Notes under the pieces: model-generated
The model's database searches: none
Told to the model about the DNA's origin: nothing
What the model saw: only the letters and a program-made list of their open reading frames with translations
Position numbers and translations under genes: made by a program
Part shown: positions 1 through 64,000 of the stretch, one piece after another
Numbering within the stretch: position 1 is the first letter of the stretch
Layout: the number at the start of each line of letters is the position of its first letter
Assembly (NCBI RefSeq): GCF_030818655.1
Contig: NZ_JAUTAN010000001.1
Span: forward strand, 2,604,001 to 2,668,000
DNA: 64,000 nucleotides
From: Nocardioides zeae
Lineage (GTDB): Bacteria > Actinomycetota > Actinomycetes > Propionibacteriales > Nocardioidaceae
Reading direction: 5' to 3'

Positions 1-980
1 GCCGCCCGCGCCGCGGCGCAGCCGGGACCGCAGGGCGTCACGGTGCCCTCCCAGCCCCGCTGCGAGAGCAGCGTGCCGATCCGCTGCGCCGTGACGCACG
101 CACGGTCGAGGACCTGCCCGTAGGACAGCCGTACCGTCGCCCGACCCTCGACGAGGCTGTCGAGGTCGCGCTCCATGTCGGCGTCGCGCTGGCGGGTCGT
201 GTCGTGGTGGAGCCGCCCGTCGAGCTCGACGAGCAGCCCCTCGTAGGCGTTGTCGCGGTAGACCACGCCGCACCGCAGCGTGCCGCGCTGCTGCCGCTCG
301 GCGGCCGGGAGGCCGTGGGCGCGCTCGACGCGCTCGACGTAGGCCTGCTCGAGCACGGAGCTGGCCCCGTCCGCGACGTCGCGGAGCACGCCGACCCAGA
401 ACGCCCGGTCCCGCACGCGCCGCCGTGCCTGGAGGGCGTCGGCGAGCTTGGCGGCGACGGTACGGCGCGCCTGCACCCCCGCGGCCAGGACGGCCAGCCC
501 GTCGGTGCGGGTGGCGCAGCGGAGGGCGACCTCGACGCTGGCCTCCTCGTAGCGCTGCCGGGGTGGTTGCCGGTTCCACTGGACGGCGTCGTCGTCGAAC
601 CGGGCGACCCGGTGGACCACGACGCCTCCGGCCGTGCGGAGCCCCCGCACCGGGCGGTCGCGGGCGACCGCGACGTGCACCGGACCGTCGTCGTCGTGAC
701 CGCGACGACCCGGCCCCTCCGCCGCGCGGAGCGCCGAGACGCCGTGGAGCGCTGCCGGCCGGGCGTGCAGGACCGCGGCCCACGCCCGTTGCTGCCAGGT
801 CAGCGGGCCCGTGTGCGCGACGTACACGCCCGGGTGCACCGGCACGAGCACCCCCCGGGCGAGCCAGCGGCGGAGCTGCCAGGGCGGAACCGTGAGGTCG
901 TCCAGCACCTGGGAGCGCGCGACGACGGAGTCCTGGTCGGCGAGCAGGGCGAGGACCGGGGCGGGCAACGGTGACGGCAC
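1..980 (-). CDS. DUF559 / AbiEi-like domain protein (3' end beyond window)
   Basis: Open minus-strand frame from a GTG at 980 to the window edge, about 326 codons with no stop. The N-terminal part (LLADQDSVVARSQVL, then WQLRRWLARGVLVPVHPGVY) is the winged-helix pattern found at the start of AbiEi-type and DUF559 actinobacterial proteins. The C-terminal part (GLLVELDGRLHHD, then RQRDADMERD) is the restriction-endonuclease-like core typical of DUF559. The last visible residues contain a Cys-Gly-Pro-Gly-Cys tail, so the stop is probably just outside. Such proteins are common in several copies per genome in Nocardioidaceae; their role is unknown. No partner toxin gene is visible. A TTG at 971 is an alternative start. 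Confidence 0.7.
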   Translation of the reverse strand, partial: MPSPLPAPVLALLADQDSVVARSQVLDDLTVPPWQLRRWLARGVLVPVHPGVYVAHTGPLTWQQRAWAAVLHARPAALHGVSALRAAEGPGRRGHDDDGPVHVAVARDRPVRGLRTAGGVVVHRVARFDDDAVQWNRQPPRQRYEEASVEVALRCATRTDGLAVLAAGVQARRTVAAKLADALQARRRVRDRAFWVGVLRDVADGASSVLEQAYVERVERAHGLPAAERQQRGTLRCGVVYRDNAYEGLLVELDGRLHHDTTRQRDADMERDLDSLVEGRATVRLSYGQVLDRACVTAQRIGTLLSQRGWEGTVTPCGPGCAAARA

Positions 981-1044
981 CCCCTCGTCGTTCCCCGCTC
1001 GACCCGGCGGGGAACGGGCAGCGGCGCGCCTGTGGACGACCAGT

Positions 1045-1086
1045 GCGGTGGATCGCTGAGCAGACGGGTGCTCAGCGATCCACCGC
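1045..1086 (-). terminator. Perfect 18-bp inverted repeat, likely terminator
   Basis: GCGGTGGATCGCTGAGCA (1045-1062) is followed by a 6-base loop and its exact reverse complement (1069-1086). It begins 6 bases after the stop codon of the minus-strand gene ending at 1092 and ends before the next minus-strand start at 980. There is no T-run, as is common for actinobacterial terminators. Confidence 0.7.
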
Positions 1087-1091
1087 GCTGC

Positions 1092-2195
1092 TCAGCGCTG
1101 GCTGCCGCCCAGTGCCCGGCCGGCCGTGACCAACGCCGTGGCGACGCCGAGGACGACGAGGCCGATGCCCACGTAGGTCAGCACGTGGGAGCCCGTCGAC
1201 TGCACGGACTGGGAGGCCGCCTGGCTCGAGAAGAAGGCGAGCAGCACACCGACGCCGGCGAGGAAGCCGGCGACGAGGAGCCCGTCCCGCAGCCGCGTGA
1301 CCGCGAGGTCGCCGGACGGCGCCGCCGCCGTTGGACTCCGGGGGTGCTGCGGGTGCTGGGCGTGCTGCGGGGCCTCGGGCGCCGCCGTCGGTCCCGGGAC
1401 CATCCCGGCACGCCGCTCCTCGGCGAGGCGCGCCGCGCGGAGCCGCGACGACGACGGAGGGTGCGAGGACGGGCGGGCCTGCGGGGCGTGGGGCGCGGCA
1501 GCCTGCGGCGCAGGGGGGAGGGCGGGGCCCGAGTAGGCCGGGTAGGTCGGGTAGGTCGGGTGGGCCGGGTACGACGAGCTCGTCGGCCACGCGGGAGCGA
1601 CCGGGACCTCGAGCGCCGGCGGCACCGGCGGCACCTGAGGGGCGGCCGAGCGTGCGGTGGGCGGACCGAAGGGGCTCGGCCCCGAGCGGCCGCGCGCGGC
1701 CACGGGTGCCGCGGGCGCGGCCACCGGCGCCGCGGCCACGGGCGGCACGGCCACGGGCGGCACGGGGAGGGCCTGCCCCGGCGCGACGGGCACCACGGTC
1801 AGCGGGGGCAGCTGCTCGATCGGCACCGTCAGCACCGTCGGCGCGACGGGCGCCGCGGGCGCGGGGCCGTGACCCGCGGCGCGCTGGGCGTGGAGCACCT
1901 GTGCGAACGCGTCACGGTCGCGCACGTCGGGGAAGGTGAGGCGTGCGGGCAGGAGTCCGTGCACGTGGAGCACCACGCCGTTGACGCCGACGAGCTCGAG
2001 CGAGGCCACGTCGGTGAACGGGCGCGTCACGAGGCCGCCCTGCTCGCTCCACGTGAGACCGGCGGAGGACGCCGCCAGCAAGCCGCGCACACCGGAGCGG
2101 TTGATGCGCCAGGTGCGCCGGTCGGCCGGCAACCCGGCGACCGCCGGTGCGAGACCCGGCGCCCAGGCGTGGAGGGCAGCGTCGTCGATGTCCAT
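1092..2195 (-). CDS. Membrane protein with Pro/Ala-rich linker, unknown function
   Basis: 367 residues. I start it at the ATG at 2195 (MDIDDAALHAW) because AAGGGAGA lies about 8 bases upstream; the frame stays open a few codons further. Residues 1-105 form a compact soluble domain (TWRINRSGVRGLL, then VNGVVLHVHGLLPARLTFPD). Residues about 110-290 are low-complexity Pro/Ala/Tyr-rich sequence, and the end has two membrane helices (LLVAGFLAGVGVLLAFFSS and VLTYVGIGLVVLGVATALV). I do not recognise the family. The layout suggests a cytoplasmic sensor or scaffold domain tethered to the membrane. Confidence 0.75.
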   Translation of the reverse strand: MDIDDAALHAWAPGLAPAVAGLPADRRTWRINRSGVRGLLAASSAGLTWSEQGGLVTRPFTDVASLELVGVNGVVLHVHGLLPARLTFPDVRDRDAFAQVLHAQRAAGHGPAPAAPVAPTVLTVPIEQLPPLTVVPVAPGQALPVPPVAVPPVAAAPVAAPAAPVAARGRSGPSPFGPPTARSAAPQVPPVPPALEVPVAPAWPTSSSYPAHPTYPTYPAYSGPALPPAPQAAAPHAPQARPSSHPPSSSRLRAARLAEERRAGMVPGPTAAPEAPQHAQHPQHPRSPTAAAPSGDLAVTRLRDGLLVAGFLAGVGVLLAFFSSQAASQSVQSTGSHVLTYVGIGLVVLGVATALVTAGRALGGSQR

Positions 2196-2336
2196 GTGGG
2201 TTCTCCCTTCCCACACGTCATCGTGCGCCCGGCATCAGGGCCACGGCGAGGGCCGCGGGGCAGCCTGGACCCAATCTTGACGGCGGCTTGAGGCCACGGC
2301 GCCGGGACCGGGGCCGGGGCCAGGACCCGGCGCGGC

Positions 2337-3263
2337 TCAGGGGCTGACGGTGCCCGCTGCGCCGGGCGCGGCGGAGGTCGGCGGCGCCGTGGGTGCCGTC
2401 GCGGTGGGCCCGCCGGTGGGCGTGCTCGTCGTCCCCGACGTGGGCGCGCCGGTGGTCGGCTCGCTCGTGGGGCTGGTGGGGTCGTCCGTGGTCGTGGGGC
2501 TCGACGAGCCCTCCGAGCCCGGCTCGCTCGTCCCCGTCGTGCCGTCCGTCGTCGGCTGCGGCGACGGGTCGCGCTGGTCGGTGTCCCCCGACCCGCTGCC
2601 GCCGCCGACGAGCTGACCGAACGACGTGCGGGACCCGCCGTCGGAGCCCCCGGTGATGTCGGACGCGGACTTGCCGACGATGCCCTCGATGACGGTGAGC
2701 ACGAGCATGGCGGCCACGAACAGCCCGGCGGCGGCGAGCCCGACCTTGCCCCAGGGCACGGAGCGCAACGACGAGCCGACGCTCCGGTCGGCCCCGGTCG
2801 GCGCCGTCGGCGTGCCCGCTGCGGCGGACGCGGCCTCGGGCCCGGGATCGGACGCGGCCGTGACCGCTGCGAACGTCACCGTCGGCATGCTGCGGGGGTC
2901 GACCGGCGCGGGAGGCTGCACGGGGTCCGCGGTCCCGACGATCTCCTCCGCCGGGGTGTCCACGACGAGCGTGGTGGTCTCGCCCTCGGCGCGGCGGCGC
3001 AGCGGCACCTGCACCTCGAGCACCTTCTGGCGGCTGCGCTCGAGCGAGGTCGAGTAGAGCGTCGAGGTCACCGAGGCGATGACGCTGCCGAGGGCCGCGC
3101 CGGCGAGGGTGCCGACCGCGCCGAGCGTGGAGAGCAGGAAGGCCGACGAGACCGCGGCAAGGGCGCCGGCGACCAGCGTCACCCAGTCGAGGTGGATGCG
3201 GGGCTTCTCCGGCGTCGGGGGCGGGTCGTCGGGGGGACGGGGCGGTGGAGCAGCAGCAGACAT
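2337..3263 (-). CDS. Membrane protein with Ser/Thr/Pro-rich tail, unknown function
   Basis: 308 residues. The short Pro-rich N-terminus is followed by a hydrophobic, glycine-zipper-like segment at about 28-65 (VTLVAGALAAVSSAFLLSTL, AGAALGSVIASVTS). A second membrane helix lies at about 180-200 (VGLAAAGLFVAAMLVLTVIEGIVG). After it comes a long, probably extracytoplasmic tail rich in Gly, Ser, Thr and Pro. The ATG at 3263 has no Shine-Dalgarno sequence but has a CATAAT box 8 bases upstream, so the message is probably leaderless. No family recognised. Confidence 0.75.
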   Translation of the reverse strand: MSAAAPPPRPPDDPPPTPEKPRIHLDWVTLVAGALAAVSSAFLLSTLGAVGTLAGAALGSVIASVTSTLYSTSLERSRQKVLEVQVPLRRRAEGETTTLVVDTPAEEIVGTADPVQPPAPVDPRSMPTVTFAAVTAASDPGPEAASAAAGTPTAPTGADRSVGSSLRSVPWGKVGLAAAGLFVAAMLVLTVIEGIVGKSASDITGGSDGGSRTSFGQLVGGGSGSGDTDQRDPSPQPTTDGTTGTSEPGSEGSSSPTTTDDPTSPTSEPTTGAPTSGTTSTPTGGPTATAPTAPPTSAAPGAAGTVSP

Positions 3264-3271
3264 CGCGATCG

Positions 3272-3277
3272 ATTATG
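3272..3277 (-). promoter_or_regulatory. -10 box of a probable leaderless promoter
   Basis: Minus-strand CATAAT ends 8 bases before the ATG at 3263. That spacing puts the transcription start at or next to the start codon. No convincing -35 element is seen. Confidence 0.5.
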
Positions 3278-3369
3278 CCGCCGTCGCTCAACGTCCCCGG
3301 CGCCACCGGTCCCCCGTGACCTGCCCCACCGATGCGCGACCCAGGAGCCGGGGCTGGTTCGATTGGTCC

Positions 3370-3816
3370 GTGTTCTCCGACCAACCCGTCGCGATCGCCT
3401 TCGCCCTGCTGTGGCTGATCGCCACGCTGCGCGGGGGCGCGACGTACGGGCTCGGGCGCGCGCTGCGCGGCGCCTCGGCGCGCAGCGAGCGGGCCGCGCG
3501 CCTGCTCGCGCGGCCGGAGGTGGCGCGGGCCGAGGGCACGGTGCGGCGGTTCGGGGCGCCCGCGGTGACGCTGTGCTTCCTCACGGTGGGCGTGCAGACG
3601 GCGGTCAACGTCGCGGCGGGGCTCCTGCGGATGCCGCTGCGGCGCTACGTGCCCGCCCTCCTGCTGGGCGCCGCGCTCTGGGCGACGATCTACGTGACCG
3701 TCGGCATCGCCGTGCTCACCGCGGTGTGGGGCGGCCACCCCGAGCTGCTGCTCGTCGCGCTGGTGGTCGCGGTGCTCGCCGTCGTGGTGGCGCGCGCCGT
3801 GCGTCGTCGCCTCTGA
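3370..3816 (+). CDS. Small VTT (DedA/SNARE-associated-like) membrane protein
   Basis: 148 residues from the GTG at 3370; no good Shine-Dalgarno sequence, and the frame is open further upstream. The middle (VRRFGAPAVTLCFLTVGVQTA, then NVAAGLLRMPLRRYVPALLLG and WATIYVTVGIAVL) matches the VTT-domain pattern of a re-entrant helix followed by membrane helices and a conserved Arg-Pro/Arg-Arg patch. DedA proteins are usually about 200 residues, so this is a short member. DedA/VTT proteins act as lipid scramblases or flippases in the cytoplasmic membrane. The family assignment rests on pattern only. Confidence 0.6.
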   Translation: MFSDQPVAIAFALLWLIATLRGGATYGLGRALRGASARSERAARLLARPEVARAEGTVRRFGAPAVTLCFLTVGVQTAVNVAAGLLRMPLRRYVPALLLGAALWATIYVTVGIAVLTAVWGGHPELLLVALVVAVLAVVVARAVRRRL

Positions 3817-3841
3817 GCCCCCCGACTGGCAGGCTGTGCCC

Positions 3842-5623
3842 ATGCACCTCGTCGGCGTCGACCTCGCGTGGGGCGAGCGGGCTCCCACCGGCATCGCCGT
3901 GCTCGACGAGCGCGGACGCCTGCTGTCCACCACCGCCGTCACCACGGACGACGAGATCGACGAGGTCGTCGCGCCGTACGTCGCCGGGGAGTGCGTCGTC
4001 GCCTTCGACGCCCCGCTGGTGGTGCGCAACGCCACGGGCACCCGCCCCGCAGAGACGGCGCTGAACAAGGACTTCCGGGCCTTCGAGGCCGGCACCCACC
4101 CGACCAACCTCGGCAAGCCCGAGTTCGCCGACGGTCCGCGAGCGGCGCGGCTGGCCGCCCGCTGGGGCCTCGACCTCGACCCGGACGCGACGGGCCGCCG
4201 GGCGCTGGAGGTCTACCCGCACGCGGCGACCGTGGCGCTGCTGCGGCTGGGCCGCACGCTGAAGTACAAGCAGAGCCGCGACCGCACCTTCTCCCAGATG
4301 CGCTCCGAGATGCTCCGCCTCGCCGAGGGCCTCGAGCAGCTCGGCCGGGCCCGCACGCCGCTGCTCCTGCACCGCCGCCCCGTGTGGGAGGAGCTGGTCG
4401 CGCTCGTCGAGAACGCGCAGCGCAAGTCGGAGCTGCGGCTCGCCGAGGACCGGCTCGACGCCGTGGTGTGCGCCTACGTCGCGCTGCTCGCGGCGCGCGA
4501 GCCCGAGCGCCTGACCCGTTACGGCTCCGTCGAGGACGGCGTCATCGTCACCCCGACGCTGCCCGAGGGCCTCGAGCCGGCACCGCGGCGCACGCGCGCG
4601 GAGCGGGCGCGGGCCAAGGAGGTCGAGGCGTACGCCGCGCGCCTGCCCGCGACGCAGCACGCCACCGACCAGGCGGCGGCCCTCGTCACGGCCGCGCTCG
4701 ACGACGCGGGCCTCAACTACCTCTCGGTGACGGCGCGGGCCAAGTCGGTCGCCTCCTTCGCCGCGAAGGCGGCCTCGTTGGAGGACGGGCACCCGCGCTA
4801 CCAGGACGCGCTGGCCGAGATGGCCGACCAGATCGGCGTGCGGGTCGTGACCTACCTGTCGTCCGACGTCGAGGCCGTCGCCGACGTGCTCGGGGCCGAG
4901 CTGACCGTGCTCGGCGACCGCGACAAGGGGCTCGAGACGGCGCGGTCCGGACGCTGGGGCTACTCCAGCCGGCACCTCGACCTCGCGCTGCCCGAGGACG
5001 TCGCGCCGACCCCCGCCACCGACGCGCTGCCCGGGCGCATCATCGAGGTGCAGATCCGCACGGCGCTGCAGCACGCGTGGGCCGAGTTCGAGCACGACAT
5101 CCGCTACAAGGGCGAGGTGCCGCCCGAGCACGCCTCCGAGCTCGACCGGCGCTTCACCCTCGCCGCCGGGCTGCTCGAGCTCGCCGACCGCGAGTTCTCG
5201 ACGATCCGCGACCAGCTGCGCGGCGACCAGGTGGCCGGGGGCGCGGCCAGCGGCGCCTGGGTGGCCGACGGGGACGGGGACCCGACCCGCGCGGACCGCC
5301 ACCGGCTCAGCCCGGGCGACCTCGCGGCGTACCTGGCCGGTCGCTACCCCGGCGCCGGCTGGTCCCGCACCGACCACTACGAGTGGATCGCCGGTCTGCT
5401 CGCCGAGCTCGGCATCACGTCGGCGGCCGACCTGGCCGGCGCCATGGCGGACGTCGACAGCGAGGCGGTGACGGCACGGATGGACTACCGCTACCCCGCG
5501 GGCGCGGTGCGGCGGCTCGACGACGACCTGCTGGCGACGTACGGCGAGCGGTACGTCGAGCTCCCCGGCAACGCGCATCGGGTGGCGCTGCTGTCGTCGC
5601 GGCTGGCGAAGCTGGCGGGCTGA
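3842..5623 (+). CDS. DUF429-RelA/SpoT fusion: RNase H-fold domain plus (p)ppGpp synthetase
   Basis: 593 residues. The N-terminal half (about 1-250) is a DUF429 domain: GVDLAWGERAPTGIAVLD at the start, VVAFDAPLVV, and LEVYPHAATVALLRLG, the pattern of predicted RNase H-like proteins. After a charged linker, residues about 270-470 are a RelA/SpoT synthetase domain. It has the ARAKS...K substrate-binding Arg/Lys near 298, DQIGVRVV (Asp near 329), the GYSSRH tyrosine near 373, and EVQIRTALQHAWAE with the catalytic Glu near 402, followed by HDIRYKGE. No HD hydrolase, TGS or ACT domain is present, so it resembles a small alarmone synthetase. The last 100 residues are helical and specific to actinobacterial homologues. 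All key synthetase residues are present, so pppGpp/ppGpp synthesis is likely. The parallel is mycobacterial RelZ, an RNase HII-RelA/SpoT fusion, but the partner domain here is different. A GTG at 3836 is an alternative start. Confidence 0.88.
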   Translation: MHLVGVDLAWGERAPTGIAVLDERGRLLSTTAVTTDDEIDEVVAPYVAGECVVAFDAPLVVRNATGTRPAETALNKDFRAFEAGTHPTNLGKPEFADGPRAARLAARWGLDLDPDATGRRALEVYPHAATVALLRLGRTLKYKQSRDRTFSQMRSEMLRLAEGLEQLGRARTPLLLHRRPVWEELVALVENAQRKSELRLAEDRLDAVVCAYVALLAAREPERLTRYGSVEDGVIVTPTLPEGLEPAPRRTRAERARAKEVEAYAARLPATQHATDQAAALVTAALDDAGLNYLSVTARAKSVASFAAKAASLEDGHPRYQDALAEMADQIGVRVVTYLSSDVEAVADVLGAELTVLGDRDKGLETARSGRWGYSSRHLDLALPEDVAPTPATDALPGRIIEVQIRTALQHAWAEFEHDIRYKGEVPPEHASELDRRFTLAAGLLELADREFSTIRDQLRGDQVAGGAASGAWVADGDGDPTRADRHRLSPGDLAAYLAGRYPGAGWSRTDHYEWIAGLLAELGITSAADLAGAMADVDSEAVTARMDYRYPAGAVRRLDDDLLATYGERYVELPGNAHRVALLSSRLAKLAG

Positions 5624-5632
5624 CGCCCGTCC

Positions 5633-6100
5633 TCAGAGCGTGAGCTGGAGGACGAGCGCGGCGGAGCCGTCGCGGTAGTAGCGCGGACGGCGGTGGATCT
5701 CGGCGAAGCCGCGGGCCGCGTAGAACGCCGCGGCGCCCGTGTTGGCGTCGCTCACCTCCAGCAGCATCCGATCCGCGCCCGCGCCACGGGCGGCGCCCCG
5801 GAGGTGCGCGAGCAGCGCGGAGGCGATCCCCGTACGGCGCTGGGTCGGGTCCACGCCGATGCGGAGGAGGTCCGCGACGTCGCCCTGCACGCCCAGGACG
5901 GCGTAGCCCACCACCGCGGACCGGTCGGTGGGGTCCTCCGCCACGAGCATCGCGCGGCCGGGCACCGAGAGCTCGGCCCCGACCTGCTCCTCGCTCCAGG
6001 CGTCGGGGCCGAACAGGTCGCGCTCCAGCAGGGCGACCCGGGCGACGTCGGCGGTCCGGGCCGGACGCAGGACGGGGCCCGGCGGGGTCGGGTCGCTCAC
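5633..6100 (-). CDS. rimI: Ribosomal protein bS18-alanine N-acetyltransferase RimI
   Basis: 155 residues from a GTG that overlaps the tsaB stop (GTGA). It is a single GNAT domain: LRPARTADVARVALLERDLFG at the start, the acetyl-CoA loop DPTQRRTGIASALLAHL near 88, and LEVSDANTGAAAFYAARGF near 117. The last motif is characteristic of RimI (E-V-x-x-x-N-x-x-A-x-x-x-Y-x-x-x-G-F). It acetylates the N-terminal Ala of bS18 and is often encoded between tsaB and tsaD. Here the next gene downstream is convergent, and tsaD is not in the window. Confidence 0.92.
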   Translation of the reverse strand: MSDPTPPGPVLRPARTADVARVALLERDLFGPDAWSEEQVGAELSVPGRAMLVAEDPTDRSAVVGYAVLGVQGDVADLLRIGVDPTQRRTGIASALLAHLRGAARGAGADRMLLEVSDANTGAAAFYAARGFAEIHRRPRYYRDGSAALVLQLTL

Positions 6101-6729
6101 CGCTCGGCGCTGGCGACGGCGTCGGGGCGGCGCAGGTAGAGCGGCTCCGGGTCGAGCAGCTCGACGTGCTCCCCCGCCACGGCGCGGGCCATCCAGGCGG
6201 CGTCGGGCTCGGTCGGACCGACGGGCCGGGTGAAGGCGTCGGGGTAGAGCGACGGGCCCGCACCGACCACCGGCAGGTCGGTGGCGACCTCGGCGGGCTT
6301 GGTCACGGTGGGGCCGCTCAGCCGGGTGCCGGTCTCGTCGTAGGAGGCCAGGTAGACCTCCTTGCGCCGCGCGTCGGTGGCGACGAGGAAGGGCTCGGCG
6401 ACGGCCCCCGTGGCGATCGCCTCGACGGCGAGCGCGTCGAGCGAGCACACGCCGTACACCGGCAGGTCGAGCACGTAGCCGAGGGTGCGGGCGGTGACGA
6501 GCCCGACGCGGAGGCCGGTGAAGGGTCCGGGCCCGACGCCGACCACGAGCGCCGTGAGGTCGCGGCGGTCGAGACCCGCGTCGCGCAGGCAGCCGTCGAT
6601 GAGCGGGGCGAGCTGCTCGCCGTGCTTCATGGGCCGCTCGGCCACCCCCGAGGCGAGCACGGTGTCGGTGTCGGCGTCGTAGACCGCGGCACACACCCGC
6701 GGGGTCGCGGTGTCGAAGGCGAGGAGCAC
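6097..6729 (-). CDS. tsaB: TsaB, subunit of the tRNA t6A37 threonylcarbamoyltransferase complex
   Basis: 210 residues. It has the ASKHA-fold start LLAFDTATPRVCAAVYD, the conserved MKHGEQLAPLIDGCL near 35, and the glycine-rich VVGVGPGPFTGLRVGL near 62, all diagnostic of TsaB. TsaB is the scaffold that pairs with TsaD and TsaE to make t6A on ANN-decoding tRNAs. It is coupled to rimI by a GTGA overlap. A TAACCT box six bases before the GTG suggests a leaderless message, so in this genome it may have its own promoter rather than being read from the tsaE side. Confidence 0.93.
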   Translation of the reverse strand: MLLAFDTATPRVCAAVYDADTDTVLASGVAERPMKHGEQLAPLIDGCLRDAGLDRRDLTALVVGVGPGPFTGLRVGLVTARTLGYVLDLPVYGVCSLDALAVEAIATGAVAEPFLVATDARRKEVYLASYDETGTRLSGPTVTKPAEVATDLPVVGAGPSLYPDAFTRPVGPTEPDAAWMARAVAGEHVELLDPEPLYLRRPDAVASAER

Positions 6730-6820
6730 CCGACGAGGTTAGGACACCCGCCCGGGGGAAGGACGCACGCGGTCGTCGGGAGGGCGGCCGCGGGAAGACG
6801 TGCACACCGAGGGGAGCAGC

Positions 6821-8185
6821 ATGAGCGAGCGGGACTGGTCGTCGTTCGAGCCCGAGCCGCAGGACGTGGGCACCTTCGCCCGTGCCGTGGCGGCCACGCC
6901 GTCGGAGGGCTGGTGGGACGACGACGCGATGGTCGAGGACGTGCCCGCCTACGCGGCGCCCGAGGGGTGGATCGTCCCGCTCGTCGAGGCTCGCACGAGC
7001 GACGCCGAGGAGGCGACCGCGTTCGCGGACCTCGCCGAGGCCGCCCTGCGCGACGACCTGGGGGCGCCCGTGGTGCGGGACTCGGTGCACGGCTACACCG
7101 ACGCCGGCTGGATCGACGCCGTCGCCGTCGCCCTCGGCGCCGGGCAGGTGCTCGTCTGGTCGCTCGACGGCGCGGCCGTCGCCCTCCTGCGGGTGGCCGT
7201 GGGCGACACCCTCGACGTGTGGCTGGTGACCGCGCAGGGGGCCGCCGCGTCCGCCACCCTGCCCGCGTTGCTGCCCCCGGAGCGGGACGGCGCCCTGACC
7301 TTCGACGAGCTCCCCGACGAGCTGGCCCGCACGTTCCGCTGGCTGGTACGCCGCGGCCTCGCCGTCGGCGTGGAACCCGGCGGCTCGCTCGAGGGCTGGT
7401 TCCCCCCGGGCACCGACCCCGCCGCCGTCGCACGCCTCACGCCGCTGGTGCGGCTCGACGGGACCGGCTCGGTCGGCGCGCTGTGGCGGGACGACGAGGG
7501 GCGCGACCTCGTCGTGGCGCTGGGCAGCGAGGGCGGCCGCTTCGTCGTCGCCGACTCCGTGCTCGACCTGGTGCGGCTCATGGCGGTGGGCTACGAGGAG
7601 CTGGACCGGCCCAGCGGCCCGCCCGTGACGCCCTTCGGCGTGCTGCGCGCGGCCGAGCTGCGGGCCTGGGTCGAGGAGACCTTCGGCGTCGACGTGCCGC
7701 GGGCGTGGGTGTCCGGCGGGCCCGACGAGTTCAGCGCCTGGATGGACGGCGTGCTCGGCGAGGACACGACGCCCGCCGAGCCGCCGGCGGGGATGCCCGA
7801 GGGCGCCATCGGCGGCGACGTGGACGTGCTGCTCGACGCGCTCGGCACGTCCGACGCCGTGGAGCGGATCGCCTACCTGCTCGCGCTGCCGGCGGGGACG
7901 TCCCAGCGCGACCTCGCCCTCAGCGGGGTCGAGGTCGACCTCGGCCGGGCGGGGGCGCGGACGATCTGGGTGAAGCTCAAGCAGTACCCGCGGGCGCAGC
8001 AGCTCCTCGACGGCATCGACCTCGACGCCGACGCGGACGCCGTGGTCGCCGCCTGGGGCAGGCCCGAGGGGGCGGACACGGAGGAGGGGTCGTGGGTGCG
8101 GTACGTCGTCGGCGGCCGCTACCTGCACCTGCAGTTCGGCTACAGCGGGATCAGCCTCGTCACCCTCATGACCGACGCGCCCTGA
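6821..8185 (+). CDS. Unknown protein with a possible SUKH/SMI1-KNR4-like segment
   Basis: 454 residues from the ATG at 6821 with GAGGGGAG just upstream. It is acidic and soluble, with no signal peptide or membrane helix. Around residues 230-265, GRFVVADSVLDLVRLMAVGYEEL resembles the F-V-A-x-S-F-x-x-F-L pattern of SUKH-superfamily proteins, many of which are immunity proteins to secreted toxins. The C-terminal part (DVLLDALGTSDAVERIAYLLAL onward) is unrecognised. It lies on the opposite strand between tsaE and tsaB, genes that normally sit together, and is followed by a repeat cluster, so it looks like an insertion into a housekeeping operon. The SUKH call is weak. Confidence 0.55.
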   Translation: MSERDWSSFEPEPQDVGTFARAVAATPSEGWWDDDAMVEDVPAYAAPEGWIVPLVEARTSDAEEATAFADLAEAALRDDLGAPVVRDSVHGYTDAGWIDAVAVALGAGQVLVWSLDGAAVALLRVAVGDTLDVWLVTAQGAAASATLPALLPPERDGALTFDELPDELARTFRWLVRRGLAVGVEPGGSLEGWFPPGTDPAAVARLTPLVRLDGTGSVGALWRDDEGRDLVVALGSEGGRFVVADSVLDLVRLMAVGYEELDRPSGPPVTPFGVLRAAELRAWVEETFGVDVPRAWVSGGPDEFSAWMDGVLGEDTTPAEPPAGMPEGAIGGDVDVLLDALGTSDAVERIAYLLALPAGTSQRDLALSGVEVDLGRAGARTIWVKLKQYPRAQQLLDGIDLDADADAVVAAWGRPEGADTEEGSWVRYVVGGRYLHLQFGYSGISLVTLMTDAP

Positions 8186-8540
8186 GTCGGCCGTCGCGCC
8201 CTCACGATCCGGCCGGGAAGGGCGCGAACTGGGCAGCTGGGGCAGGTCCGACGCGGTCGGGCATGCCCCAGCCGCACATTTCCCGCGGCGGGCTCGACCC
8301 GCGCCGCACCTGTCGGCCCGTCGCGCCCTGACGATCCGGTCGGGAAGGGCCTGAACTGTGCAGCTGGGGCAGGTCCGACGCGGTCGGGCATGCCCCAGCC
8401 GCACATTTCCCGCGGCGACCAGGGTTCACCCAGCCCGACGCCGGTCAGCCCGGCGGTGGGCACCTCCCGGGGGCTGGGAACTGTGCGGTTGGTACAGGTC
8501 CGGGCCGGTCCGGAGTGCCCCAGCCGCACATTCCCGGCCC
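8186..8540. repeat. Intergenic cluster of three palindromic repeats (copies 1-3) inside a direct duplication
   Basis: This 366-base gene-free stretch lies between two convergent genes. Copies lie at 8226-8288, 8353-8415 and 8478-8536. Each has arms related to TGTGCAGCTGGGGC and GCCCCAGCCGCACA around a variable centre. Copies 1 and 2 lie in a direct repeat of about 104 bases (8186-8289 and 8312-8417) that is nearly identical, including the leader CGCGCCCT...GATCCGG. Copy 3 has diverged more. Four more copies occur elsewhere in the window. Confidence 0.85.
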
Positions 8541-8551
8541 CCGCCCCGCCC

Positions 8552-9475
8552 TCAGCCCAGCGCGGCCGCCACGTCGACGTCGGCCCAGCGCGCGCCGTAC
8601 CCGTTCACGCGGACGAGCCGCACGTCGTCCGTGTCGTTGCGCTCGATGACCACCTCGAGCCGGTCGTCGGCGAGCTGCTCGGCGAGGCCGGCGCCCCACT
8701 CGACGACGGTGACGGCGTCCTCGAGCGAGGTGTCGAGGTCGAGGTCGTCGAGCTCGGCGGCGCCGCCGAGGCGGTAGGCGTCGACGTGGACGAGCTCCGG
8801 CCCCCCGACCGTCGACGGGTGGACCCGCGCGATGACGAAGGTCGGCGACGTGACGTCGCCGCGCACCCCGAGACCGGCGCCCAGGCCCTGGGTGAACGTC
8901 GTCTTGCCCGCGCCGAGCCCGCCGGTCAGCACCAGCAGGTCCCCGGCCCGGAGCAGCCCGGCGAGCCGGCGACCGAGGTCGCGCATGGCGTCGGTGTCGG
9001 GCACGACGAGGGAGGGGGGGCGCACCATCTCGACGTACGGCGCCGTCCGTCCCACCTCGACGAACCCGTGGCCCGCCCAGAACGCCTGGGCGCGCGGCAG
9101 CTCCTCGCGGGCGAGCACCGCGATCTCCTCCCGGGGCGTCGTGGCGATCACTGTCTCGACCATGCGGGCGCCGACGCCGTGGGCCTGCCAGGCCGGTACG
9201 ACGCCGAACCGCCGCACCCAGACCCGGCCCCCCGCGGGCTCGGGGTCGAGGACGAGCGCCCCGACGGGGTGACCGTCGCCCTCGGCGAGCAGGCCTCCCC
9301 CGGCGGTCAGCGCGTCGGCGATCGACTCGACGGTCTCGGCGAGCGCGGCCGTCGGCGGGTCGAGGGCCGGGCGCGCCGCGAAGGCGGCGCGGACGACGGC
9401 GTGCACCGCGGCGGCCCCCTCGGGGCCGACCCGGCGCACCGTCACGGGACCCACGGGCCGCGAGGACTCAGGCAC
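8552..9475 (-). CDS. tsaE: GNAT acetyltransferase fused to TsaE (t6A ATPase)
   Basis: 307 residues, two domains. Residues 8-150 are a GNAT fold: VRRVGPEGAAAVHAVVRAAF, then VRRFGVVPAWQAHGVGARMV as the acetyl-CoA loop, and LPRAQAFWAGHGFVEVGR. Residues about 155-307 are TsaE: Walker A TGGLGAGKTTFTQGL, SPTFVIARVH, LVHVDAYRL, and VVEWGAGLAEQL. TsaE is the ATPase that drives cycling of TsaB-TsaD during t6A synthesis. Such fusions are known in Nocardioidaceae; the acetyltransferase substrate is unknown. The GTG start overlaps the upstream hydrolase stop by 8 bases, so the two are translationally linked. Confidence 0.9.
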   Translation of the reverse strand: MPESSRPVGPVTVRRVGPEGAAAVHAVVRAAFAARPALDPPTAALAETVESIADALTAGGGLLAEGDGHPVGALVLDPEPAGGRVWVRRFGVVPAWQAHGVGARMVETVIATTPREEIAVLAREELPRAQAFWAGHGFVEVGRTAPYVEMVRPPSLVVPDTDAMRDLGRRLAGLLRAGDLLVLTGGLGAGKTTFTQGLGAGLGVRGDVTSPTFVIARVHPSTVGGPELVHVDAYRLGGAAELDDLDLDTSLEDAVTVVEWGAGLAEQLADDRLEVVIERNDTDDVRLVRVNGYGARWADVDVAAALG

Positions 9476-10562
9476 GGTGCCGCCCCGGCTGGCTCGACTC
9501 GCCCGACCGGCCCGACCGCTGGGCCTGCACCGCCGCGATGAGGTCGTCGAGCGCCTCGTCGACGACGACGTGCCGCTCCATGATCACCATGTGGCCCGCG
9601 TCCTCCACCTCGACGAGGCGCGAGCCACCGATGTGGGCGTGCAGCTTGCGGGCGTGCCCGATGCTCGTCAGCCGGTCCCCCGTGCCGCAGACGATCGTCG
9701 TCGGCACCTCCTCGAGGGCGTGCACGACGGAGAACTTGTCGAGGCTGCCGAACGCCGGGAAGAACTGCGCCAGCACCTCGAAGGGCGTGCGGCTCAGCAT
9801 GTCGTCGACGAACGCCACGTAGGTCTCCGGCACGTCGCTGCCGAACGCGAACCGGTCGGTGCCGACCATGGCGAGCCCCTTGCCGATCCTCCGGAACCCG
9901 TCGACGACGCGGTGGCCCCGCGACAGACCGGCCACGAACCGCAGCGAGAGCGGTCCGCCGAACGCCTTCGGCACCATCGGCAGCAGCGCCCGGGTCGGGT
10001 CGAGGCCGCCCGCGGTCGTCGCGATCAGGCCGACGCCCACGACGCGGTCGCCGAACAGCTCCGGGTGCGCCTCGGCGAGCGCGATGATGCTCATGCCGCC
10101 CATCGAGTGCCCGACGAGCACGACCTCCTCCTCGGGGGCCGCGTGGTCGAGCACCGTCAGCAGGTCGGCCCCGAGCTGCTCGATCGTCGCGTGCTCCGCG
10201 TCCGAGCGCCCCGAGCGCCCGTGGGAGCGCTGGTCGTAGAACACGGTGCGCACCTGGCCGCGGTAGGCCGCGCGCTGGAAGTGCCAGCAGTCGAGGTTGA
10301 GGGCGTACCCGTGGACGAACACCAGCGTCGGCGCGGTCCCCCGGACCGTGGGCGGCACCTCGTCGACCTCCACGTGCAGCGCCACGCCGTCGTCGGCCAC
10401 GACCGTCAGCGCGGGCGAGCGCAGGGAGCCGAGCTCCACCGCCCCGCCGGCGTCGCGGTGGGCGATGACGCGGCGCTGGTGCACCAGCCCGGCGGCGCCG
10501 CCCGCCAGCGCGACACCGGCCGCCCCCGCGGCCAGGCCCGCGACCACCCGTCCGATCCTCAC
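9468..10562 (-). CDS. Alpha/beta hydrolase with N-terminal membrane anchor
   Basis: 364 residues from a GTG overlapping the alr stop (GTGA). Residues 5-28 form a hydrophobic Ala/Gly-rich segment, an uncleaved anchor or signal peptide. Then come LVFVHGYALNLDCWHFQ (oxyanion HG), FYDQRSHGRSGRS, the nucleophile elbow LVGHSMGGMS with Ser at about 190, an Asp in CGTGDRLTSIGHAR, and the His in EDAGHMVIMERH. The triad Ser-Asp-His is complete. This gene type is usually found between alr and tsaE in Nocardioides-like genomes. Its substrate is unknown; a lipid or ester hydrolase acting at the membrane is the plain reading. Confidence 0.85.
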   Translation of the reverse strand: MRIGRVVAGLAAGAAGVALAGGAAGLVHQRRVIAHRDAGGAVELGSLRSPALTVVADDGVALHVEVDEVPPTVRGTAPTLVFVHGYALNLDCWHFQRAAYRGQVRTVFYDQRSHGRSGRSDAEHATIEQLGADLLTVLDHAAPEEEVVLVGHSMGGMSIIALAEAHPELFGDRVVGVGLIATTAGGLDPTRALLPMVPKAFGGPLSLRFVAGLSRGHRVVDGFRRIGKGLAMVGTDRFAFGSDVPETYVAFVDDMLSRTPFEVLAQFFPAFGSLDKFSVVHALEEVPTTIVCGTGDRLTSIGHARKLHAHIGGSRLVEVEDAGHMVIMERHVVVDEALDDLIAAVQAQRSGRSGESSQPGRHRA

Positions 10563-11800
10563 CGGTCGCCTCCGTCCGTACCGTCCGCCGTACCGTCCGT
10601 CGCGCCGTCCGCCGCGCCGTCCGCCGCGCCGTCCGCCGCGCTGTCCACGTGGACCCGCCGCGCGCGGCCGCGGAACCGGGTGACCACCTCGTAGTCGATC
10701 GTCCCGCAGGCCCGCGCCCAGTCCAGGGCCGTCGGCTCGCCGTCGCGGCCGGGCCCGAAGAGCACCACGGGGGTGCCCGGCGGGAAGGTCTCGCCGTCGA
10801 GGTCGACGACGAGCTGGTCCATGCACACGCGTCCCCGGACCGGCCGCCGGCGCCCGCCCACGAGCACCTCGGCGGCCTGGTCCGTGCCGACGCCGGCGGC
10901 GGCGTGGCGGGGCACCCCGTCGCCGTACCCCAGCGGCACCAGCCCGACCGTCGTCGCCGCGGGCGCGACCCACGTGTGCCCGTAGGAGACCCCGTCGCCC
11001 GCGGCCAGCGACTTGCTCAGCACCAGCGGCGCCCGCACGGTCATCGCCGGCACGAGGTCGGGACGGCCGCCCGGGAAGGCGGCGTCGGGGAGGTCGGGCG
11101 CGGGGTCGATGCCGTACGACGCGATCCCGCACCGCACGAGGTCGAAGTGCGCCGAGGGGCGGAGGAGGGCCGCGGCCGAGTTGGCCAGGTGACGCACCTC
11201 GGGCTCGAGGCCCGCGGCGGCGACGACCTCGAGCGCGGCGCGGAAGACCGCCTCCTGCGCGTCGTTCGCGGGGTGGGCCGGGTCCTCGGAGGCCGCGAAG
11301 TGGGACCAGACGCCGGTCACCCGCACCGCGCCCGCCTCCTCGGCGGCGCGGGCGGCGGCGACGAGGTCGGGCCAGTCCGCGGGGAGCGCGCCGCCGCGGT
11401 GCAGGCCGGTGTCGACCTTGAGCTGGAGCCGCGCCGGCCGGCCCGCCCGGGAGGCGGCCTCGACGACGGCGGCGACCTCGGCGGGCGAGTACGCGGTGAG
11501 GTCGACGCCGGCGGCTACCAGCGGCGCGAGGTCGTCGGCCGGCACGGAGAGCCAGCAGAGCAGCGGCCCCGTGTCGCCCGCGGCCCGCAGCGCCAGGGCC
11601 TCGACGGGCGTCGCGACGCCGAGCCAGTCGGTGCCCGCCTGCCGCGCGGCGCGGGCGACCTCGACCATGCCGTGGCCGTAGCCGTCGGCCTTCACCACGG
11701 TCATCATCCGCGCGGGGGCGACGCGCGCCCGCAGCACGGCGACGTCGTGGCGCACCGCGGCGAGGTCCACGACGACCTCGGGGCGGTCGACGGCGTTCAC
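10559..11800 (-). CDS. alr: Alanine racemase
   Basis: 413 residues. The PLP lysine lies in MMTVVKADGYGHGMVEVAR near 36. The second catalytic residue, Tyr, lies in GDGVSYGHTW near 268. HLANSAAALLRP, DLVRCGIASYGI and VCMDQLVVD are all standard alr motifs. It makes D-alanine for peptidoglycan. Residues after about 388 form an odd acidic tail of repeated four-residue blocks (ADGA/TDGT type), encoded by a run of CCGTCCG repeats at 10565-10650. The tail is absent from usual alr proteins. A CACAAT box seven bases before the GTG suggests a leaderless start. Confidence 0.96.
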   Translation of the reverse strand: MNAVDRPEVVVDLAAVRHDVAVLRARVAPARMMTVVKADGYGHGMVEVARAARQAGTDWLGVATPVEALALRAAGDTGPLLCWLSVPADDLAPLVAAGVDLTAYSPAEVAAVVEAASRAGRPARLQLKVDTGLHRGGALPADWPDLVAAARAAEEAGAVRVTGVWSHFAASEDPAHPANDAQEAVFRAALEVVAAAGLEPEVRHLANSAAALLRPSAHFDLVRCGIASYGIDPAPDLPDAAFPGGRPDLVPAMTVRAPLVLSKSLAAGDGVSYGHTWVAPAATTVGLVPLGYGDGVPRHAAAGVGTDQAAEVLVGGRRRPVRGRVCMDQLVVDLDGETFPPGTPVVLFGPGRDGEPTALDWARACGTIDYEVVTRFRGRARRVHVDSAADGAADGAADGATDGTADGTDGGDR

Positions 11801-11843
11801 GGAGGAGATTGTGGCAGGCGGGCGGAGCCCCGATCCGGTGCGG

Positions 11844-13268
11844 TCAGGTCAGCAGGGCGCGGACGACCTCCGGGATGGCCGCCGCGACCTGGGTGGCCAC
11901 GATCGGGCCGCCCTGGCTGGCGTACGTCGCGGCCGCACCGTGCAGCCACGCGCCGACCGACGCGGCGTCGTACGGCGCGAGCCCGCCCGCCAGCAGGGCG
12001 CCGATGAGCCCGGCGAGCACGTCGCCCGCCCCGGCGGTGGCGAGCCAGGGGGTGCTGCTCGTGGTGACGCGCACCCGTCCGTCGGGATGGGCCACCACGC
12101 TGTGGCTGCCCTTGAGGAGCACGACCGCGTCGTACCGCTCCGCGGCGCGGCGCGCGGAGGCGAGCTGGTCGGCCTCGACCTCGGCGCGCTCGACGTCGAG
12201 CAGCGCGGCGAGCTCCCCGGCGTGGGGCGTCAGCACGGCGGCGACGGGCCGGCCGCCCTCGCGGCGCACCGGGGCGTCGAGGTGGCGGAGCGCCTCGGCG
12301 TCGACGACGAGCGGCACCTCGTCGGCCAGCGCGGCGCGGAGCGCGGCCCCCGCGCGGTTGTCCCCGCCCGAGCCGACCGTCCAGGCCTGCACCCGGCCGA
12401 CGCCCACGACCTCGGGGTGCGCCTCCCGCACGCGGTCGAGCACGGTGGGGTCGCCGACGTAGCGCACCATCCCCACCAGCCCGCTCGCCGCGCCCGCGAC
12501 GGCCAGCAGCCCGGCGCCCGGGTAGCGCCCGGAGCCGGCGCGCACGCCGACGACGCCGCGGGAGTACTTGTGCGAGGACGGGGTGGGCCGCGGCAGCAGC
12601 GCCGCGACGTCCGCCGCCTGCAGCGCCTCGACGGCGGGGGCGGCCAGGTGCGGCGCCAGGCCGATGTCGACGAGCTGCACCACGCCGCACGCGCGGGCGG
12701 CCGGGTCGACGAGGTGGGCGACCTTGTGGGTGCCGAACGTGACGGTGACGTCGGCGCGCACGTGGGCGTCGTCGGGCAGGCGGCCCGTGTCCACCTCCAC
12801 GCCGCTGGGCACGTCGACGGCCACGACGGTCACCCCGGAGCCGGCGGGCGCGTGGGCCTCGAGCGCCGCCACCGCGTCGGGGCGCAGCCCCGGCCGGCCG
12901 CCGATCCCGACGATCCCGTCCACCACCAGGTCGGGCAGGCGTCGGGGGGCGGCGGTCCCGCGGCGTACCCGGCCCCCGGCGGCCTCCAGCGCCGCCAGGC
13001 CCGCCTCGTGCGGCGTCTCGGTGAGGAGCACCGCGTCGACCGCGGCACCGCGGCGGGCCAGGAGCGCGCCCGCGAACAGCGCGTCCCCGCCGTTGTGCCC
13101 GCCGCCGACGAGGAGGGTGATGCGGCGGCCGTAGGCGCCGTCGAGCAGCGCCAGCACGGCGTGGGCGAGCCCGGTCGCGGCCCGCTGCATCAGCGCCCCC
13201 GGCGGGAGCGCCGCCATCAGCGTCTCCTCGGCGGCTCGGACCTGGGCCTCGGTGTGGGCGGCACGCAT
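11844..13268 (-). CDS. nnr: Bifunctional NAD(P)H-hydrate epimerase/dehydratase
   Basis: 474 residues with two enzymes in one chain. Residues 1-215 are the epimerase (YjeF_N/NnrE) with LVGGGHNGGDALFAGALLAR and VVAVDVPSGVEVDTG. Residues about 230-474 are the ADP/ATP-dependent dehydratase (NnrD) with HKYSRGVVGVRAGSGRYPGA, LTPHAGELAALL, LKGSHSVV and the catalytic loop STPWLATAGAGDVLAGLIGALL. Together they repair hydrated NADH and NADPH. Its place between acpS and alr is the usual actinobacterial order. Confidence 0.95.
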   Translation of the reverse strand: MRAAHTEAQVRAAEETLMAALPPGALMQRAATGLAHAVLALLDGAYGRRITLLVGGGHNGGDALFAGALLARRGAAVDAVLLTETPHEAGLAALEAAGGRVRRGTAAPRRLPDLVVDGIVGIGGRPGLRPDAVAALEAHAPAGSGVTVVAVDVPSGVEVDTGRLPDDAHVRADVTVTFGTHKVAHLVDPAARACGVVQLVDIGLAPHLAAPAVEALQAADVAALLPRPTPSSHKYSRGVVGVRAGSGRYPGAGLLAVAGAASGLVGMVRYVGDPTVLDRVREAHPEVVGVGRVQAWTVGSGGDNRAGAALRAALADEVPLVVDAEALRHLDAPVRREGGRPVAAVLTPHAGELAALLDVERAEVEADQLASARRAAERYDAVVLLKGSHSVVAHPDGRVRVTTSSTPWLATAGAGDVLAGLIGALLAGGLAPYDAASVGAWLHGAAATYASQGGPIVATQVAAAIPEVVRALLT

Positions 13269-13296
13269 GGGATCGACCCTAGCCGCGCCGGCCCGC

Positions 13297-13653
13297 TCAG
13301 CCCTCGAGCACCACGAAGGCCGTGGCGATCCCCGCGTCGTGGGTGAGCGAGAGGTGGCTGCTGCGCACGCCGAGGGCGTCCGCCCGGGCGAGCACGGTGC
13401 CGGTGAACTGCAGGTACGGCGCCGCCCCGGCCTCGCGGAGCACCGCGGCGTCGTGCCACTCCAGGTCGCCCGGGGCGCCCAGCGCCTTGGCCAGCGCCTC
13501 CTTGGCGGCGAAGCGGGCGGCGAGCGACTCGAGCGAGCGGCCGTCGGTCTCCACGGGCGTGAAGAGGCGCGACCTCAGCGCGGGCGTGCGCTCGAGCGAC
13601 GCGGCGAAGCGCCCCACGTCGCAGACGTCGACGCCGACGCCGACGATCGGCAC
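13297..13653 (-). CDS. acpS: Holo-[acyl-carrier-protein] synthase
   Basis: 118 residues. [18 protein letters not shown] carries the Mg-binding Asp, and [14 protein letters not shown] carries the Glu/Lys of the second conserved motif. [16 protein letters not shown] closes the fold. It attaches phosphopantetheine to ACP. Only 4 bases separate it from glmS upstream, so the two are probably co-transcribed. Confidence 0.95.
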
Positions 13654-13657
13654 CGGG

Positions 13658-15502
13658 TCACTCCACCGTGACGGACTTGGCGAGGTTGCGCGGCTGGTCC
13701 ACGTCGTGGCCCTTGGCGGTCGCGAGCTCGCAGGCGAAGAGCTGCAGCGGCACGGTCGCGACGAGCGGCTGGAGCAGCGTCGGCACCTTGGGCAGCCGGA
13801 AGAGCACGTCGGCGTAGGGCTCGATCGCCGTGTCGCCGACCTCGGCGAGGCACAGGGTGCGCGCCCCGCGGGCCCGCACCTCCTGGATGCCGGAGACCAT
13901 CTTGTCGTGCAGCTGGTCGCGCCCGCGGGACGGCACGACGCACAGCACCGGCAGCCCCTCGTCGACGAGGGCGATGGGGCCGTGCTTCAGCTCGCCGGCC
14001 GCGAAGCCCTCGGCGTGGAGGTAGGCCAGCTCCTTGAGCTTGAGCGCCCCCTCCAGGGCCACGGGGTAGCCCGCGTGGCGCCCGAGGAACAGCACGGACG
14101 TGGCGTCAACGTACTCCCGCGCCAGGGCGTAGACCTCGTCGGCCCGGTCGAGCACGTCCTGGATGTGGGCCGGCATCGCCTCGAGCTGGCGGACGATCTG
14201 GTTGATCTCGTCGCCGTAGCGCGTGCCCTTGACCTGCGCGAGGTAGAGCGCCAGGAGGTAGCAGGCCACGAGCTGCGTGAGGAAGCCCTTGGTGGAGGCC
14301 ACGCCGATCTCGGGGCCGGCGTGGGTGTAGATCACCGCGTCGGACTCGCGCGGGATGGTCGAGCCGTTGGTGTTGCAGATCGCCAGCACCTTCGATTTCT
14401 GCACGCGCGCGTGGCGGATCGCCTGGAGCGTGTCGGCGGTCTCGCCCGACTGGCTGATCGCGACGACGAGCGTCGAGTAGTTGAGGATCGGGTCGCGGTA
14501 GCGGAACTCGCTGGCCAGCTCCACCTCGACGGGGATGCGGCACCAGTGCTCGATGGCGTACTTCGCGACCATCCCCGCGTAGAACGACGTGCCGCACGCG
14601 ATGATGATGATCTTGTCGATGTCGCGCAGCTCGTCGTCGGAGAGGCGCACCTCGTCGAGCTGGAGGAGGCCGTCGGCACCCATGCGGCCCAGGAGCGAGT
14701 CGGCGACCGCGCGGGGCTGCTCGAAGATCTCCTTGCGCATGAACCAGTCGTGGCCGTCCTTCTCGGCGGCCGAGAGGTCCCAGTCGACGTGGTACTGCGT
14801 GCCCTCCGCCGGGCTGCCGTCGAAGCCGGTCACCTCGACGCCCTCGCGGGTGATGGTGACGACCTGGTCCTGGCCGAGCTCGAGGGCCTCGCGGGTGTGC
14901 TCGATGAACGCCGCGACGTCGGAGCCGAGGAAGTTCTCGCCCTCGCCGAGGCCGACCACGAGCGGGGAGTTGCGGCGGGCGGCGACGACCCGGTCGGGGT
15001 CCTGCGCGTCGACGGCGACGAGCGTGAACGCGCCCTCGAGCCGCGAGCAGACGCGCTGCATGGCCGTCGTCAGGTCCTCGCCCGACTCCAGCTGCAGCTC
15101 GAGCAGGTGGGCGGCGATCTCCGTGTCCGTCTCGGAGACGACGGTGATGCCCTCGTCCTCGATCCGGTCCCGCAGCGCCGCGAAGTTCTCGATGATGCCG
15201 TTGTGCACCACCGCGAGCCGCCGGTGGCTGCCGAGGTGGGGGTGGGCGTTCACGTCGGTGGGCGCGCCGTGGGTCGCCCAGCGGGTGTGGCCGATGCCGA
15301 TGGTCGAGGCCGGCAGGGGGCTCTCGTCGATCGCCTTCTCGAGGTTGGCCAGCTTGCCGGCGCGCTTGTCGACCGCCAGCGTGCCGTCGGCGACGAGCGC
15401 GATGCCGGCCGAGTCGTAGCCGCGGTACTCCATCCGCCGCAGACCCTCGATCACCACGTCCTGGGCCGAGCGAGCTCCGACGTAACCCACGATTCCGCAC
15501 AT
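13658..15502 (-). CDS. glmS: Glucosamine-6-phosphate synthase (isomerizing)
   Basis: 614 residues. I start it at the ATG at 15502 because the enzyme's N-terminal nucleophile is Cys2 (MCGIVGYVG). Residues 1-220 are the glutaminase domain, with [18 protein letters not shown] and HNGIIENF. Two SIS domains follow: [30 protein letters not shown], and [23 protein letters not shown]. The C-terminus [13 protein letters not shown] is the standard end. It makes the hexosamine precursor for the cell wall. A TAGACT box 8 bases before the ATG indicates a leaderless transcript. There is no glmS ribozyme, as expected outside Firmicutes. Confidence 0.97.
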
Positions 15503-15510
15503 AGCGGCCG

Positions 15511-15516
15511 AGTCTA
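15511..15516 (-). promoter_or_regulatory. -10 box for leaderless glmS
   Basis: Minus-strand TAGACT ends 8 bases before the glmS ATG, in the 110-base gap shared with the divergent coaA. Confidence 0.5.
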
Positions 15517-15612
15517 CGGCCGGTCGGCGGCGGTCCTCGGATCCTGCGCGCGGCGGCGCGCGCGCCTGTGACGCGCGTCCCTGGTCCGACCCGGTCCGGG
15601 CATGCTGCAACA

Positions 15613-16605
15613 ATGCCGAGCATGTCTGCCGCGGGCGACCTCGCCACCGCTCTGGACCAGGGCCGCGACCCCACGTCGCCCTACGTCGAGCTCGACCGGT
15701 CCGCCTGGGCGGCCCTCGCGAGCGCGACGGAGTCGCCGCTGACCCTGGAGGAGGTGCGCCGCCTCCGCGGCCTCGGCACCCACCTCGACCTCGACGAGGT
15801 GCGGCAGATCTACCTGCCCCTCTCGCGCCTGCTCAGCCTGTACGTCGAGTCGGCCGGCCAGCTGCACCGACGGACCGAGCAGTTCCTCGGGCGGCCGCAG
15901 CCGCGGCGTACCCCCTTCGTCATCGGCGTCGCCGGCTCCGTGGCCGTCGGCAAGTCCACGACGGCCCGCGTGCTGCAGGAGCTGCTGGCCCGGTGGCCGG
16001 AGCACCCCAACGTGGCGCTCGTGACGACCGACGGGTTCCTCTACCCCAACGCGGAGCTGGAGCGGCGCGGGCTGCTCACCCGGAAGGGCTTCCCGGAGTC
16101 CTACGACCGGCGCAAGCTGCTCAAGTTCGTCGTCGACATCAAGTCGGGCCGCGACGAGGTCGAGGCGCCCATCTACTCGCACCTGTCCTACGACGTGCGC
16201 CGCGACGAGAAGGTCGTGGTGCGCCACCCCGACATCGTCATCGTCGAGGGCCTCAACGTGCTCCAGCCAGCGATCGTGCGCGACGACGGCCGCACGAGCC
16301 TGGCGGTCAGCGACTTCTTCGACTTCTCGGTGTACGTCGACGCGGCGACGTCCGACATCCAGCGGTGGTACGTCGAGCGGTTCCTCCGCCTCCGCGAGAC
16401 CGCGTTCCTCGACCCGGCGTCCTACTTCCGGAAGTACGCGACGCTGTCCGTGGAGGACGCCGTCGCGGAGGCCACGCGGATCTGGGGCGCGATCAACGGG
16501 CCCAACCTGGTGCAGAACGTGCTGCCGACCCGGTCGCGCGCGACGCTCGTGCTGCGCAAGGACCGCGACCACTCGGTGCGGTACGTGCGGCTGCGCAAGC
16601 TGTAG
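15613..16605 (+). CDS. coaA: Type I pantothenate kinase
   Basis: 330 residues. The P-loop [21 protein letters not shown] lies near 103. [43 protein letters not shown] and [10 protein letters not shown] are signature CoaA motifs. It catalyses the first step of CoA synthesis. Another ATG three codons later (15622) is equally possible, and neither has a clear Shine-Dalgarno sequence. It is divergent from glmS. Confidence 0.96.
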
Positions 16606-16625
16606 CCGCACGGTGGCCCCGGGTC

Positions 16626-18371
16626 TCAGCGCGGCACGCTGGACCACGCCTCCCACAGCGCGGCGAAGGCACCGCCGCGGGCGACGAGCTCGGCGTGGGT
16701 GCCCTGCTCGACGATCCGGCCGTCCGCGAGCACGACGACGGTGTCGGCGTGCAGGGTCGTCGCGAGGCGGTGGGCGACGACGAGGGTGGTGCGGCCCCGG
16801 CGCAGCGCGTCCACGGCGTCGTCGAGCCCCGCCCCCCTCCCCCCGGCGTACGCCGTCGCCTCGTCCAGCACGAGCACGGGGGGATCGGCGAGCAGCGCCC
16901 GGGCGAGCGCGACCTGCTGGGCGCGGCCCTCGTCGGTGTCGGGGCCCAGCACCGTCGCCACGCCGTCGGGGAGGTCGTGGACCCAGGCGGCGCCCACCCG
17001 GTCCAACGCACCCCGCACCTCGGCGTCGGTCGCGGCAGGACGACCCAGCCGCACGTCGTCGGCGACCGTGCCCGTGAACAGGTGCACCTCCTGCGTGACG
17101 AGCAGGACGGCGGGACGACCGTCGGGACGCCGGGCCCGGGCCGCCGGGACACCCCCGACGAGCACCTCGCCGCGCTCCACCGGCAGCAGGCCGGCCACCG
17201 CGCGGGCGAGGGTGGACTTCCCCGAGCCGCTCGCCCCGACGAGCACCGTCGTCGTGCCGGGGGCGATGCGGAGGGTGACGTCGCGGAGCACGTCGGGTCC
17301 CGCGCCGTACGCCAGGCTCAGGCCGCACACCTCGACCGCGGCGTCCCGGACCACCGCGCTCGGACCGGGACTGCGCGTGCTGGGTCCCGGGCCGATGATC
17401 CCGACGAGCCGCTCCAGCCCGACGCTGGCGCGCTGCAGGTCGTCGATGCTCTCGAGCAGCGAGCCGACGGGTCCGAACAGGCGGTGGAAGTAGAGGGCCC
17501 CGGCGGTCACGCCTCCGACGGTGAGCGCCCCGGCGTCCGCGCGCCAGAAGCCGACGGCGAGCACCGCCGCGAGCCCGAGGAACTCGGCGGTGTTGAGCCC
17601 CGCGAAGAACCGGTTGCGCACGCGGGTGGCGTCGCGGCCCGTCTCCACGGCGCGCAGGCTCCGCTCCGCGATCGTCGCGAGGTGCTGCTGCTGACGGCCG
17701 TGGGCCTGCACCGTCGCCGCACCGTCGACCGTCTCGATGATCGCCTGCCCGCGGGACGACTCCTCGCGGCGCAGACGCTCGTAGAGCGGACGGGAGCGAC
17801 GCACGAACCAGCGCGTGGTGCCCGCCTGGAGCGGCGCGGCGGTCAGGGCCGCGAGGACGAGCCACGGGTCCAGCACGGCCAGGCCCACCAGCGTCAGGGC
17901 GATCGTGAACCCCGCACGCACGAACTGCGGCAGCACGTCCGAGGCCGCCTCCGTCACGGCCTCGACGTCACGGGTCACCCGGGAGACGACGTCGCCGCTG
18001 CCCGCGGACTCGACCGTGCCGGCGTCGAGCGCGATCGCGGCCGCGACCACGTTTTCCCGCAGCTCGGCCACCACCTCCTGCAGGCACGCGACGAGGATCC
18101 GACCGCCGGCCAGTCCGAGCGCGGCCGCGACGCCGCCCGCTGCTGCCACCGCCCCGCCGAGCACCGCGAGCTCGGTCGTGGGGGCCGAGCGCGCGACGGC
18201 GTCGACGACCTCACCGAGCAGTCGCGGCACGGCGAGGGCCGTCGCCGACGCGAGGAGGAGCAGCAGCACGGTGGCGACGAGCCGGGCGCGGCGCCGGTCC
18301 AGCAGGCGTCCGACGACGCGGGCCGTCTCGCGCGCCGACGCGACGGGCAGCAGCGTCGCGGTCCCGCTCAC
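16626..18371 (-). CDS. ABC transporter TMD-NBD half, degenerate signature motif (subunit A)
   Basis: 581 residues with the exporter-type fold (six membrane helices, then NBD). The NBD has a good Walker A (LVGASGSGKSTLARAV, near 376), Q-loop LLVTQEVHLFTG, Walker B VLVLDEATA with the catalytic Glu, and switch His in LVVAHRLATT. The ABC signature normally reading LSGGQ is replaced by DEGRAQQ. Its partner, coupled upstream by a GTGA overlap, has the opposite defect. In the dimer the only complete ATP site would combine this Walker A/B with the partner's LSGGQ. The pair opens a siderophore locus; exporter-fold importers such as IrtAB and YbtPQ act on siderophores, so either import or export is possible. 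Confidence 0.88.
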   Translation of the reverse strand: MSGTATLLPVASARETARVVGRLLDRRRARLVATVLLLLLASATALAVPRLLGEVVDAVARSAPTTELAVLGGAVAAAGGVAAALGLAGGRILVACLQEVVAELRENVVAAAIALDAGTVESAGSGDVVSRVTRDVEAVTEAASDVLPQFVRAGFTIALTLVGLAVLDPWLVLAALTAAPLQAGTTRWFVRRSRPLYERLRREESSRGQAIIETVDGAATVQAHGRQQQHLATIAERSLRAVETGRDATRVRNRFFAGLNTAEFLGLAAVLAVGFWRADAGALTVGGVTAGALYFHRLFGPVGSLLESIDDLQRASVGLERLVGIIGPGPSTRSPGPSAVVRDAAVEVCGLSLAYGAGPDVLRDVTLRIAPGTTTVLVGASGSGKSTLARAVAGLLPVERGEVLVGGVPAARARRPDGRPAVLLVTQEVHLFTGTVADDVRLGRPAATDAEVRGALDRVGAAWVHDLPDGVATVLGPDTDEGRAQQVALARALLADPPVLVLDEATAYAGGRGAGLDDAVDALRRGRTTLVVAHRLATTLHADTVVVLADGRIVEQGTHAELVARGGAFAALWEAWSSVPR

Positions 18372-19993
18372 GACGCCGCCACCGCGTCGGCACGCCGACC
18401 GGCCACGTCGACGACGTCGTCGCAGACCGCGAGGAGCAGCGGGCTCGTCGTGACGAGGACGATCGTGCGCCGCAGCGCGCGCAGCCGCTCGGCGACGACG
18501 CGCTCGGTCATGGCGTCGAGGGCCGTCGCCGGCTCGTCCAGCACGAGCACGTCGCCCGCGACGTGGAGGGCTCGGGCCACCAGGAGACGCTGCCGCTGCC
18601 CCCCGGACAGGCGGCGCCCGGCCTGCCCGACCGCCGCGTCGGGCCCGCCGAGCCGCTCGACGACGTCGTCGAGCGCGGCGGCTCGCACGAGGCGCGGCTG
18701 GAGGGACGCCGCGCCGAGGGTCACGTTCTCGGCCAGCGTCCCGGTGAGCACGGCACCGTCGTGGGGCGGCGCGGTCACGAGCGCCCGGTAGCGCTCCGGG
18801 CCGAGCGCGACCGCGTCCCGGCCGTCGACCAGCAGCTCCCCGGGTGCGACGGGCACGCGGTAGCCCAGCCGCGCCGCCACCCGCCGCGCCTCCTCGGCCG
18901 AGCCGACCCGGACGCCGACCAGCGCGCCGTGCGGCACGCACACCGCCGGGCCGCCGACCGGATGCCACGCAAGCGCGGGCGTGGCGTCGTCGGTCGGGGC
19001 GTCGTCGGTCGGGGCGTCCGGCGGGACGGCGTGCGCCGGCGGCAGCGCCACCTCGGCCGTGACCAGGGCGCGCAGGCGCCGGGCGGAGGCGCGCTTGTGC
19101 ATCCAGTTGGCGCCGAAGGTCCCGACGTGCTCCAGCGACCCCTGCAGGAACTGGGCCAGCCCGACGACGGTGACCAGCTGCCCGACGGTGATCGTGCCGC
19201 GGGACGCCATCACGGCACCGGCGAAGGCCAGCGCGCCGAGGAAGACCGTCGACACCGCGGAGCTCACCGCGCCGTACGCGAGCACCGAGCGGGAGGCGGC
19301 GACCGCGCCGGCGCGCGACGCCGCGCTCGCGACGCGGTAGCGCCGCACGATCTCCGCCTGCGCCCCGAGGCCCTGGACCACCCGCAGGCCGGCGAGGGCG
19401 TCGGTCGCGACGGTGCTGGCATCGGCGACCGAGCTCTGCTCGGCGAGACCGATCCGCTCCAGCGGGCGAGCGAGGGCCTGCATCCCGACGAGCACGAGCA
19501 CGGTCCCGACCAGCACGCCCAGGCCCAGCGGCACCGAGATCGACAGCAGCACCCCGGTGGTGACCAGGACGGCCGCGACGGTGGCGGCCTGCTGCGCGAT
19601 GCTCCACGCGACGCCGGCGACGCGGTAGGTGTCGGAGGTCGCGACGGAGAGCACCTCCCCGGTCGGCCGGTGTCCCGCGGTGCCGCGCGGGTGCACGACC
19701 CGGCCCACCGCGAGCTGCCGGAGGTCGTGCTCCGCGTGCCCGTAGACGCGCACCATCCCGAGGGTGGCCCGCTGGTAGCTGGTCGACAGCACGACGAAGA
19801 CCGCGCCCAGCACGGCGAGCCAGAGCACGAGGGCCCGGGGATCGCCGGGCTCGACCGCGCGGTCGATGACGACCCCGATGAGCACCGGCACCGCCGCCTC
19901 GGCCGCCTGGTGGAGCACCAGCCCCGCGGTGGCGAGCGCGAGGCGGCGGTCACGGCCGTCGCGACGGAGCGCCAGGGCCAGCACGGTCCGCAC
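18368..19993 (-). CDS. ABC transporter TMD-NBD half lacking Walker A (subunit B)
   Basis: 541 residues with the exporter-type fold: membrane helices in the first 300 residues (for example LALATAGLVLHQAAEAAVPV, ALVLWLAVLGAVFVVLSTSY). Where Walker A should be, near 360, the sequence is VGVRVGSAEEARRVAARLGY, which lacks the GKS/T of the P-loop. The signature is intact (RLSGGQRQRLLVARAL, near 463) and Walker B reads VLVLDEPATALD. The switch His is also missing (IVLVTTSPLLL). The subunit therefore probably cannot bind ATP by itself and serves as the LSGGQ donor for subunit A. The GTG start has no obvious Shine-Dalgarno sequence. Confidence 0.88.
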   Translation of the reverse strand: MRTVLALALRRDGRDRRLALATAGLVLHQAAEAAVPVLIGVVIDRAVEPGDPRALVLWLAVLGAVFVVLSTSYQRATLGMVRVYGHAEHDLRQLAVGRVVHPRGTAGHRPTGEVLSVATSDTYRVAGVAWSIAQQAATVAAVLVTTGVLLSISVPLGLGVLVGTVLVLVGMQALARPLERIGLAEQSSVADASTVATDALAGLRVVQGLGAQAEIVRRYRVASAASRAGAVAASRSVLAYGAVSSAVSTVFLGALAFAGAVMASRGTITVGQLVTVVGLAQFLQGSLEHVGTFGANWMHKRASARRLRALVTAEVALPPAHAVPPDAPTDDAPTDDATPALAWHPVGGPAVCVPHGALVGVRVGSAEEARRVAARLGYRVPVAPGELLVDGRDAVALGPERYRALVTAPPHDGAVLTGTLAENVTLGAASLQPRLVRAAALDDVVERLGGPDAAVGQAGRRLSGGQRQRLLVARALHVAGDVLVLDEPATALDAMTERVVAERLRALRRTIVLVTTSPLLLAVCDDVVDVAGRRADAVAAS

Positions 19994-20119
19994 GGTGGCG
20001 TCCGGCTCGAGGAGCGGTGGGGAGCTGCACGGACGTCGACGCTAGGCCGGGACGGGCCGGTCGGGTGGACGCCCGTTGTCGCCGATCGGACACCGTCCGC
20101 ACCCACCCGTGACACGAAG

Positions 20120-20138
20120 TAAGGTGACCCTAAGTCAG
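20120..20138. promoter_or_regulatory. DtxR/IdeR-like iron box (AraC gene / ABC pair)
   Basis: TAAGGTGACCCTAAGTCAG matches 12 of 19 positions of the IdeR/DtxR consensus TTAGGTTAGSCTAACCTAA. It lies 17 bases before the ATG at 20156 and in the divergent gap with the ABC pair, so iron-loaded IdeR could shut off both. Confidence 0.55.
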
Positions 20139-20155
20139 CGACAGGAAGGGCGACG

Positions 20156-21007
20156 ATGAGCGTTGCGGTGGAGGAGCCGACGGCGACCGACGAGGTGCGC
20201 GCGTGCGTCCGCGCCGTCCCCGACGGCTACCTCATGACCACCCTGGACGTGCACCTCCCCGACGACGCGGAGCCGGACCGGTGCGGCGCCGACCCCCACA
20301 CCCACCCCGAGCACGTGGTGCTCTGGCCGGAGCAGGGGTCGACGACCGTCGAGGTCGACGGCCTGTCGTGGCGCCTGTCCCTGGGACAGGGGCTGTGGCT
20401 CCCGTCCGGGACGGTGCACGCCGCCCTCCGCTCCCCGGGCAGCCCGGCGAACTGCACCCACGTGCTGCCGGAGGCGTGGTCGGCCTGGTCCGGCAGCGCG
20501 GGCGCCCCCGCCACGGGCCGTGGCCCACGGCCCGTGGCGGTGAACCTCGCTCTCCGCGAGCTGCTGCTGCACCTCGCGGAGCAGGACATGCCGCGCGAGC
20601 AGCGGCTCCGCGCACAGCGGGTCTGCTTCGAGCTGCTGGCGGAGGAGGGCGAGCACGCGCTCCGGCTGCCGGTCCCGCGGGACCCGCGCATCCTCGCGGT
20701 GGCGCGGGCGATCCTCGCCGACCCTGCCGACGACCGCTCGATCGAGGACTGGGCGTGGCGCACCTCCATGAGCGCCCGCACGATCGCCCGGGCGTTCCGC
20801 AGCGACACCGGGATGACCTTCACCCAGTGGCGCACGTGCGCCCGCATGAGCGCCGCGGTCGAGCTGCTCGGTTCGGGAGCGACGGTCGGCCAGGTCGCGC
20901 ACCGGGTCGGGTACTCGACCGTCAGCGCGTTCACCGCGGCCTTCCGTCGCACCGTGGGCAGCCCGCCCCACCACTACCTGCGGTCCGGGGCGCCGCGCCC
21001 GCGCTAG
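20156..21007 (+). CDS. AraC-family regulator with cupin sensor domain, siderophore locus
   Basis: 283 residues; ATG with AGGAAGGG upstream. Residues about 20-110 are a cupin-like sensor (HTHPEHVVLWPEQGSTTVEVDG, LPSGTVHAAL). Residues about 180-280 carry two helix-turn-helix motifs: EDWAWRTSMSARTIARAFRS and VGQVAHRVGYSTVSAFTAAF. The layout is that of AraC regulators that activate siderophore uptake genes when bound to ferric siderophore. It lies between the ABC pair and the binding proteins under an IdeR-like box, so it is the likely local activator. Confidence 0.85.
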   Translation: MSVAVEEPTATDEVRACVRAVPDGYLMTTLDVHLPDDAEPDRCGADPHTHPEHVVLWPEQGSTTVEVDGLSWRLSLGQGLWLPSGTVHAALRSPGSPANCTHVLPEAWSAWSGSAGAPATGRGPRPVAVNLALRELLLHLAEQDMPREQRLRAQRVCFELLAEEGEHALRLPVPRDPRILAVARAILADPADDRSIEDWAWRTSMSARTIARAFRSDTGMTFTQWRTCARMSAAVELLGSGATVGQVAHRVGYSTVSAFTAAFRRTVGSPPHHYLRSGAPRPR

Positions 21008-21027
21008 CCGGCCGCGGCGCCCGGGGT

Positions 21028-22083
21028 TCAGTCGGTGGCGTCCAGCAGCTCCTCCACGATCTCGTCGAGCCCCCACGACAGCGCCAGCGGCGTCGCCGTG
21101 GAGAACGCGAGCCCGACGGCGGGGTCGGCGATCGGCGCCGCGCGGCCGTCGGCGACGGGAGCCCAGGAGGCGAACACGGGCTGCGCGTCGAGGGCCGCCT
21201 GCCACGCGTCGTCGGTGGCGACGGTGACGAACACGTCCGGCGCCAGCTCCCGCAGCTCCTCGAGCCCCAGCACGAAGCTGCTCGCCCCGTCGTTCGCCGC
21301 GAGCAGCGCCTCCGCCTGTGGCAACGGCTCCAGCCCCAGGGCCTCCAGCGTGTGGGTGCGCTGGTCCGCCGAGGAGAACACCACGACACTGCCGTCCTCC
21401 GCCGGGATGCTCGCGTTGAGGAAGGACAGTCCGTCCAGCTCCGGGTGGGCCGCGGCCGACGCCGCGAGGCGCTCGTCCATCTCCTCGACGATCTCGGCGG
21501 CACGGTCGCTGCGGCCGAGCGCCTCGCCCATGAGCGCGAGGTGCTCCGGCACCGTCGTCTCCCAGGGCCCGTCGGGGTAGGCCACGGTGGGGGCGATCTC
21601 GCTGAGCCGCTCGTACTCGACCTCCGAGATGCCGGACCCGATGGCCAGGACGAGGTCGGGGTCCTGCTCCAGCACGTACTCGATGTCGACCTCGCCCCGC
21701 TCGAGCGAGGGGTCCACGGCGGGGAGGACGCCGCCAAGCTCCTCGACCGCCTCGGCGAACCACGGGTAGTGGTCGGCGTCGATGCCGGCGGCAACGCCTT
21801 GGGCGACCGGAACGGTGCCCAGAGCCACCGCGAGGTCGGCGCCGGCCCACCCGATGACGACGACGCGCTCGGGCTGCTCCTCGATGGTGGTGGACCCGAG
21901 GGCGTGCTCGACGGTCACGGGGAACGCCCCGGGCTCCGCCTCGGCGAAGACGTGCCGCTCCGCGTCGCCCTCGTCGCCACCCGCGGTCGCGGAGCAGCCG
22001 GCGACGGCGAGCGCGAGCGCGAGGGCGCCGGCAGCGCAGCGGGGCAGGCGGGATGGGTGGAACGAGTGGTGCGTGGTGGTCAC
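21028..22083 (-). CDS. Siderophore-binding lipoprotein (FecB/FhuD type), first copy
   Basis: 351 residues. The start is the GTG at 22083, with GAGGAGAG upstream. A signal peptide with lipobox ALALAVAGCSA places lipid-modified Cys near 29. The mature part is a class III binding protein: FPVTVEHALGSTTIEEQPERV, VVVIGWAGADLAVALG, VLEQDPDLVLAIGSGISE. It should catch a ferric siderophore at the outer face for the FecCD/FecE importer encoded across the divergent promoter. Another lipoprotein of the same family is encoded on the other side of that promoter. Confidence 0.9.
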   Translation of the reverse strand: MTTTHHSFHPSRLPRCAAGALALALAVAGCSATAGGDEGDAERHVFAEAEPGAFPVTVEHALGSTTIEEQPERVVVIGWAGADLAVALGTVPVAQGVAAGIDADHYPWFAEAVEELGGVLPAVDPSLERGEVDIEYVLEQDPDLVLAIGSGISEVEYERLSEIAPTVAYPDGPWETTVPEHLALMGEALGRSDRAAEIVEEMDERLAASAAAHPELDGLSFLNASIPAEDGSVVVFSSADQRTHTLEALGLEPLPQAEALLAANDGASSFVLGLEELRELAPDVFVTVATDDAWQAALDAQPVFASWAPVADGRAAPIADPAVGLAFSTATPLALSWGLDEIVEELLDATD

Positions 22084-22213
22084 GTCGGACTCTCCTCGGG
22101 CCGGGGTCCGGGCGCTCCGGACCGGCCCGAACGCTAGGGGCGTCGAACGGCACACTGCGGACAACCCGTGTCGGCGCACGGACACCGGGGCGGTTGCCGA
22201 CAGGTCCCTCGAG

Positions 22214-22232
22214 TTAGCACAGCCTCACCTCA
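22214..22232. promoter_or_regulatory. DtxR/IdeR-like iron box between the two binding-protein genes
   Basis: TTAGCACAGCCTCACCTCA matches 14 of 19 positions of the IdeR consensus. It lies in the 252-base divergent gap between the two binding-protein genes, about 100 bases before the ATG at 22336. Nothing else was identified in this gap. Confidence 0.65.
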
Positions 22233-22335
22233 CTTGTCCCGCACGCGACAGAGGTTGTCCGGTGCTCGACGCTCGCGCTGCCTAGCGTCTCGCGGGGCCA
22301 CTTCCCGGCCCCCGACCCGAGAGAACCGAGCATCC

Positions 22336-23397
22336 ATGAACTACTCCAAGCCCCGTCTCGCCCGCGTGCTGGGAGCCGCGACCGCGCTCGCCGCGACGGC
22401 GGGCCTGCTCACCGCCTGCGGCACCTCCGACGACGAGGCGTCCGCCGCGTCGGGCGACGGCGCCTTCCCCGTCACGATCGAGCACGCCCTGGGCGCCGCC
22501 ACCATCCCCGAGCGGCCGGAGCGGGTCGTGACGATCGGGTGGATGACCCAGGACATCGTGGCGGCACTCGGCGTCGTCCCCGTGGGCGTGCCCGAGACGT
22601 GGGGCGGCGACGACGAGGGCTTCACGCCCTGGTTCCGCGAGCACGTGACCGAGGAGCTCGACGCCCCCCTGCCCGAGATCCTCTCCTTCGACGACGCGGG
22701 CGATCCCGACCTCGAGCAGGTCCTCGCCCTCGAGCCCGACGTCATCCTGGCGCCGCACTCGGGGATCACCGACGTCCAGTACGACCGGCTCAGCGAGATC
22801 GCCCCGACGGTCGCCTACGCGGAGGAGCCCTGGTTCTCGGGATCCTGGGACGACCTCGTCCTCGAGGTGGGCACGGCCCTCGGGCGCGACGCCGAGGCCG
22901 AGGCGCTCGTGTCCGCGACGAGCGCGCTGATCGACGACGCCGCCGCGGACGCCGGCCTCGAGGGCACGACCGTCGCGTACGGCGGGATCGTCGCCGACGG
23001 CGACACCGAGCTGGGCATCTACCGCTCGGAGGACCCGCGGGTGGCATTCCTGCGGGAGTTCGGGCTCGTCGACACCCCCAGCCTCGAGATCCTCGGCGAG
23101 GGCTTCTCCAACTTCGTGGGCGCGCTCAGCATCGAGGAGCTCGACACCTTCGAGACCGACCTGTTCGTGGGGTGGTCCAACGGGCCGGCGGAGACGCAGG
23201 CGACGCTGGCGAACCCGGTCGTGAGCCGCTGGGCGCCCTTCGCGGAGGGCACCTACTACTTCATCGAGGACAACGCGCTGGCGATGGCGACGAACGCCCC
23301 CACGCCGCTCAGCATCCCGTGGGCGCTCGAGCGCGGCTTCGTCGACGACCTCGTCGCGGCCGCCGCCGGCGAGGGCGTCGTGCGCGCCGCCGACTGA
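22336..23397 (+). CDS. Siderophore-binding lipoprotein (FecB/FhuD type), second copy
   Basis: 353 residues. Signal peptide with lipobox AGLLTACGTS, Cys near 29. The mature chain parallels the first copy (FPVTIEHALGAATIPERPERV, VVTIGWMTQDIVAALG, VLALEPDVILAPHSGITDVQY). It is first in a five-gene plus-strand run with the siderophore reductase, two permeases and ATPase, so it is the cognate binding protein of that importer. The two copies differ enough to suggest different ligands for one permease. Confidence 0.92.
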   Translation: MNYSKPRLARVLGAATALAATAGLLTACGTSDDEASAASGDGAFPVTIEHALGAATIPERPERVVTIGWMTQDIVAALGVVPVGVPETWGGDDEGFTPWFREHVTEELDAPLPEILSFDDAGDPDLEQVLALEPDVILAPHSGITDVQYDRLSEIAPTVAYAEEPWFSGSWDDLVLEVGTALGRDAEAEALVSATSALIDDAAADAGLEGTTVAYGGIVADGDTELGIYRSEDPRVAFLREFGLVDTPSLEILGEGFSNFVGALSIEELDTFETDLFVGWSNGPAETQATLANPVVSRWAPFAEGTYYFIEDNALAMATNAPTPLSIPWALERGFVDDLVAAAAGEGVVRAAD

Positions 23398-23438
23398 TCC
23401 TCCTCCCCGTCCCGACCCCTCCGTCCGAAGGACCCGCC

Positions 23439-24359
23439 GTGCCCACCGCCGACGACCCCCGGCTCCCCGCGGGCTACCTCCCGCGCATCCACCGAGCCCA
23501 GGTGACCGCCGTCCGACAGCTGACCCCCGGCCTGGTGCGGGTGACGCTCGGCGGGCCCGACCTGACCGACTACCCGACGACGGGAATCGGCGACGAGTAC
23601 GTCCGCCTCTTCTTCCCCGACACCCCGGACTCCGAGCCCCGTCTGCCGCACGTGACCGACCGCGGCTGGGAGTGGGACGAGGGGGTCGAGCCCGCGGCGA
23701 TGCGCGTCTACACCGTCCGGCACCACCGGGCGGGCGAGGTGGACCTGGACTTCGTGGTGCACGAGGGCGGCGTCGCGGCAGCCTGGGCCCAGCAGGCCGC
23801 CGTGGGCCAGGTGGTCGGGCTGAACGCGCCGTACGGCCTCTACGACCCGCCCGCCGGCACGACCCGTCAGGTGCTCGTCGCCGACGAACCGGCCCTGCCG
23901 GCGGCCCTCCGGATCGCGGAGGCGACGGCCGACCGCCTCGCCACGACCCTGCTGCTGGAGGTGCGCGGGGCCGAGCACCAGCTGCAGGCCCGGGTGCCGG
24001 ACGGCGCGGCGGTGGAGCACGTGTGGCTCCGGGGCTCCGGCAACGGGCACTCGCCCAGCCACCTCGTCGAGGCGCTCCGTCGCACCGAGGTCACCGACAC
24101 GACGTACGTGTGGGTGGCGTCGGAGACCCGCGAGAACCGCGCGGCCCGGCGCTACCTGCGCCACGACCTGGGCCTGCCGGGCGACCGCTACAAGTGCGTG
24201 GGCTACTGGACCGAGCGGGCCGAGGAGTGGCGGGAGCGGTACGACGCGCTCGGACCGGACTTCTCCGAGCGGCTCGACGCCCTCTGGGCCGACGAGACCC
24301 GCGACACGGAGGAGATCGTCGACGAGGTCCAGCGGCTCTACGAGGCCGTCGGGCTGTGA
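23439..24359 (+). CDS. Siderophore-interacting protein (FAD ferric-siderophore reductase)
   Basis: 306 residues from a GTG with GAAGGA upstream. N-terminal FAD-binding barrel (YLPRIHRAQVTAVRQLTPGLV, VRVTLGGPDL, EYVRLFFP, MRVYTVRHHRAGEVDLDFVVH) with the RxYT flavin motif near 88. The C-terminal SIP domain has VADEPALPAALRIAE and the end YKCVGYWTERAEEWRERYDAL, diagnostic of the family. It reduces Fe(III) in the imported siderophore to release iron in the cytoplasm. Confidence 0.94.
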   Translation: MPTADDPRLPAGYLPRIHRAQVTAVRQLTPGLVRVTLGGPDLTDYPTTGIGDEYVRLFFPDTPDSEPRLPHVTDRGWEWDEGVEPAAMRVYTVRHHRAGEVDLDFVVHEGGVAAAWAQQAAVGQVVGLNAPYGLYDPPAGTTRQVLVADEPALPAALRIAEATADRLATTLLLEVRGAEHQLQARVPDGAAVEHVWLRGSGNGHSPSHLVEALRRTEVTDTTYVWVASETRENRAARRYLRHDLGLPGDRYKCVGYWTERAEEWRERYDALGPDFSERLDALWADETRDTEEIVDEVQRLYEAVGL

Positions 24360-25417
24360 GCGCCACGGTCACGACCGCGGCGCGTGAGGCCGAGCGGGTC
24401 CCCGTCGGCCTCACCGGCAGCAACCGGGTGCGGACGGCGGGCCTCCTCGTCGTGCTCCTGGTGCTCCTCGGCACCTGCGTCGCGAGCATCGCCGTCGGAG
24501 CCCGCGACATCGCGCCCTCGACGCTCTGGGCAGCGCTCACGGCCTACGACGACACGGTCGACGAGCACGTCATGGTGCGGGAGCTGCGGGTCCCCCGCAC
24601 GGTGGTGGGCCTCGTCGTCGGCCCGGCCCTCGGGGTGTGCGGCGCACTCATCCAGGCGTTCACCCGCAACCCGCTCGCCGACCCCGGCATCCTCGGGGTG
24701 AACGCCGGGGCGACCTTCGGCGTCACCGCCGCCGTCGGGTTCCTCGGCCTCACCGCCCCGCTCGGCTACGTCTGGTTCGCCCTCGCGGGGGCAGGCACCG
24801 TCACGGTGCTCGTCTACCTGCTCGGCTCCGCGGGCGGAGGCCGGGCGACGCCCGCGAAGCTCACCCTCGCGGGGGTCGCCCTCAGTGCCGTGCTCGGCGG
24901 GCTGACGACGGCGATCGTGCTCTCGGACCGCGAGACCTTCGACGACCTGCGCTTCTGGGGCGTGGGCTCGATCGGCGGGCGGCAGCTCGACCTGGTCCTG
25001 TCCTTCACGCCGCTCATCGTGCTGGGCCTGCTGCTCGCGCTCGTCGTCGCGCGCCCCCTCAACGCGCTGGCGCTCGGCGACGACCTCGGCACGGCCCTCG
25101 GGGTGCGCACCGGTCGGGTCCGGGTGCTCGTGGTCGTCGCCGTGACGCTCCTCGCCGGCACCGCGACGGCGCTGGCGGGCCCGATCGGCTTCGTCGGGCT
25201 GGTCGTCCCCCACGTCGTGCGCTGGTTCGTCGGACCCGACCAGCGCTGGATCCTGGCGTTCACCGTGCTCGCGGCCCCGGTGCTCCTGCTCGCCTCCGAC
25301 GTCGTCGGGCGCATCGCGATGCCCAACGGCGAGCTGCGGGTGGGGCTCGTGACGGCCCTGGTGGGCGCACCCGTCCTCCTGGTCCTCGCGCGCCGCAGGT
25401 CGGTGAGCGGCCTGTGA
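24356..25417 (+). CDS. FecCD-family iron-siderophore permease
   Basis: 353 residues with about nine or ten membrane helices. It starts at the GTG overlapping the reductase stop. Family motifs: RVPRTVVGLVVGPALGVCGA, IQAFTRNPLADPGILGVNAG, FWGVGSIGG, and the ATPase-contact loop GDDLGTALGVRTGRVR, then PIGFVGLVVPHVVRWFVGPD. It forms a heterodimer with the next permease. Confidence 0.95.
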   Translation: MSATVTTAAREAERVPVGLTGSNRVRTAGLLVVLLVLLGTCVASIAVGARDIAPSTLWAALTAYDDTVDEHVMVRELRVPRTVVGLVVGPALGVCGALIQAFTRNPLADPGILGVNAGATFGVTAAVGFLGLTAPLGYVWFALAGAGTVTVLVYLLGSAGGGRATPAKLTLAGVALSAVLGGLTTAIVLSDRETFDDLRFWGVGSIGGRQLDLVLSFTPLIVLGLLLALVVARPLNALALGDDLGTALGVRTGRVRVLVVVAVTLLAGTATALAGPIGFVGLVVPHVVRWFVGPDQRWILAFTVLAAPVLLLASDVVGRIAMPNGELRVGLVTALVGAPVLLVLARRRSVSGL

Positions 25418-26466
25418 CCGCGCCCGCCCTCGACCACGGCCACCGCGTGGTCGCCGTCCGTGTCGGACGCGTCTCCGCACTGCTGGGCCTGCGGAGCATC
25501 GTCGTCGGCACGCTGCTGGTCGCCGCCACCCTCGGCACCGCGGTGCTCGCGCTGCGCACCGGTACCTACGAGCTGACGGCCTCTGAGGTCGTGGAGGCCC
25601 TGCTCGGCACGGGCGACAGCCAGGCGGCCCGCCTGGTCGTCGTCGAGTGGCGCCTGCCCCGGGTGCTGTTCGCCGTCGCCTGCGGCGCCGCGCTCGCCCT
25701 GAGCGGGGCGATCTTCCAGTCGCTCACCCGCAACCCCCTCGGGTCGCCCGACATCATCGGCTTCGGCGCCGGATCCCACACGGGGGCGCTCGTCGTCATG
25801 CTGGCCCTGGGCTCGACCCGCTACCTCGACATCGCCGCCGGAGCGCTCCTCGGGGGGTGCGCCACCGCCCTGCTGGTGTACCTGCTCGCGGTCCACCGCG
25901 GCTCCGTGCAGCCGTTCCGCCTCATCATCATGGGGATCGGCGTGGGCGCGCTGCTGGGCTCCCTCAACTCGTGGCTGATGCTCACCGTCGACGTCGAGAG
26001 CGCCATGCTGGCGGCGGTGTGGGCCGCGGGCTCGTTCAACGCGCTCGGCCACGAGCAGCTGTGGCCGATGGTCGGGGTGCTGGCCGTGCTGCTGGTCCTG
26101 CTCGTCCTCGTCGCCGACGGCCTCCGCCAGCTGGAGCTGGGTGACGACGCGGCCCGGTCCCTCGGGCTCCGGGCCGAGCGGGTCCGGGCCGCGGCGGTGG
26201 TGCTCGGCGTGGCGCTCACCGCACTGGTGACCGCGGCCGCCGGGCCCATCACCTTCGTGGCGCTCGCCGCGCCCCAGATCGCACGCCGGCTCGTGCGCGG
26301 CGACGGCCTCGTGCTGCTGCCGTCCGCGCTCGTCGGCGCGTTCGTGCTGCTGGTCGCCGACGTGGTCGCCCAGCAGGTCGGCTTCCCGGTGGGCGTCGTG
26401 ACGGTCTGCGTCGGCGGCGCCTACCTCGCCTGGCTGCTCGCCACCGAGTTCAGGAGGACACGATGA
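25414..26466 (+). CDS. FecCD-family iron-siderophore permease, second subunit
   Basis: 350 residues, starting at a GTG that overlaps the previous stop. WRLPRVLFAVACGAALALSG, FQSLTRNPLGSPDIIGFGAG, WAAGSFNALG, GDDAARSLGLRAERVRA and PITFVALAAPQIARRLV give the same family as its neighbour, so the importer has a heterodimeric pore. Confidence 0.95.
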   Translation: MTAPALDHGHRVVAVRVGRVSALLGLRSIVVGTLLVAATLGTAVLALRTGTYELTASEVVEALLGTGDSQAARLVVVEWRLPRVLFAVACGAALALSGAIFQSLTRNPLGSPDIIGFGAGSHTGALVVMLALGSTRYLDIAAGALLGGCATALLVYLLAVHRGSVQPFRLIIMGIGVGALLGSLNSWLMLTVDVESAMLAAVWAAGSFNALGHEQLWPMVGVLAVLLVLLVLVADGLRQLELGDDAARSLGLRAERVRAAAVVLGVALTALVTAAAGPITFVALAAPQIARRLVRGDGLVLLPSALVGAFVLLVADVVAQQVGFPVGVVTVCVGGAYLAWLLATEFRRTR

Positions 26467-27314
26467 CCGGATCCGCACCGGCCCCCATCCGCGCCGTACC
26501 GGACGGCGGCACCCACGGGCCGCCCCCGACCACGCTCGCCGCGACGGGCGTCAGCGTCGGCTACGACGACCGGCTCGTCTGCCGTGCCGTCGACGTCGAG
26601 GTCGCCCGGGGCAGCTACACCGCCGTCATCGGGCCCAACGCGTGCGGCAAGTCGACCCTGCTGCGTGCCCTCGCCCGGCTGCTGCGACCGAGCGCGGGCC
26701 ACGTCGTCCTCGACGGGCGTGACATCGCGTCGTACCGACCTCGGGAGCTCGCTACCCGCCTCGGGCTGCTGCCCCAGACCTCGCTGGCCCCGGACGGCAT
26801 CCGCGTGGCCGACCTGGTGGCGCGCGGGCGTCACCCCCACCAGGGGATGTTCGACCGGTGGTCGGCCGACGACGAGCGTGCGGTCGTCGCCGCGCTGGAG
26901 GCCACCGGCGTCACGGAGCTCTCCGGCCGGCTGGTCGACGAGCTGTCGGGTGGCCAGCGCCAGCGGGTGTGGGTCGCGATGGCGCTCGCGCAGGAGACCT
27001 CGGTGCTGTTGCTCGACGAGCCGACGACGTTCCTCGACGTGGCCCACCAGTACGGCCTGCTGGAGCTCTTCGAGGACCTGCGCACCGACCACGGCCGCAC
27101 GATCGTGGTCGTGCTGCACGACCTCAACCAGGCGGCGCGCTACGCCGACCACGTCGTGCTGATGAAGGACGGCGAGGTCGTGCGGTCCGGTCCCCCGGCC
27201 GAGGTGGTCACCGAGGAGCTGGTCGAGCACGTCTACGGGCTGCGCTGCCGTGTCGTGCCGGACCCGGAGACGGGGACCCCGCTGGTGGTGCCCCGCCGAC
27301 GCACGCGCGGCTGA
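26463..27314 (+). CDS. Iron-siderophore ABC transporter ATPase (FecE type)
   Basis: 283 residues, with its ATG overlapping the permease stop. Walker A VIGPNACGKSTLLRAL, signature DELSGGQRQRVWVAMAL, Walker B VLLLDEPTTFLD, switch His in VVVLHDLNQAARYADH. Asn-Ala replaces the usual Asn-Gly inside Walker A, which should not affect function. It energises the importer of the locus. Confidence 0.95.
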   Translation: MTGSAPAPIRAVPDGGTHGPPPTTLAATGVSVGYDDRLVCRAVDVEVARGSYTAVIGPNACGKSTLLRALARLLRPSAGHVVLDGRDIASYRPRELATRLGLLPQTSLAPDGIRVADLVARGRHPHQGMFDRWSADDERAVVAALEATGVTELSGRLVDELSGGQRQRVWVAMALAQETSVLLLDEPTTFLDVAHQYGLLELFEDLRTDHGRTIVVVLHDLNQAARYADHVVLMKDGEVVRSGPPAEVVTEELVEHVYGLRCRVVPDPETGTPLVVPRRRTRG

Positions 27315-27335
27315 CGGGAGCACCACCCGGTGGGG

Positions 27336-27518
27336 TCAGGAGCCGCCGCCCCCCGCCTTGCGCCGGTGCATCTGCGGAGCGGCGCCGCCCGTGACCTCCG
27401 GGCCGTGCGCCTTGCCCTCGCCGGCCACCGAGTCGTCGGGGTGGTCGTGGGCCTGCTTGCGCTTCAACGCCTCCCGCATCTTGGCCTTCACGTCGTCCGG
27501 TGCCGAGTTGTCGGTCAT
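27336..27518 (-). CDS. DUF5302 micro-protein
   Basis: 60 residues, ATG at 27518 with GGGAGG upstream. Lys/Glu-rich helix DDVKAKMREALKRKQA, acidic middle, and the conserved end TGGAAPQMHRRKAGGGGS. The PQMHRRK ending and small size are typical of DUF5302, which is widespread in Actinobacteria and of unknown role. It is transcribed toward the end of the siderophore ATPase gene. Confidence 0.8.
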   Translation of the reverse strand: MTDNSAPDDVKAKMREALKRKQAHDHPDDSVAGEGKAHGPEVTGGAAPQMHRRKAGGGGS

Positions 27519-27677
27519 GGGGTCCTCCCGAGGTCGAGGTGCAGGGTGTGACCCGTCCCACCCTGCCACCCGGCCGGGCGGGGGGCGAGCGAGTTCCGCT
27601 GCGCTCGGCCCGGCGGGGGCGTGCGGGGCGCGGCGGGGGCGCGGCGGGGGCGCGGCGGGGGCCGAGCCTTGCGGGCG

Positions 27678-27740
27678 GAAATGTGCGGCTGGGACGCACC
27701 GGATCGACTCGGACCGGCACCAACCGCACACTTCCCGGCG
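27678..27740. repeat. Palindromic intergenic repeat, copy 4
   Basis: ATGTGCGGCTGGGACGCACC begins the left arm and CCAACCGCACACTT ends the right. It shares the left flank GGCCGAGCCT-GCGGGCGGAA with copy 5. It occupies most of the gap downstream of the frameshifted gene; G-rich tandem repeats (GCGGGGGC type) precede it at 27605-27660. Confidence 0.8.
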
Positions 27741-27769
27741 GCGGTGGTCGCCCCAAAAACTCGGTCGTC

Positions 27770-28871
27770 TCAGGGCGATCCCTCTCCGGTCAGCTCCAGG
27801 ATCCGCTCGAGCACGTCGGGCGACGGTGTCCACGAGTAGACCCCGCCCCGGCCGTCCGACCACTGGAAAGTGGCGCATGACCCCCCGATCCACACCGGCT
27901 CTCCCCACCGGCTCACACCGGCGATGGCCGCCTCGCGCCAGGGAGGGCACCCATCACCGAACGGCGCGTCGACGTCCTCGCGGTCGGAGAGCCTGGCCGC
28001 GATGTCGGCGTCGACGACCGCGACGTCGTCGACACTCAGTGGGGTGCCGTGCCACGAGCGGTCAGCGTCCTGCCAGCACAGTCGGGGTTCGACAAGCAGG
28101 TCGCCGAGGGGCGGGGTCGCGGGCATCACGGCCGTCGGCCCGAAGGGATCGTCCGGGTCGCGCTCGCACGCCGGTGGGGACGCGACCAGGTCAGCGGGCG
28201 GCGTGCCGACGGCGCGCTGCTCGGCCAGCGCGGCGATGAACGCGCCGTACACCTCCGGCCCGGCGCCGACGTAGACCGTGTCCCCCACGACCACATCGCG
28301 GCAGAAGCCGTTGTCGCCCTCGATCGTCCGCACCGAGCCGTCCGCGTACTGCACCGCCATCGACCAAAGCAGGCTCCCGTCGTTGAGGCACATACGGGGG
28401 GGTCGTGCCGACCGGCACCGTCTCGCCGTCCACCAGGGCGAGCACGGCCTCGACGTCCGACACGAGCGCGTCCGGCGGGAGCGCGACGGGAGTCGCATCG
28501 GGCTCGGTGCCCGGTCCCGCGGCGAGGCTGCACATCCGCAGCGCGACGGCACCGGCCGGCAGCGCACCGTCGGTGGTGTCCCCCACGGCGCGCGGGGCGT
28601 CGCAGGTGAAGTCGCCCGGCACCGCGTCGCCCGTGATCGTCTCCCCCGCCACGTCCGAGGACCGGTCGAGGCGATCGGTGACGATCACAGCGACCGGTAC
28701 CACCAGGGCGACAGCGGCGACAGCGGCCGCACCCGCCCACGCATTCCGCCTCCGCCTCCGTCGCGCGCCCCTCGTGCGCACGCCGGTCACGCGCTCCCCG
28801 AACCCAGCGGGCGGCGCGTCCCGTTCCGCGAGGTCGGCCAGGCCCTGCCGCAGCCACATCTCGTCACTCAT
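27770..28871 (-). pseudogene. Membrane protein coupled to ECF sigma factor, frameshifted at a G7 run
   Basis: Two frames make one protein of about 366 residues. The first runs from the ATG at 28871 (MSDEMWLRQGLADLAERDAP; AGGAGG upstream; overlapping the sigma-factor stop as ATGA) through a basic stretch and one membrane helix near 45-65 (WAGAAAVAAVALVVPVAVIV) to VGTTP. The second frame continues with RMCLNDGSLLWSMAVQYADG to the stop at 27770. The switch is at the run of seven G at 28396-28402 (plus strand); six would keep one frame. The helix, the downstream position and the coupling to a SigE-like factor are typical of membrane partners of such sigma factors, but no zinc anti-sigma motif is present. 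Confidence 0.75.
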
Positions 28872-29383
28872 CGGACCTCCTCGCTCAGGTGGGTCGAGCG
28901 GCGCAGTGCGGCGAGCACACGCGCTGTCTGGCTCTTGACGGTGCCGCTGCTGACGCCCAGCACCCGGGCGGTCTCGTCCACGCTGAGGTCCTCGAACCAC
29001 CGCAGCACCACCACGGCTCGCTGCCCGGCCGACAGGTCCTGCAGGGCGACCGCGAGGTCGCGCCTCTGCTCGACACCGTCGGGGCCATCCGTCGACGCCA
29101 GCCGATCGTGCGACCAGGCGACCTCGTCGCCGGCAACGGCGTGCCCCGCCCGTCGACGCCAGCGGCGCGTGTGGGTGGTGAAGAGGACACGGCGCACGTA
29201 GGACTCGAAGTCGCCGCCCGCGGTGACACGACGCCAGTGCGGCCAGCACCGAGCCAGCGCGTCCTGGACGAGCTCTTCCGCGACGTGGCGGTCGCCCGTC
29301 AGCAGGAACGCGCTGCGCCACAGCGCGTCGCCCCGCGCCGCGACGAACTCGTCGAACGCCTCAGCGCTCCGGTCCCTCCGCAT
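28868..29383 (-). CDS. SigE-family ECF RNA polymerase sigma factor
   Basis: 171 residues from the ATG at 29383 (MRRDRSAEAFDEFVAARGDAL). Sigma region 2: LWRSAFLLTGDRHVAEELVQDALARCW, then FESYVRRVLFTTHTRRWRR. Region 4: LSAGQRAVVVLRWFEDLSVDETARVLGVSSGTVKSQTARVL, the helix-turn-helix that reads -35 elements. The FxxAR/LLTGD pattern is that of the actinobacterial SigE-like group, usually followed by a membrane protein gene, as here. Its signal is unknown. Confidence 0.93.
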   Translation of the reverse strand: MRRDRSAEAFDEFVAARGDALWRSAFLLTGDRHVAEELVQDALARCWPHWRRVTAGGDFESYVRRVLFTTHTRRWRRRAGHAVAGDEVAWSHDRLASTDGPDGVEQRRDLAVALQDLSAGQRAVVVLRWFEDLSVDETARVLGVSSGTVKSQTARVLAALRRSTHLSEEVR

Positions 29384-29499
29384 TCCGCCCCCTTGCCGCC
29401 ACACGTGCTGACGAGCACGCGTCGACGAGAAGAGAGTCCCGTGGCCACCGATGGGTTGTCATCCGAACCCGACCGATTCCGGGGCCGAGCCTGGCGGGC

Positions 29500-29559
29500 G
29501 GAATTGTGCAGCTGGGACGCACCAGACCGACCCACACCGACCCCAACCGCACATTTCGC
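29500..29559. repeat. Palindromic intergenic repeat, copy 5
   Basis: TTGTGCAGCTGGGACGCACC begins the left arm and CCCAACCGCACATTT closes it. It lies in the 263-base gap between the sigma-factor gene and bsaP; the rest of the gap holds only the tandem repeat described next. Confidence 0.8.
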
Positions 29560-29604
29560 GAGCTTGCGCGGGCCGAGCTTGCGCGGGCCGAGCTTGCGCG
29601 GGCC
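29560..29604. repeat. Three exact tandem copies of a 15-bp unit
   Basis: GAGCTTGCGCGGGCC is repeated three times without change, directly next to palindromic repeat copy 5. The unit resembles the shared flank of repeat copies 4 and 5 (GGGCCGAGCCTTGCG), so it may have arisen by slippage from that flank. Confidence 0.85.
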
Positions 29605-29646
29605 GGGCGGGCCGGCGGACGGACGGGCGGGACCAGGCACCGGGCC

Positions 29647-29832
29647 TCAGCCCGACCCGACCACCCCGTGCTCGACGCACGCGGCGGTCCAACCGCGCGG
29701 GGTGACCTGCACCTTCATCCGCCGCCGGCAGGCGCCGCAGAACCGCGGCGGCTCCAGGGCGAGGCTGCGGGCGCACGCGTCGTGGTCGCGACCGGCCGCC
29801 CCCTCCCCGCAGTGCCCGCAGTACGCACTCAC
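29647..29832 (-). CDS. bsaP: Biotin synthase auxiliary protein
   Basis: 61 residues from a GTG that overlaps the bioB stop (GTGA). Five or more Cys residues in pairs ([35 protein letters not shown]) suggest a metal or Fe-S site. Actinobacterial BsaP proteins have this CGHC...CxxC pattern and the conserved [13 protein letters not shown]. They are needed by the mycobacterial type of biotin synthase to insert sulfur. Direct coupling to bioB supports the assignment. Confidence 0.85.
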
Positions 29833-30875
29833 AACGTCTTCGCCAGCTCCCGGATCGGCATCCGCAGCTCGGCGAGCAGCTCGAGGTCGGCATCCGGCTC
29901 GCGGCCCAGCGTCGTCAGGTAGTTGCCGACGATGACCGCGTTGATGCCACCGAGGAGGCCGTCGCGCGTGCCGAGGTCGCCGAGGGTGAGCTCGCGGCCC
30001 CCGGCGTACCGCAGGATCGTCCGCGGCATCGCCAGCCGGAAGGCGGCGATGGTGCGCAGCGCGTCCTGCGACCCCATGAGCGGCAGGTCGCCGAAGGGCG
30101 TGCCCGGGCGCGGGTTGAGGAAGTTGAGCGGCACCTCGTGGGGGTCGAGCTCGGCCAGCTCGGCGGCGAGCTCGGCGCGCTGCTCGAGCGACTCCCCCAT
30201 GCCGACGAGCCCGCCGCAGCAGAGCTCCATCCCGGCCTCGCGCACCATCGTGCAGGTCTCCCACCGCTCCTCCCAGGAGTGGGTGGTGACGACCTTGTCG
30301 AAGTAGGACCGCGCGGCCTCGAGGTTGTGGTTGTAGCGGTGCACGCCCATCGCCGCGAGCTCGTCGACCTGCTCCTGGGTCAGCATCCCGAGCGAGCACG
30401 CGACGTTGATGTCGACCTCCGCCTGGATCGCCGCGACGCCCTCGCGCACCTGCGCCATCAGCCGCTGGTCGGGCCCGCGCACGGCGGCGACGATGCAGAA
30501 CTCGGTCGCGCCGGTCGCCGCCGTCTCCTTCGCGGCCGCCACGAGCTGGCGCACGTCGAGCCAGACCGCCCGCACCGGCGAGGTGAACTGACCGGACTGG
30601 CTGCAGAAGTGGCAGTCCTCGGGGCAGCCGCCGGTCTTCAGGCTGATGATCCCCTCCACCTCGACCTCGGGGCCGCAGTGCGCCATCCGCACGGCGTGGG
30701 CCAGGTCGAGCAGCTCGGGCACCCGGTCGTCGGGCACCCGGAGCACCTCGACGAGGTCCGCGAGGCCGAGGCCCTGCCCGCCGTCCAGCACGGTGCGACG
30801 GGCGCGATCGAGGAGCGCGCCGACGGGATCGGCGGGGCTCGCGGCAGGGGGCACGGGCGTCTGGAGGTCGGTCAC
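29829..30875 (-). CDS. bioB: Biotin synthase
   Basis: 348 residues. Radical-SAM Cys motif [16 protein letters not shown] near 77. [50 protein letters not shown] and [11 protein letters not shown] are BioB motifs. It converts dethiobiotin to biotin. A TACGCT box 8 bases before its GTG suggests a leaderless message starting inside the BioQ-controlled divergent region shared with bioA. The C-terminal [19 protein letters not shown] is normal. Confidence 0.97.
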
Positions 30876-30906
30876 GGCGCCGGAGCGTAGCCCGGATCCG
30901 CCTCGA

Positions 30907-30946
30907 CCTGAACACCGTTAAGGAATTTTTCTGAACGGTGTTCAGG
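30907..30946. promoter_or_regulatory. Two BioQ-like boxes forming a 13-bp inverted repeat between bioB and bioA
   Basis: TGAACACCGTTAA (30909-30921) and TGAACGGTGTTCA (30932-30944) each fit TGAAC-N3-GTTxA, the form of the actinobacterial BioQ operator. The two lie as mirror images, with exact 13-base arms CCTGAACACCGTT and AACGGTGTTCAGG separated by 14 bases. Box 1 faces the bioB promoter (TACGCT at 30889-30884) and box 2 overlaps the -35 area of bioA (TAGGGT at 30964-30969). BioQ itself is not in the window. Confidence 0.8.
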
Positions 30947-30978
30947 TCTGGCCGTCGAACGGCTAGGGTCGCGTCCCG

Positions 30979-32301
30979 ATGTCGACCACCACCACCCCCC
31001 GCACGGTCGCGGACCTCCTCGCCGCCGACCGCGCCCACGTCTGGCACCCCTACGCCTCGGCCACCCGGCCGGGCCCGGTGCGCCTCGTCGAGCGGGCGTA
31101 CGGCGCGCGCCTCGTGCTCGCCGACGACCCGGCCCGCCCGGGCGAGCCGCGGGAGGTCGTCGACGGGATGGCCTCGTGGTGGGCGGCCGTCCACGGCTAC
31201 GCGCACCCGGCCCTCGACGCCGCGGTCACCGAGCAGCTGGGGGCGATGGCCCACGTGATGTTCGGCGGGCTCACCCACGCCCCCGCCGTCCGCCTGGCCG
31301 AGCGGCTGGTGGAGCTCACCCCCGCCGGGCTCGAGCACGTCTTCCTCGCGGACTCGGGGTCCGTCGCGGTCGAGGTGGCGCTCAAGCTGGCGGTGCAGCA
31401 CCAGCGCGGGGCGGGTCGCCCGCGCCGCACGCGCATGCTCGCCCTCCGCGGCGGCTACCACGGCGACACCTCCGGCGCGATGAGCGTCTGCGACCCCGTC
31501 GGCGGCATGCACGCGCTCTTCCCGGGCCGGCTCGCCCCGCAGGTCTTCGCGCCCCGCCCCCCGGCCCGCGGCTCCGACCCGGCCGCGGTGACGGCGTGGG
31601 TCGACGAGGTGCGCGCGCTGGCCCGCGACCACTCCGACGAGCTGGCGGCGATCGTCGCCGAGCCGCTGCTGCAGGGCGCCGGGGGCATGCACGCCTACCC
31701 GGCGGCGTGCCTCGTCGCGCTGCGGGAGATCGCCGACGAGCACGGCCTGCTGCTCGTGCTCGACGAGATCGCGACGGGCTTCGGCCGCACCGGCACCCTC
31801 TTCGCCTGCGACGCCGCCGGGGTGCGCCCCGACGTGCTCTGCGTCGGCAAGGCGCTCACGGGCGGCTACCTCTCCGCGGCGGCCGTGCTCTGCACCCGGG
31901 AGGTGGCCCGCACCGTGAGCGACGGCGAGGGCGGCGGCCTGCTCCACGGCCCGACCTTCATGGGCAACCCGTTGTCCTCGGCGGTCGCGCTGGCCAGCCT
32001 CGACCTGCTCGCCGACGGCTCGTGGGCGGCCGACGTCGCCCGCATCGAGCGGGGGCTCGCGACGGGCCTCGCCCCGTTGCGCGACCTCCCGGGGGTGCGG
32101 GACGTCCGCACGTGCGGCGCGGTCGGGGTCGTCCAGCTCGACCGGCCCGTCGACGTGCCGCGGGCGACCGACGCCGCCGTCGCCGCGGGCGCGTGGCTGC
32201 GCCCCTTCCGCGACCTGGTCTACGCGATGCCGCCGTACGTCGCGTCCGACGCCGAGGTGGCGACCATCGTCGCCGGGATGACCGCGGCGGTGACGGCATG
32301 A
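30979..32301 (+). CDS. bioA: 7,8-diaminopelargonate aminotransferase (SAM-dependent)
   Basis: 440 residues. [13 protein letters not shown] and [20 protein letters not shown] at the N-terminus are BioA motifs. [16 protein letters not shown] binds the cofactor phosphate, [16 protein letters not shown] holds the PLP Asp, and the Schiff-base Lys is in [13 protein letters not shown] near 291. The ATG lies 9 bases after a TAGGGT box, so it is probably leaderless. It starts the bioAFD operon. Confidence 0.97.
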
Positions 32302-33437
32302 CCTGGGCCGCCTGGTGGGCCGGCCAGGCCCGCGAGCGGGAGGCCGCCGGGCTGACGCGCACGCTGCGGCCCCGCCCCGCCGACGACCCGACGACGGACC
32401 TGGCGGGCAACGACTACCTCGGGCTCTCCCGTGACCCGCGCGTCGTCGAGGCGGCCTCTGCGGCGGCACGCACCTGGGGCGCCGGGGCCGGCGCCTCACG
32501 GCTGGTGACGGGCACCCTCGCCGTGCACGTGGAGCTCGAGGACGAGCTCGCCGCCTGGACCGGCCAGCCCGCCGCGCTCGTGTGCTCGACGGGCTACCAC
32601 GCCAACCTCGCCCTCGTCACCGCGCTCGCCGACCCGGGCACGCTGGTCGTCTCCGACGCCCACGTGCACGCCTCCCTCATCGACGCCGTCCGGCTCGCCC
32701 GCGCCCGGGTGGCGGTGGTGCCCCACGCCGACGTCGACGCGGTACGCCGCGCGCTCGCCACCCACGCCGCCGAGGCCCCCGACGCTCGGGCGCTCGTGCT
32801 CGTCGAGTCCGTCTACTCCGTGCTCGGCGACGCGGCCCCGCTCACGGCCCTCGCGGACGTGGCCGCGGCGTACGGCGCCCTCCTCGTCGTCGACGAGGCC
32901 CACGGACTCGGCGTGCACGGACCCGGGCTCGTGGCCTCCGCCGGGCTCGCGGGCCAGCCGCACGTCGTGCTCACCGCCACCCTGTCGAAGGCGCTCGGCG
33001 CCCAGGGCGGTGCCGTGCTCGGGCCGGTCGCGCTCGTCGAGCACCTGGTGAACCGCGCACGGCCCTTCATCTTCGACACCGGGCTCGCGCCGACGTCGAC
33101 CGCGGGCGCCCTCGCCGCGCTGCGCGTCGCCCGGGACGAGCCGTGGCACGCCGCCCGCGTGCGCGCCCGGATGCGCGCACTGGCCGCGGCCCTCGGCGTA
33201 CCCCCGGCGGCCGGGGCGGTGCTGTCCGTCCCGATGCCGTCCCCGCAGGCGGCCGTGGCCGCCCAGGCCGACCTGCTCGGGCGGGGCGTGCGCGTCGGGT
33301 GCTTCCGCCCGCCGTCCGTGCCCGACGGTGTCGCCCGGCTCCGCGTGACCGCCTCGGCGGGCGTCGACGACGCCGCCTGGGACCGGGCCCTCGCCCTCCT
33401 GACGGACGTCGTCGGCGGCGTGCGGGAGGCCGCGTGA
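32298..33437 (+). CDS. bioF: 8-amino-7-oxononanoate synthase
   Basis: 379 residues, ATG overlapping the bioA stop. [47 protein letters not shown] [19 protein letters not shown], and the PLP lysine in [18 protein letters not shown] near 235. Start [11 protein letters not shown] and end [12 protein letters not shown] are typical. It condenses pimeloyl-ACP/CoA with alanine. Confidence 0.97.
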
Positions 33438-34159
33438 GCACCGGACGGGTCGTTGTCGTGACCGGAACCAGCACGGGCGTCGGCAAGACCGTCGTCACGG
33501 CGGCACTCGCGGTGGTCGCCGCGGAGCACGGCTCCGTCACCGTCGTGAAGCCGGTGCAGACGGGCATCGGCACGGTCGCCGCGCCCGGCGACGAGGCCGA
33601 CGCCGACGTCGTGCACCGCCTCACCGGGTGCGCCGTGCAGGAGCACACCGCCCTCGCCGACCCCCTCGCCCCCGACACCGCTGCCCGGCTGCGCGGGGTG
33701 GGGATCCCGCGCGTCGCCGAGCACGCGGACCGGGTGCGCGTGCTGGCGGCCTTCGAGGACACCGTGGTGGTGGAGGGAGCCGGCGGCCTGCTGGTGCGGC
33801 TCGACACCGAGGGCGGCACGCTGCTCGACCTGGCCGCCGAGCTCGGGGACCTGGACGTCGACGTGGTCGTCGTGGTCGCCGCCGGCCTCGGCACCCTCAA
33901 CCACACGGAGCTGACCGTCGGGGCGCTCCGGGCGCGCGGCATCGAGCCGGCCGGGCTGGTGATCGGCTCCTGGCCCGCCGAGCCCGACCTCGCCGAGCGC
34001 TGCAACCGCGACGACCTGGCGCGGGTCAGCGGCGTACCGCTGCTCGGCTGCGTGCCCGCCGGCGCCGGCGCGCTGGACCGGGACGCGTTCCGCGCCGCGG
34101 CACCCGGGTGGCTTCAGCCCTGGATCCGCGCGAAGGGGCGCGCCTCCTCGAGCTCGTAG
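33434..34159 (+). CDS. bioD: Dethiobiotin synthetase
   Basis: 241 residues, GTG overlapping the bioF stop. P-loop [20 protein letters not shown], catalytic Lys in [10 protein letters not shown], and [14 protein letters not shown] with the Mg-binding Glu. [25 protein letters not shown] is typical. Its last 46 bases overlap the 3' end of the convergent amidase gene, so its Arg/Ser-rich C-terminal tail is also amidase-coding on the other strand. Confidence 0.96.
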
Positions 34160-35517
34160 GCCACCTCCAGCAGCGTCGCCTCCCGTCCGCGGCCGGCGCC
34201 GATCATCACGCCGAGGGGCAGACCGTCCGCCGTGGTCGCGAGGGGCAGCGAGATCGCGGGCTCGCCCGTGGCGTTCTGGAGCGGCGTGAAGGCCACCCAG
34301 TCCAGGAGCCGGTCGATCACGGTCGCGAAGTCCAGGGTCGGGTCGAGGTGGCCGACCGGGGGCGTGACCGTCGCGACGGTCGGGGTCAGCACGACGTCGT
34401 GGTCGGCGAAGAACGCGGCGCTGAGCCGCTCGGAGCGCGCCAGCCGGGCGATCGCGCCGGGGAGGCGGTGCATCCGCCGCGCCGCGTGGCGCGCGAGCCC
34501 CCGGGTGAGGTCGTCGAGCCGGGACGGGTCCCACGTGCCGCGGTGGCTCGCTCGCCCGGTCGCGACGAGGAAGGTGGCCAGGAAGCCCCAGTAGAGCAGG
34601 AAGTCGTCGCGGAACGACGGCGGCACCGGCGGCTGCTCCAGCTCCACCACGTGGTGACCCAGCTCCTCGAGCAGGCGGGCCACGCCCAGCGTCGCCTCGC
34701 GTACCTCGGGGCTCGCGACCGTGCCGACGGACGTGGTCACGACGGCCACCTTCAGCCGCTTGGTGCCGGGCCGCGTGATATCCCCGACGGGGGCGAGCGC
34801 GAGGTTGCGGTATACGCGCTCCGCCTCGCGGAGGTACGCCGCCGTGTCCCGCACCGACCGGGTCACCACGCCGTCCGCGACGATCCGCACGGGCATGTCG
34901 CGGAACACCTTGTCCTGCGCGAAGCGGTTGCGGGTCGGCTTCAGCCCCACCAGGCCGCAGGCCGCCGCGGGGATGCGGATCGAGCCTCCTCCGTCGTTGG
35001 CGTGCGCGATCGGCACGACCCCCGCCGCGACGAACGCCGCGGAGCCCGCGGAGGACGCCCCCGCCGTGCGCGTCGGGTCCCACGGGTTGCGCACCGCCCC
35101 GAGCCGCGGGTGCTCCGCGGAGGCCGAGAAGCCGAACTCCGACAGCTGGGACTTGCCGATCGGCACGACCCCGGTCGCGCCGTACATCCGGAAGAAGTCG
35201 CCGTCCCTGGCCGCCGGCCGGGCGACGAACGCGTCGCAGCCGTCCTGCGTCGGCAGCCCGGCGACCGCGACGTTGTCCTTCACGACCGTCGGCACCCCGG
35301 AGAAGAACCCGGGGCGCGGGTCGCGCGCCTGCCGCCGCGCCCGCGTGTAGGTGTCGAGGGCCAGGCCGTTGAGCGTCGGACCCACCGCCTCGCACCGGGC
35401 GATCGCGGCGTCCACGACCTCGACCGCGGAGACCCTCCCGGCGGCCAGGTGCTCCGCGAGACCCACGGCGTCGAGGTCGCCCAGGGCGTCGTCACCGAAC
35501 GCGTGCACTCTCGTCAT
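34114..35517 (-). CDS. Amidase-signature hydrolase
   Basis: 467 residues. The Ser-cisSer-Lys triad is visible: Lys in [14 protein letters not shown] near 80, cis-Ser in [14 protein letters not shown] near 155, and nucleophile Ser in [17 protein letters not shown] near 178. It is soluble, with no leader. Substrate not predictable; amidase-signature enzymes hydrolyse amides or activate Glu/Asp-tRNA, but this is not GatA, as gatBC are absent and the length and motifs differ. Not obviously linked to biotin, though a biotin amide hydrolase would be an interesting guess. Confidence 0.88.
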
Positions 35518-35640
35518 GCGCGCACGCTACTGACGGGTCACCCGGGGGGCCACCTCTCCCGCCGTTCCCGTGGACGGGGCGGGGCCCTGTCCGCCGAGCG
35601 CGGCCGTCGTCCACGGAACGCGGGACGTCCCGGGAAACCG

Positions 35641-35688
35641 TTGACGCGTCGACGCCGCCGTCCCTACCTTCTCTTCTAGTCTTCTAGA
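35641..35688 (+). promoter_or_regulatory. Promoter and probable GntR operator of the TrpA-like/kinase operon
   Basis: TTGACG (35641-35646) and TACCTT (35665-35670) are spaced 18 bases apart, a good housekeeping-type promoter. Directly after it lies TCTTCTAGTCTTCTAGA (35672-35688), a tandem of TCTTCTAG with an embedded TCTAGA palindrome, in strong contrast with the GC-rich surroundings. It covers the expected start of transcription. This is the natural site for the GntR/HutC regulator encoded by the second gene. Confidence 0.65.
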
Positions 35689-35708
35689 TGAGTGGGAGTG
35701 ACCTGACG

Positions 35709-36513
35709 ATGAACCGCCTGACGTCCCGGCTGCGCGCGGTGCGAGCCAGCGGACGCCTGTTCGTGCTCGGCTTCCTGCCGGCCGGTTACCCCGGGCGCTC
35801 GGGCTTCGTGGCCGGGGTCGCCGCCGCGTTCGACGCCGGCGCCGACGCCCTCGAGATCGCCATCCCCAACCCGCCCCTGCCGCTGGACGGCCCGCTCATC
35901 CAGGCCGCGGGCCAACAGGGTGCAGCCGCCATCAGCGGACCCCACGAGGGCCTCCGCCTGGCCGCGCTGCAGCGGCGGGAGCCCGACCAGGCGGTCGTCG
36001 CCCTCGCCTACCGCCACGCCCGCCGAGGAGCTCGGCCAGCAGGGGCTGCTCCAGACGTGCCTCGACGCCGACGTCGACGCGGTCCTCATGCCCGAGCACT
36101 CCTTCGCCGAGCAGATCCAGGCCGCCACCGCGGCGCGTCGGGTCGGGCTCGAGCAGGTCCTGTTCATCCACCTCGAGAAGGACCTCGCGCTGCTGCGCGA
36201 CCTGCCCTTCGCCGACCCGGTCGTCTACGTGCAGTCGGCCGACCTCCAGACCGGCGGCACCTTCGACCCCGCCAAGGCCCGCGAGCGGGTCACCGAGCTG
36301 CGCGAGGCCATGGGCGGGCGCGACGCCCACGTGCTGGTCGGCTTCGGGGTCCGCGGACCCGACGAGGTCGAACTGCTCGTCGACACCAGCGCCGACGGTG
36401 CGGTGATCGGCACGACGCTCGTCGCTGCCGCCGGCGAGGGCGAGCACGCCGTGCGCCGGCTGGTCCGCAGCGTGCGCCGGGCCGCCGAGCGCGAGGACCG
36501 CGTCCGTGCCTGA
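35709..36513 (+). pseudogene. TrpA-like TIM-barrel lyase, first copy; apparent +1 frameshift
   Basis: About 267 residues if one extra C near 36011-36012 is removed. The first frame (ATG at 35709 with GGGAG upstream) reads MNRLTSRLRAVRASGRLFVL to VVALAY; the second continues with ATPAEELGQQGLLQTCLDAD to the stop at 36513. It resembles tryptophan synthase alpha: Glu49 in ALEIAIP and Asp60 in LDGPLIQAA sit at exactly the catalytic positions of E. coli TrpA. The phosphate-gripping GFGVRGPDE and ADGAVIGTTLV are also kept. No TrpB, TrpC or other trp gene is near. It opens the operon and overlaps the regulator gene by 8 bases. Whether the frameshift is real or a sequencing indel cannot be told here. 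Confidence 0.75.
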
Positions 36514-37336
36514 CGATCCCGAGGCCTTCGCGCGCGCGGTGCGCCGCAGCCGCCCCGACGCCGGGGGCACGGCCAAGTACCTGGCGATCTGCCGCGACGT
36601 CACCGAGGCGATCGAGACGGGGCGTCTGGTGCCCGGCTCCCTCCTGCCCTCGCAGAAGGAGATGGCCGACCACTTCGGCGTCACCGTGATGACGCTCCGC
36701 CAGGCGCTCGGCGTGCTCTCCGACCAGGGACTGCTGCGCGTCGAGCACGGCCGCGGGACCTACGTCGCGCGCCGCCCCTACCGACTGCCGATCGACGTGC
36801 TGACCAGCTTCCGCGCGTCGGTCGAGGCCCGTGGCAGCGCCATGGGCACGCAGATCCTCAGCGCCGAGGTCGTGCCGGCACCCCCGGGCGTCCCCGTGCG
36901 GATGGGGCTCGAGACCGACCGGGTCTTCGCGCTCGCCCGCTTGCGCACCGTGGACGGAGTGCCCTTCGTCTACACGATGTCGCTGCTGCCCGTCGAGATC
37001 GGCACGGCGCTGCGCATCGACGAGGTCGGCGGGGCGTCGCTCTACGACGCCCTCGCCGAGCAGCTCGGGCTGCGGGTCGAACGCGCGGTGGAGACCTTCC
37101 ACGCCACCGCCATGGCGACCGACGCGGCGGCAGCACTCGGCCGGTCGGCGGGCTCGCCCGCCCTGGTCAGCAGCCGCATCACCTACACCGCCGAGGGCGT
37201 GGCCGTCATCGACGACCGCGCCACCATGCCCGGCGACGCCGTGGAGATCTCCACGGAGCGTCGGGTCCACGACCTCCCGCTCCAGCTCGTCCCCACGAGC
37301 CGGTCCGACGACGACGGCGCCGTCGGACCGACCTGA
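36506..37336 (+). CDS. GntR/HutC-family regulator (UTRA ligand domain)
   Basis: 276 residues, GTG overlapping the previous stop. Winged helix at about 24-90: KYLAICRDVTEAIETGRLVPG, LLPSQKEMADHFGVTVMTLR, LLRVEHGRGTYVARRP. UTRA domain from about 105: VFALARLRTVDGVPFVYTMS, LYDALAEQLGLRVERAVETF, SPALVSSRITYTAEGVAV. UTRA regulators bind small phosphorylated sugars, amino-acid derivatives or similar ligands. Its position as second gene suggests it controls this operon through the TCTTCTAG repeats at 35672-35688. Confidence 0.9.
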   Translation: MPDDPEAFARAVRRSRPDAGGTAKYLAICRDVTEAIETGRLVPGSLLPSQKEMADHFGVTVMTLRQALGVLSDQGLLRVEHGRGTYVARRPYRLPIDVLTSFRASVEARGSAMGTQILSAEVVPAPPGVPVRMGLETDRVFALARLRTVDGVPFVYTMSLLPVEIGTALRIDEVGGASLYDALAEQLGLRVERAVETFHATAMATDAAAALGRSAGSPALVSSRITYTAEGVAVIDDRATMPGDAVEISTERRVHDLPLQLVPTSRSDDDGAVGPT

Positions 37337-37392
37337 AGCACCACCGCCCGAGCACCACCCGAACCCCCGCAGGACACTCTCCAGGAGTCACC

Positions 37393-38418
37393 ATGGCCAT
37401 CAGCCGCAGGACCTCGCTCGCCGCGCTCGCCACCACCGTCACGCTCGTCGCCGCCGGATGCGCGTCCAACCAGGACAACACCGGCACGAACGCCGACGCC
37501 GCCGACGCCGAGACCAGCACCATCACCATCGCGATCGACGTGCCGTTCCACCCGATCTTCGACTACCTCATGGCCACCTCGGCGCCCGACTTCGAGGAGA
37601 TGGGCTACGACGTGGAGTTCGAGGTGCTGGACGCCACCACGCAGGTGCCCTCGTTCGGGCGGGGCGACGTCGACGTGATCACCACCGTGCCGTCGTTCCA
37701 GCCGCGGATCCAGGAGCAGTACGGGATCGACACGACCTACTTCTTCCCCATGGCCCGCTGGACCCCCGGCCCGGAGCTCCTCGTCGCGCCGGACTCCTCG
37801 GTCGACTCCATCGAGGACCTCGCCGGCAAGAGCGTCGCCATCGCCCCGCTCAGCAGCCGCTTCGGCGCCGAGCAGGCCGCCGTCGCCGCGGCCACCGGCG
37901 ACACCATCGACGAGTACTTCGACCTCACGGAGACCGACGCCGCCGCCCAGGAGCTCACGCTCGGCCGTGTCGACGCCGCGTTCGTCGAGGCGCCCGCCAC
38001 CGCCCCGCTGCTCGCCGAGGGCTACCGCCCGGTCTTCAGCGTGCAGGAGGCCTTCGAGGAGGCGTTCGGCGACCCGGCCGTCATGAACGGCGGGTTCATC
38101 GCGAGCACCGACTTCGTCGACAAGAACCCCGAGTTCGTCGACGCCCTCGTGCAGCTGACCCAGGAGGCCTGGACGCTCTACCAGGAGGACCCGGACACCG
38201 TCATCGCGGAGGCCGCGGACGTCAGCGGCATCGCGGCGGACCAGCTCACGCTCGTCGGCGAGGTGCTCAACCTCTCGGGCACCACCGAGGAGCAGAAGAA
38301 GGTCACCGAGCAGGACGTGGAGACCTGGACCGAGATCTACCCGCTCCTCGCCGAGTCGGGCTTCATCGAGTCCGCCCCCGCCGACCCGGCCGCGCTCTTC
38401 CAGATCACGGGCGAGTGA
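37393..38418 (+). CDS. SsuA/NMT1-type ABC substrate-binding lipoprotein
   Basis: 341 residues, AGGAGT before the ATG. Lipobox TLVAAGCASN, Cys near 21. Mature part: TITIAIDVPFHPIFDYLMAT, FGRGDVDVITTVPSFQPRIQ, PDSSVDSIEDLAGKSVAIAP, PVFSVQEAFEEAFGDPAVMN. This is the type II fold of nitrate/sulfonate/taurine/thiamine-precursor/riboflavin-binding proteins. It does not look like a sugar-binding protein, although the operon encodes a sugar-type kinase, so the ligand may be an aromatic or heterocyclic molecule with a polyol part. Confidence 0.88.
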   Translation: MAISRRTSLAALATTVTLVAAGCASNQDNTGTNADAADAETSTITIAIDVPFHPIFDYLMATSAPDFEEMGYDVEFEVLDATTQVPSFGRGDVDVITTVPSFQPRIQEQYGIDTTYFFPMARWTPGPELLVAPDSSVDSIEDLAGKSVAIAPLSSRFGAEQAAVAAATGDTIDEYFDLTETDAAAQELTLGRVDAAFVEAPATAPLLAEGYRPVFSVQEAFEEAFGDPAVMNGGFIASTDFVDKNPEFVDALVQLTQEAWTLYQEDPDTVIAEAADVSGIAADQLTLVGEVLNLSGTTEEQKKVTEQDVETWTEIYPLLAESGFIESAPADPAALFQITGE

Positions 38419-38419
38419 C

Positions 38420-39310
38420 GTGAGCACCCACATCGAGGCCGGGGGGCGCCTGGCCCAGCCGGGCGGCACCGAGGGCAGCGGCCCCTCCCGCCCTCGGCGT
38501 GAGCCCGACCGGGGCGGGGAGCGTGCGGCCCGCCCCGGCCGCGGCCGCGGGCTGGTACGGCGCTGGATCCGTCCCGCGCGGGTCGTGCTCGCCGCGCTCG
38601 TGATCCTGCTGGCGTGGAACCTGGCGGCGCCCCACTACCCCGGTTACGTCCTGCCCGCCCCGATCGACGTCTGGACCTCCTTCACCTCCACGTGGAACCG
38701 CGGGGTGTGGATCGAGGAGGTCTGGGCGACCCTGCAGCACCTGCTGCTGGCGTTCGGGATCGTGCTGGTCGCCGGACTGCCGCTGGGCATCGTCATCGGC
38801 CGCTCGAAGATCGCCGAGGACCTCAGCCGGGTCGTGCTCGTCTTCCTCCAGACCGTGCCCACGATCGTGCTGATCGCCCTCGCGCTCGTCGTCGCCGGAG
38901 CCTCCACCAGCTCCGTCGTCGGCGTGACGGTGGCCGGGTCGATCACCTACTTCCTGCTCAACGTCATCCAGGGCACCCGCGCCATCGACCAGGACCTGGT
39001 CGACATGGCGCGGGCCTACCGGGCCTCGGAGGGCGCCATCATGCGCACCGTCGTGCTGCCCGCCGTGGTGCCGTACTTCCTCGCCGGCGCCCGCATCACC
39101 CTCGGTGTCGCGTGGCAGATCACCCTGTTCGCCGAGTACCTGATGGGTGCCGAGGGCATCGGCTTCCAGGTGAGCAGCGCGATCAAGCTGCTCGACACCA
39201 AGGCCGTCTTCATGTGGGGCCTCAGCGTCGTCGCGATGACCCTGGTGCTCGAGTACGGCGCGTTCCGCCCGGCCGAGCGCCGCCTCACCCGTCACGTCAA
39301 GAAGGGCTGA
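38420..39310 (+). CDS. SsuC-type ABC permease
   Basis: 296 residues. After a basic, Arg/Gly-rich N-terminal extension of about 50 residues come six membrane helices. VWATLQHLLLAFGIVLVAGL, PLGIVIGRSKIAEDL, and the ATPase-contact loop DMARAYRASEGAIMRTVVLP are BPD_transp_1 motifs. The GTG lies 1 base after the binding-protein stop. Confidence 0.92.
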   Translation: MSTHIEAGGRLAQPGGTEGSGPSRPRREPDRGGERAARPGRGRGLVRRWIRPARVVLAALVILLAWNLAAPHYPGYVLPAPIDVWTSFTSTWNRGVWIEEVWATLQHLLLAFGIVLVAGLPLGIVIGRSKIAEDLSRVVLVFLQTVPTIVLIALALVVAGASTSSVVGVTVAGSITYFLLNVIQGTRAIDQDLVDMARAYRASEGAIMRTVVLPAVVPYFLAGARITLGVAWQITLFAEYLMGAEGIGFQVSSAIKLLDTKAVFMWGLSVVAMTLVLEYGAFRPAERRLTRHVKKG

Positions 39311-39313
39311 CCC

Positions 39314-40132
39314 ATGGCCACCACCTCCGCGCCGATGATCGCCTTCCGCGACGTCGGCAAGACCTACCCGAAGACCACGGCTCCGGTCATGACCGGCGTG
39401 GACCTCGAGATCGAGCGCGGCGAGCTGGTCGCGCTCATCGGCCCCTCGGGTTGCGGCAAGTCGACGCTGCTCAACCTGCTCGCCGGGCTGACCGACGCGA
39501 CGACCGGGACGATCGACGTGGCGGGCAGCGCCGGCACCGAGGAGCTGCGGAGCGCCTACGTCTTCCAGAACCCCCGGCTCCTCCCGTGGCGCTCGGTGCG
39601 CCACAACGTCGAGTTCGGGCTCGAGCAGGCGGGCGTGCCCGCCGCCGAGCGGCGCCGGCGGGCGAACGAGGCCCTGGAGCTCGTCCACCTGGGCGAGCAC
39701 GGGGAGAAGTACCCGCACCAGCTGAGCGGCGGCATGCAGCAGCGGGCGGCGCTCGCCCGCGGCCTGGCCCTCGAGCCCGACCTGCTGCTCCTCGACGAGC
39801 CGTTCGGTGCGCTCGACGCGCTCACGCGCAGCTACCTCCAGGAGGAGCTGCTCTCGATCGTGCGCCGCTTCGGCACCACGACGCTCCTCGTCACCCACGA
39901 CATCGACGAGGCCCTGCTCCTGGCCGACCGGATCGTCGTGATGTCGAGCCGTCCGGCGCGGATCAAGCGGGTCGTGACGGTGCCCTTCGGACGCGAGCGC
40001 GCGCTCGACTCCGTGCTCGCGCACCCGCAGTTCGTGCCGCTGCGCCACGAGATCCGCGACCTGCTCCGCCCGGAGGTCGCCGCCTCCGACCCCGCGGTCG
40101 AGGCCGGCGCCCCGGAGGTGCTCTCGTCGTGA
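39314..40132 (+). CDS. SsuB-type ABC ATPase
   Basis: 272 residues. Walker A LIGPSGCGKSTLLNLL, Q-loop FQNPRLLPWRSVRHNV, signature HQLSGGMQQRAALARGL, Walker B LLLLDEPFGALDALT, switch His LLVTHDIDEALLLADR. It starts 3 bases after the permease stop and ends overlapping the second TrpA-like gene. Confidence 0.94.
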   Translation: MATTSAPMIAFRDVGKTYPKTTAPVMTGVDLEIERGELVALIGPSGCGKSTLLNLLAGLTDATTGTIDVAGSAGTEELRSAYVFQNPRLLPWRSVRHNVEFGLEQAGVPAAERRRRANEALELVHLGEHGEKYPHQLSGGMQQRAALARGLALEPDLLLLDEPFGALDALTRSYLQEELLSIVRRFGTTTLLVTHDIDEALLLADRIVVMSSRPARIKRVVTVPFGRERALDSVLAHPQFVPLRHEIRDLLRPEVAASDPAVEAGAPEVLSS

Positions 40133-40893
40133 GGACCCTCGCGAACGGGCTCGGCACGGTGGTCCGGAGCCGTGCCGGGCGGCTCCTGGTGTGCTACCTC
40201 CCCCACGGCGACCCCGCCACCCCCGACGCCACGGCACGTCTCTACGCCGACCACGGCGTCGACGTGCTCGAGGTCGGCGTGGCGGGTGGCCACGCCCTGC
40301 TCGACGGCCCGGTCGTCAGCGCGTCGATGGAGCGCGCGACGGCCGCCGGGTGCACCGGGACCGCCGCCGCCGAACGCCTCGCCGCCGACCTGGGCGACGT
40401 GGACGACAGCGCGGCCGTGTGGATGAGCTACCAGGAGGAGCCGGGCGCGGCGTACCTCGACGTCGTCGCCTCCTCGGGGGCCGGGGGCGTCCTCCTGCCC
40501 GACGCCGACCAGCTCGCCCTGGTCGACACGGCCGCGGCGGCCGGCCTGGCGGGCGTCCCGTTCCTGTCGCACGCGCCCACGGAGGCCGAGGTCGCGGCGG
40601 CGCGGCGAGCGGAGGGGTACGTCATGCTGGCCGCGGCCGACGGGGTGACCGGGCACCGCGACCACGTGGCTCCCGGCAACGCGGCGACGATCGCCCGCCT
40701 GCGGGAGCAGGGCGTCACGGCGCCCGTCCTCCTCGGCTTCGGCCTCTCGACCGGTGACCACGTGCGGGCCGCGCTCGCCATGGGCGCCGACGGGGTCATC
40801 GTCGGCTCGGCCTGCGTGCGCGCCGCCGAGGCCGGGCGGGGAGCGCTCGTCTCCCTGCTGTCCTCGCTGCGGACGGCGGTGGACGGTGCCTGA
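40129..40893 (+). CDS. TrpA-like TIM-barrel lyase, second copy
   Basis: 254 residues from a GTG that overlaps the ATPase stop. The same fold and catalytic pair as tryptophan synthase alpha: Glu48 in DVLEVGVAGG and Asp59 in LLDGPVVSASMERA, one residue offset from E. coli Glu49/Asp60. AAADGVTGHRD corresponds to the TrpA active-site loop, and LGFGLSTGDHV plus ADGVIVGSACV to the phosphate-binding loops. The TrpB contact region is divergent and there is no trpB near. TrpA cleaves indole-3-glycerol phosphate by retro-aldol chemistry; here a related aryl- or heteroaryl-glycerol or polyol phosphate is the plausible substrate. Two TrpA-like proteins in one operon might act as a pair or on successive substrates. 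Confidence 0.85.
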   Translation: MRTLANGLGTVVRSRAGRLLVCYLPHGDPATPDATARLYADHGVDVLEVGVAGGHALLDGPVVSASMERATAAGCTGTAAAERLAADLGDVDDSAAVWMSYQEEPGAAYLDVVASSGAGGVLLPDADQLALVDTAAAAGLAGVPFLSHAPTEAEVAAARRAEGYVMLAAADGVTGHRDHVAPGNAATIARLREQGVTAPVLLGFGLSTGDHVRAALAMGADGVIVGSACVRAAEAGRGALVSLLSSLRTAVDGA

Positions 40894-42409
40894 GCCCACG
40901 CCCCCGGTGGCGACGGCGGAGCCGGGCGTCCCGACGTACGTCGGCGTCGACATCGGCAGCACGACCACGAAGGCCATCGCGTTCAGCGCCGACGGGTCGC
41001 CCCTCGCCTCGGGCTCGGCGGGCTACGAGATCAGCCGGCCGGCGCCCGAGCGCGCGGAGCAGGAGGGCCACGACTGGATCGACGCCGTCGACGCGTGCGT
41101 CGCGCGGCTCGCCGCGCAGGTGGACCTCGGCCCGGTCCGGGCGATCGGTGTCACCAGCCAGGTCGACACCCACGTGCCGGTCGACGCGGCGCTCCGCCCG
41201 CTCCGCCCGGCCCTGCTGTGGCAGGACGTGCGGACGGCCGCCACGGCCGAGGCCCTCAACGAGCGCCTCGGCCCCGAGGGCCGGCTCGCCGGCTGGGGGG
41301 ACGAGCGGCCCATCGACGCCTCCAACCCGGTGCCGCGCGCGCTGTGGCTCGCCGAGCACGAGCCCGACGTGTGGGCCGCCACCCGGTGGCTCCTCCTCCC
41401 GAAGGACCTCGTCGTCGCGTGGCTGACCGGCGCGCCGTCCGCCGACCCCCTGGGGTCGTTCAAGGTGGTCGGCCCCGACGGGCGGTACGTCGCCGGGGTC
41501 GCCCACGCACCGGGCCTCGCCGAGCGCCTCGCGCCCCTGGCGTCGCCGGAGGTGCCCGCGGGGCGCACCGTGCGGCCGTGGCACGGGATCCCGGCCGGCA
41601 CCGTGGTCGCCACGGGGACGATGGACGCCTTCGGCAACGTCCTCGGCTCGGGCCTGCACGAGGTCGGCCACACGATGGCGACGATCGGGACGTCGGTCAT
41701 CGTGGCCGCCCTCGGCGCCGACGGCACACCCGCGCCGGGCGTCGTCGCCTTCGCCCCGTTCCGCTCGCGGCACGTGCACGCCGGCCCCACCCAGTCCGGC
41801 GGGGACTCGCTGCGCTGGTGGGCGCGGCTGTCGGGGCACTCGGTCGAGGAGGTCGTCGCCGCGGCCGCGACCGCCGCTCCCGGCTGCGGCGGTGTGGTCT
41901 TCGCGCCGCACCTCATGGGCGAGCGGGCCCCGCTGTGGGACGACCACGTCCGGGCCTGGTTCACCGGGATGAGCTCGTCGACCACGTTCGCGGACCTCTC
42001 GCGCGCCGTGCTGGAGGGCGTCGCGTACTCCCTGCGCGAGCTGCTGGAGGCCGTCGAGGTGGCGACCCCGCGGGCCGAGGCGCTGACGTTGTCGGGCGGC
42101 GGCTCGCGCAGCGAGCTGTGGTGCCAGATCGCCGCCGACGTCACCGGCCGGGTCGTCCGACGCTCCCGCGAGGCCGACACCGCCGTCGTCGGCGCGGCGA
42201 CGCTGGCCGCCTCGGCCCTCACGGGCGACGACCCGTGGCGGGCCGCTGCGAGCCTCGCCCAGGTCGACCGCGTCTTCGAGCCCGACCCGGGCGTCACCGC
42301 GACGTACGACGAGCTGTTCGCCCTCTACCGCCAGACCTACGCGGCGCTGGGCCCCGTCCACGACCGGCTCGCCGCGCACCGCTCGACCACCCCAGGAGGA
42401 ACCCCGTGA
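40886..42409 (+). CDS. FGGY-family carbohydrate kinase (xylulokinase-like)
   Basis: 507 residues, GTG overlapping the TrpA-like stop by 8 bases. ATP-binding start YVGVDIGSTTTKAIAFSADG, LLWQDVRTAATAEAL, the catalytic Asp in VATGTMDAFGNVLGSGL near 250, GTSVIVAALG, and LTLSGGGSRSELWCQIAADV of the adenosine motif. Family members phosphorylate sugars or polyols. Together with the phosphate-binding TrpA-like lyases, it suggests that an imported polyol-bearing compound is first phosphorylated, then cleaved. Confidence 0.92.
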   Translation: MPEPTPPVATAEPGVPTYVGVDIGSTTTKAIAFSADGSPLASGSAGYEISRPAPERAEQEGHDWIDAVDACVARLAAQVDLGPVRAIGVTSQVDTHVPVDAALRPLRPALLWQDVRTAATAEALNERLGPEGRLAGWGDERPIDASNPVPRALWLAEHEPDVWAATRWLLLPKDLVVAWLTGAPSADPLGSFKVVGPDGRYVAGVAHAPGLAERLAPLASPEVPAGRTVRPWHGIPAGTVVATGTMDAFGNVLGSGLHEVGHTMATIGTSVIVAALGADGTPAPGVVAFAPFRSRHVHAGPTQSGGDSLRWWARLSGHSVEEVVAAAATAAPGCGGVVFAPHLMGERAPLWDDHVRAWFTGMSSSTTFADLSRAVLEGVAYSLRELLEAVEVATPRAEALTLSGGGSRSELWCQIAADVTGRVVRRSREADTAVVGAATLAASALTGDDPWRAAASLAQVDRVFEPDPGVTATYDELFALYRQTYAALGPVHDRLAAHRSTTPGGTP

Positions 42410-43188
42410 CCGCCACCCTCCCGCTCCCCGGCCACCCCGACCTGCGCGACAAGGTCTGCCTCGTCACCGGGGCCAGCCAGGGCATCGGGGAGGCGACGGC
42501 GCGCTACCTCGCGGAGTGCGGCGCCACGACCGTGCTGGCCGCCCGCAACCTGGCCGCCTGCGAGGACGCGGTCGAGGACATCACCGCCGCGGGCGGCACG
42601 GCCGTCGCCATGCAGCTGGACGTGACCGACGACGCCGCCGTCGCGGCGACGGTCGCGGAGGTGGAGGCCCGGTACGGCGCACTGCACCTGGCGTTCAACA
42701 ACGCCGGCACGCAGGGGCCGGCCGCGCCCCTCCACGAGCAGGACGACGCCACCGTGCGCCAGGTGCTGGAGGTGAACCTCTTCGGCGTCATCTCCTGCCT
42801 CCGCCACGAGGTGCCGGCCATGCTCCGCGCCGGCGGCGGTGTCATCGTCAACACCGCCTCCGTCGGGGGTGTGATCGCCGCCCCCGGCATCGCGCCCTAC
42901 TGCGCCAGCAAGCACGCCGTGGTCGGCCTCTCCAAGTCGGCCGCCGCCGACTACGGCCGGCGGGGAGTGCGCATCAACGTGCTCGCCCCCGGCTCGGTGC
43001 GCACCCCGATCCTCACCGACTGGCTCGCCGAGCCGGGAGCGCTCGAGCACATGGAGTCCCTGACCCCGCAGGGCCGCATCGCCGAGCCCGAGGAGATCGC
43101 CCCGGTGGTGGCGTGGATGCTGTCCGACGCGTCGTCGTTCATGACCGGCTCGGTGGTGACGGCGGACGGCGGGTACACCGCCCTCTGA
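42406..43188 (+). CDS. Short-chain dehydrogenase/reductase
   Basis: 260 residues, GTG overlapping the kinase stop, AGGAGG just upstream. NAD(P) motif VCLVTGASQGIGEATARYL, NNAG in LAFNNAGTQGP, catalytic Ser in VNTASVGGVI and Tyr-x-x-x-Lys in PYCASKHAVVGL, C-terminal GSVVTADGGYTAL. Last gene of the operon; presumably oxidises or reduces the substrate or a cleavage product. Confidence 0.93.
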   Translation: MTATLPLPGHPDLRDKVCLVTGASQGIGEATARYLAECGATTVLAARNLAACEDAVEDITAAGGTAVAMQLDVTDDAAVAATVAEVEARYGALHLAFNNAGTQGPAAPLHEQDDATVRQVLEVNLFGVISCLRHEVPAMLRAGGGVIVNTASVGGVIAAPGIAPYCASKHAVVGLSKSAAADYGRRGVRINVLAPGSVRTPILTDWLAEPGALEHMESLTPQGRIAEPEEIAPVVAWMLSDASSFMTGSVVTADGGYTAL

Positions 43189-43230
43189 GGTCGCGCGCTC
43201 TGAGGTCCCGTGCTCTGAGGTCCCGCGCTC
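43186..43230. repeat. Three tandem 15-bp units at the SDR stop codon
   Basis: TGAGGTCSCGYGCTC occurs three times in direct contact; the first copy begins with the SDR stop TGA. It has the same length and copy number as the tandem repeat at 29560, but a different sequence. Confidence 0.75.
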
Positions 43231-43244
43231 CCGGCGGGCCGGGC

Positions 43245-43595
43245 TCAGTGCTCCGCGACGCAGAACTGGTTGCCGTCGGGATCCGCCAGCGTGACCCAGC
43301 GGAAGTCGCCCATCGAGCGCTCCGCCACCAGCGTCGCCCCGGCGTCGACGAGACGCTCCACCTCGGCGTCGAGGTCACCGGAGGCAGCCCCGAGGTCCAG
43401 GTGCATCCGGTTCTTGCCGGGCGTCGGGTCGTCGACCTTCTGGAAGCCGAGCCGGGGCCCGCCGGGGAGCTGGAGCACGACGAACCAGCCGTCGTTCTCC
43501 GCCTCCACCGTGGCGCCCGTCTGCGCCGACCACCACGCCGCGAGGGGGCTCGGGTCGGTCGTGTCGAGGGTGATCATGCCGAGGGTCAGGGTCAT
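43245..43595 (-). CDS. VOC-family (glyoxalase-like) protein
   Basis: 116 residues. One complete VOC unit: GMITLDTTDPSPLAAWWSAQ, GPRLGFQKVDDPTPGKNRMH, and VTLADPDGNQFCV. It has His and Glu candidates for a metal site (MHLDLG, and the Asp/Glu near the end). Substrate unknown; members include dioxygenases, glyoxalases and resistance proteins. The ATG has no clear Shine-Dalgarno sequence. Confidence 0.85.
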   Translation of the reverse strand: MTLTLGMITLDTTDPSPLAAWWSAQTGATVEAENDGWFVVLQLPGGPRLGFQKVDDPTPGKNRMHLDLGAASGDLDAEVERLVDAGATLVAERSMGDFRWVTLADPDGNQFCVAEH

Positions 43596-43640
43596 GCGTC
43601 GGACGATAGGCGTCGACGGTGACGGTCCTGGGCGCGCGGG

Positions 43641-43862
43641 GCCCAGAACTGTGCACCTGGAGCAGTCCGCGGCGCTTCCGGCCCACCCCAGCCGCACAGT
43701 TCGCAGGCCCGACCCGACGGCGGGCCACCTCCGCCCCGGTCGAACGCCCGCAGGTCCGGCGAGGGCGTCGAACGCGCCGGTCCCCCCGGGGGGGGCCAGA
43801 AATGTGCTCCTGGGACGAGCTCCAGCCCCTCGGGCCCACCCCATCCGCACAGTTCGTCGGCC
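43641..43862. repeat. Palindromic intergenic repeats, copies 6 and 7
   Basis: Copy 6 (43641-43709): AACTGTGCACCTGGAGC to CCCCAGCCGCACAGTT. Copy 7 (43795-43862): AATGTGCTCCTGGGAC to CCCCATCCGCACAGTT. They are about 90 bases apart in the 293-base gap between the VOC gene and lrgB and fill most of it. A run CCCCCCGGGGGGGG lies just before copy 7 (43783-43796). Confidence 0.8.
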
Positions 43863-43888
43863 CGCGAGCTCGTGCAGCGGCTCCACCC

Positions 43889-44623
43889 TCACGCCCCGAA
43901 CAACCCCAGCAACACCGGCAGCAGCACCGCGGTGCTGAACGCCGTCAGGCCCATCGCCAACCCCGCGAACGCGCCCTCCTCGGGGTCGTCGGCGAGCGAC
44001 CGCGACGTACCGATCCCGTGCGACACCGCCCCCATCGCCACCCCGCGGGCGTGGGGGTGGCGCACCCGGGCGAGCGTCATCAGCCAGGGGCCGAGCACCG
44101 CGGAGACGATGCCGACGCCGATCGTCAGCACGGCGGTGAGCGCCGCGATGCCGCCGGCGTCCCCGGAGAGCACCAGCGACACGGGCGTGGTCGCCGCCTT
44201 GGGCGCCATCGTGATCGCGAGCTGCTCGTCCCCGCCGAGCAGCGTCACCAGCCAGAAGCCCGTGCTGACCGACACGACGACGCCGAGCGGGATCGCGACG
44301 AGCAGCGGCAGGAGCAGCCGGCGGAGGTGGTGGGCCTGCCGGTGCAGCGGCACCGCGAGCGCCACCGTGGCCGGGCCCAGCAGGAAGGCGAGGAGGTCGC
44401 CGCCGCGCGAGTACTCGCCGTACGACGTCCCCGTCGCCAGCAGCACCGCCGAGACGAGGACGATCGCGACGAGCACCGGCTGCGTCGCCGGGTGCCGGCC
44501 GCAACGGTGGTGCACGGCCCGTCCGACCCGGTACGCCGCGAGCGTCAGCAGCACGCCCAGCAGGGGCGACCCCTGGAGCCAGGCCCAGGTCGCCTCGGGC
44601 TGCCAGGCGAGGAGCGGGGTCAC
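43889..44623 (-). CDS. lrgB: LrgB/CidB-family membrane protein
   Basis: 244 residues, GTG overlapping the LrgA stop. About seven membrane helices. LGPATVALAVPLHRQ, LAITMAPKAATTPVSLVLSG and HPHARGVAMGAVSHGIGTSR are signature LrgB motifs. LrgAB proteins affect murein hydrolase export, metabolite transport (pyruvate or glycolate in some bacteria) and programmed lysis. Confidence 0.93.
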   Translation of the reverse strand: MTPLLAWQPEATWAWLQGSPLLGVLLTLAAYRVGRAVHHRCGRHPATQPVLVAIVLVSAVLLATGTSYGEYSRGGDLLAFLLGPATVALAVPLHRQAHHLRRLLLPLLVAIPLGVVVSVSTGFWLVTLLGGDEQLAITMAPKAATTPVSLVLSGDAGGIAALTAVLTIGVGIVSAVLGPWLMTLARVRHPHARGVAMGAVSHGIGTSRSLADDPEEGAFAGLAMGLTAFSTAVLLPVLLGLFGA

Positions 44624-45009
44624 CGGCCCCGCCGCGGCAGCAGGAGCGTCACGACCCAGCCGACGAGCACGAGACCGATAGCCCACGACGCCAGGAGCGC
44701 ACCGACGATCGGCACGGCGTCGTCCCGCACCACCGCGAGGAACGCGACGATGCCCACCCCGGCCGGGATGAACAGCAGCTGCAGGTGGGCCAGCAGCCCG
44801 TCCGCGGCGGTCAGCGTCGCCGAGCGGGGGCCGGGTCGGCGCACCTGGAGGGCGACGAACAGGCCGAGCATGCCGACGACGGCCCCGGGGACCGGGATGC
44901 CGAACGTGCGCACCACGAGCTCACCGACGAACCAGAAGCCGAGCAGCCACAGGAGGCCGTCGAGGAAGACCACCGATGCAGGGCGAGGGGGCCGGGCGCG
45001 GGAGGTCAT
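44620..45009 (-). CDS. lrgA: LrgA/CidA-family membrane protein
   Basis: 129 residues with four membrane helices. GIPVPGAVVGMLGLFVALQV is the holin-like LrgA motif, and LLFIPAGVGIVAFLAVVRDD follows. It pairs with LrgB directly downstream. Only 42 bases separate its ATG from the divergent gene at 45052. Confidence 0.9.
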   Translation of the reverse strand: MTSRARPPRPASVVFLDGLLWLLGFWFVGELVVRTFGIPVPGAVVGMLGLFVALQVRRPGPRSATLTAADGLLAHLQLLFIPAGVGIVAFLAVVRDDAVPIVGALLASWAIGLVLVGWVVTLLLPRRGR

Positions 45010-45051
45010 GGCGAGGCATTCAAGCAGGAGCGATCGGGGTACCGTGAGGAG

Positions 45052-45411
45052 GTGCCGTCCACCACTCCCGCACGTTCGACGCCGAAGAAGCGCCGACACC
45101 TGATCGACTTCGACAACCCGCCGCAGGCGGCGCCGCCGAAGGTCGCCGAGGAGCGCCTGACCAGCGTGCAGCAATGGGTCATGTCGGTGCTCATCGTCAC
45201 CACGGCCCTGCACCTCGCGGGCGGCCTCGTGGTCGCGGCCCTCGCGATCGACGGCCACCTGGCCTCCCGCGTCGGCCTCGTGGTCATCGCCGCGATCGTC
45301 GGCGTGATCGGCATGGCCTGCGGGCTGCTCGTGCATCGGCGCTCGCCGCTGCACTGGCTGCTCCTGCTGGGCCTGCTCCCGGCCGCCATCGGCAGCATCT
45401 GGATCTTCTGA
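45052..45411 (+). CDS. Small membrane protein, unknown function
   Basis: 119 residues from a GTG with GAGGAG immediately before it. Basic N-terminus with KKRRHLIDFDNP, then three or four helices (VMSVLIVTTALHLAGGLVVA, VGLVVIAAIVGVIGMACGLL, LHWLLLLGLLPAAIGSIWIF). No family recognised. Its gene lies head to head with lrgA. Confidence 0.7.
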   Translation: MPSTTPARSTPKKRRHLIDFDNPPQAAPPKVAEERLTSVQQWVMSVLIVTTALHLAGGLVVAALAIDGHLASRVGLVVIAAIVGVIGMACGLLVHRRSPLHWLLLLGLLPAAIGSIWIF

Positions 45412-45427
45412 CCCGACCCGACCCCGC

Positions 45428-46012
45428 TCAGCGGGACCCGGCTCGCCCCACCCCGCGCCGGTGGCACGCCACCAGGTGCGTGTCGACGAGCCCCGTCGCC
45501 TCCATCAGCGCGTGCATGGTGGTCGGCCCGACGAAGGTCAGGCCTCGCTTCTTCAGCGCCTTGCTGAGCGCCAGCGACCCCGGCGACGTGGTGGGCACCT
45601 CGGCGACCACCCGCGGCGCGGGCGTCTCCTCGGGACGGAACGACTCCAGCAGGTCGGCAAAGACCTCCGGGCCCTCCTCCCGCATCGCCAGCACCGCGCC
45701 TGCGTTCACGATCGTCGCGTCGACCTTCGCGCGGTTGCGCACGATGCGGGCGTCGGCCAGGAGCGCCGCGCGCTCCTCGTCGCCGTACGCCGCGACCCGC
45801 GCCACGTCGAACCCGGCGAATGCCTCCCGGAAGGCCGGGCGCTTGGCCAGGATCGTCGACCACGACAGGCCCGACTGGAAGGCCTCGAGCGTCAGGCGCT
45901 CGAAGTAGGCCGTCTCGCGATCGACGCCGCGACCCGCGACGGGGACGCCCCACTCCGTGTCGTGGTAGTCCCGCATCGGCCCCGGGCGTGCTGCCCACGG
46001 GCAGCGCGCCAC
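45428..46012 (-). CDS. tag: DNA-3-methyladenine glycosylase I, N-terminus probably frameshifted
   Basis: 194 residues as read from a GTG at 46012. RCPWAARPGPMRDYHDTEWG carries the zinc-binding Cys and the catalytic region. FERLTLEAFQSGLSWSTILA and FVGPTTMHALMEATGLVDTH (zinc His) are Tag motifs. It removes 3-methyladenine from damaged DNA. A GTG at 46073 overlapping the pirin stop (GTGA) opens a different frame (SDVDLGDAHRGDAVLGEG); removing one C from 46018-46020 would join it as ...LGEDGVARCPW..., giving a 214-residue Tag. So the true start is probably 46073. Confidence 0.9.
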   Translation of the reverse strand: MARCPWAARPGPMRDYHDTEWGVPVAGRGVDRETAYFERLTLEAFQSGLSWSTILAKRPAFREAFAGFDVARVAAYGDEERAALLADARIVRNRAKVDATIVNAGAVLAMREEGPEVFADLLESFRPEETPAPRVVAEVPTTSPGSLALSKALKKRGLTFVGPTTMHALMEATGLVDTHLVACHRRGVGRAGSR

Positions 46013-46069
46013 GCCGTCCCTCCCCCAGGACCGCGTCCCCCCGGTGGGCGTCCCCCAGGTCGACGTCGC

Positions 46070-47074
46070 TCACCGCCGCTCGCGCAGCCGCGCGTTGGGG
46101 AGCACGGGGGCGGGGATCGGCGGGAGGTGGTCACCGACCACGATCCCGAAGCGACCGTCGGCGACGTCCTGGGAGTCGCCCACCACGGTGTCCGTCCCCG
46201 CCGTGACCTGCGCCTGCCACGCCTCGCGGTAGGCGACGACCTCCTCGTGGGTGCGTCCCACGAAGTTCCACCACATGACGATGGCCTCGCCGAAGGGCGG
46301 GCCGCCGAGGAGCAGCACCCGGGAGCCCTCCCCGCCGGCGACGAGCGTCAGCGTGGCGTGCTCGGGCGCGACGTACGCCAGGTCGGCGCGCGCCGCCGCC
46401 ACCCCCTCCACCGTCACGTCGCCGAGGTCGACGAGCACCCCGTGCTCGAAGGCCGGGTCGACGTCCAGCGTCACCCTGGCACCCGGCGCGAGCACCAGCT
46501 CGGCCCCCAGCAGCGGGGTGAAGGTCGCCACGGGCGACGTCGAGCCGAGCAGGCTGCCGAGGAAGACGCGCGCCTCCACGCCGGGGGCGTGCACCGTCGG
46601 CGGCGCGTGGTGCTCGAAGGCGGGCGCCGTGTCGCGGTGCGCCTCGGGCAGCGCGACCCACAGCTGCGCCCCGTGCAGCTCCGTCGTGTCCGGTGTCGAC
46701 ACCTCGGAGTGGCTGATGCCGTGGCCCGCCGTCATCAGGTTGACCTCGCCGGGCCGCACCATCGCGTGGGAGCCCACCGAGTCGCGGTGCTCGATCTCGC
46801 CGGTGAACAGCCACGAGACGGTCTGCAGCCCCGTGTGCGGGTGGGGCGCCACCTTCATGCCGCCGGACTCCGCGACGAGGTCGGGCCCGTAGTGGTCCAC
46901 GAAGCACCACGCCCCGATCAGCGAGCGCTCCCGCTGCGGAAGCGTGCGCCGCACCAGCATCGCGCGGGGGCCGCCCAGCGGCACGTCACGCGGCTCGAGG
47001 ATCTCCACGCCACCACCCGCAGCGTCGCCCGCCCGGCACTCGACCTCGTCCGGACGCGTCTCCGTGTTGCTCAT
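46070..47074 (-). CDS. Pirin-family protein
   Basis: 334 residues from the ATG at 47074. Two cupin domains. The metal ligands are visible in VAPHPHTGLQTVSWLFTGEI and MTAGHGISHSEVS (two His, His, Glu). HGAQLWVALPEAHRD and RVLLLGGPPFGEAIVMWWNF are conserved pirin segments. Bacterial pirins are iron-dependent quercetinase-like enzymes or redox-linked regulators. Confidence 0.92.
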   Translation of the reverse strand: MSNTETRPDEVECRAGDAAGGGVEILEPRDVPLGGPRAMLVRRTLPQRERSLIGAWCFVDHYGPDLVAESGGMKVAPHPHTGLQTVSWLFTGEIEHRDSVGSHAMVRPGEVNLMTAGHGISHSEVSTPDTTELHGAQLWVALPEAHRDTAPAFEHHAPPTVHAPGVEARVFLGSLLGSTSPVATFTPLLGAELVLAPGARVTLDVDPAFEHGVLVDLGDVTVEGVAAARADLAYVAPEHATLTLVAGGEGSRVLLLGGPPFGEAIVMWWNFVGRTHEEVVAYREAWQAQVTAGTDTVVGDSQDVADGRFGIVVGDHLPPIPAPVLPNARLRERR

Positions 47075-47196
47075 GGAGCCATCCTGCCGCCCCCCCACCG
47101 ACAACCGCACCCGACGCGTCCCCAGCCCCCACCCGACACCCCGGTTCCACCGGCACGGCGCCGCCCGTTCACCCGGCCCCGGCAGCCTCTGCCTGC

Positions 47197-48324
47197 GTGC
47201 GCATCGCTCAGCTCGCCAACTTCATCGGCCCTGCCTCGGGAGGGATGAAGACCGCCGTCCAGGCGCTCGCGGAGGGGTACGTCGCGGCCGGCGCCGACCG
47301 GCTCCTCGTCGTCCCCGGCCCCACGGACGCCCGCTACACCACCGACCTCGGCGAGGTGGTCCAGCTGCGCGCACCGCGGGTGGGAGCGAGCTACCGCCTC
47401 ATCGTCGAGCCGTGGCGGGTCATCGACGCCCTCGAGGAGTTCGGGCCGACCACGATCGAGGTCAACGACAAGTCGACCCTCCTGCCCGTCACCCGGTGGG
47501 CGCGGCGCAGCGGCGTCGCCTCCGTGCTGTTCTCCCACGAGCGGCTCGACCACATGCTCTCGATGCGCATGGGCCTCGACGCGAGCGTCAAGACCACCAT
47601 CGGCCTCTACAACAAGATCCTCGTGCGGCAGTTCGACGCCGTCGTCGTCACGTCGGGGTTCGCGCGGGCCGAGTTCCGCCTCCCGGCCGCCGCCGCGGGC
47701 TGCCCGCTCGTGCGGGTCCCGCTGGGCGTCGACCTCGAGACCTTCCGCCCCGTCCAGGCCCCCGTGGAGGGACGCGGCGGTCCCCTCCGGCTGGTCCACG
47801 TCGGCCGCCTGTCGCGGGAGAAGTCGCCCCACCTCGCCGTCGCGACGGCCGTCGAGCTGCACCGGCGGGGCGTCGACGTCCGGCTCGACGTGTACGGCGA
47901 CGGGCCCCACCTCGACGAGCTCCGGGCCATCGCGGGCCGGGCGCCCGTGACCTTCCACGGGCACGTCGCCGGTCGCGCCGAGCTGGCCGCCCGCGTCGCC
48001 GCCGCCGACGTCGCCCTCTCGGTCTGCCCCGGCGAGACCTTCGGCCTGGCCGTGCTGGAGGCCCTGGCCTGCGGCACCCCCGTCGTCACCGCGTCGTCGG
48101 GCGGTGCCCGCGAGCTGGTCGACGAGCAGTCGGGCGCCTGGGCGCCGCCGCGTCCCTCCGCCCTCGCCGAGGCCGTGCTCGCCGTGGCCGCGCGGCCCGA
48201 GGCGCAGCGACGACGCGCGGCCCGGGCGCGGGCCGAGGAGTTCCCGTGGAGCGCCACGGTCGACCGCATGCTCGCGGTGCACGAGGGGCTCGGCGGCCGC
48301 GCCCCGCGGGCGCTCGTGGCCTGA
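47197..48324 (+). CDS. GT4-family glycosyltransferase
   Basis: 375 residues from a GTG. GT-B fold. N-terminal acceptor domain with FIGPASGGMKTAVQALAEGY and LFSHERLDHML; C-terminal donor domain with RLVHVGRLSREKSPHLAVAT, LDVYGDGPHLDELRAIAG and the E-x7-E motif in CPGETFGLAVLEALACGTPV. It resembles mannosyltransferases acting on phosphatidylinositol mannosides or polysaccharide, but the acceptor cannot be read off. It is divergent from pirin. Confidence 0.9.
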   Translation: MRIAQLANFIGPASGGMKTAVQALAEGYVAAGADRLLVVPGPTDARYTTDLGEVVQLRAPRVGASYRLIVEPWRVIDALEEFGPTTIEVNDKSTLLPVTRWARRSGVASVLFSHERLDHMLSMRMGLDASVKTTIGLYNKILVRQFDAVVVTSGFARAEFRLPAAAAGCPLVRVPLGVDLETFRPVQAPVEGRGGPLRLVHVGRLSREKSPHLAVATAVELHRRGVDVRLDVYGDGPHLDELRAIAGRAPVTFHGHVAGRAELAARVAAADVALSVCPGETFGLAVLEALACGTPVVTASSGGARELVDEQSGAWAPPRPSALAEAVLAVAARPEAQRRRAARARAEEFPWSATVDRMLAVHEGLGGRAPRALVA

Positions 48325-48369
48325 GGGCGGGGTCCTCCCGGCCGGCGACAGAGCACCCGCGCCGCGAGA

Positions 48370-49398
48370 TCAGTCCTGGTCCCGGCTGGGGTCGGGGATG
48401 GTCTCGGGGAGCTCGCGCACGGGCATGAGGACGACGTCGTTGATCTTCCAGTCCAGCTCCCGCAGCCTGTCGACGGCGGTCTCGAGATCGTCGATGTCGA
48501 CGTGCCGTCCCGGCCGGGGCCGCACGAACGCCTCGACGTGGAAGACGTGGCCCTGGTCGCGGACGCGGGACCTGCTGTCGACCACCCAGTCCTGACGGGC
48601 GAGGACCTCGTCGACGGCGAGCGTGAGCGGGTGGGGGTGCTCGTCGTCGAAGGTGCGGGCGCGGCGGTCCATGAGCCCGCTCGAGGCAGCACGCAGGTTG
48701 CGCCACCCGTCGTGGACGATCGAGCCGGCGATCAGCAGCGCCGCAGCCGCGTCCGCCCACCAGAGGCCCAGACCGATGCCGATCACCCCGACGATGGTGC
48801 CGAGGGCGGTCATCCAGTCCGCCTTCTGCATGTCGGCGTCGGCGTAGAGCACCTTGTCGTGCAGCTGCTCGGCCAGCGGCAGCTTGAGCCGGCCGAGGAC
48901 GAACGGGCCGATGCCGGTGTAGACCATCGCGGCGATCATCAACCAGCCCGACCACACGGCGTGGCCCAACAGCTCGGTCGTGCCGATCGGTGGGTGCTCG
49001 GCACGCAGCAGCCCCAGCCCGGAGTCGACGACGAGGCTGACCCCGACCGCCAGGAGCGCGACCGCGGCCGTGAGGTGGCCGACCCCGGTGGCGCGGTGGA
49101 AGCCGTACGGGTGGTCGCTGGTCGGCCGCTTGCGCGCCCGACGCACGGCGACGAGGAACGCCAGCGGCGGGATCAGCGCCAGGAGGTCCTCGGCCCACGC
49201 GTTCTGCATGGCCTGCGAGCTGCCCATGGTGAGGAAGACGACGACCACGGCGGTGACCATGAACGCCAGCGTGGCGATCTCCAGGCGTACGGCGCGGCGC
49301 AGGGCCGAAGCCTGCTCCTCGGGCAGGTCGGTGTGGCCGAACCGTGAGCGGGGGTAGCCGCGCTCCCCCGCCTCGTCCGCACCCCGGGCCGCACTCAC
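48370..49398 (-). CDS. Cation diffusion facilitator family transporter
   Basis: 342 residues from a GTG that overlaps the upstream stop (GTGA). Six membrane helices. RPTSDHPYGFHRATGVGHL and YADADMQKADWMTALGTIVG carry the His/Asp residues of the transport site (HxxxH and DxxxD patterns). The C-terminal cytoplasmic domain includes HVFHVEAFVRPRPGRH. It probably exports a divalent metal. Closely related to an unusual group that is co-transcribed with a short extracellular binding protein. Confidence 0.85.
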   Translation of the reverse strand: MSAARGADEAGERGYPRSRFGHTDLPEEQASALRRAVRLEIATLAFMVTAVVVVFLTMGSSQAMQNAWAEDLLALIPPLAFLVAVRRARKRPTSDHPYGFHRATGVGHLTAAVALLAVGVSLVVDSGLGLLRAEHPPIGTTELLGHAVWSGWLMIAAMVYTGIGPFVLGRLKLPLAEQLHDKVLYADADMQKADWMTALGTIVGVIGIGLGLWWADAAAALLIAGSIVHDGWRNLRAASSGLMDRRARTFDDEHPHPLTLAVDEVLARQDWVVDSRSRVRDQGHVFHVEAFVRPRPGRHVDIDDLETAVDRLRELDWKINDVVLMPVRELPETIPDPSRDQD

Positions 49399-49889
49399 GA
49401 CGTCGCCCCGTCGAGCCAGCGCTCGAGCTCCGACTGGAAGGCGTTCTCGCCCATCGGCACCAGCATCACGTGCGCCCTCGCGCCGTCCGCCGTCCGCTCC
49501 TCCGTGTACGGGCGGGTCGGTGCCGCCTTCGAGGTCCAGGCGTTCTGGTCGCTGAGCCCACCGACCACGAGGTCGAGCTCGCCCTTCTCGAGCATCTCGA
49601 CGAGGTGCTCCTCGCCCGCCACCGTCCACTCGACACGCGCCCCGAGGTGGTCCGCGAAGCCCTCGACCAGCTCGGGCTCACGACCCGTGGGGGCGTCGGT
49701 CCCGGTCTCCACCCACCCGGGGCTCGGCGAAGCCCCCGCGCGCAGCACGCCGTCGCGCCGCACGGCGTCCAGCGTGCCGTCAGGATCGGTCGGGATGGAG
49801 AGACCGCACGCCGACAGCAGGGTGATGACGAGGGCCAGCAGGACCCAGACGGACGGCGAGCACCGCCCCGGTGCCGGCTCAGGATTCAC
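49395..49889 (-). CDS. Short family-3 solute-binding-like lipoprotein
   Basis: 164 residues from a GTG with GAGGAGAC upstream. Lipobox ALVITLLSACGLS. The mature part has LDAVRRDGVLRAGASPSPGW and LVEGFADHLGARVEWTVAGE, EHLVEMLEKGELDLVVGGLS and TRPYTEER, all from the first lobe and part of the second of amino-acid-type binding proteins. Usual length is 220-280 residues, so much of lobe 2 is missing. It has no ABC permease gene beside it; instead it is coupled to the CDF transporter downstream. Confidence 0.75.
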   Translation of the reverse strand: MNPEPAPGRCSPSVWVLLALVITLLSACGLSIPTDPDGTLDAVRRDGVLRAGASPSPGWVETGTDAPTGREPELVEGFADHLGARVEWTVAGEEHLVEMLEKGELDLVVGGLSDQNAWTSKAAPTRPYTEERTADGARAHVMLVPMGENAFQSELERWLDGATS

Positions 49890-50049
49890 GTCTCCTCGGT
49901 ACCCGCTTCCCAGCCGGGGAAGCCACGCGGGGGGCCGCACCGCCGACACCCGACACCCGAGACCCTCCTGGCCCGACGGTCCGCCGGTTTCGCTCGGTCG
50001 TCGACTGAGCTGAGTTTCGCCACGCCGAGAGCGGGGCACGACCGCCGCC

Positions 50050-51141
50050 ATGAGCTTCGACGTGGACACGGCTGCCCTGCGCAGCGTGGCCGACGACCTC
50101 CACGCCATGGCGGCGGCGATCCCGTCCGCCCTGACCTACGCCGAGTCGCACGTGCGGGCCCCCACGGGGGGCGTCACCTTCGACAACATCGTCGCGGAGC
50201 TCGACCGCGCGCGGGAGGACCTGCGCGCGGCGTACGCCCCCGACGGCCCCGTGCAGTCCTACCTCCAGGGCGCGGGCGACGCGCTCGCCGCGAACGCCGA
50301 CGACTACGACGCGACCGACCTCGCCCAGCGGGCCGCGTACGACGCGCTGCTGAGCCAGATCACCACCCCGCTCGACCTGGCCGAGGCCTTCGACCCCGAC
50401 GGCGAGACCGCGGGCATCACGACGGCGGACCTGACCGCCGAGCTGGCCGCGCCGGGCGACTTCTTCGAGGGTCTCGACGTGTGGGGCGACATCCTCGACA
50501 ACACCAGCTACGTCATCAGTCTCACGTGGGCCATCGACGCGCTCCTCCAGATCCCGCTGTTCGCGCACATGCCCGACCCCACGCAGAGCCTCCGCGACAC
50601 CTTCGACGGCGACTGGACGACCATCGGCACCGCGGCCCTGTCGCTGGCCGAGCTCAAGGACTTCTTCGAGCGCGCCGAGGCCGAGCTCGCGGCCTCCGTC
50701 CTCGCCGTCCAGCCGAGCTGGTCGGGCAACGCCGCCGACGCGGCCTTCACGTCCTTCGCCGGGTTCTGCGAGGTGCTCGCCTCCCACCAGAGCGACCTGG
50801 GGCGCACCAGCCAGGGCTTCCACGGGTTCGCGATGGGCATGCGGATGCTCACCGACGCCCTCTGCAGCCTCATCGACTGGCTCTTCGGGGTGTTCATCGA
50901 GTGGGCCGGCTTCGACCCCGCGGACATCCTGCAGGCCATGCGCCGTGGCACGAGCCAGATCCTCAAGTGGATCACCGCCGTCGCCAAGGCGATCGACCTC
51001 ATCTTCCTCATCATCGACCTGCTGTTCGCCCTCGTGGCGGTCTTCCCGCTCACGCTCGGCCAGATCAACACCTACCCCGGGCTCGCCGTCCCCCACGGCG
51101 ACGCGACGACGTTCACCCCCTCCGACGTGGACGGCCCGTGA
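50050..51141 (+). CDS. WXG100-like protein, possible type VII secretion substrate
   Basis: 363 residues, ATG at 50050. Long helical protein. The N-terminal part (FDVDTAALRSVADDLHAMAA) resembles ESX helical hairpins, and the middle has a W-x-G turn between helices (LAVQPSWSGNAADAAFTSFA, near 222). Near the C-terminus lie two hydrophobic helices (ALCSLIDWLFGVFIEWAGF and IDLIFLIIDLLFALVAVF). No ESX core genes (EccC and others) or toxin domain are seen nearby. It may be an effector or a membrane-seeking component of a type VII system encoded elsewhere. Confidence 0.65.
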   Translation: MSFDVDTAALRSVADDLHAMAAAIPSALTYAESHVRAPTGGVTFDNIVAELDRAREDLRAAYAPDGPVQSYLQGAGDALAANADDYDATDLAQRAAYDALLSQITTPLDLAEAFDPDGETAGITTADLTAELAAPGDFFEGLDVWGDILDNTSYVISLTWAIDALLQIPLFAHMPDPTQSLRDTFDGDWTTIGTAALSLAELKDFFERAEAELAASVLAVQPSWSGNAADAAFTSFAGFCEVLASHQSDLGRTSQGFHGFAMGMRMLTDALCSLIDWLFGVFIEWAGFDPADILQAMRRGTSQILKWITAVAKAIDLIFLIIDLLFALVAVFPLTLGQINTYPGLAVPHGDATTFTPSDVDGP

Positions 51142-51584
51142 CGCGCCCCGACGACGGGTGGCGCAGCCCGGTGGCGGGCCGCCTCCCCGCCCGGGCCACC
51201 TCGGTCCCGGCACCGCCCCGCACGAACGTCGCGGCGGTCAACGAGCACATCGAGGCGCACCTGCCCCGCGCCCTCTCCGCCTTCCGCTCCGAGACCGGCC
51301 GGCTGCCGAAGCTCGACTCCGGCCTGCCCGGGGCGCCCCGCCGACGGTTCGACCCGGTGGCGGAGGTCCTGCGGCGCACCGACGACAGGGAGCTGCACGC
51401 GCTGGCCGTCGCCGTACGCCGCGGGGAGGCCGACGAGCGCGAGCTCCGCCGCCACCCGGTCTTCGTGCGCACGATGCGCGTGGTCGCGGCCGAGCGCCTC
51501 GCGGCCTACGAGGGCCTCGAGGTCCCGACGCCGCCGTACCAGCCGCCGCCCCGGCCCGCCGGGGCCGCTGACCTCCCTCGCTAG
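51138..51584 (+). CDS. Unknown soluble protein coupled to the WXG100-like gene
   Basis: 148 residues, GTG overlapping the previous stop (GTGA). Pro-rich N-terminus, then VNEHIEAHLPRALSAFRSET and a basic helical stretch (DDRELHALAVAVRRGEADER). No family recognised. Translational coupling suggests a partner or chaperone of the upstream protein. Confidence 0.65.
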   Translation: MTRPDDGWRSPVAGRLPARATSVPAPPRTNVAAVNEHIEAHLPRALSAFRSETGRLPKLDSGLPGAPRRRFDPVAEVLRRTDDRELHALAVAVRRGEADERELRRHPVFVRTMRVVAAERLAAYEGLEVPTPPYQPPPRPAGAADLPR

Positions 51585-51593
51585 CCTCGGGTC

Positions 51594-52328
51594 ATGACCG
51601 CTCCTGCCCTCGCCGGACTCGTCACGCTCATCGTCGCCCCCGACGCCGGCCCCGCGGACCTCCCCGGTGACCTTCCCCCGTTCGTGGGCGCCGTCGCCGT
51701 CGACGACCTGCTCCTGCCGACGGTCCGCGAGCACGCGCCCGGGCTGCCCGTCACGGTGGTCGGCACCGGGGGTGCCGCCCAGGTCGCCGGTCCGCTCGGC
51801 CTGGCCGCCCGCGCCGGCCTGGTGCTCGCCGGCGTGCGCACGACGTTGCGCGACGCTGCCGACCCGGCGGGCAACGTGCGCCGCGTGGTCGCCGCGCTCG
51901 ACCCCCTGCGCGACGACGGCACCCTGCCCGAGGACGTGCCCGTGACGGTGGTGCTCCCCACCGGCGTCGGCGGGTACGGCGCGGAGGCCGCCCTCGACGA
52001 GATCGGGTACGCCGACCTGGTCGTGGGCCTCGACGCCACCCGGCCGGAGGTCTGGACGGCCCTCGTCGACGCAGCGCTCGACCGCGAGGTCGCCACCGAG
52101 ACGGTGCGCGGCGACCGCGACCCCGTCGCGGTGCTCGCCGCCGTGCGGTCGTGCCTCGACGGCGAGCCCGACGAGGCCGCCCGGCTCCTGGCCGGGAGCG
52201 CCACCGCGGCCTGGGCCGCGTTCGACGCCGCCACCCTCGAACGCACGCGCCGGTGGTGCCGACGCGTCGACGTACCGGCGCCGCAGGTCGCCGACCGGGT
52301 GGCGGCCTCGGCGGCAGTCACGGGCTGA
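51594..52328 (+). CDS. Unknown protein
   Basis: 244 residues, ATG 10 bases after the previous stop. Alternating beta/alpha pattern (LAGLVTLIVAPDAGPAD, VPVTVVLPTGVGGYGAEAAL, YADLVVGLDATRPEVW). No leader, membrane helix or catalytic motif I can name. It ends close to, and convergent with, the PucR gene, so it belongs to the preceding run rather than the cytosine locus. Confidence 0.65.
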   Translation: MTAPALAGLVTLIVAPDAGPADLPGDLPPFVGAVAVDDLLLPTVREHAPGLPVTVVGTGGAAQVAGPLGLAARAGLVLAGVRTTLRDAADPAGNVRRVVAALDPLRDDGTLPEDVPVTVVLPTGVGGYGAEAALDEIGYADLVVGLDATRPEVWTALVDAALDREVATETVRGDRDPVAVLAAVRSCLDGEPDEAARLLAGSATAAWAAFDAATLERTRRWCRRVDVPAPQVADRVAASAAVTG

Positions 52329-52334
52329 GGTCCG

Positions 52335-53891
52335 TCAGAACGCGGCCTGCGGGTCGAGGCCCGTGCGCAGGCGCCACGCCGTGAGCGCGAGGACGAGCCC
52401 GGCGCGGTGCCCGGGGTCGTCCAGCCGCACCCCCAGCAGGCGCTCGATCCGCTCGAGCCGGCCGTAGAGCGACTGCCGCCGGATCCCGAGAGCCTCCGCG
52501 GTCGCGGCCTTGCTGAGCCCGTGGCCGAGGTAGGCGTCCAGCGTGCGCAGCAGGGCGGCGCCGTGGGGGCCGTGGGGGCCGTGCGCGCGATCGGCGTCCA
52601 CGAGCGGGCCGATCTGCTCGACCACGAAGTCGGAGAGGGCCTGCGCGTCGGTCGCGCCGGTGAGGAGCCGCTGCACCCCCAGGTCGCGCGCGAGCACGAC
52701 CCCGGCCGGGCCGCCGTGCCGGCGGGCCAGCCGCACCAGGTCCCGCGCGTCCTCGAGCCGGGCCGCGAGGGTGCCGGCGTCCGGGTCGGGCGTCGTGAGC
52801 GCCACCCGCACGTCGGCCTCGTCGTCGACGGCCGGGCCGAGGTGCCCCGACAGGCGCGCGGCCAGGTCCTCGAGCCGACGGCGCAGCACGCTGGTGTCGC
52901 CGCCCGGCGCGAGCCGGACGACGCCGACCACGTGGGTGCCGAGCACGCCCGACACCAGGGCGACGCCCTCGGCGCAGGTCTGGAGGGCGGCGAGCAGGTC
53001 GGTGGGCGCGACCGCGGGGCCGGCGTCGAGCGCCAGGGTCGCGAGGGGGTCGCCGGGGGCGACCCGCAGGCCCGCGTGGCGGAGGCGCGCCAGGACCTCC
53101 GCGGTGGAGACCAGGCCGCCGGCGTGGAGGTCGGTGACCAGGGCCTGCTCGACCGACGCGTGGCCGCCGACGTCGGCGTGCCGACCCAGCTCGAGGGCCA
53201 CGGCGACGGCGGCCTCGTCGGCGGTGCGCCGGCGCAGCCCGTCCTCCTCCGCGCGGAGCACGAGCACGGCGCGGACGCCCCGAGCCCCCGCGACCGGCGC
53301 CGTCGTCGTCGCGTCGGGCGCCGCCACCGTGCGGATGCGGCTGCGCTCCACCAGGCGCCCCGCGAGGTCGTGCAGCTCGACCTGGCAGCCCGCCGCCCGG
53401 GCGACCTCGTCGAGGAGCGCGGGCAGCCCGGCCGCCCGCACGACCAGGTCCACGAACCGCCGCGCCACCGTCTCCCCGCCGCCCGGCGCGGTGCGTCGGC
53501 GGACCACGAGCTCGTGGAAGTCCTCGACGTGCCGCTCGAAGGGCACGACGGTGCCGGCGCCGAGCACGAGCAGCACGAGCCCGCGCTCCGCGGCCCGGCG
53601 CTCGAGCGGCGCCGGCACGTCGAGGAGCGAGCGACCGAGCTCGAGCCCGAGGGCGACGCACCCGGCGGCGACGAGCTCGTCGACGTACGCCGCGAGCTGC
53701 GCGTCGCTGCGCCCGTGGAGGCCCAGGCCGGTGGTGAGCAGCAGCTCGCCGCCCCCGAGGAGACCGCCCATCTCGTAGACCTCGGAGGAGTGCACCCAGC
53801 GCACCTGCGCCGCGGCGACGTCGCCGCACCGCACCTCGGGGGCGGCGGCCAGGAACGACGGCAGCCGCAGCACCTCCTGCAACGGGACCAC
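52335..53891 (-). CDS. PucR-family transcriptional regulator, cytosine locus
   Basis: 518 residues. The GTG at 53891 has GAGAGGGGG upstream and begins VPLQEVLRLPSFLAAAPE, the usual start of the PucR N-terminal domain. A GGDEF-like/CdaR middle follows (DARDLVRLARRHGGPAGVVL). The C-terminal PucR helix-turn-helix is LLRTLDAYLGHGLSKAATAE and LGIRRQSLYGRLERIERLLG. PucR proteins control purine and pyrimidine use. It is divergent from cytosine deaminase and codB and so is their likely regulator. Confidence 0.9.
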   Translation of the reverse strand: MVPLQEVLRLPSFLAAAPEVRCGDVAAAQVRWVHSSEVYEMGGLLGGGELLLTTGLGLHGRSDAQLAAYVDELVAAGCVALGLELGRSLLDVPAPLERRAAERGLVLLVLGAGTVVPFERHVEDFHELVVRRRTAPGGGETVARRFVDLVVRAAGLPALLDEVARAAGCQVELHDLAGRLVERSRIRTVAAPDATTTAPVAGARGVRAVLVLRAEEDGLRRRTADEAAVAVALELGRHADVGGHASVEQALVTDLHAGGLVSTAEVLARLRHAGLRVAPGDPLATLALDAGPAVAPTDLLAALQTCAEGVALVSGVLGTHVVGVVRLAPGGDTSVLRRRLEDLAARLSGHLGPAVDDEADVRVALTTPDPDAGTLAARLEDARDLVRLARRHGGPAGVVLARDLGVQRLLTGATDAQALSDFVVEQIGPLVDADRAHGPHGPHGAALLRTLDAYLGHGLSKAATAEALGIRRQSLYGRLERIERLLGVRLDDPGHRAGLVLALTAWRLRTGLDPQAAF

Positions 53892-53917
53892 CGACGTACC
53901 CCCTCTCCCGGCATCGG

Positions 53918-53958
53918 TCACCGGTCGGACCGTCCACCTTGTCACCGCTCACCGGTGA
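53918..53958. promoter_or_regulatory. Candidate PucR operator, repeated TCACCGGT element
   Basis: TCACCGGTGA (53949-53958) is a perfect palindrome, and TCACCGGTCG (53918-53927) is a near copy 31 bases away. Both lie in the 172-base divergent gap between pucR-like and deaminase genes. Confidence 0.45.
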
Positions 53959-54063
53959 CGTTCCGTCCCTTGGGGCCGGGCGGCCCATCCCACCAGCATG
54001 GGCGTCGCACCCACAAGCCCCACCGGGCGGACGGCCCGGCAACTGCGACGACGAGGTGGACCC

Positions 54064-54516
54064 GTGGACGACGACCGGCAGTTCCTGAAGCACGCGATCG
54101 CGGAGGCCCGCACCGGCTGGGAGGAGGGCGGCGTGCCCATCGGCGCCGCGCTCGTGCACCGCGGCGAGCTGCTCGCCACCGGCCGCAACCGCCGCGTCCA
54201 GCTGGGCAGCGCGATCCGGCACGGCGAGACCGACTGCCTCGAGAACGCGGGCCGCCAGCCTGCGCGCGTCTACCGCGAGAGCGTGCTCTACACGACGCTC
54301 TCCCCCTGCTACATGTGCGCCGGGACGGCGGTGCTCTACGGCATCCCGCGGATCGTCGTCGGGGAGAACCGGAGCTTCCAGGCCTCCGAGGACTGGCTGC
54401 GCTCCCACGGCATCACCGTCGACGTCGTCGACGACGCCGAGTGCCGCGAGCTGATGGAGCGCATGGTGCGCGAGCGTCCCGAGGTGTGGGCCGAGGACAT
54501 CGGCGAGGAGGCGTGA
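54064..54516 (+). CDS. Cytosine deaminase (CDA-fold, yeast Fcy1-like)
   Basis: 150 residues; the start is the GTG at 54064 with GAGGTGG upstream. Zinc site: HGE in IRHGETDCLENAGR and PCxxC in TTLSPCYMCAGTAVLYG. GWEEGGVPIGAALVHRG and the ENAGR segment match cytosine deaminases of the Fcy1 type rather than guanine or tRNA adenosine deaminases. It turns cytosine into uracil. The next gene, overlapping by GTGA, is a cytosine permease, which supports the substrate. Confidence 0.88.
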   Translation: MDDDRQFLKHAIAEARTGWEEGGVPIGAALVHRGELLATGRNRRVQLGSAIRHGETDCLENAGRQPARVYRESVLYTTLSPCYMCAGTAVLYGIPRIVVGENRSFQASEDWLRSHGITVDVVDDAECRELMERMVRERPEVWAEDIGEEA

Positions 54517-55811
54517 GCGCCTCGCTGGAGGAGGGCACCGGCACGGCCGCCCCGGTCGTCGACCCCGACTACCCCGTCACCCCGGTCCCGCTCCACGCCC
54601 GCAAGTCGTTCTTCTCGCTGGCGGTCGTGCTGCTCGGGTTCACCGTGTTCACGCCGACGATGCTCGCGGGCGCCGAGCTCGGCAACGCGTTCCGCCTCGA
54701 CGGCCTGCTCGGCGTCATCCTGCTGGGCTCCGCGATCCTCGGCGCGTACGTCGCCGTGCTCGGCTGGATCGGCGCCCGCACGGGGCTGACCACCGTCGTG
54801 ATGGCCCGCTACGTGCTGGGCACCGCGGGCTCCCGCTTCGCCTCGTTGCTGCTGGGCGGCACGCAGGTGGGCTGGTACGGCGTCATCATCGGCACCGTCG
54901 GCGCGCTGACCGCCCAGGCCTTCGGCTGGGAGTCCTACGCCGCGGAGGCGACCGTCATGGTGCTCGCCAGCGCGCTCATGTGCCTGACGGCCTGCTACGG
55001 ATACCGCGGCATGTACTGGGTGTCGCTCGTCTCGACGCCGCTCATCCTCGTGCTCGCGCTCTGGGTGCTGCAGCGCTCGCTGGACGAGGTGGGCGGCTGG
55101 AGCGGCCTGGCCGACGTCGAGCCGGGCGGCTCGATGACCCTCGCGGTCGCGGTGACGACCGTGGTGGGCACCTTCGTGTCCGCCGGCACCCAGACCCCGA
55201 ACTGGACGCGCTTCGCCCGCCGCGGCCGGCACGCCGTGCTCGCCTGCTGCATAGGCTTCCTCGTCGGCAACGGCCTCATGATCTTCTTCGGCGCCGTCGG
55301 GGCCATGACGTTCGGCGAGGGCGACTTCGTGCTGGTGCTCTACCAGCTCGGCCTCGTGGGCTGGGGCCTGTTCCTGCTCTTCGGCAACCTGTGGAAGTCC
55401 AACGCGGACACGGCCTACGCCTTCGGTGTCGCCGGCGCCGCGATGTTCGACCGGCCGAGCAAGATCCCGTTCGTCGTCGGCGGCTCCGTGATCGGCACCG
55501 TGCTGGCGCTGCTCGGGGTGCACGAGCACCTCGTCGACTACCTCGTGCTGCTCGGGATCTTCGTGCCGCCGCTGGGCGGCGTCATCATCGGGGACTACCT
55601 CGGTCGCTGGCGGGCGGGCATGCCGGAGGGCGCGGTCCTGCCCCGGGTCGACCTGCCGGTGCTCGGCTGCTACGTCGTGGCCAGCGCGCTGGCGTGGGGC
55701 TCCGACCACCTCGGCGTCGGCATCCCGCCGGTGGTCGGCATCCTCGCGGCCGCCGCCCTGGCGTACGTCGTGGGTCGGGCCCGCGTCACGCGCGCGGCAG
55801 CTCGACGCTGA
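54513..55811 (+). CDS. codB: Cytosine permease (NCS1 family)
   Basis: 432 residues, about twelve membrane helices. SFFSLAVVLLGFTVFTPTML, GTQVGWYGVIIGTVG, GTQTPNWTRFARRGRHAV, NLWKSNADTAYAFG are NCS1/CodB motifs. Its last 26 bases overlap the 3' end of the convergent histidine kinase gene. Confidence 0.92.
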   Translation: MSASLEEGTGTAAPVVDPDYPVTPVPLHARKSFFSLAVVLLGFTVFTPTMLAGAELGNAFRLDGLLGVILLGSAILGAYVAVLGWIGARTGLTTVVMARYVLGTAGSRFASLLLGGTQVGWYGVIIGTVGALTAQAFGWESYAAEATVMVLASALMCLTACYGYRGMYWVSLVSTPLILVLALWVLQRSLDEVGGWSGLADVEPGGSMTLAVAVTTVVGTFVSAGTQTPNWTRFARRGRHAVLACCIGFLVGNGLMIFFGAVGAMTFGEGDFVLVLYQLGLVGWGLFLLFGNLWKSNADTAYAFGVAGAAMFDRPSKIPFVVGGSVIGTVLALLGVHEHLVDYLVLLGIFVPPLGGVIIGDYLGRWRAGMPEGAVLPRVDLPVLGCYVVASALAWGSDHLGVGIPPVVGILAAAALAYVVGRARVTRAAARR

Positions 55812-57270
55812 AGCACGAGCCGCGGCCCAGCTCGGACTCGACCGCGACGCGGCCGCCGAGCCGCTCCACCAGCCTCCGCACGATCGTCAGGCCGAGACCC
55901 GACCCGGACTGCTCGAGCGCGGCGGGGTTGGTGGAGCGGAAGAACTCGGCGAAGAGGTGGCGCTGGTCGCCCTCGCTGATCCCGATGCCGGTGTCGTGCA
56001 CCTCGATCCGCACGTGCGCGGCGTCGGCGACGACGGCGACCCGGATCCGACCGCCGTGCGGCGTGTACTTCACGGCGTTGCCGACGAGGTTGGACAGCAC
56101 GTGGCCGAGGTCGGTCGGGTCGGCCAGCACGAGCGGCGCGTCGTCGGGCACCTCGAGCCCCAGGTGGATGGACTTGGCCTCGGCGGCGACCTCGACGGCC
56201 TCGACGGCCCAGCGGGCGGCCGTGGCCACGTCGCAGGGCGTGGCCGCCGTCGCCCGGGGCGCCTGCGCCTGGGTGACGACGAGCAGGTTGTCGATGGTGC
56301 TGCCCATGAGGTCGACGCCCCGGCGGATGTAGGCGGCGCCGTCGAGGTCGCCGTCGGCGGGGGCCGCCATCAGGTCGAGCGCCGCCGAGATGGTGGTCAG
56401 CGGCGTGCGCAGCTCGTGGGCGAGCGTGGTGATCATGCGGCCGCGGTACTGCTCCAGCCGACGCAGCTCCTCGGCCGCCCGCCGCTCGACGTGCCGGGCG
56501 CGGGCCGCGAGCACGACCTGGCCGAGGTCGTGGCCGAGGTCGAGCGCCGTGGTGCGCTCGGCGTCGGACCACGGCGGGTCGTCCGGACCGCGGAACACCG
56601 AGAACGCACCGAGGCAGTCGTCCCCCGCCCCGACCGGCGCCAGCAACAGCCGGGACAGCCCGATCCGCGCCAGGTCGACGATCCAGCCACCGAGCAGCAG
56701 GTGGGCGTAGCGGTCGTCGGAGAGCTCCACGACGCGGTCCAGGTCGTCGGCCGCGAGCGACCAGGTCTCCTGCGTCCGCCAGCACTCCCCCATGACCCGG
56801 CGGATGGTGGGCTGCAACGCCTCGGGCACCGGCGGCAGCCGGCTCGGGATGGCGTGGAGGGCGTCGGTGCCGGGCACGCCCTCGTAGATCCGGGTCTTCA
56901 CCGCCCGCGCACCCATCGCCCGGAGCAGCTCGCTCTCGGAGGCGGCCAGCACCGCGCCGGGGTCCTCGGCGGCCACCGCGGCCCGCACGGCCGCGCGCGC
57001 GGCCGTCGCCCGGCGGCCCTGCTCGGCGGCGCCCCGGTCGTCCGGACCGACGGTGTCCGCCACCCAGAGGAGCGCGTACGCCGCGAGGCCCGCCACCTCC
57101 TCCACCGAGCCCCCGTCGGCGAGGGCGTCGGGCACGCGCCGTACGACGGCGGCGTCGAGGAGCCGCTCCCGCACGGCCGCCGGGACGGTGCCGCGCACGG
57201 CGGCGACCCGCGCCCCGCGGGGGTCGTCCGTGTCCTCGACGACGAGGAGCACCCCTGACCCAGCGTCCAT
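55786..57270 (-). CDS. Orphan soluble histidine kinase with GAF-like sensor
   Basis: 494 residues, no membrane helices. About 1-270 is a sensor part, with a GAF-like segment (LLLAPVGAGDDCLGAFSVFR). HisKA: RMITTLAHELRTPLTTISAA, phospho-His near 305. HATPase: N box LSNLVGNAVKYTPHGG, G1 VHDTGIGIS, F box FAEFFRST, G2 GSGLGLTIVRRL. There is no response regulator gene next to it, so the partner is elsewhere. Confidence 0.9.
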   Translation of the reverse strand: MDAGSGVLLVVEDTDDPRGARVAAVRGTVPAAVRERLLDAAVVRRVPDALADGGSVEEVAGLAAYALLWVADTVGPDDRGAAEQGRRATAARAAVRAAVAAEDPGAVLAASESELLRAMGARAVKTRIYEGVPGTDALHAIPSRLPPVPEALQPTIRRVMGECWRTQETWSLAADDLDRVVELSDDRYAHLLLGGWIVDLARIGLSRLLLAPVGAGDDCLGAFSVFRGPDDPPWSDAERTTALDLGHDLGQVVLAARARHVERRAAEELRRLEQYRGRMITTLAHELRTPLTTISAALDLMAAPADGDLDGAAYIRRGVDLMGSTIDNLLVVTQAQAPRATAATPCDVATAARWAVEAVEVAAEAKSIHLGLEVPDDAPLVLADPTDLGHVLSNLVGNAVKYTPHGGRIRVAVVADAAHVRIEVHDTGIGISEGDQRHLFAEFFRSTNPAALEQSGSGLGLTIVRRLVERLGGRVAVESELGRGSCFSVELPRA

Positions 57271-57365
57271 GTCTCCTCCGACCCCCCGTCACTCGCCCCA
57301 CCATCGGCACGTGGGGGTGAGGCCTGAGCAGGATCATGGAGCAGATCGCCGCGCGGCGCAGCGGA

Positions 57366-58862
57366 TCAGCCGGACGGTCGGGACGCGGGCGGGCGCGCGG
57401 GGGCCGCGAGCCACGAGGGCGGCGCGACGATGCGCTCGACGCGGGCGCGGGAGCGGTGGGTCGCGAACAGCAGGGCCGCCGTGCCCGTCGCGATCATCGA
57501 CCCCATGACGATCGCCAGGTAGGCGCCGTGCAACGACGAGTCGAGCGGGGCGACGACGCCCGCCACGACCGACACGAAGAGCACGCCGAGCGCGCCCAGG
57601 CGGTGGAGGCGGAGCGGGGCGAGGAAGGGGACGACCCAGAGGAAGTACCAGAGGTGGACCACGGGGCTGAGCAGCACCATCACGCCCATGACGGCGGCGA
57701 CCGCGGCGACGGCCCGCTCTCGGCGGCCCGTCGGCCAGCGGAGCGCCACCCAGCCGGCGAAGGCGATCGCGGCGACGTTGCCGACGAGGCGGGTGATCTC
57801 GAGGAACGTCGCGGGCGGGGTCCCCAGCCCGGTGAGCGTGGCGACGTCGTCGAGCGCCCCGCCCACGACCGTGGGCAGCGACAGGGGCGTGTTGACGGTG
57901 CCGGGCACCGTCAACGCCTCGATCCAGCCGAGCCCGACGCCCCAGGCGAGGCCGAGGGCGACGAGGCAGGCGACCGAGATCGTCGCGACCGCCGCGAGCC
58001 GGCGCAGCCGCTGCACCAGGGTCGCCGCCAGGGGGAGGCCGACGAGCGCGACGGCGATGCAGACGAGGCCGCCGGGCGCCTTCACCGCGGCGGCCAGCCC
58101 GCCCAGCACGGCGCCGAGCACCCACGACCGCTCCGCGGCGACGACGAGGGCCGCGGCCATGAGGCCGACCATGGTGAGGTCGTTGTGGAGACCCCCGGCC
58201 CCGTTCGCGAGCATGAGCGGGGACGCGCAGACGATCGCGGTCGCGAGCGCGGGGTTCACCCCCGCCCAGCCGGCCATCCGGGGCACGGCCCAGGCGAGCA
58301 GCGCGAGTCCGGCGAGCGCCGCCAGCCGGTGGATGACGACGAGCACCCACGGGTTGCCGGTGACGGTCGCGGCGAGGTCGCCGATGGCGAGGGGCAGCGG
58401 GCCGTAGGGCGTCACCGTGCCCATCCACCGCGGGTCGACCGCCTCGACGACGGGACCGCCGAGCACGTTGGGCCCGTAGAGGTAGGGCGACGCGTCGACG
58501 TTGGTCATCGTGCCCTGGGCCGCGTACGACCAGCCGTCCCGGCTGAACAGCGGGGGCGCCAGCAGCAGGGGCGCGCACCAGAGGAGGGTGCAGTAGCGGA
58601 CGCGGTCGACCGCGTCGTGCGGGTCGGTGCCGTCGCGGGCCACCGCGCGGCACAACGAGAGCCACGCGGCCCCCAGGAGCCCGAGGCCGAGCATGACGAG
58701 GGCGAGACCCGCCATGCGACCGACCGTGGTGGCCCGGGCGTCGGCGAGCAGCTGCAGCTCCATCACGGGCGCCGAGCGCGGGATGGTGGAGACGACGAAG
58801 CCCCCGACGAGCACGAGCGACGAGCCGAGCACGCCGCGCGCGATCATGGCGGGGGACAGCAC
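57366..58862 (-). CDS. mptB: Polyprenol-phosphomannose-dependent alpha-1,6-mannosyltransferase (MptB-like)
   Basis: 498 residues, about 13 membrane helices, GT-C type. LFSRDGWSYAAQGTMTNVDA has the catalytic Asp in the first outer loop. SPYLYGPNVLGGPVVEAVDP, TPYGPLPLAIGDLAA, GGLHNDLTMVGLMAAAL and VVHLWYFLWVVPFLAP are features of MptA/MptB. It elongates the lipomannan/lipoglycan core using polyprenyl-phosphate mannose outside the membrane. The Pro/Ala-rich C-terminal tail is cytoplasmic or disordered. Confidence 0.88.
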   Translation of the reverse strand: MLSPAMIARGVLGSSLVLVGGFVVSTIPRSAPVMELQLLADARATTVGRMAGLALVMLGLGLLGAAWLSLCRAVARDGTDPHDAVDRVRYCTLLWCAPLLLAPPLFSRDGWSYAAQGTMTNVDASPYLYGPNVLGGPVVEAVDPRWMGTVTPYGPLPLAIGDLAATVTGNPWVLVVIHRLAALAGLALLAWAVPRMAGWAGVNPALATAIVCASPLMLANGAGGLHNDLTMVGLMAAALVVAAERSWVLGAVLGGLAAAVKAPGGLVCIAVALVGLPLAATLVQRLRRLAAVATISVACLVALGLAWGVGLGWIEALTVPGTVNTPLSLPTVVGGALDDVATLTGLGTPPATFLEITRLVGNVAAIAFAGWVALRWPTGRRERAVAAVAAVMGVMVLLSPVVHLWYFLWVVPFLAPLRLHRLGALGVLFVSVVAGVVAPLDSSLHGAYLAIVMGSMIATGTAALLFATHRSRARVERIVAPPSWLAAPARPPASRPSG

Positions 58863-58943
58863 CGGGGCAGGCTAGGCAGGACGGCGCGCCCGCTCCCCCA
58901 CCGTCGCCCGACCGCGCGGCGACGAGTCCGTGAACATCCGCGC

Positions 58944-59486
58944 TCAGGCCTCCGGCAGCAGTCCGGCCACCAGCGCGTCGACGACGGCGTCGGTGGGCGT
59001 GGCGGGGTCGATCGACACCGTGAGGCGGTCGAGCAGCAGCCCGTCGACCGCGTGGTGGAGGAGCGCGATCTCGGCGGCCCCGCCCGGCAGCCCGGCCTCG
59101 GCGTTGTAGGCGACGTCGGCCGCGAACCCCGCGGTCAACGTCGCGCCCATCAGCTCCGCGACCTCGGGCCGCCGTGCGGACTCGAGACGCATCTCGAACC
59201 AGGCCAGCGCGACCTCCCGCGAGGCCGTCATGCGCGCGACGACGTAGCGCAGGTGGGCGGCGTACGACGCGCGGCCGGGCGGCGCCGACCGCAACCGGTC
59301 GACCACGGCGGGGTCGGGCGCGATGCGCTCGCCGATCCGCGCGACGACGCCGGCGAGCAGGTCGCTCCGCGAGCGGAAGTAGTTGGACGTCGTGCCGGCG
59401 GGCTCCCCCGCCCGCCGGTCGACCGCGCGGTGCGTCAGCCCCCGGGAACCCTCGTCGGCCAGGACCCCGATGGCCGCGTCGGCCAA
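58944..59486 (-). CDS. TetR-family regulator, start codon region disturbed
   Basis: 180 residues from a TTG at 59486 (read as MADAAIGVLADEG). The DNA-binding domain follows: SRGLTHRAVDRRAGEPAGTT, SNYFRSRSDLLAGVVARIGE. The C-terminal ligand domain begins at about 60. Normal TetR proteins have 10-20 residues before this point; here no ATG/GTG start is available upstream in frame, and the upstream sequence is the remnant of another gene. It may work from the TTG or be damaged. Confidence 0.8.
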   Translation of the reverse strand: MADAAIGVLADEGSRGLTHRAVDRRAGEPAGTTSNYFRSRSDLLAGVVARIGERIAPDPAVVDRLRSAPPGRASYAAHLRYVVARMTASREVALAWFEMRLESARRPEVAELMGATLTAGFAADVAYNAEAGLPGGAAEIALLHHAVDGLLLDRLTVSIDPATPTDAVVDALVAGLLPEA

Positions 59487-59488
59487 CC

Positions 59489-59917
59489 GCGCTCGACGCC
59501 CTCGGCATCGAGGCCGACCGCGCCCGCTTCGACACGGTCCTCATGGGCTGGAGCACGTACGCCGCGGGCTTCGCCCACACGCGGGACCCGTACCCCCACC
59601 TGCGCCAGGTCGCCTTCTCCCGCTCGCACACCCAGGCCGACGCCGCACCGGGCGTCACGGTCACCGACGAGGACCCGGTCCGCGTCGTACGGCGGCTCAA
59701 GGAGGAGGACGGGAGCGGCATCTGGCTGTGCGGGGGCGGGGTGCTCGCCGCAGCGCTCGCCGACGAGATCGACCACCTCGTGCTCAAGGTGAACCCGCTC
59801 GTCCTCGGCGAGGGACCGAGCCTCTTCGCCGGGCCCTACGCGCCCCGCCACCTGCGGCGCACGCGGGTCACGCCGTACTCCTCCGGTGTCGTCGTCACGG
59901 AGCACGCCCGGGCGTGA
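59489..59917 (+). pseudogene. Dihydrofolate-reductase-like (RibD C-terminal) protein, N-terminus missing
   Basis: 142 residues remain. ALDALGIEADRARFDTVLMG, YPHLRQVAFSRSHTQADAAP, RRLKEEDGSGIWLCGGGVLA and HLVLKVNPLVLGEGPSLF are typical of the C-terminal two thirds of DHFR-like proteins next to regulators. The usual start (a Met-x-x-Val/Tyr-x-x-Ser-Leu-Asp-Gly strand and about 40-60 residues) is absent. The homology begins 2 bases from the start of the TetR frame on the other strand, so both genes appear cut at one point. Confidence 0.75.
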
Positions 59918-59978
59918 GAGGGTCGCCTCCACACGCGCCCCCCGGGGCGCCCGGGAGGGGTCGCCGGAGAGGGAGCTG

Positions 59979-60515
59979 ATGCGTCGACGGATCGTCGGGA
60001 CGGTCACGACACTGGCGGGCGTCGCCCTGCTCGCCGGCTGCAGCGACGAGATCCCCGACTTCACCCAGGCCCAGGTCGCGGACGCGGTGGCCGAGCAGGT
60101 CGGCCGGTCGGCGACCGACCCGCCCTCGCCGATCTCGTGCGGGGGGCTCGAGCCCGAGGTGGACGCCCGCACGACGTGCACCTACGTGCTCGGCGACCGC
60201 ACCCAGGACGCCGACGTCGTGGTGTCGGCCGTCGACGGCACCGAGGTGGAGTTCCGGGTGGACCCGGTCCGCACCTACCTGACGACCACGCAGCTCACCC
60301 CGCTGGTGATGCAGGAGCTGACCGACGAGGGCGGCGCGGGCGAGGTCACCTGTCTCGACGACCTCGACCTCGAGCTGGGGATCCGCGTCTACTGCACGCA
60401 GACGACCGACGCCGGGCCCGTCGACCTCGCCGTCACCGCGCGCAGCGGCGCGACCGACCCCGTGAGCCTGGACATCGCGATCGACGACCGCGACGCGAGC
60501 CAGAACGGGCAGTGA
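59979..60515 (+). CDS. DUF4333-type lipoprotein
   Basis: 178 residues, ATG at 59979 with GAGAGGGAG upstream. Lipobox AGVALLAGCSDE, Cys near 20. Two copies of a cysteine-bounded beta unit: SCGGLEPEVDARTTCTYV and TCLDDLDLELGIRVYC, each like DUF4333. An extracytoplasmic lipoprotein of unknown role. Confidence 0.82.
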   Translation: MRRRIVGTVTTLAGVALLAGCSDEIPDFTQAQVADAVAEQVGRSATDPPSPISCGGLEPEVDARTTCTYVLGDRTQDADVVVSAVDGTEVEFRVDPVRTYLTTTQLTPLVMQELTDEGGAGEVTCLDDLDLELGIRVYCTQTTDAGPVDLAVTARSGATDPVSLDIAIDDRDASQNGQ

Positions 60516-60600
60516 CGCGCCCCTGCTCGTGACCCTTCCCCTCCGCCGCCGGGTGCCATAACCTGACTTACGGACCCGGCGGGCGGAGGAACGAGACGTC

Positions 60601-61473
60601 ATGGACAAGGACTACTGGCAGCGGCGGCACGACCGGATGGACCCCGAGACGGCGTACGTCGAGATCTACCGCGACCTGAGCCAGCACGAGTTCTGGTGGG
60701 ACATGGTGCAGGCCCTCAGCTTCGCCCTCTTCCGCACCTACGCGGTGCCCAGCATCGGCGGGCTGCTCGACGCCACGGGCGAGTTCACCGAGCGTCGCCA
60801 GCAGCGCTACGACGACACGGTGCTGCTGCTGGACGCGCCGTTGGTCCACGGCTTCGAGAGCCCCGAGGGCCGCACGGCGGTCCGGCGCATCAACCAGATG
60901 CACCGTGCCTACGACATCAGCAACGACGACATGCGCTACGTGCTCTCCACCTTCGTCGTCGTGCCGAAGCGCTGGATCGACGACGTCGGCCGCCGTCCGC
61001 TCTCCGAGGTCGAGCTGCGGGCGAGCGTCAACTACTACCGCGCCCTCGGGCGCCACATGGCGATCCGCGACGTGCCCGCGACGTACGACGAGTTCGCCGA
61101 CCTCATGGACTCCTACGAGGCGGAGCACTTCGCCTTCTCCCCCGCCTCGCGGCGGGTGGCGGACGCGCTGGTGGAGCTGGCGACGACGTTCTACCCCCGC
61201 CCCTTCGCCGGCGGTGTCCGGCTGTTCGTGCTGGGGATGCTCGACGAGCCGCTGCGGGAGGCGCTGGGCTACGACGACCCCGGACGCGTCGTGCGCCAGG
61301 GCGCCCGCGCCGCGCTGAAGGCGCGGGCCCGCGTGCTGCGGGCGCTGCCCCCGCGGCGTCGGCCCAAGCGCGCGCAGGACATGCCGCGGATCCGCAGCTA
61401 CCCCGGCGGCTTCGACCTCGCCGCCCTCGGCACCTTCCCCGCCCGCCCCGGCGGCTGCCCCGTGCCGCACTGA
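60601..61473 (+). CDS. MpaB/DUF2236-family oxygenase-like protein
   Basis: 290 residues, ATG at 60601. YRDLSQHEFWWDMVQALSFA, RRINQMHRAYDISNDDMRYV (His of the heme site), VVPKRWIDDVGRRPLSEVEL and RHMAIRDVPATYDEFADLM belong to the ER-bound oxygenase MpaB / latex-clearing protein (DUF2236) family. Members are b-type heme oxygenases; substrate unknown. A CCATAACCTGACTTA stretch in the 85-base upstream gap is notably AT-rich and may hold the promoter. Confidence 0.82.
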   Translation: MDKDYWQRRHDRMDPETAYVEIYRDLSQHEFWWDMVQALSFALFRTYAVPSIGGLLDATGEFTERRQQRYDDTVLLLDAPLVHGFESPEGRTAVRRINQMHRAYDISNDDMRYVLSTFVVVPKRWIDDVGRRPLSEVELRASVNYYRALGRHMAIRDVPATYDEFADLMDSYEAEHFAFSPASRRVADALVELATTFYPRPFAGGVRLFVLGMLDEPLREALGYDDPGRVVRQGARAALKARARVLRALPPRRRPKRAQDMPRIRSYPGGFDLAALGTFPARPGGCPVPH

Positions 61474-61480
61474 GGTTCGT

Positions 61481-61630
61481 GCGTCGAGTTGGGTCGTACG
61501 CCGCGGCAGGCGCGTCGAGGTGGGTCGGACGGCGCGGCAGGCGCGTCGAGTTGGGTCGAACAGCGCGGCAGGCGCGGCGAGGTGGGTCGGACGGCGCGGC
61601 GTAGGCGTCGAGTTGGGTCGTACGGCGGGC
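61481..61630. repeat. 31-bp tandem repeats, five units with alternating types
   Basis: Units start at 61481, 61512, 61543, 61574 and 61605, the last one short. Each opens with GTCGAG(T/G)TGGGTCG. Units 1, 3 and 5 read GAGTTGGG, and units 2 and 4 GAGGTGGG, so the array also has a 62-base period. A further half unit follows at 61631. The array lies between the oxygenase stop and the HNH gene; the rest of that 252-base gap shows nothing else recognisable. Confidence 0.9.
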
Positions 61631-61726
61631 GTCGAGTTGTCATGTCGCCGCGGTTGTCCCCAGGCGGTACGGCGCTGGGTGCGGCCGCGTCGAGAACTGT
61701 CGGTGGTCTCGGGTTGAGTGGTGGCC

Positions 61727-63217
61727 ATGACGGGGGTCAGCTCAACTGGGGACGCCGATGGCTTCGGGCCACCGGTGCCGGAACCCCCTGCCGAGTTCCT
61801 GGTCGATGCGCCGGAGCCGGACTGGTTGGAGCACGCGTTCACCACGGGTGAGTGGCCGGTCGAGGCGACGCTGGGGTGCCGGATCGTCGCGAGCGACGAG
61901 GAGCGGTACGACGCGCCAGGGCCCCCGAGGGAATCGGAGCCCGGATGGACAGTGCCGGGTGTCGACGCGGGACACCCGTTGCTCGAGGCGATCCGGACGG
62001 CGACGGACGTGCTCGCTGCCGATGGCCGCACCGGGCTCGGCTGGTTGAGCGCACCGCAGACCGGCATCGCGCTGATCGACGCGCACCGGTTGGTTGCGCG
62101 GGCCTCCGCGCTGGTCGCGGTACTGGTGCAGCACGCGGACGAGGTCGAGCTCTATCGGGAGAACGGTGCCTCCACCGCCGCGGTGTGGCTGGCCAACGCC
62201 ACGGCCATGACCCGACGCGACGCCTACCGGTTCGCGCGGATCGGTGAGGCCATCGCCGGCGACACGAGCCGCTACCGGACCCACCTCGCACCGGCGTGCG
62301 AGACCGGTGCGGTGGACACCGAGCAGGCCGACGTCATCGTCAAGGCCCTCGCCGCGCTACCCGACGACCTCGACCCCGACCTGCGACTCCAGGCCGAGAA
62401 GACACTGGTCGGCTTCGCCGTCGACCACGACGCCCGCGCCCTACGCGCAATCGGGAAGAAGATCCTCACCGTCATCGCCCCCGACATCGGCGAAGCCCAC
62501 GACGCCGCGCTCCTGGAACGCGAAGAACGCGAAGCACGGACCGCGTCACGCCTGAGCATCGTCTCCGACGGACTCGGCCGCGTCTGGGGACGGTTCGTGA
62601 TCCCCGAGCTCCACGGCGCCATGCTCCGCAAAGCCCTCGACGCCTACGCCGCGCCGCAGCACCTCAACGCCGCCGACGACCCCGAGCGACGCTTCCAACG
62701 GGACCGGACGACCCCCGAACGCTACGGACGAGCGTTCCAACAGCTCCTCGAGATGCTCGACCACAAAGACCTCCCCAACACGGGCGGCACCGGCGCAACC
62801 GTCGTCGTCACCATGACCCTCGATTCACTCCTCGGCGGACTCGCACCAGCATCCCTCGACACCGGCGGCCAAATCAGCGCTAGCGAAGCGCGACGCCTCG
62901 CCTGCGACGCCGGCCTCATCCCCGCCGTCCTCGGCACGAAGAGCGAGGTCCTCGACCTCGGCCGCACCGCCCGCTTCCACACCAAAGCCATGCGCACCGC
63001 GATGGCCGTCAGGGACAAGGGCTGCGTCGCCGAAGGCTGCACGAGACCACCCCACCAGACCCACGCCCACCACCTCACCGAATGGTCAGCAGGCGGCCAC
63101 ACCAACACGAGAGACGGCTGCCTCCTCTGCGACCAACACCACCACCAGATCCACGACCCGCTCTACCTCGTCGAACGCCTCGGCACCGGCAAGCTCCGCT
63201 TCACCCGCCGCGAGTGA
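61727..63217 (+). CDS. HNH endonuclease with DUF222 (13E12-type)
   Basis: 496 residues from the ATG at 61727 (a GTG lies three codons earlier). The N-terminal and middle part is DUF222 (ANATAMTRRDAYRFARIGEA, TGAVDTEQADVIVKALAALP). The C-terminal HNH domain has RDKGCVAEGCTRPPHQTHAH, HHLTEWSAGGHTNTRDGCLL and CDQHHHQIHD, with the zinc Cys pairs and HNH-type His-Asn-His. Codon use is less GC-extreme toward the 3' end than in neighbours (AAA, GAA, CGA codons). The family is multi-copy in actinobacterial genomes and behaves as a mobile or selfish element. Confidence 0.9.
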   Translation: MTGVSSTGDADGFGPPVPEPPAEFLVDAPEPDWLEHAFTTGEWPVEATLGCRIVASDEERYDAPGPPRESEPGWTVPGVDAGHPLLEAIRTATDVLAADGRTGLGWLSAPQTGIALIDAHRLVARASALVAVLVQHADEVELYRENGASTAAVWLANATAMTRRDAYRFARIGEAIAGDTSRYRTHLAPACETGAVDTEQADVIVKALAALPDDLDPDLRLQAEKTLVGFAVDHDARALRAIGKKILTVIAPDIGEAHDAALLEREEREARTASRLSIVSDGLGRVWGRFVIPELHGAMLRKALDAYAAPQHLNAADDPERRFQRDRTTPERYGRAFQQLLEMLDHKDLPNTGGTGATVVVTMTLDSLLGGLAPASLDTGGQISASEARRLACDAGLIPAVLGTKSEVLDLGRTARFHTKAMRTAMAVRDKGCVAEGCTRPPHQTHAHHLTEWSAGGHTNTRDGCLLCDQHHHQIHDPLYLVERLGTGKLRFTRRE

Positions 63218-63241
63218 CACGCGCGTGCCCGGGAACGACGA

Positions 63242-63281
63242 ACGGGGCGGAGCCACCCGCGTGCGGGCAGCCCCACCCCGT
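63242..63281. terminator. Long imperfect hairpin between convergent genes
   Basis: ACGGGG...CCCCGT outer arms, with inner pairs GG/CC, GC/GC and CCCGC/GCGGG around a GT loop, interrupted by three small mismatches. Placed 25 bases after the HNH stop. Confidence 0.65.
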
Positions 63282-63293
63282 CGATCGACGAGG

Positions 63294-63315
63294 CCCGGAC
63301 CTCGACAGGTCCGGG
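63294..63315. terminator. Perfect 9-bp hairpin between convergent genes
   Basis: CCCGGACCT, loop CGAC, AGGTCCGGG. It lies 9 bases from the 3' end of the minus-strand binding-protein gene and probably serves it. Confidence 0.65.
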
Positions 63316-63323
63316 ACCGGACG

Positions 63324-64000
63324 TCAGACCAGGCCCTGCTCCTCGAGCCACTCCGACGCGATCGTCGACGCCGGCGACTGGTCCTCGACGCTCTGCACGT
63401 TGAGCTCGCGCAGGCCGTCGGCGGTCAGCTTGGCGTTGACCTCGTTGATGATCGCGGCCGCCTCGTCGTCGACGTTGTCGCTGGCGAGCGGCACGACGTT
63501 CGACGCGAGGAAGAGACCCTCGGGGTCGTCGAGCACGACGAGGTCCTCCTGGGCGATCGACGGCGTCGCCGTGTAGATGATCGCGATCTGGATGTCGTCG
63601 TCCTTCAGCGCCTGCACGGTGAGGGGGCCGCCGCCGTCCTCGATGGGGGCGAAGTCCACGTCGACGCCGTAGGTACCCGACAGCCCCTGCGGCCCGTTGG
63701 GGCGGCTCTCCGCCTCGGAGTTCGCGCCGAGGGTGAGCGGCACCGGCACGTCGGCGAGGTCGGCGGCGGAGGTCACGCCGTACTCCTCCGAGAACTCGCG
63801 CGTCACCACGTAGGCGTCCTGGTCGGTCGCGTCGGACTGGTCGAGCACGCGGAGCCCCTCGGGCACGGCCTCCTCGAGCGCGGCGTAGACGTCGTCGGCG
63901 AGACGGGCCTCCGTGTCGGGCTCCCAGTACTGCAGCACCGGGCCCGTGTACTCCGGGAACAGGTCGATGTTGCCCTCCTCGATCTCGGGGAGGTAGGTCT
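63324..64000 (-). CDS. Glycine betaine/choline-type ABC substrate-binding protein (5' part beyond window)
   Basis: About 225 C-terminal residues are present, and the frame is open to the edge. TYLPEIEEGNIDLFPEYTGP is the conserved lobe-switch segment of OpuAC/ProX-type proteins. Further motifs: VLDQSDATDQDAYVVTREFS, GVTSAADLADVPVPLTLGAN, FAPIEDGGGPLTVQALKDDD and IQIAIIYTATPSIAQEDLVV. It should bind a quaternary-amine osmolyte for an OpuA/ProU-type importer. The start, signal peptide and other subunits are outside the window. Confidence 0.88.
   Translation of the reverse strand, partial: TYLPEIEEGNIDLFPEYTGPVLQYWEPDTEARLADDVYAALEEAVPEGLRVLDQSDATDQDAYVVTREFSEEYGVTSAADLADVPVPLTLGANSEAESRPNGPQGLSGTYGVDVDFAPIEDGGGPLTVQALKDDDIQIAIIYTATPSIAQEDLVVLDDPEGLFLASNVVPLASDNVDDEAAAIINEVNAKLTADGLRELNVQSVEDQSPASTIASEWLEEQGLV

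Follow-up and report, generated by a model that had tools for sequence, protein, structure and literature searches.

Why would Nocardioides zeae, a soil-type actinobacterium, place two relatives of the tryptophan synthase alpha subunit (TrpA) in an operon without trpB, next to an importer, a sugar-type kinase and a regulator? The question is raised by positions 35641..43188 of the window, i.e., of the whole 64,000-nucleotide stretch (assembly GCF_030818655.1) that was analysed. Open reading frames and a profile search gave eight genes here in tandem order, all on the plus strand, and a candidate regulatory site at their head:

35675..35701, plus strand: candidate GntR operator, TCTAGTCTTCTAGA then TGAGT, an imperfect palindrome that overlaps an upstream ATG at 35688
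35709..36513, plus strand: TrpA-like gene 1 (TrpA1, clade 1), FRAMESHIFTED, two PF00290 pieces in different frames
36506..37336, plus strand: GntR-family regulator with a UTRA domain, HutC-type (PF00392 and PF07702 above cut-off)
37393..38418, plus strand: NMT1/SsuA-type substrate-binding protein (PF09084 above cut-off, TIGR01728 below cut-off)
38420..39310, plus strand: ABC permease, SsuC/TauC/NtrB-like (PF00528; every NCBIfam match under cut-off)
39314..40132, plus strand: ABC ATPase, NtrCD/TauB/SsuB-like (PF00005; TIGR01184 237.8 bits, below the cut-off of 291.8)
40129..40893, plus strand: TrpA-like gene 2 (TrpA2, clade 2), intact (PF00290 102.5 bits)
40886..42409, plus strand: FGGY kinase, xylulokinase-like without the xylulokinase Met-His motif (TIGR01312 271.9 bits, below the cut-off of 380.25)
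42406..43188, plus strand: SDR oxidoreductase (PF13561; PRK07231 subfamily 221.4 bits, above the cut-off of 215)

The original prediction described eight plus-strand genes, most of them overlapping, that form one operon, and the coordinates agree with it, giving overlaps at four junctions (8 nt for TrpA1/GntR, 4 nt for ATPase/TrpA2, 8 nt for TrpA2/FGGY, and 4 nt for FGGY/SDR), gaps of 1 nt between the binding-protein and permease genes and 3 nt between permease and ATPase, and a spacing of 56 nt from GntR to the binding-protein gene. A scan of positions 35500-43400 found no promoter or terminator, and neither a sugar isomerase nor a class I/II aldolase was recognised in the operon by Pfam and NCBIfam profile search. 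The N-terminus of the binding protein, judged by eye, is lipoprotein-like.

Both genes identified as encoding TrpA relatives do match Pfam Trp_syntA (PF00290), TrpA2 with 102.5 bits against a gathering cut-off of 27, and source annotations, where given, name these proteins or their relatives tryptophan synthase alpha. It could therefore be argued that they are ordinary TrpA duplicates for tryptophan synthesis, or the relic of a trp operon, particularly as TrpA2 (101.2 bits) falls only 1 bit short of the equivalog cut-off of NCBIfam trpA (TIGR00262, 102.35). However, N. zeae TrpA1 (64.7) and the clade-2 protein of genome G1222 (85.8) are also below this cut-off, whereas all four controls pass it with 204.8–272.5 bits, the genuine trpA of the same genome scoring 204.8. 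The cut-off alone is weak for clade 2, because TrpA2 misses it by so little and an Olsenella PTS-linked relative passes it with 159.9 bits. As had been noted, the operon has no trpB; a genuine trpA (G000:C1:1787894-1788667) and trpB (1788727-1789872) lie together about 0.85 Mb away. The tree has a group of 23 rows (97/85) that takes in every TrpB-linked row (6 in all) and no row of clade 1 or clade 2, which sets both proteins apart from TrpB-linked TrpA. Given this separation and the genuine trpA/trpB pair elsewhere, we rejected a role in tryptophan synthesis; together with the loss of a loop-2 motif described below, these observations make that explanation barely credible.

The tree, midpoint-rooted for drawing only and made without an AU test, and the residue counts use 16, 15, and 7 rows for clades 1, 2, and 3, picked from more matches, and a reference group of 18 that consists of the 6 TrpB-linked rows (linkage by HMM in one, by annotation in three, and by translations read by eye in two) and 12 rows with the trpB neighbour unchecked. 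Not part of the residue counts are two unplaced rows and another six homologues; Ser-Asp-Pro is present in five of these six homologues, and the sixth, P0031, which falls within clade 2 in the tree, has Leu-Asp-Pro and Met. Placement of P0031, hit_L010, and the G1222 clade-2 row is unsure because of their long branches, and the assignment of the last to clade 2 is based on the tree and a kinase match.

Within this sample, the catalytic machinery of TrpA appears to be retained while its surroundings have changed. The acid pair Glu49 and Asp60 (E. coli TrpA numbering), predicted to be kept in both proteins, is present in both by alignment and is not lost among homologues (21/21 and 26/26 rows in two alignments); in the residue counts the Glu occurs in 56/56 rows and the Asp in 16/16 clade-1 and 15/15 clade-2 rows. 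The phosphate-binding loops were likewise correctly described as kept, with their glycines in 56/56 rows. By contrast, the loop-2 Ser-Asp-Pro motif, found in 18/18 reference TrpA, is absent from all rows of clade 1 (0/16), clade 2 (0/15), and clade 3 (0/7). New polar residues are conserved, namely Asp165, Gln142, and Gln182 in clade 1 (16/16) and His148 in clade 2 (14/15), and clade 2 has short deletions after strands 3 and 4. One position with a role in the pocket changes to Phe.

TrpA2 could alternatively be a lyase like plant BX1 that produces free indole from indole-3-glycerol phosphate. Its predicted model (pLDDT 94.6) has the TrpA/BX1 fold, and BX1 is the top PDB match of clade 2 by both sequence and structure, although its lead over other TrpA is small. 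The loop-6 Arg, which is said to contact phosphate in BX1 (PMC12930369, excerpt), is kept in 14/15 clade-2 rows but only in 2/16 clade-1 rows. However, the BX1 active site includes Tyr170 and Val172 according to an excerpt of the same source (PMC12930369), and the Tyr170 position is Met in 14/15 clade-2 rows, Tyr being kept in clade 1. The Val172 position is Gln in 16/16 clade-1 rows and Ala in clade 2, the latter not being telling as Ala also occurs in 5/18 reference rows. Each clade therefore alters only part of the pocket. With a gene context of importer, kinase, and GntR regulator also speaking against it, an indole-producing role for TrpA2 is very unlikely.

The original prediction numbered the residues of TrpA1 as in a whole protein and overlooked that the gene has no single open reading frame in this assembly, since a one-nucleotide frameshift lies between about 36,004 and 36,030. 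The N-terminal piece is in the frame of 35709 and the C-terminal piece in the next frame, with its stop at 36511-36513; against PF00290 they score 26.5 and 43.7 bits, respectively (gathering cut-off 27). Intact orthologues are present in N. zeae and relatives (e.g., L006:5556-6380). The start is likely the ATG at 35709 rather than that at 35688, because residue 1 of a metagenomic relative (P0083) aligns with residue 8 of the 35688 frame, and because the upstream ATG sits within the candidate binding site of the regulator. If the frameshift of TrpA1 is genuine and not an error of assembly, TrpA2 would be the functioning enzyme of this strain.

The kinase belongs to the FGGY family (FGGY_N PF00370 101.1 bits, FGGY_C PF02782 108.3 bits), with PDB matches 5vm1 (E 2.8e-51) and 2itm (E 2.2e-45). 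It is not assigned to XylB: aligned to the xylulose kinase 2itm, it carries Val-Asp in place of Met-His, a motif with a functional role in xylulokinases. It is 42% identical to the kinase that adjoins the clade-2 TrpA in G1222, where a GntR gene and a Peripla_BP_4 binding protein are also found. TrpA1, GntR, and FGGY genes occur together in 4/4 Propionibacteriaceae genomes found with TrpA1, where a ribose-type ABC ATPase and permease accompany them and 3/4 also have a sugar-binding protein (importer families typed with Pfam in the L052 set and for the binding protein of L050). The expected co-occurrence thus holds for the core of TrpA-like protein, kinase, and regulator; it does not extend to the NMT1-type importer and the SDR relatives, which among the clusters and loci compared are confined to the N. 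zeae group, nor to the pairing of TrpA1 with TrpA2, which was not found outside that group among the clusters examined. Between the two module types, kinase identity is only 24-30%, so the substrates may not be the same.

The family is rare. Clade 1 occurs in 7/391 genomes of the order and, in a 396-genome sample of the phylum, only in the genome studied here. A first genome search for clade 2 at E 1e-20 does not count this clade, because most of what it returned (283/293 genomes) was true TrpA, and a stricter cut-off was used afterwards. In one Olsenella genome a TrpA relative is part of a PTS-Gat transporter cluster, and a class search at E 1e-30 found the Olsenella-type relative in 0/148 other genomes. 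Three metagenomic pairs, P0086/P0023, P0089/P0022, and P0104/P0008, appear to share one contig each, judging from equal contig sizes (31619, 65176, and 9340). Plasmids yielded no TrpA1 relatives and five weak matches to TrpA2 (H1-H5); the three examined of these five (H2, H3, and H5) were genuine trp operons.

These neighbourhoods bear on the substrate. It had been proposed that the imported compound is aromatic or heterocyclic, bears a side chain of the glycerol or polyol type, and is phosphorylated and then cleaved by the TrpA-type enzyme to free the ring. This now seems improbable, since orthologous modules have ribose-type importers, a more distant relative is associated with PTS-Gat, and active-site positions have become Gln in clade 1 or Met in clade 2.

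Regulation of the operon by its own GntR protein is suggested by the palindrome at 35675..35701, which is likely the GntR operator. In 7/7 genomes from two families, all chosen for carrying TrpA1, the pattern has its best match in the genome immediately before TrpA1, with no mismatch in six and one in Enemella, where a perfect 18-bp palindrome stands at the same position. The regulator is 43-47% identical (232-242 aa) to the TrpA1-adjacent GntR of the four Propionibacteriaceae genomes. Allowing up to 3 mismatches within the 64-kb window alone, matches were at chance level, and a regulon search that tolerated 2 mismatches or fewer found, apart from the TrpA1 site, no more matches than a reversed-pattern control. 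A second site with 2 mismatches, before a sulfate-binding-protein-like gene, was viewed in this genome and not counted as a target; its letters are identical in three Nocardioides genomes.

Taken together, we hypothesize that this is a catabolic operon for a sugar- or polyol-type compound in which the TrpA-type enzymes act as stand-alone retro-aldol lyases, a reading drawn from sequence comparison to which we give a probability of roughly 0.5. In this model, the ABC importer would take up a sugar- or polyol-like compound, and the FGGY kinase, while not a canonical xylulokinase, would phosphorylate a terminal hydroxyl. One or both TrpA-type proteins, without TrpB, could then cleave the phosphorylated compound by a retro-aldol reaction via the Glu/Asp pair, and the conserved catalytic and phosphate sites suggest that glyceraldehyde 3-phosphate would be released together with a small fragment bearing a carbonyl. 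The SDR might act on this fragment or on the substrate in the N. zeae lineage, and the GntR/UTRA protein might repress the operon, which would then be self-regulated, through the conserved palindrome where the first gene begins. It looks as if TrpA relatives, along with an importer and a sugar-type kinase, have been turned to the breakdown of a phosphorylated sugar-like compound. The model is supported by the recurrence of TrpA-like, FGGY, GntR-UTRA, and importer genes in re-assorted sets, by the conserved operator, by the lost loop-2 motif and altered active-site positions, by the PTS-Gat cluster of the Olsenella relative, and by the genuine trpA/trpB pair elsewhere. The kept catalytic pair and loops and the separate position in the tree agree with the original idea of an operon, distinct from tryptophan synthesis, that joins import, a kinase, and a TrpA-type lyase. 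Counting against it, the importer here is of the NMT1/SsuA class rather than a sugar class, the kinases of the module types diverge, each clade alters the pocket in part only, the loop-6 Arg is missing from most clade-1 rows, the family is rare, and TrpA1 is broken. Further, a plain ketose phosphate lacks the indole ring that assists TrpA chemistry (PMC12930369, excerpt), so that retro-aldol cleavage may not be transferable to it.

The operon could still be catabolic if the TrpA-like proteins were isomerases, epimerases, or catalysts of another barrel-superfamily reaction on a phosphorylated sugar. Pocket residues differ between clades 1 and 2, the new polar residues are conserved, and a clade-3 relative in Olsenella lies in an operon with BtpA, which is another barrel family, and with a nucleoside-phosphorylase-family protein, a PfkB kinase, and an Fe-ADH. 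Both retro-aldol acids are, however, present in every aligned clade-1 and clade-2 row, and the cluster is without any other recognised aldolase, so we regard such a reaction as unlikely, if worth keeping in mind.

If the TrpA-type proteins are catabolic lyases, a set of tryptophan synthase alpha annotations is wrong, and TrpA would be a model of a partner-dependent biosynthetic enzyme turned stand-alone and catabolic more than once, with the operon supplying the kinase, importer, regulator, and operator for finding the substrate. More tentatively, and with considerable doubt, the TrpA family may hold several unrecognised lineages of stand-alone phosphorylated-sugar aldolases (clades 1 and 2 in actinobacteria, clade 3, which is larger, in Olsenella and clostridia, with individual lines in Olsenella and G188), in which the acid-base pair of TrpA replaces the Schiff-base lysine or metal, a third enzymatic solution to the aldol cleavage of sugar phosphates, hidden under the tryptophan synthase alpha label. 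No catabolic TrpA-like enzyme was described among the matches listed in the literature searched, by title and start of abstract.

Compared with known systems, the operon differs from those of TrpA in having no trpB, and its TrpA-like proteins lack the loop-2 Ser-Asp-Pro, carry active-site changes, in clade 2 have the short deletions after strands 3 and 4, and stand apart in the tree. With the plant BX1/IGL lyases they share the TrpA family and an expected independence of TrpB, BX1 being the closest solved structure for clade 2; however, BX1 has Tyr170/Val172 (PMC12930369, excerpt) where clade 2 has Met/Ala and clade 1 Tyr/Gln, and the gene context here is import and phosphorylation. The kinase comes closest to xylulokinase (XylB) of the FGGY family (TIGR01312, 271.9 bits), although the score is under the cut-off of 380.25 and Gln-Val-Asp-Thr stands where XylB has Gln-Met-His-Gly. 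Operons of the L-rhamnose and L-fucose type break down sugars with a kinase plus an aldolase, and like them the operon studied here combines a regulator, an importer, an FGGY kinase, and a putative carbon-carbon lyase. This kind of operon is thus already known, and the new element would be the TrpA-type barrel that fills the aldolase slot, with no sugar isomerase or class I/II aldolase recognised beside it.

The operon of interest comprises the following feature, assigned from translation and profile matches.

Window 35,675-43,188, plus strand: palindromic site and eight tandem genes

The genes encode, in order, a first TrpA-like protein (TrpA1), a GntR/UTRA regulator, an NMT1-type binding protein, a permease, an ATPase, a second TrpA-like protein (TrpA2), an FGGY kinase and an SDR. 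TrpA2 is 89% identical to its counterpart in N. zeae (L006), a close relative. Upstream of the operon, two genes that by eye resemble bioA and bioF of biotin synthesis (window 30979-33437) are followed by a minus-strand amidase-like gene.

The original prediction placed the TrpA-like pair outside tryptophan synthesis, and three lines of evidence bear this out. First, the source genome (4.38 Mb, one contig) has a normal trpA with an adjoining trpB elsewhere. Second, in a 64-row tree of TrpA homologues, midpoint-rooted for drawing, all six TrpB-linked TrpA fall inside one group of 23 (support 97/85), and both TrpA1 and TrpA2 lie outside it. The TrpA1 lineage (clade 1) is monophyletic at 100/100 on a long branch, while that of TrpA2 (clade 2), into which the context-free homologue P0031 falls, groups with a third TrpA-like lineage (clade 3) and two single lines (25 rows, 99/94). 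Third, N. zeae TrpA1 (64.7) and, narrowly, window TrpA2 (101.2) score below the NCBIfam trpA cut-off of 102.35, compared with 204.8-272.5 for four TrpB-linked controls; a PTS-linked relative from Olsenella exceeds the cut-off (159.9).

Reading TrpA1 as intact, as was done previously, overlooked a frameshift. PF00290 matches it in two separate pieces, each in its own frame, and translation places a one-nucleotide shift between ~36,004 and 36,030. Its orthologues are unbroken in N. zeae (L006:5556-6380) and in the same-genus genomes G307 and G309, and the metagenomic protein P0083 is an intact TrpA1, identical to the window piece over the N-terminal 100 residues and 93% identical in the C-terminal part. 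Compared with N. zeae, the two TrpA1 pieces show synonymous/non-synonymous codon differences (23/10 and 26/12) that resemble those in the other operon genes (GntR, 35/19; binding protein, 42/12; ATPase, 50/10; TrpA2, 55/28; FGGY, 103/34; SDR, 42/13), which suggests either a recent lesion or a mistake in the assembly.

Among 391 genomes searched from the order, TrpA1 was found in seven, namely the source genome, two of the same genus and four Propionibacteriaceae (the same four among 197 genomes of that family), and nowhere beyond the source genome in a 396-genome phylum sample. All four Propionibacteriaceae loci share the order TrpA1, GntR, two-domain sugar ABC ATPase, permease and FGGY, assigned by eye and likeness, with Pfam run on the L052 set and the L050 binding protein. 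A sugar-binding protein comes next in three (L050, L051 and L053); none was called beside the kinase in L052. Identities to these loci are 47-50% for N. zeae TrpA1, 43-47% for the window GntR and only 27-34%, depending on the alignment, for FGGY. A search of the class at E 1e-50, covering 393 genomes besides the source, detected clade 2 in one (G1222), beside a sugar-binding protein, FGGY (42% identical to the window's), GntR (33%) and a sugar ABC ATPase. That TrpA-like/FGGY/GntR cluster (L072:2254-8340) is divergent from the genome's own trpBA, making true TrpA and TrpA-like genes close neighbours. The predicted association of TrpA-like genes with FGGY holds in the Propionibacteriaceae genomes found to carry TrpA1 (4/4) and in G1222, but the importers there are sugar-type. 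From these gene sets, the window operon is read as a composite: its TrpA1-GntR head comes from one module and its TrpA2-FGGY pair from a second, and the importer is of yet another kind.

Seven genomes, picked for carrying TrpA1, were searched for TCTAGTCWTCTAGR, and each has it immediately 5' of TrpA1. Six match it with no mismatch and Enemella, one of the four Propionibacteriaceae, with one; the Enemella version is an exact 18-bp palindrome. In each of these genomes, a GntR gene comes after TrpA1. Within the window by itself, matches to the pattern are about as common as chance would give (2 vs. 1.48 expected at ≤3 mismatches), and therefore the weight rests on position and conservation. The TrpA1-upstream site is the top genomic match in each genome; the remaining matches (1-2 mismatches) show no excess over a reversed-pattern control. 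As no convincing second target was found in these seven genomes, the operon seems self-contained in its regulation. A site two mismatches from the pattern, CCTAGTCTTCTCGA, occurs 5' of a sulfate-binding-protein-like gene in the source genome (L089, G000:C1:4102715), with identical letters in G307 and G309.

More distant relatives occur in other settings. The PTS-linked Olsenella protein, 38% identical to TrpA2, adjoins PTS-Gat EIIC, EIIA and a PRD regulator. Clade 3 numbers 536 database proteins at E 1e-8; among the best 120 of these, which were listed, all that are named are called tryptophan synthase alpha. In 7/7 clade-3 rows, Glu serves as the second catalytic acid. One clade-3 operon was delineated from profile matches and partly by eye.

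L066:613-9389, Olsenella sp. Marseille-P4559: clade-3 operon

It looks nucleoside-related, with an isochorismatase, a PfkB kinase, a nucleoside-phosphorylase family protein, BtpA, an Fe-alcohol dehydrogenase and an ABC importer, nucleoside-type by eye. G188 has a further TrpA-like gene on a 3.1-kb contig (L054:19-2987). Its neighbours there are a sugar-binding regulator of the SorC type, a phosphatase that looks HAD-like by eye, and the end of a GntR gene that shares 44% identity with the window GntR over 103 aa.

No description of a catabolic TrpA-like enzyme of this kind was found among the listed matches in the open-licence literature; the stand-alone TrpA literature consulted concerns BX1, the plant indole-3-glycerol phosphate lyase, and engineered TrpA (PMC11574760, PMC12930369).

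Gene content, conservation, the operator-like site and the residue pattern are direct observations, and the fold is a prediction. Taken together, we hypothesize that a substrate would be imported by the operon's ABC importer, phosphorylated, cleaved by a TrpB-free retro-aldol reaction to glyceraldehyde 3-phosphate and a small carbonyl compound, and converted by the SDR. The aromatic substrate originally proposed is disfavoured: judged from sequence, a sugar- or polyol-type compound is favoured, since ribose-type importers accompany these TrpA-like and GntR genes in other genomes and since the active site is changed at some positions. However, the window's lineage has an importer of the NMT1/SsuA class, and the indole ring, an aid to TrpA chemistry, is absent from ordinary sugar phosphates; both points weigh against a sugar or polyol. 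The window kinase itself is XylB-like, but it does not have the Met-His motif of XylB.
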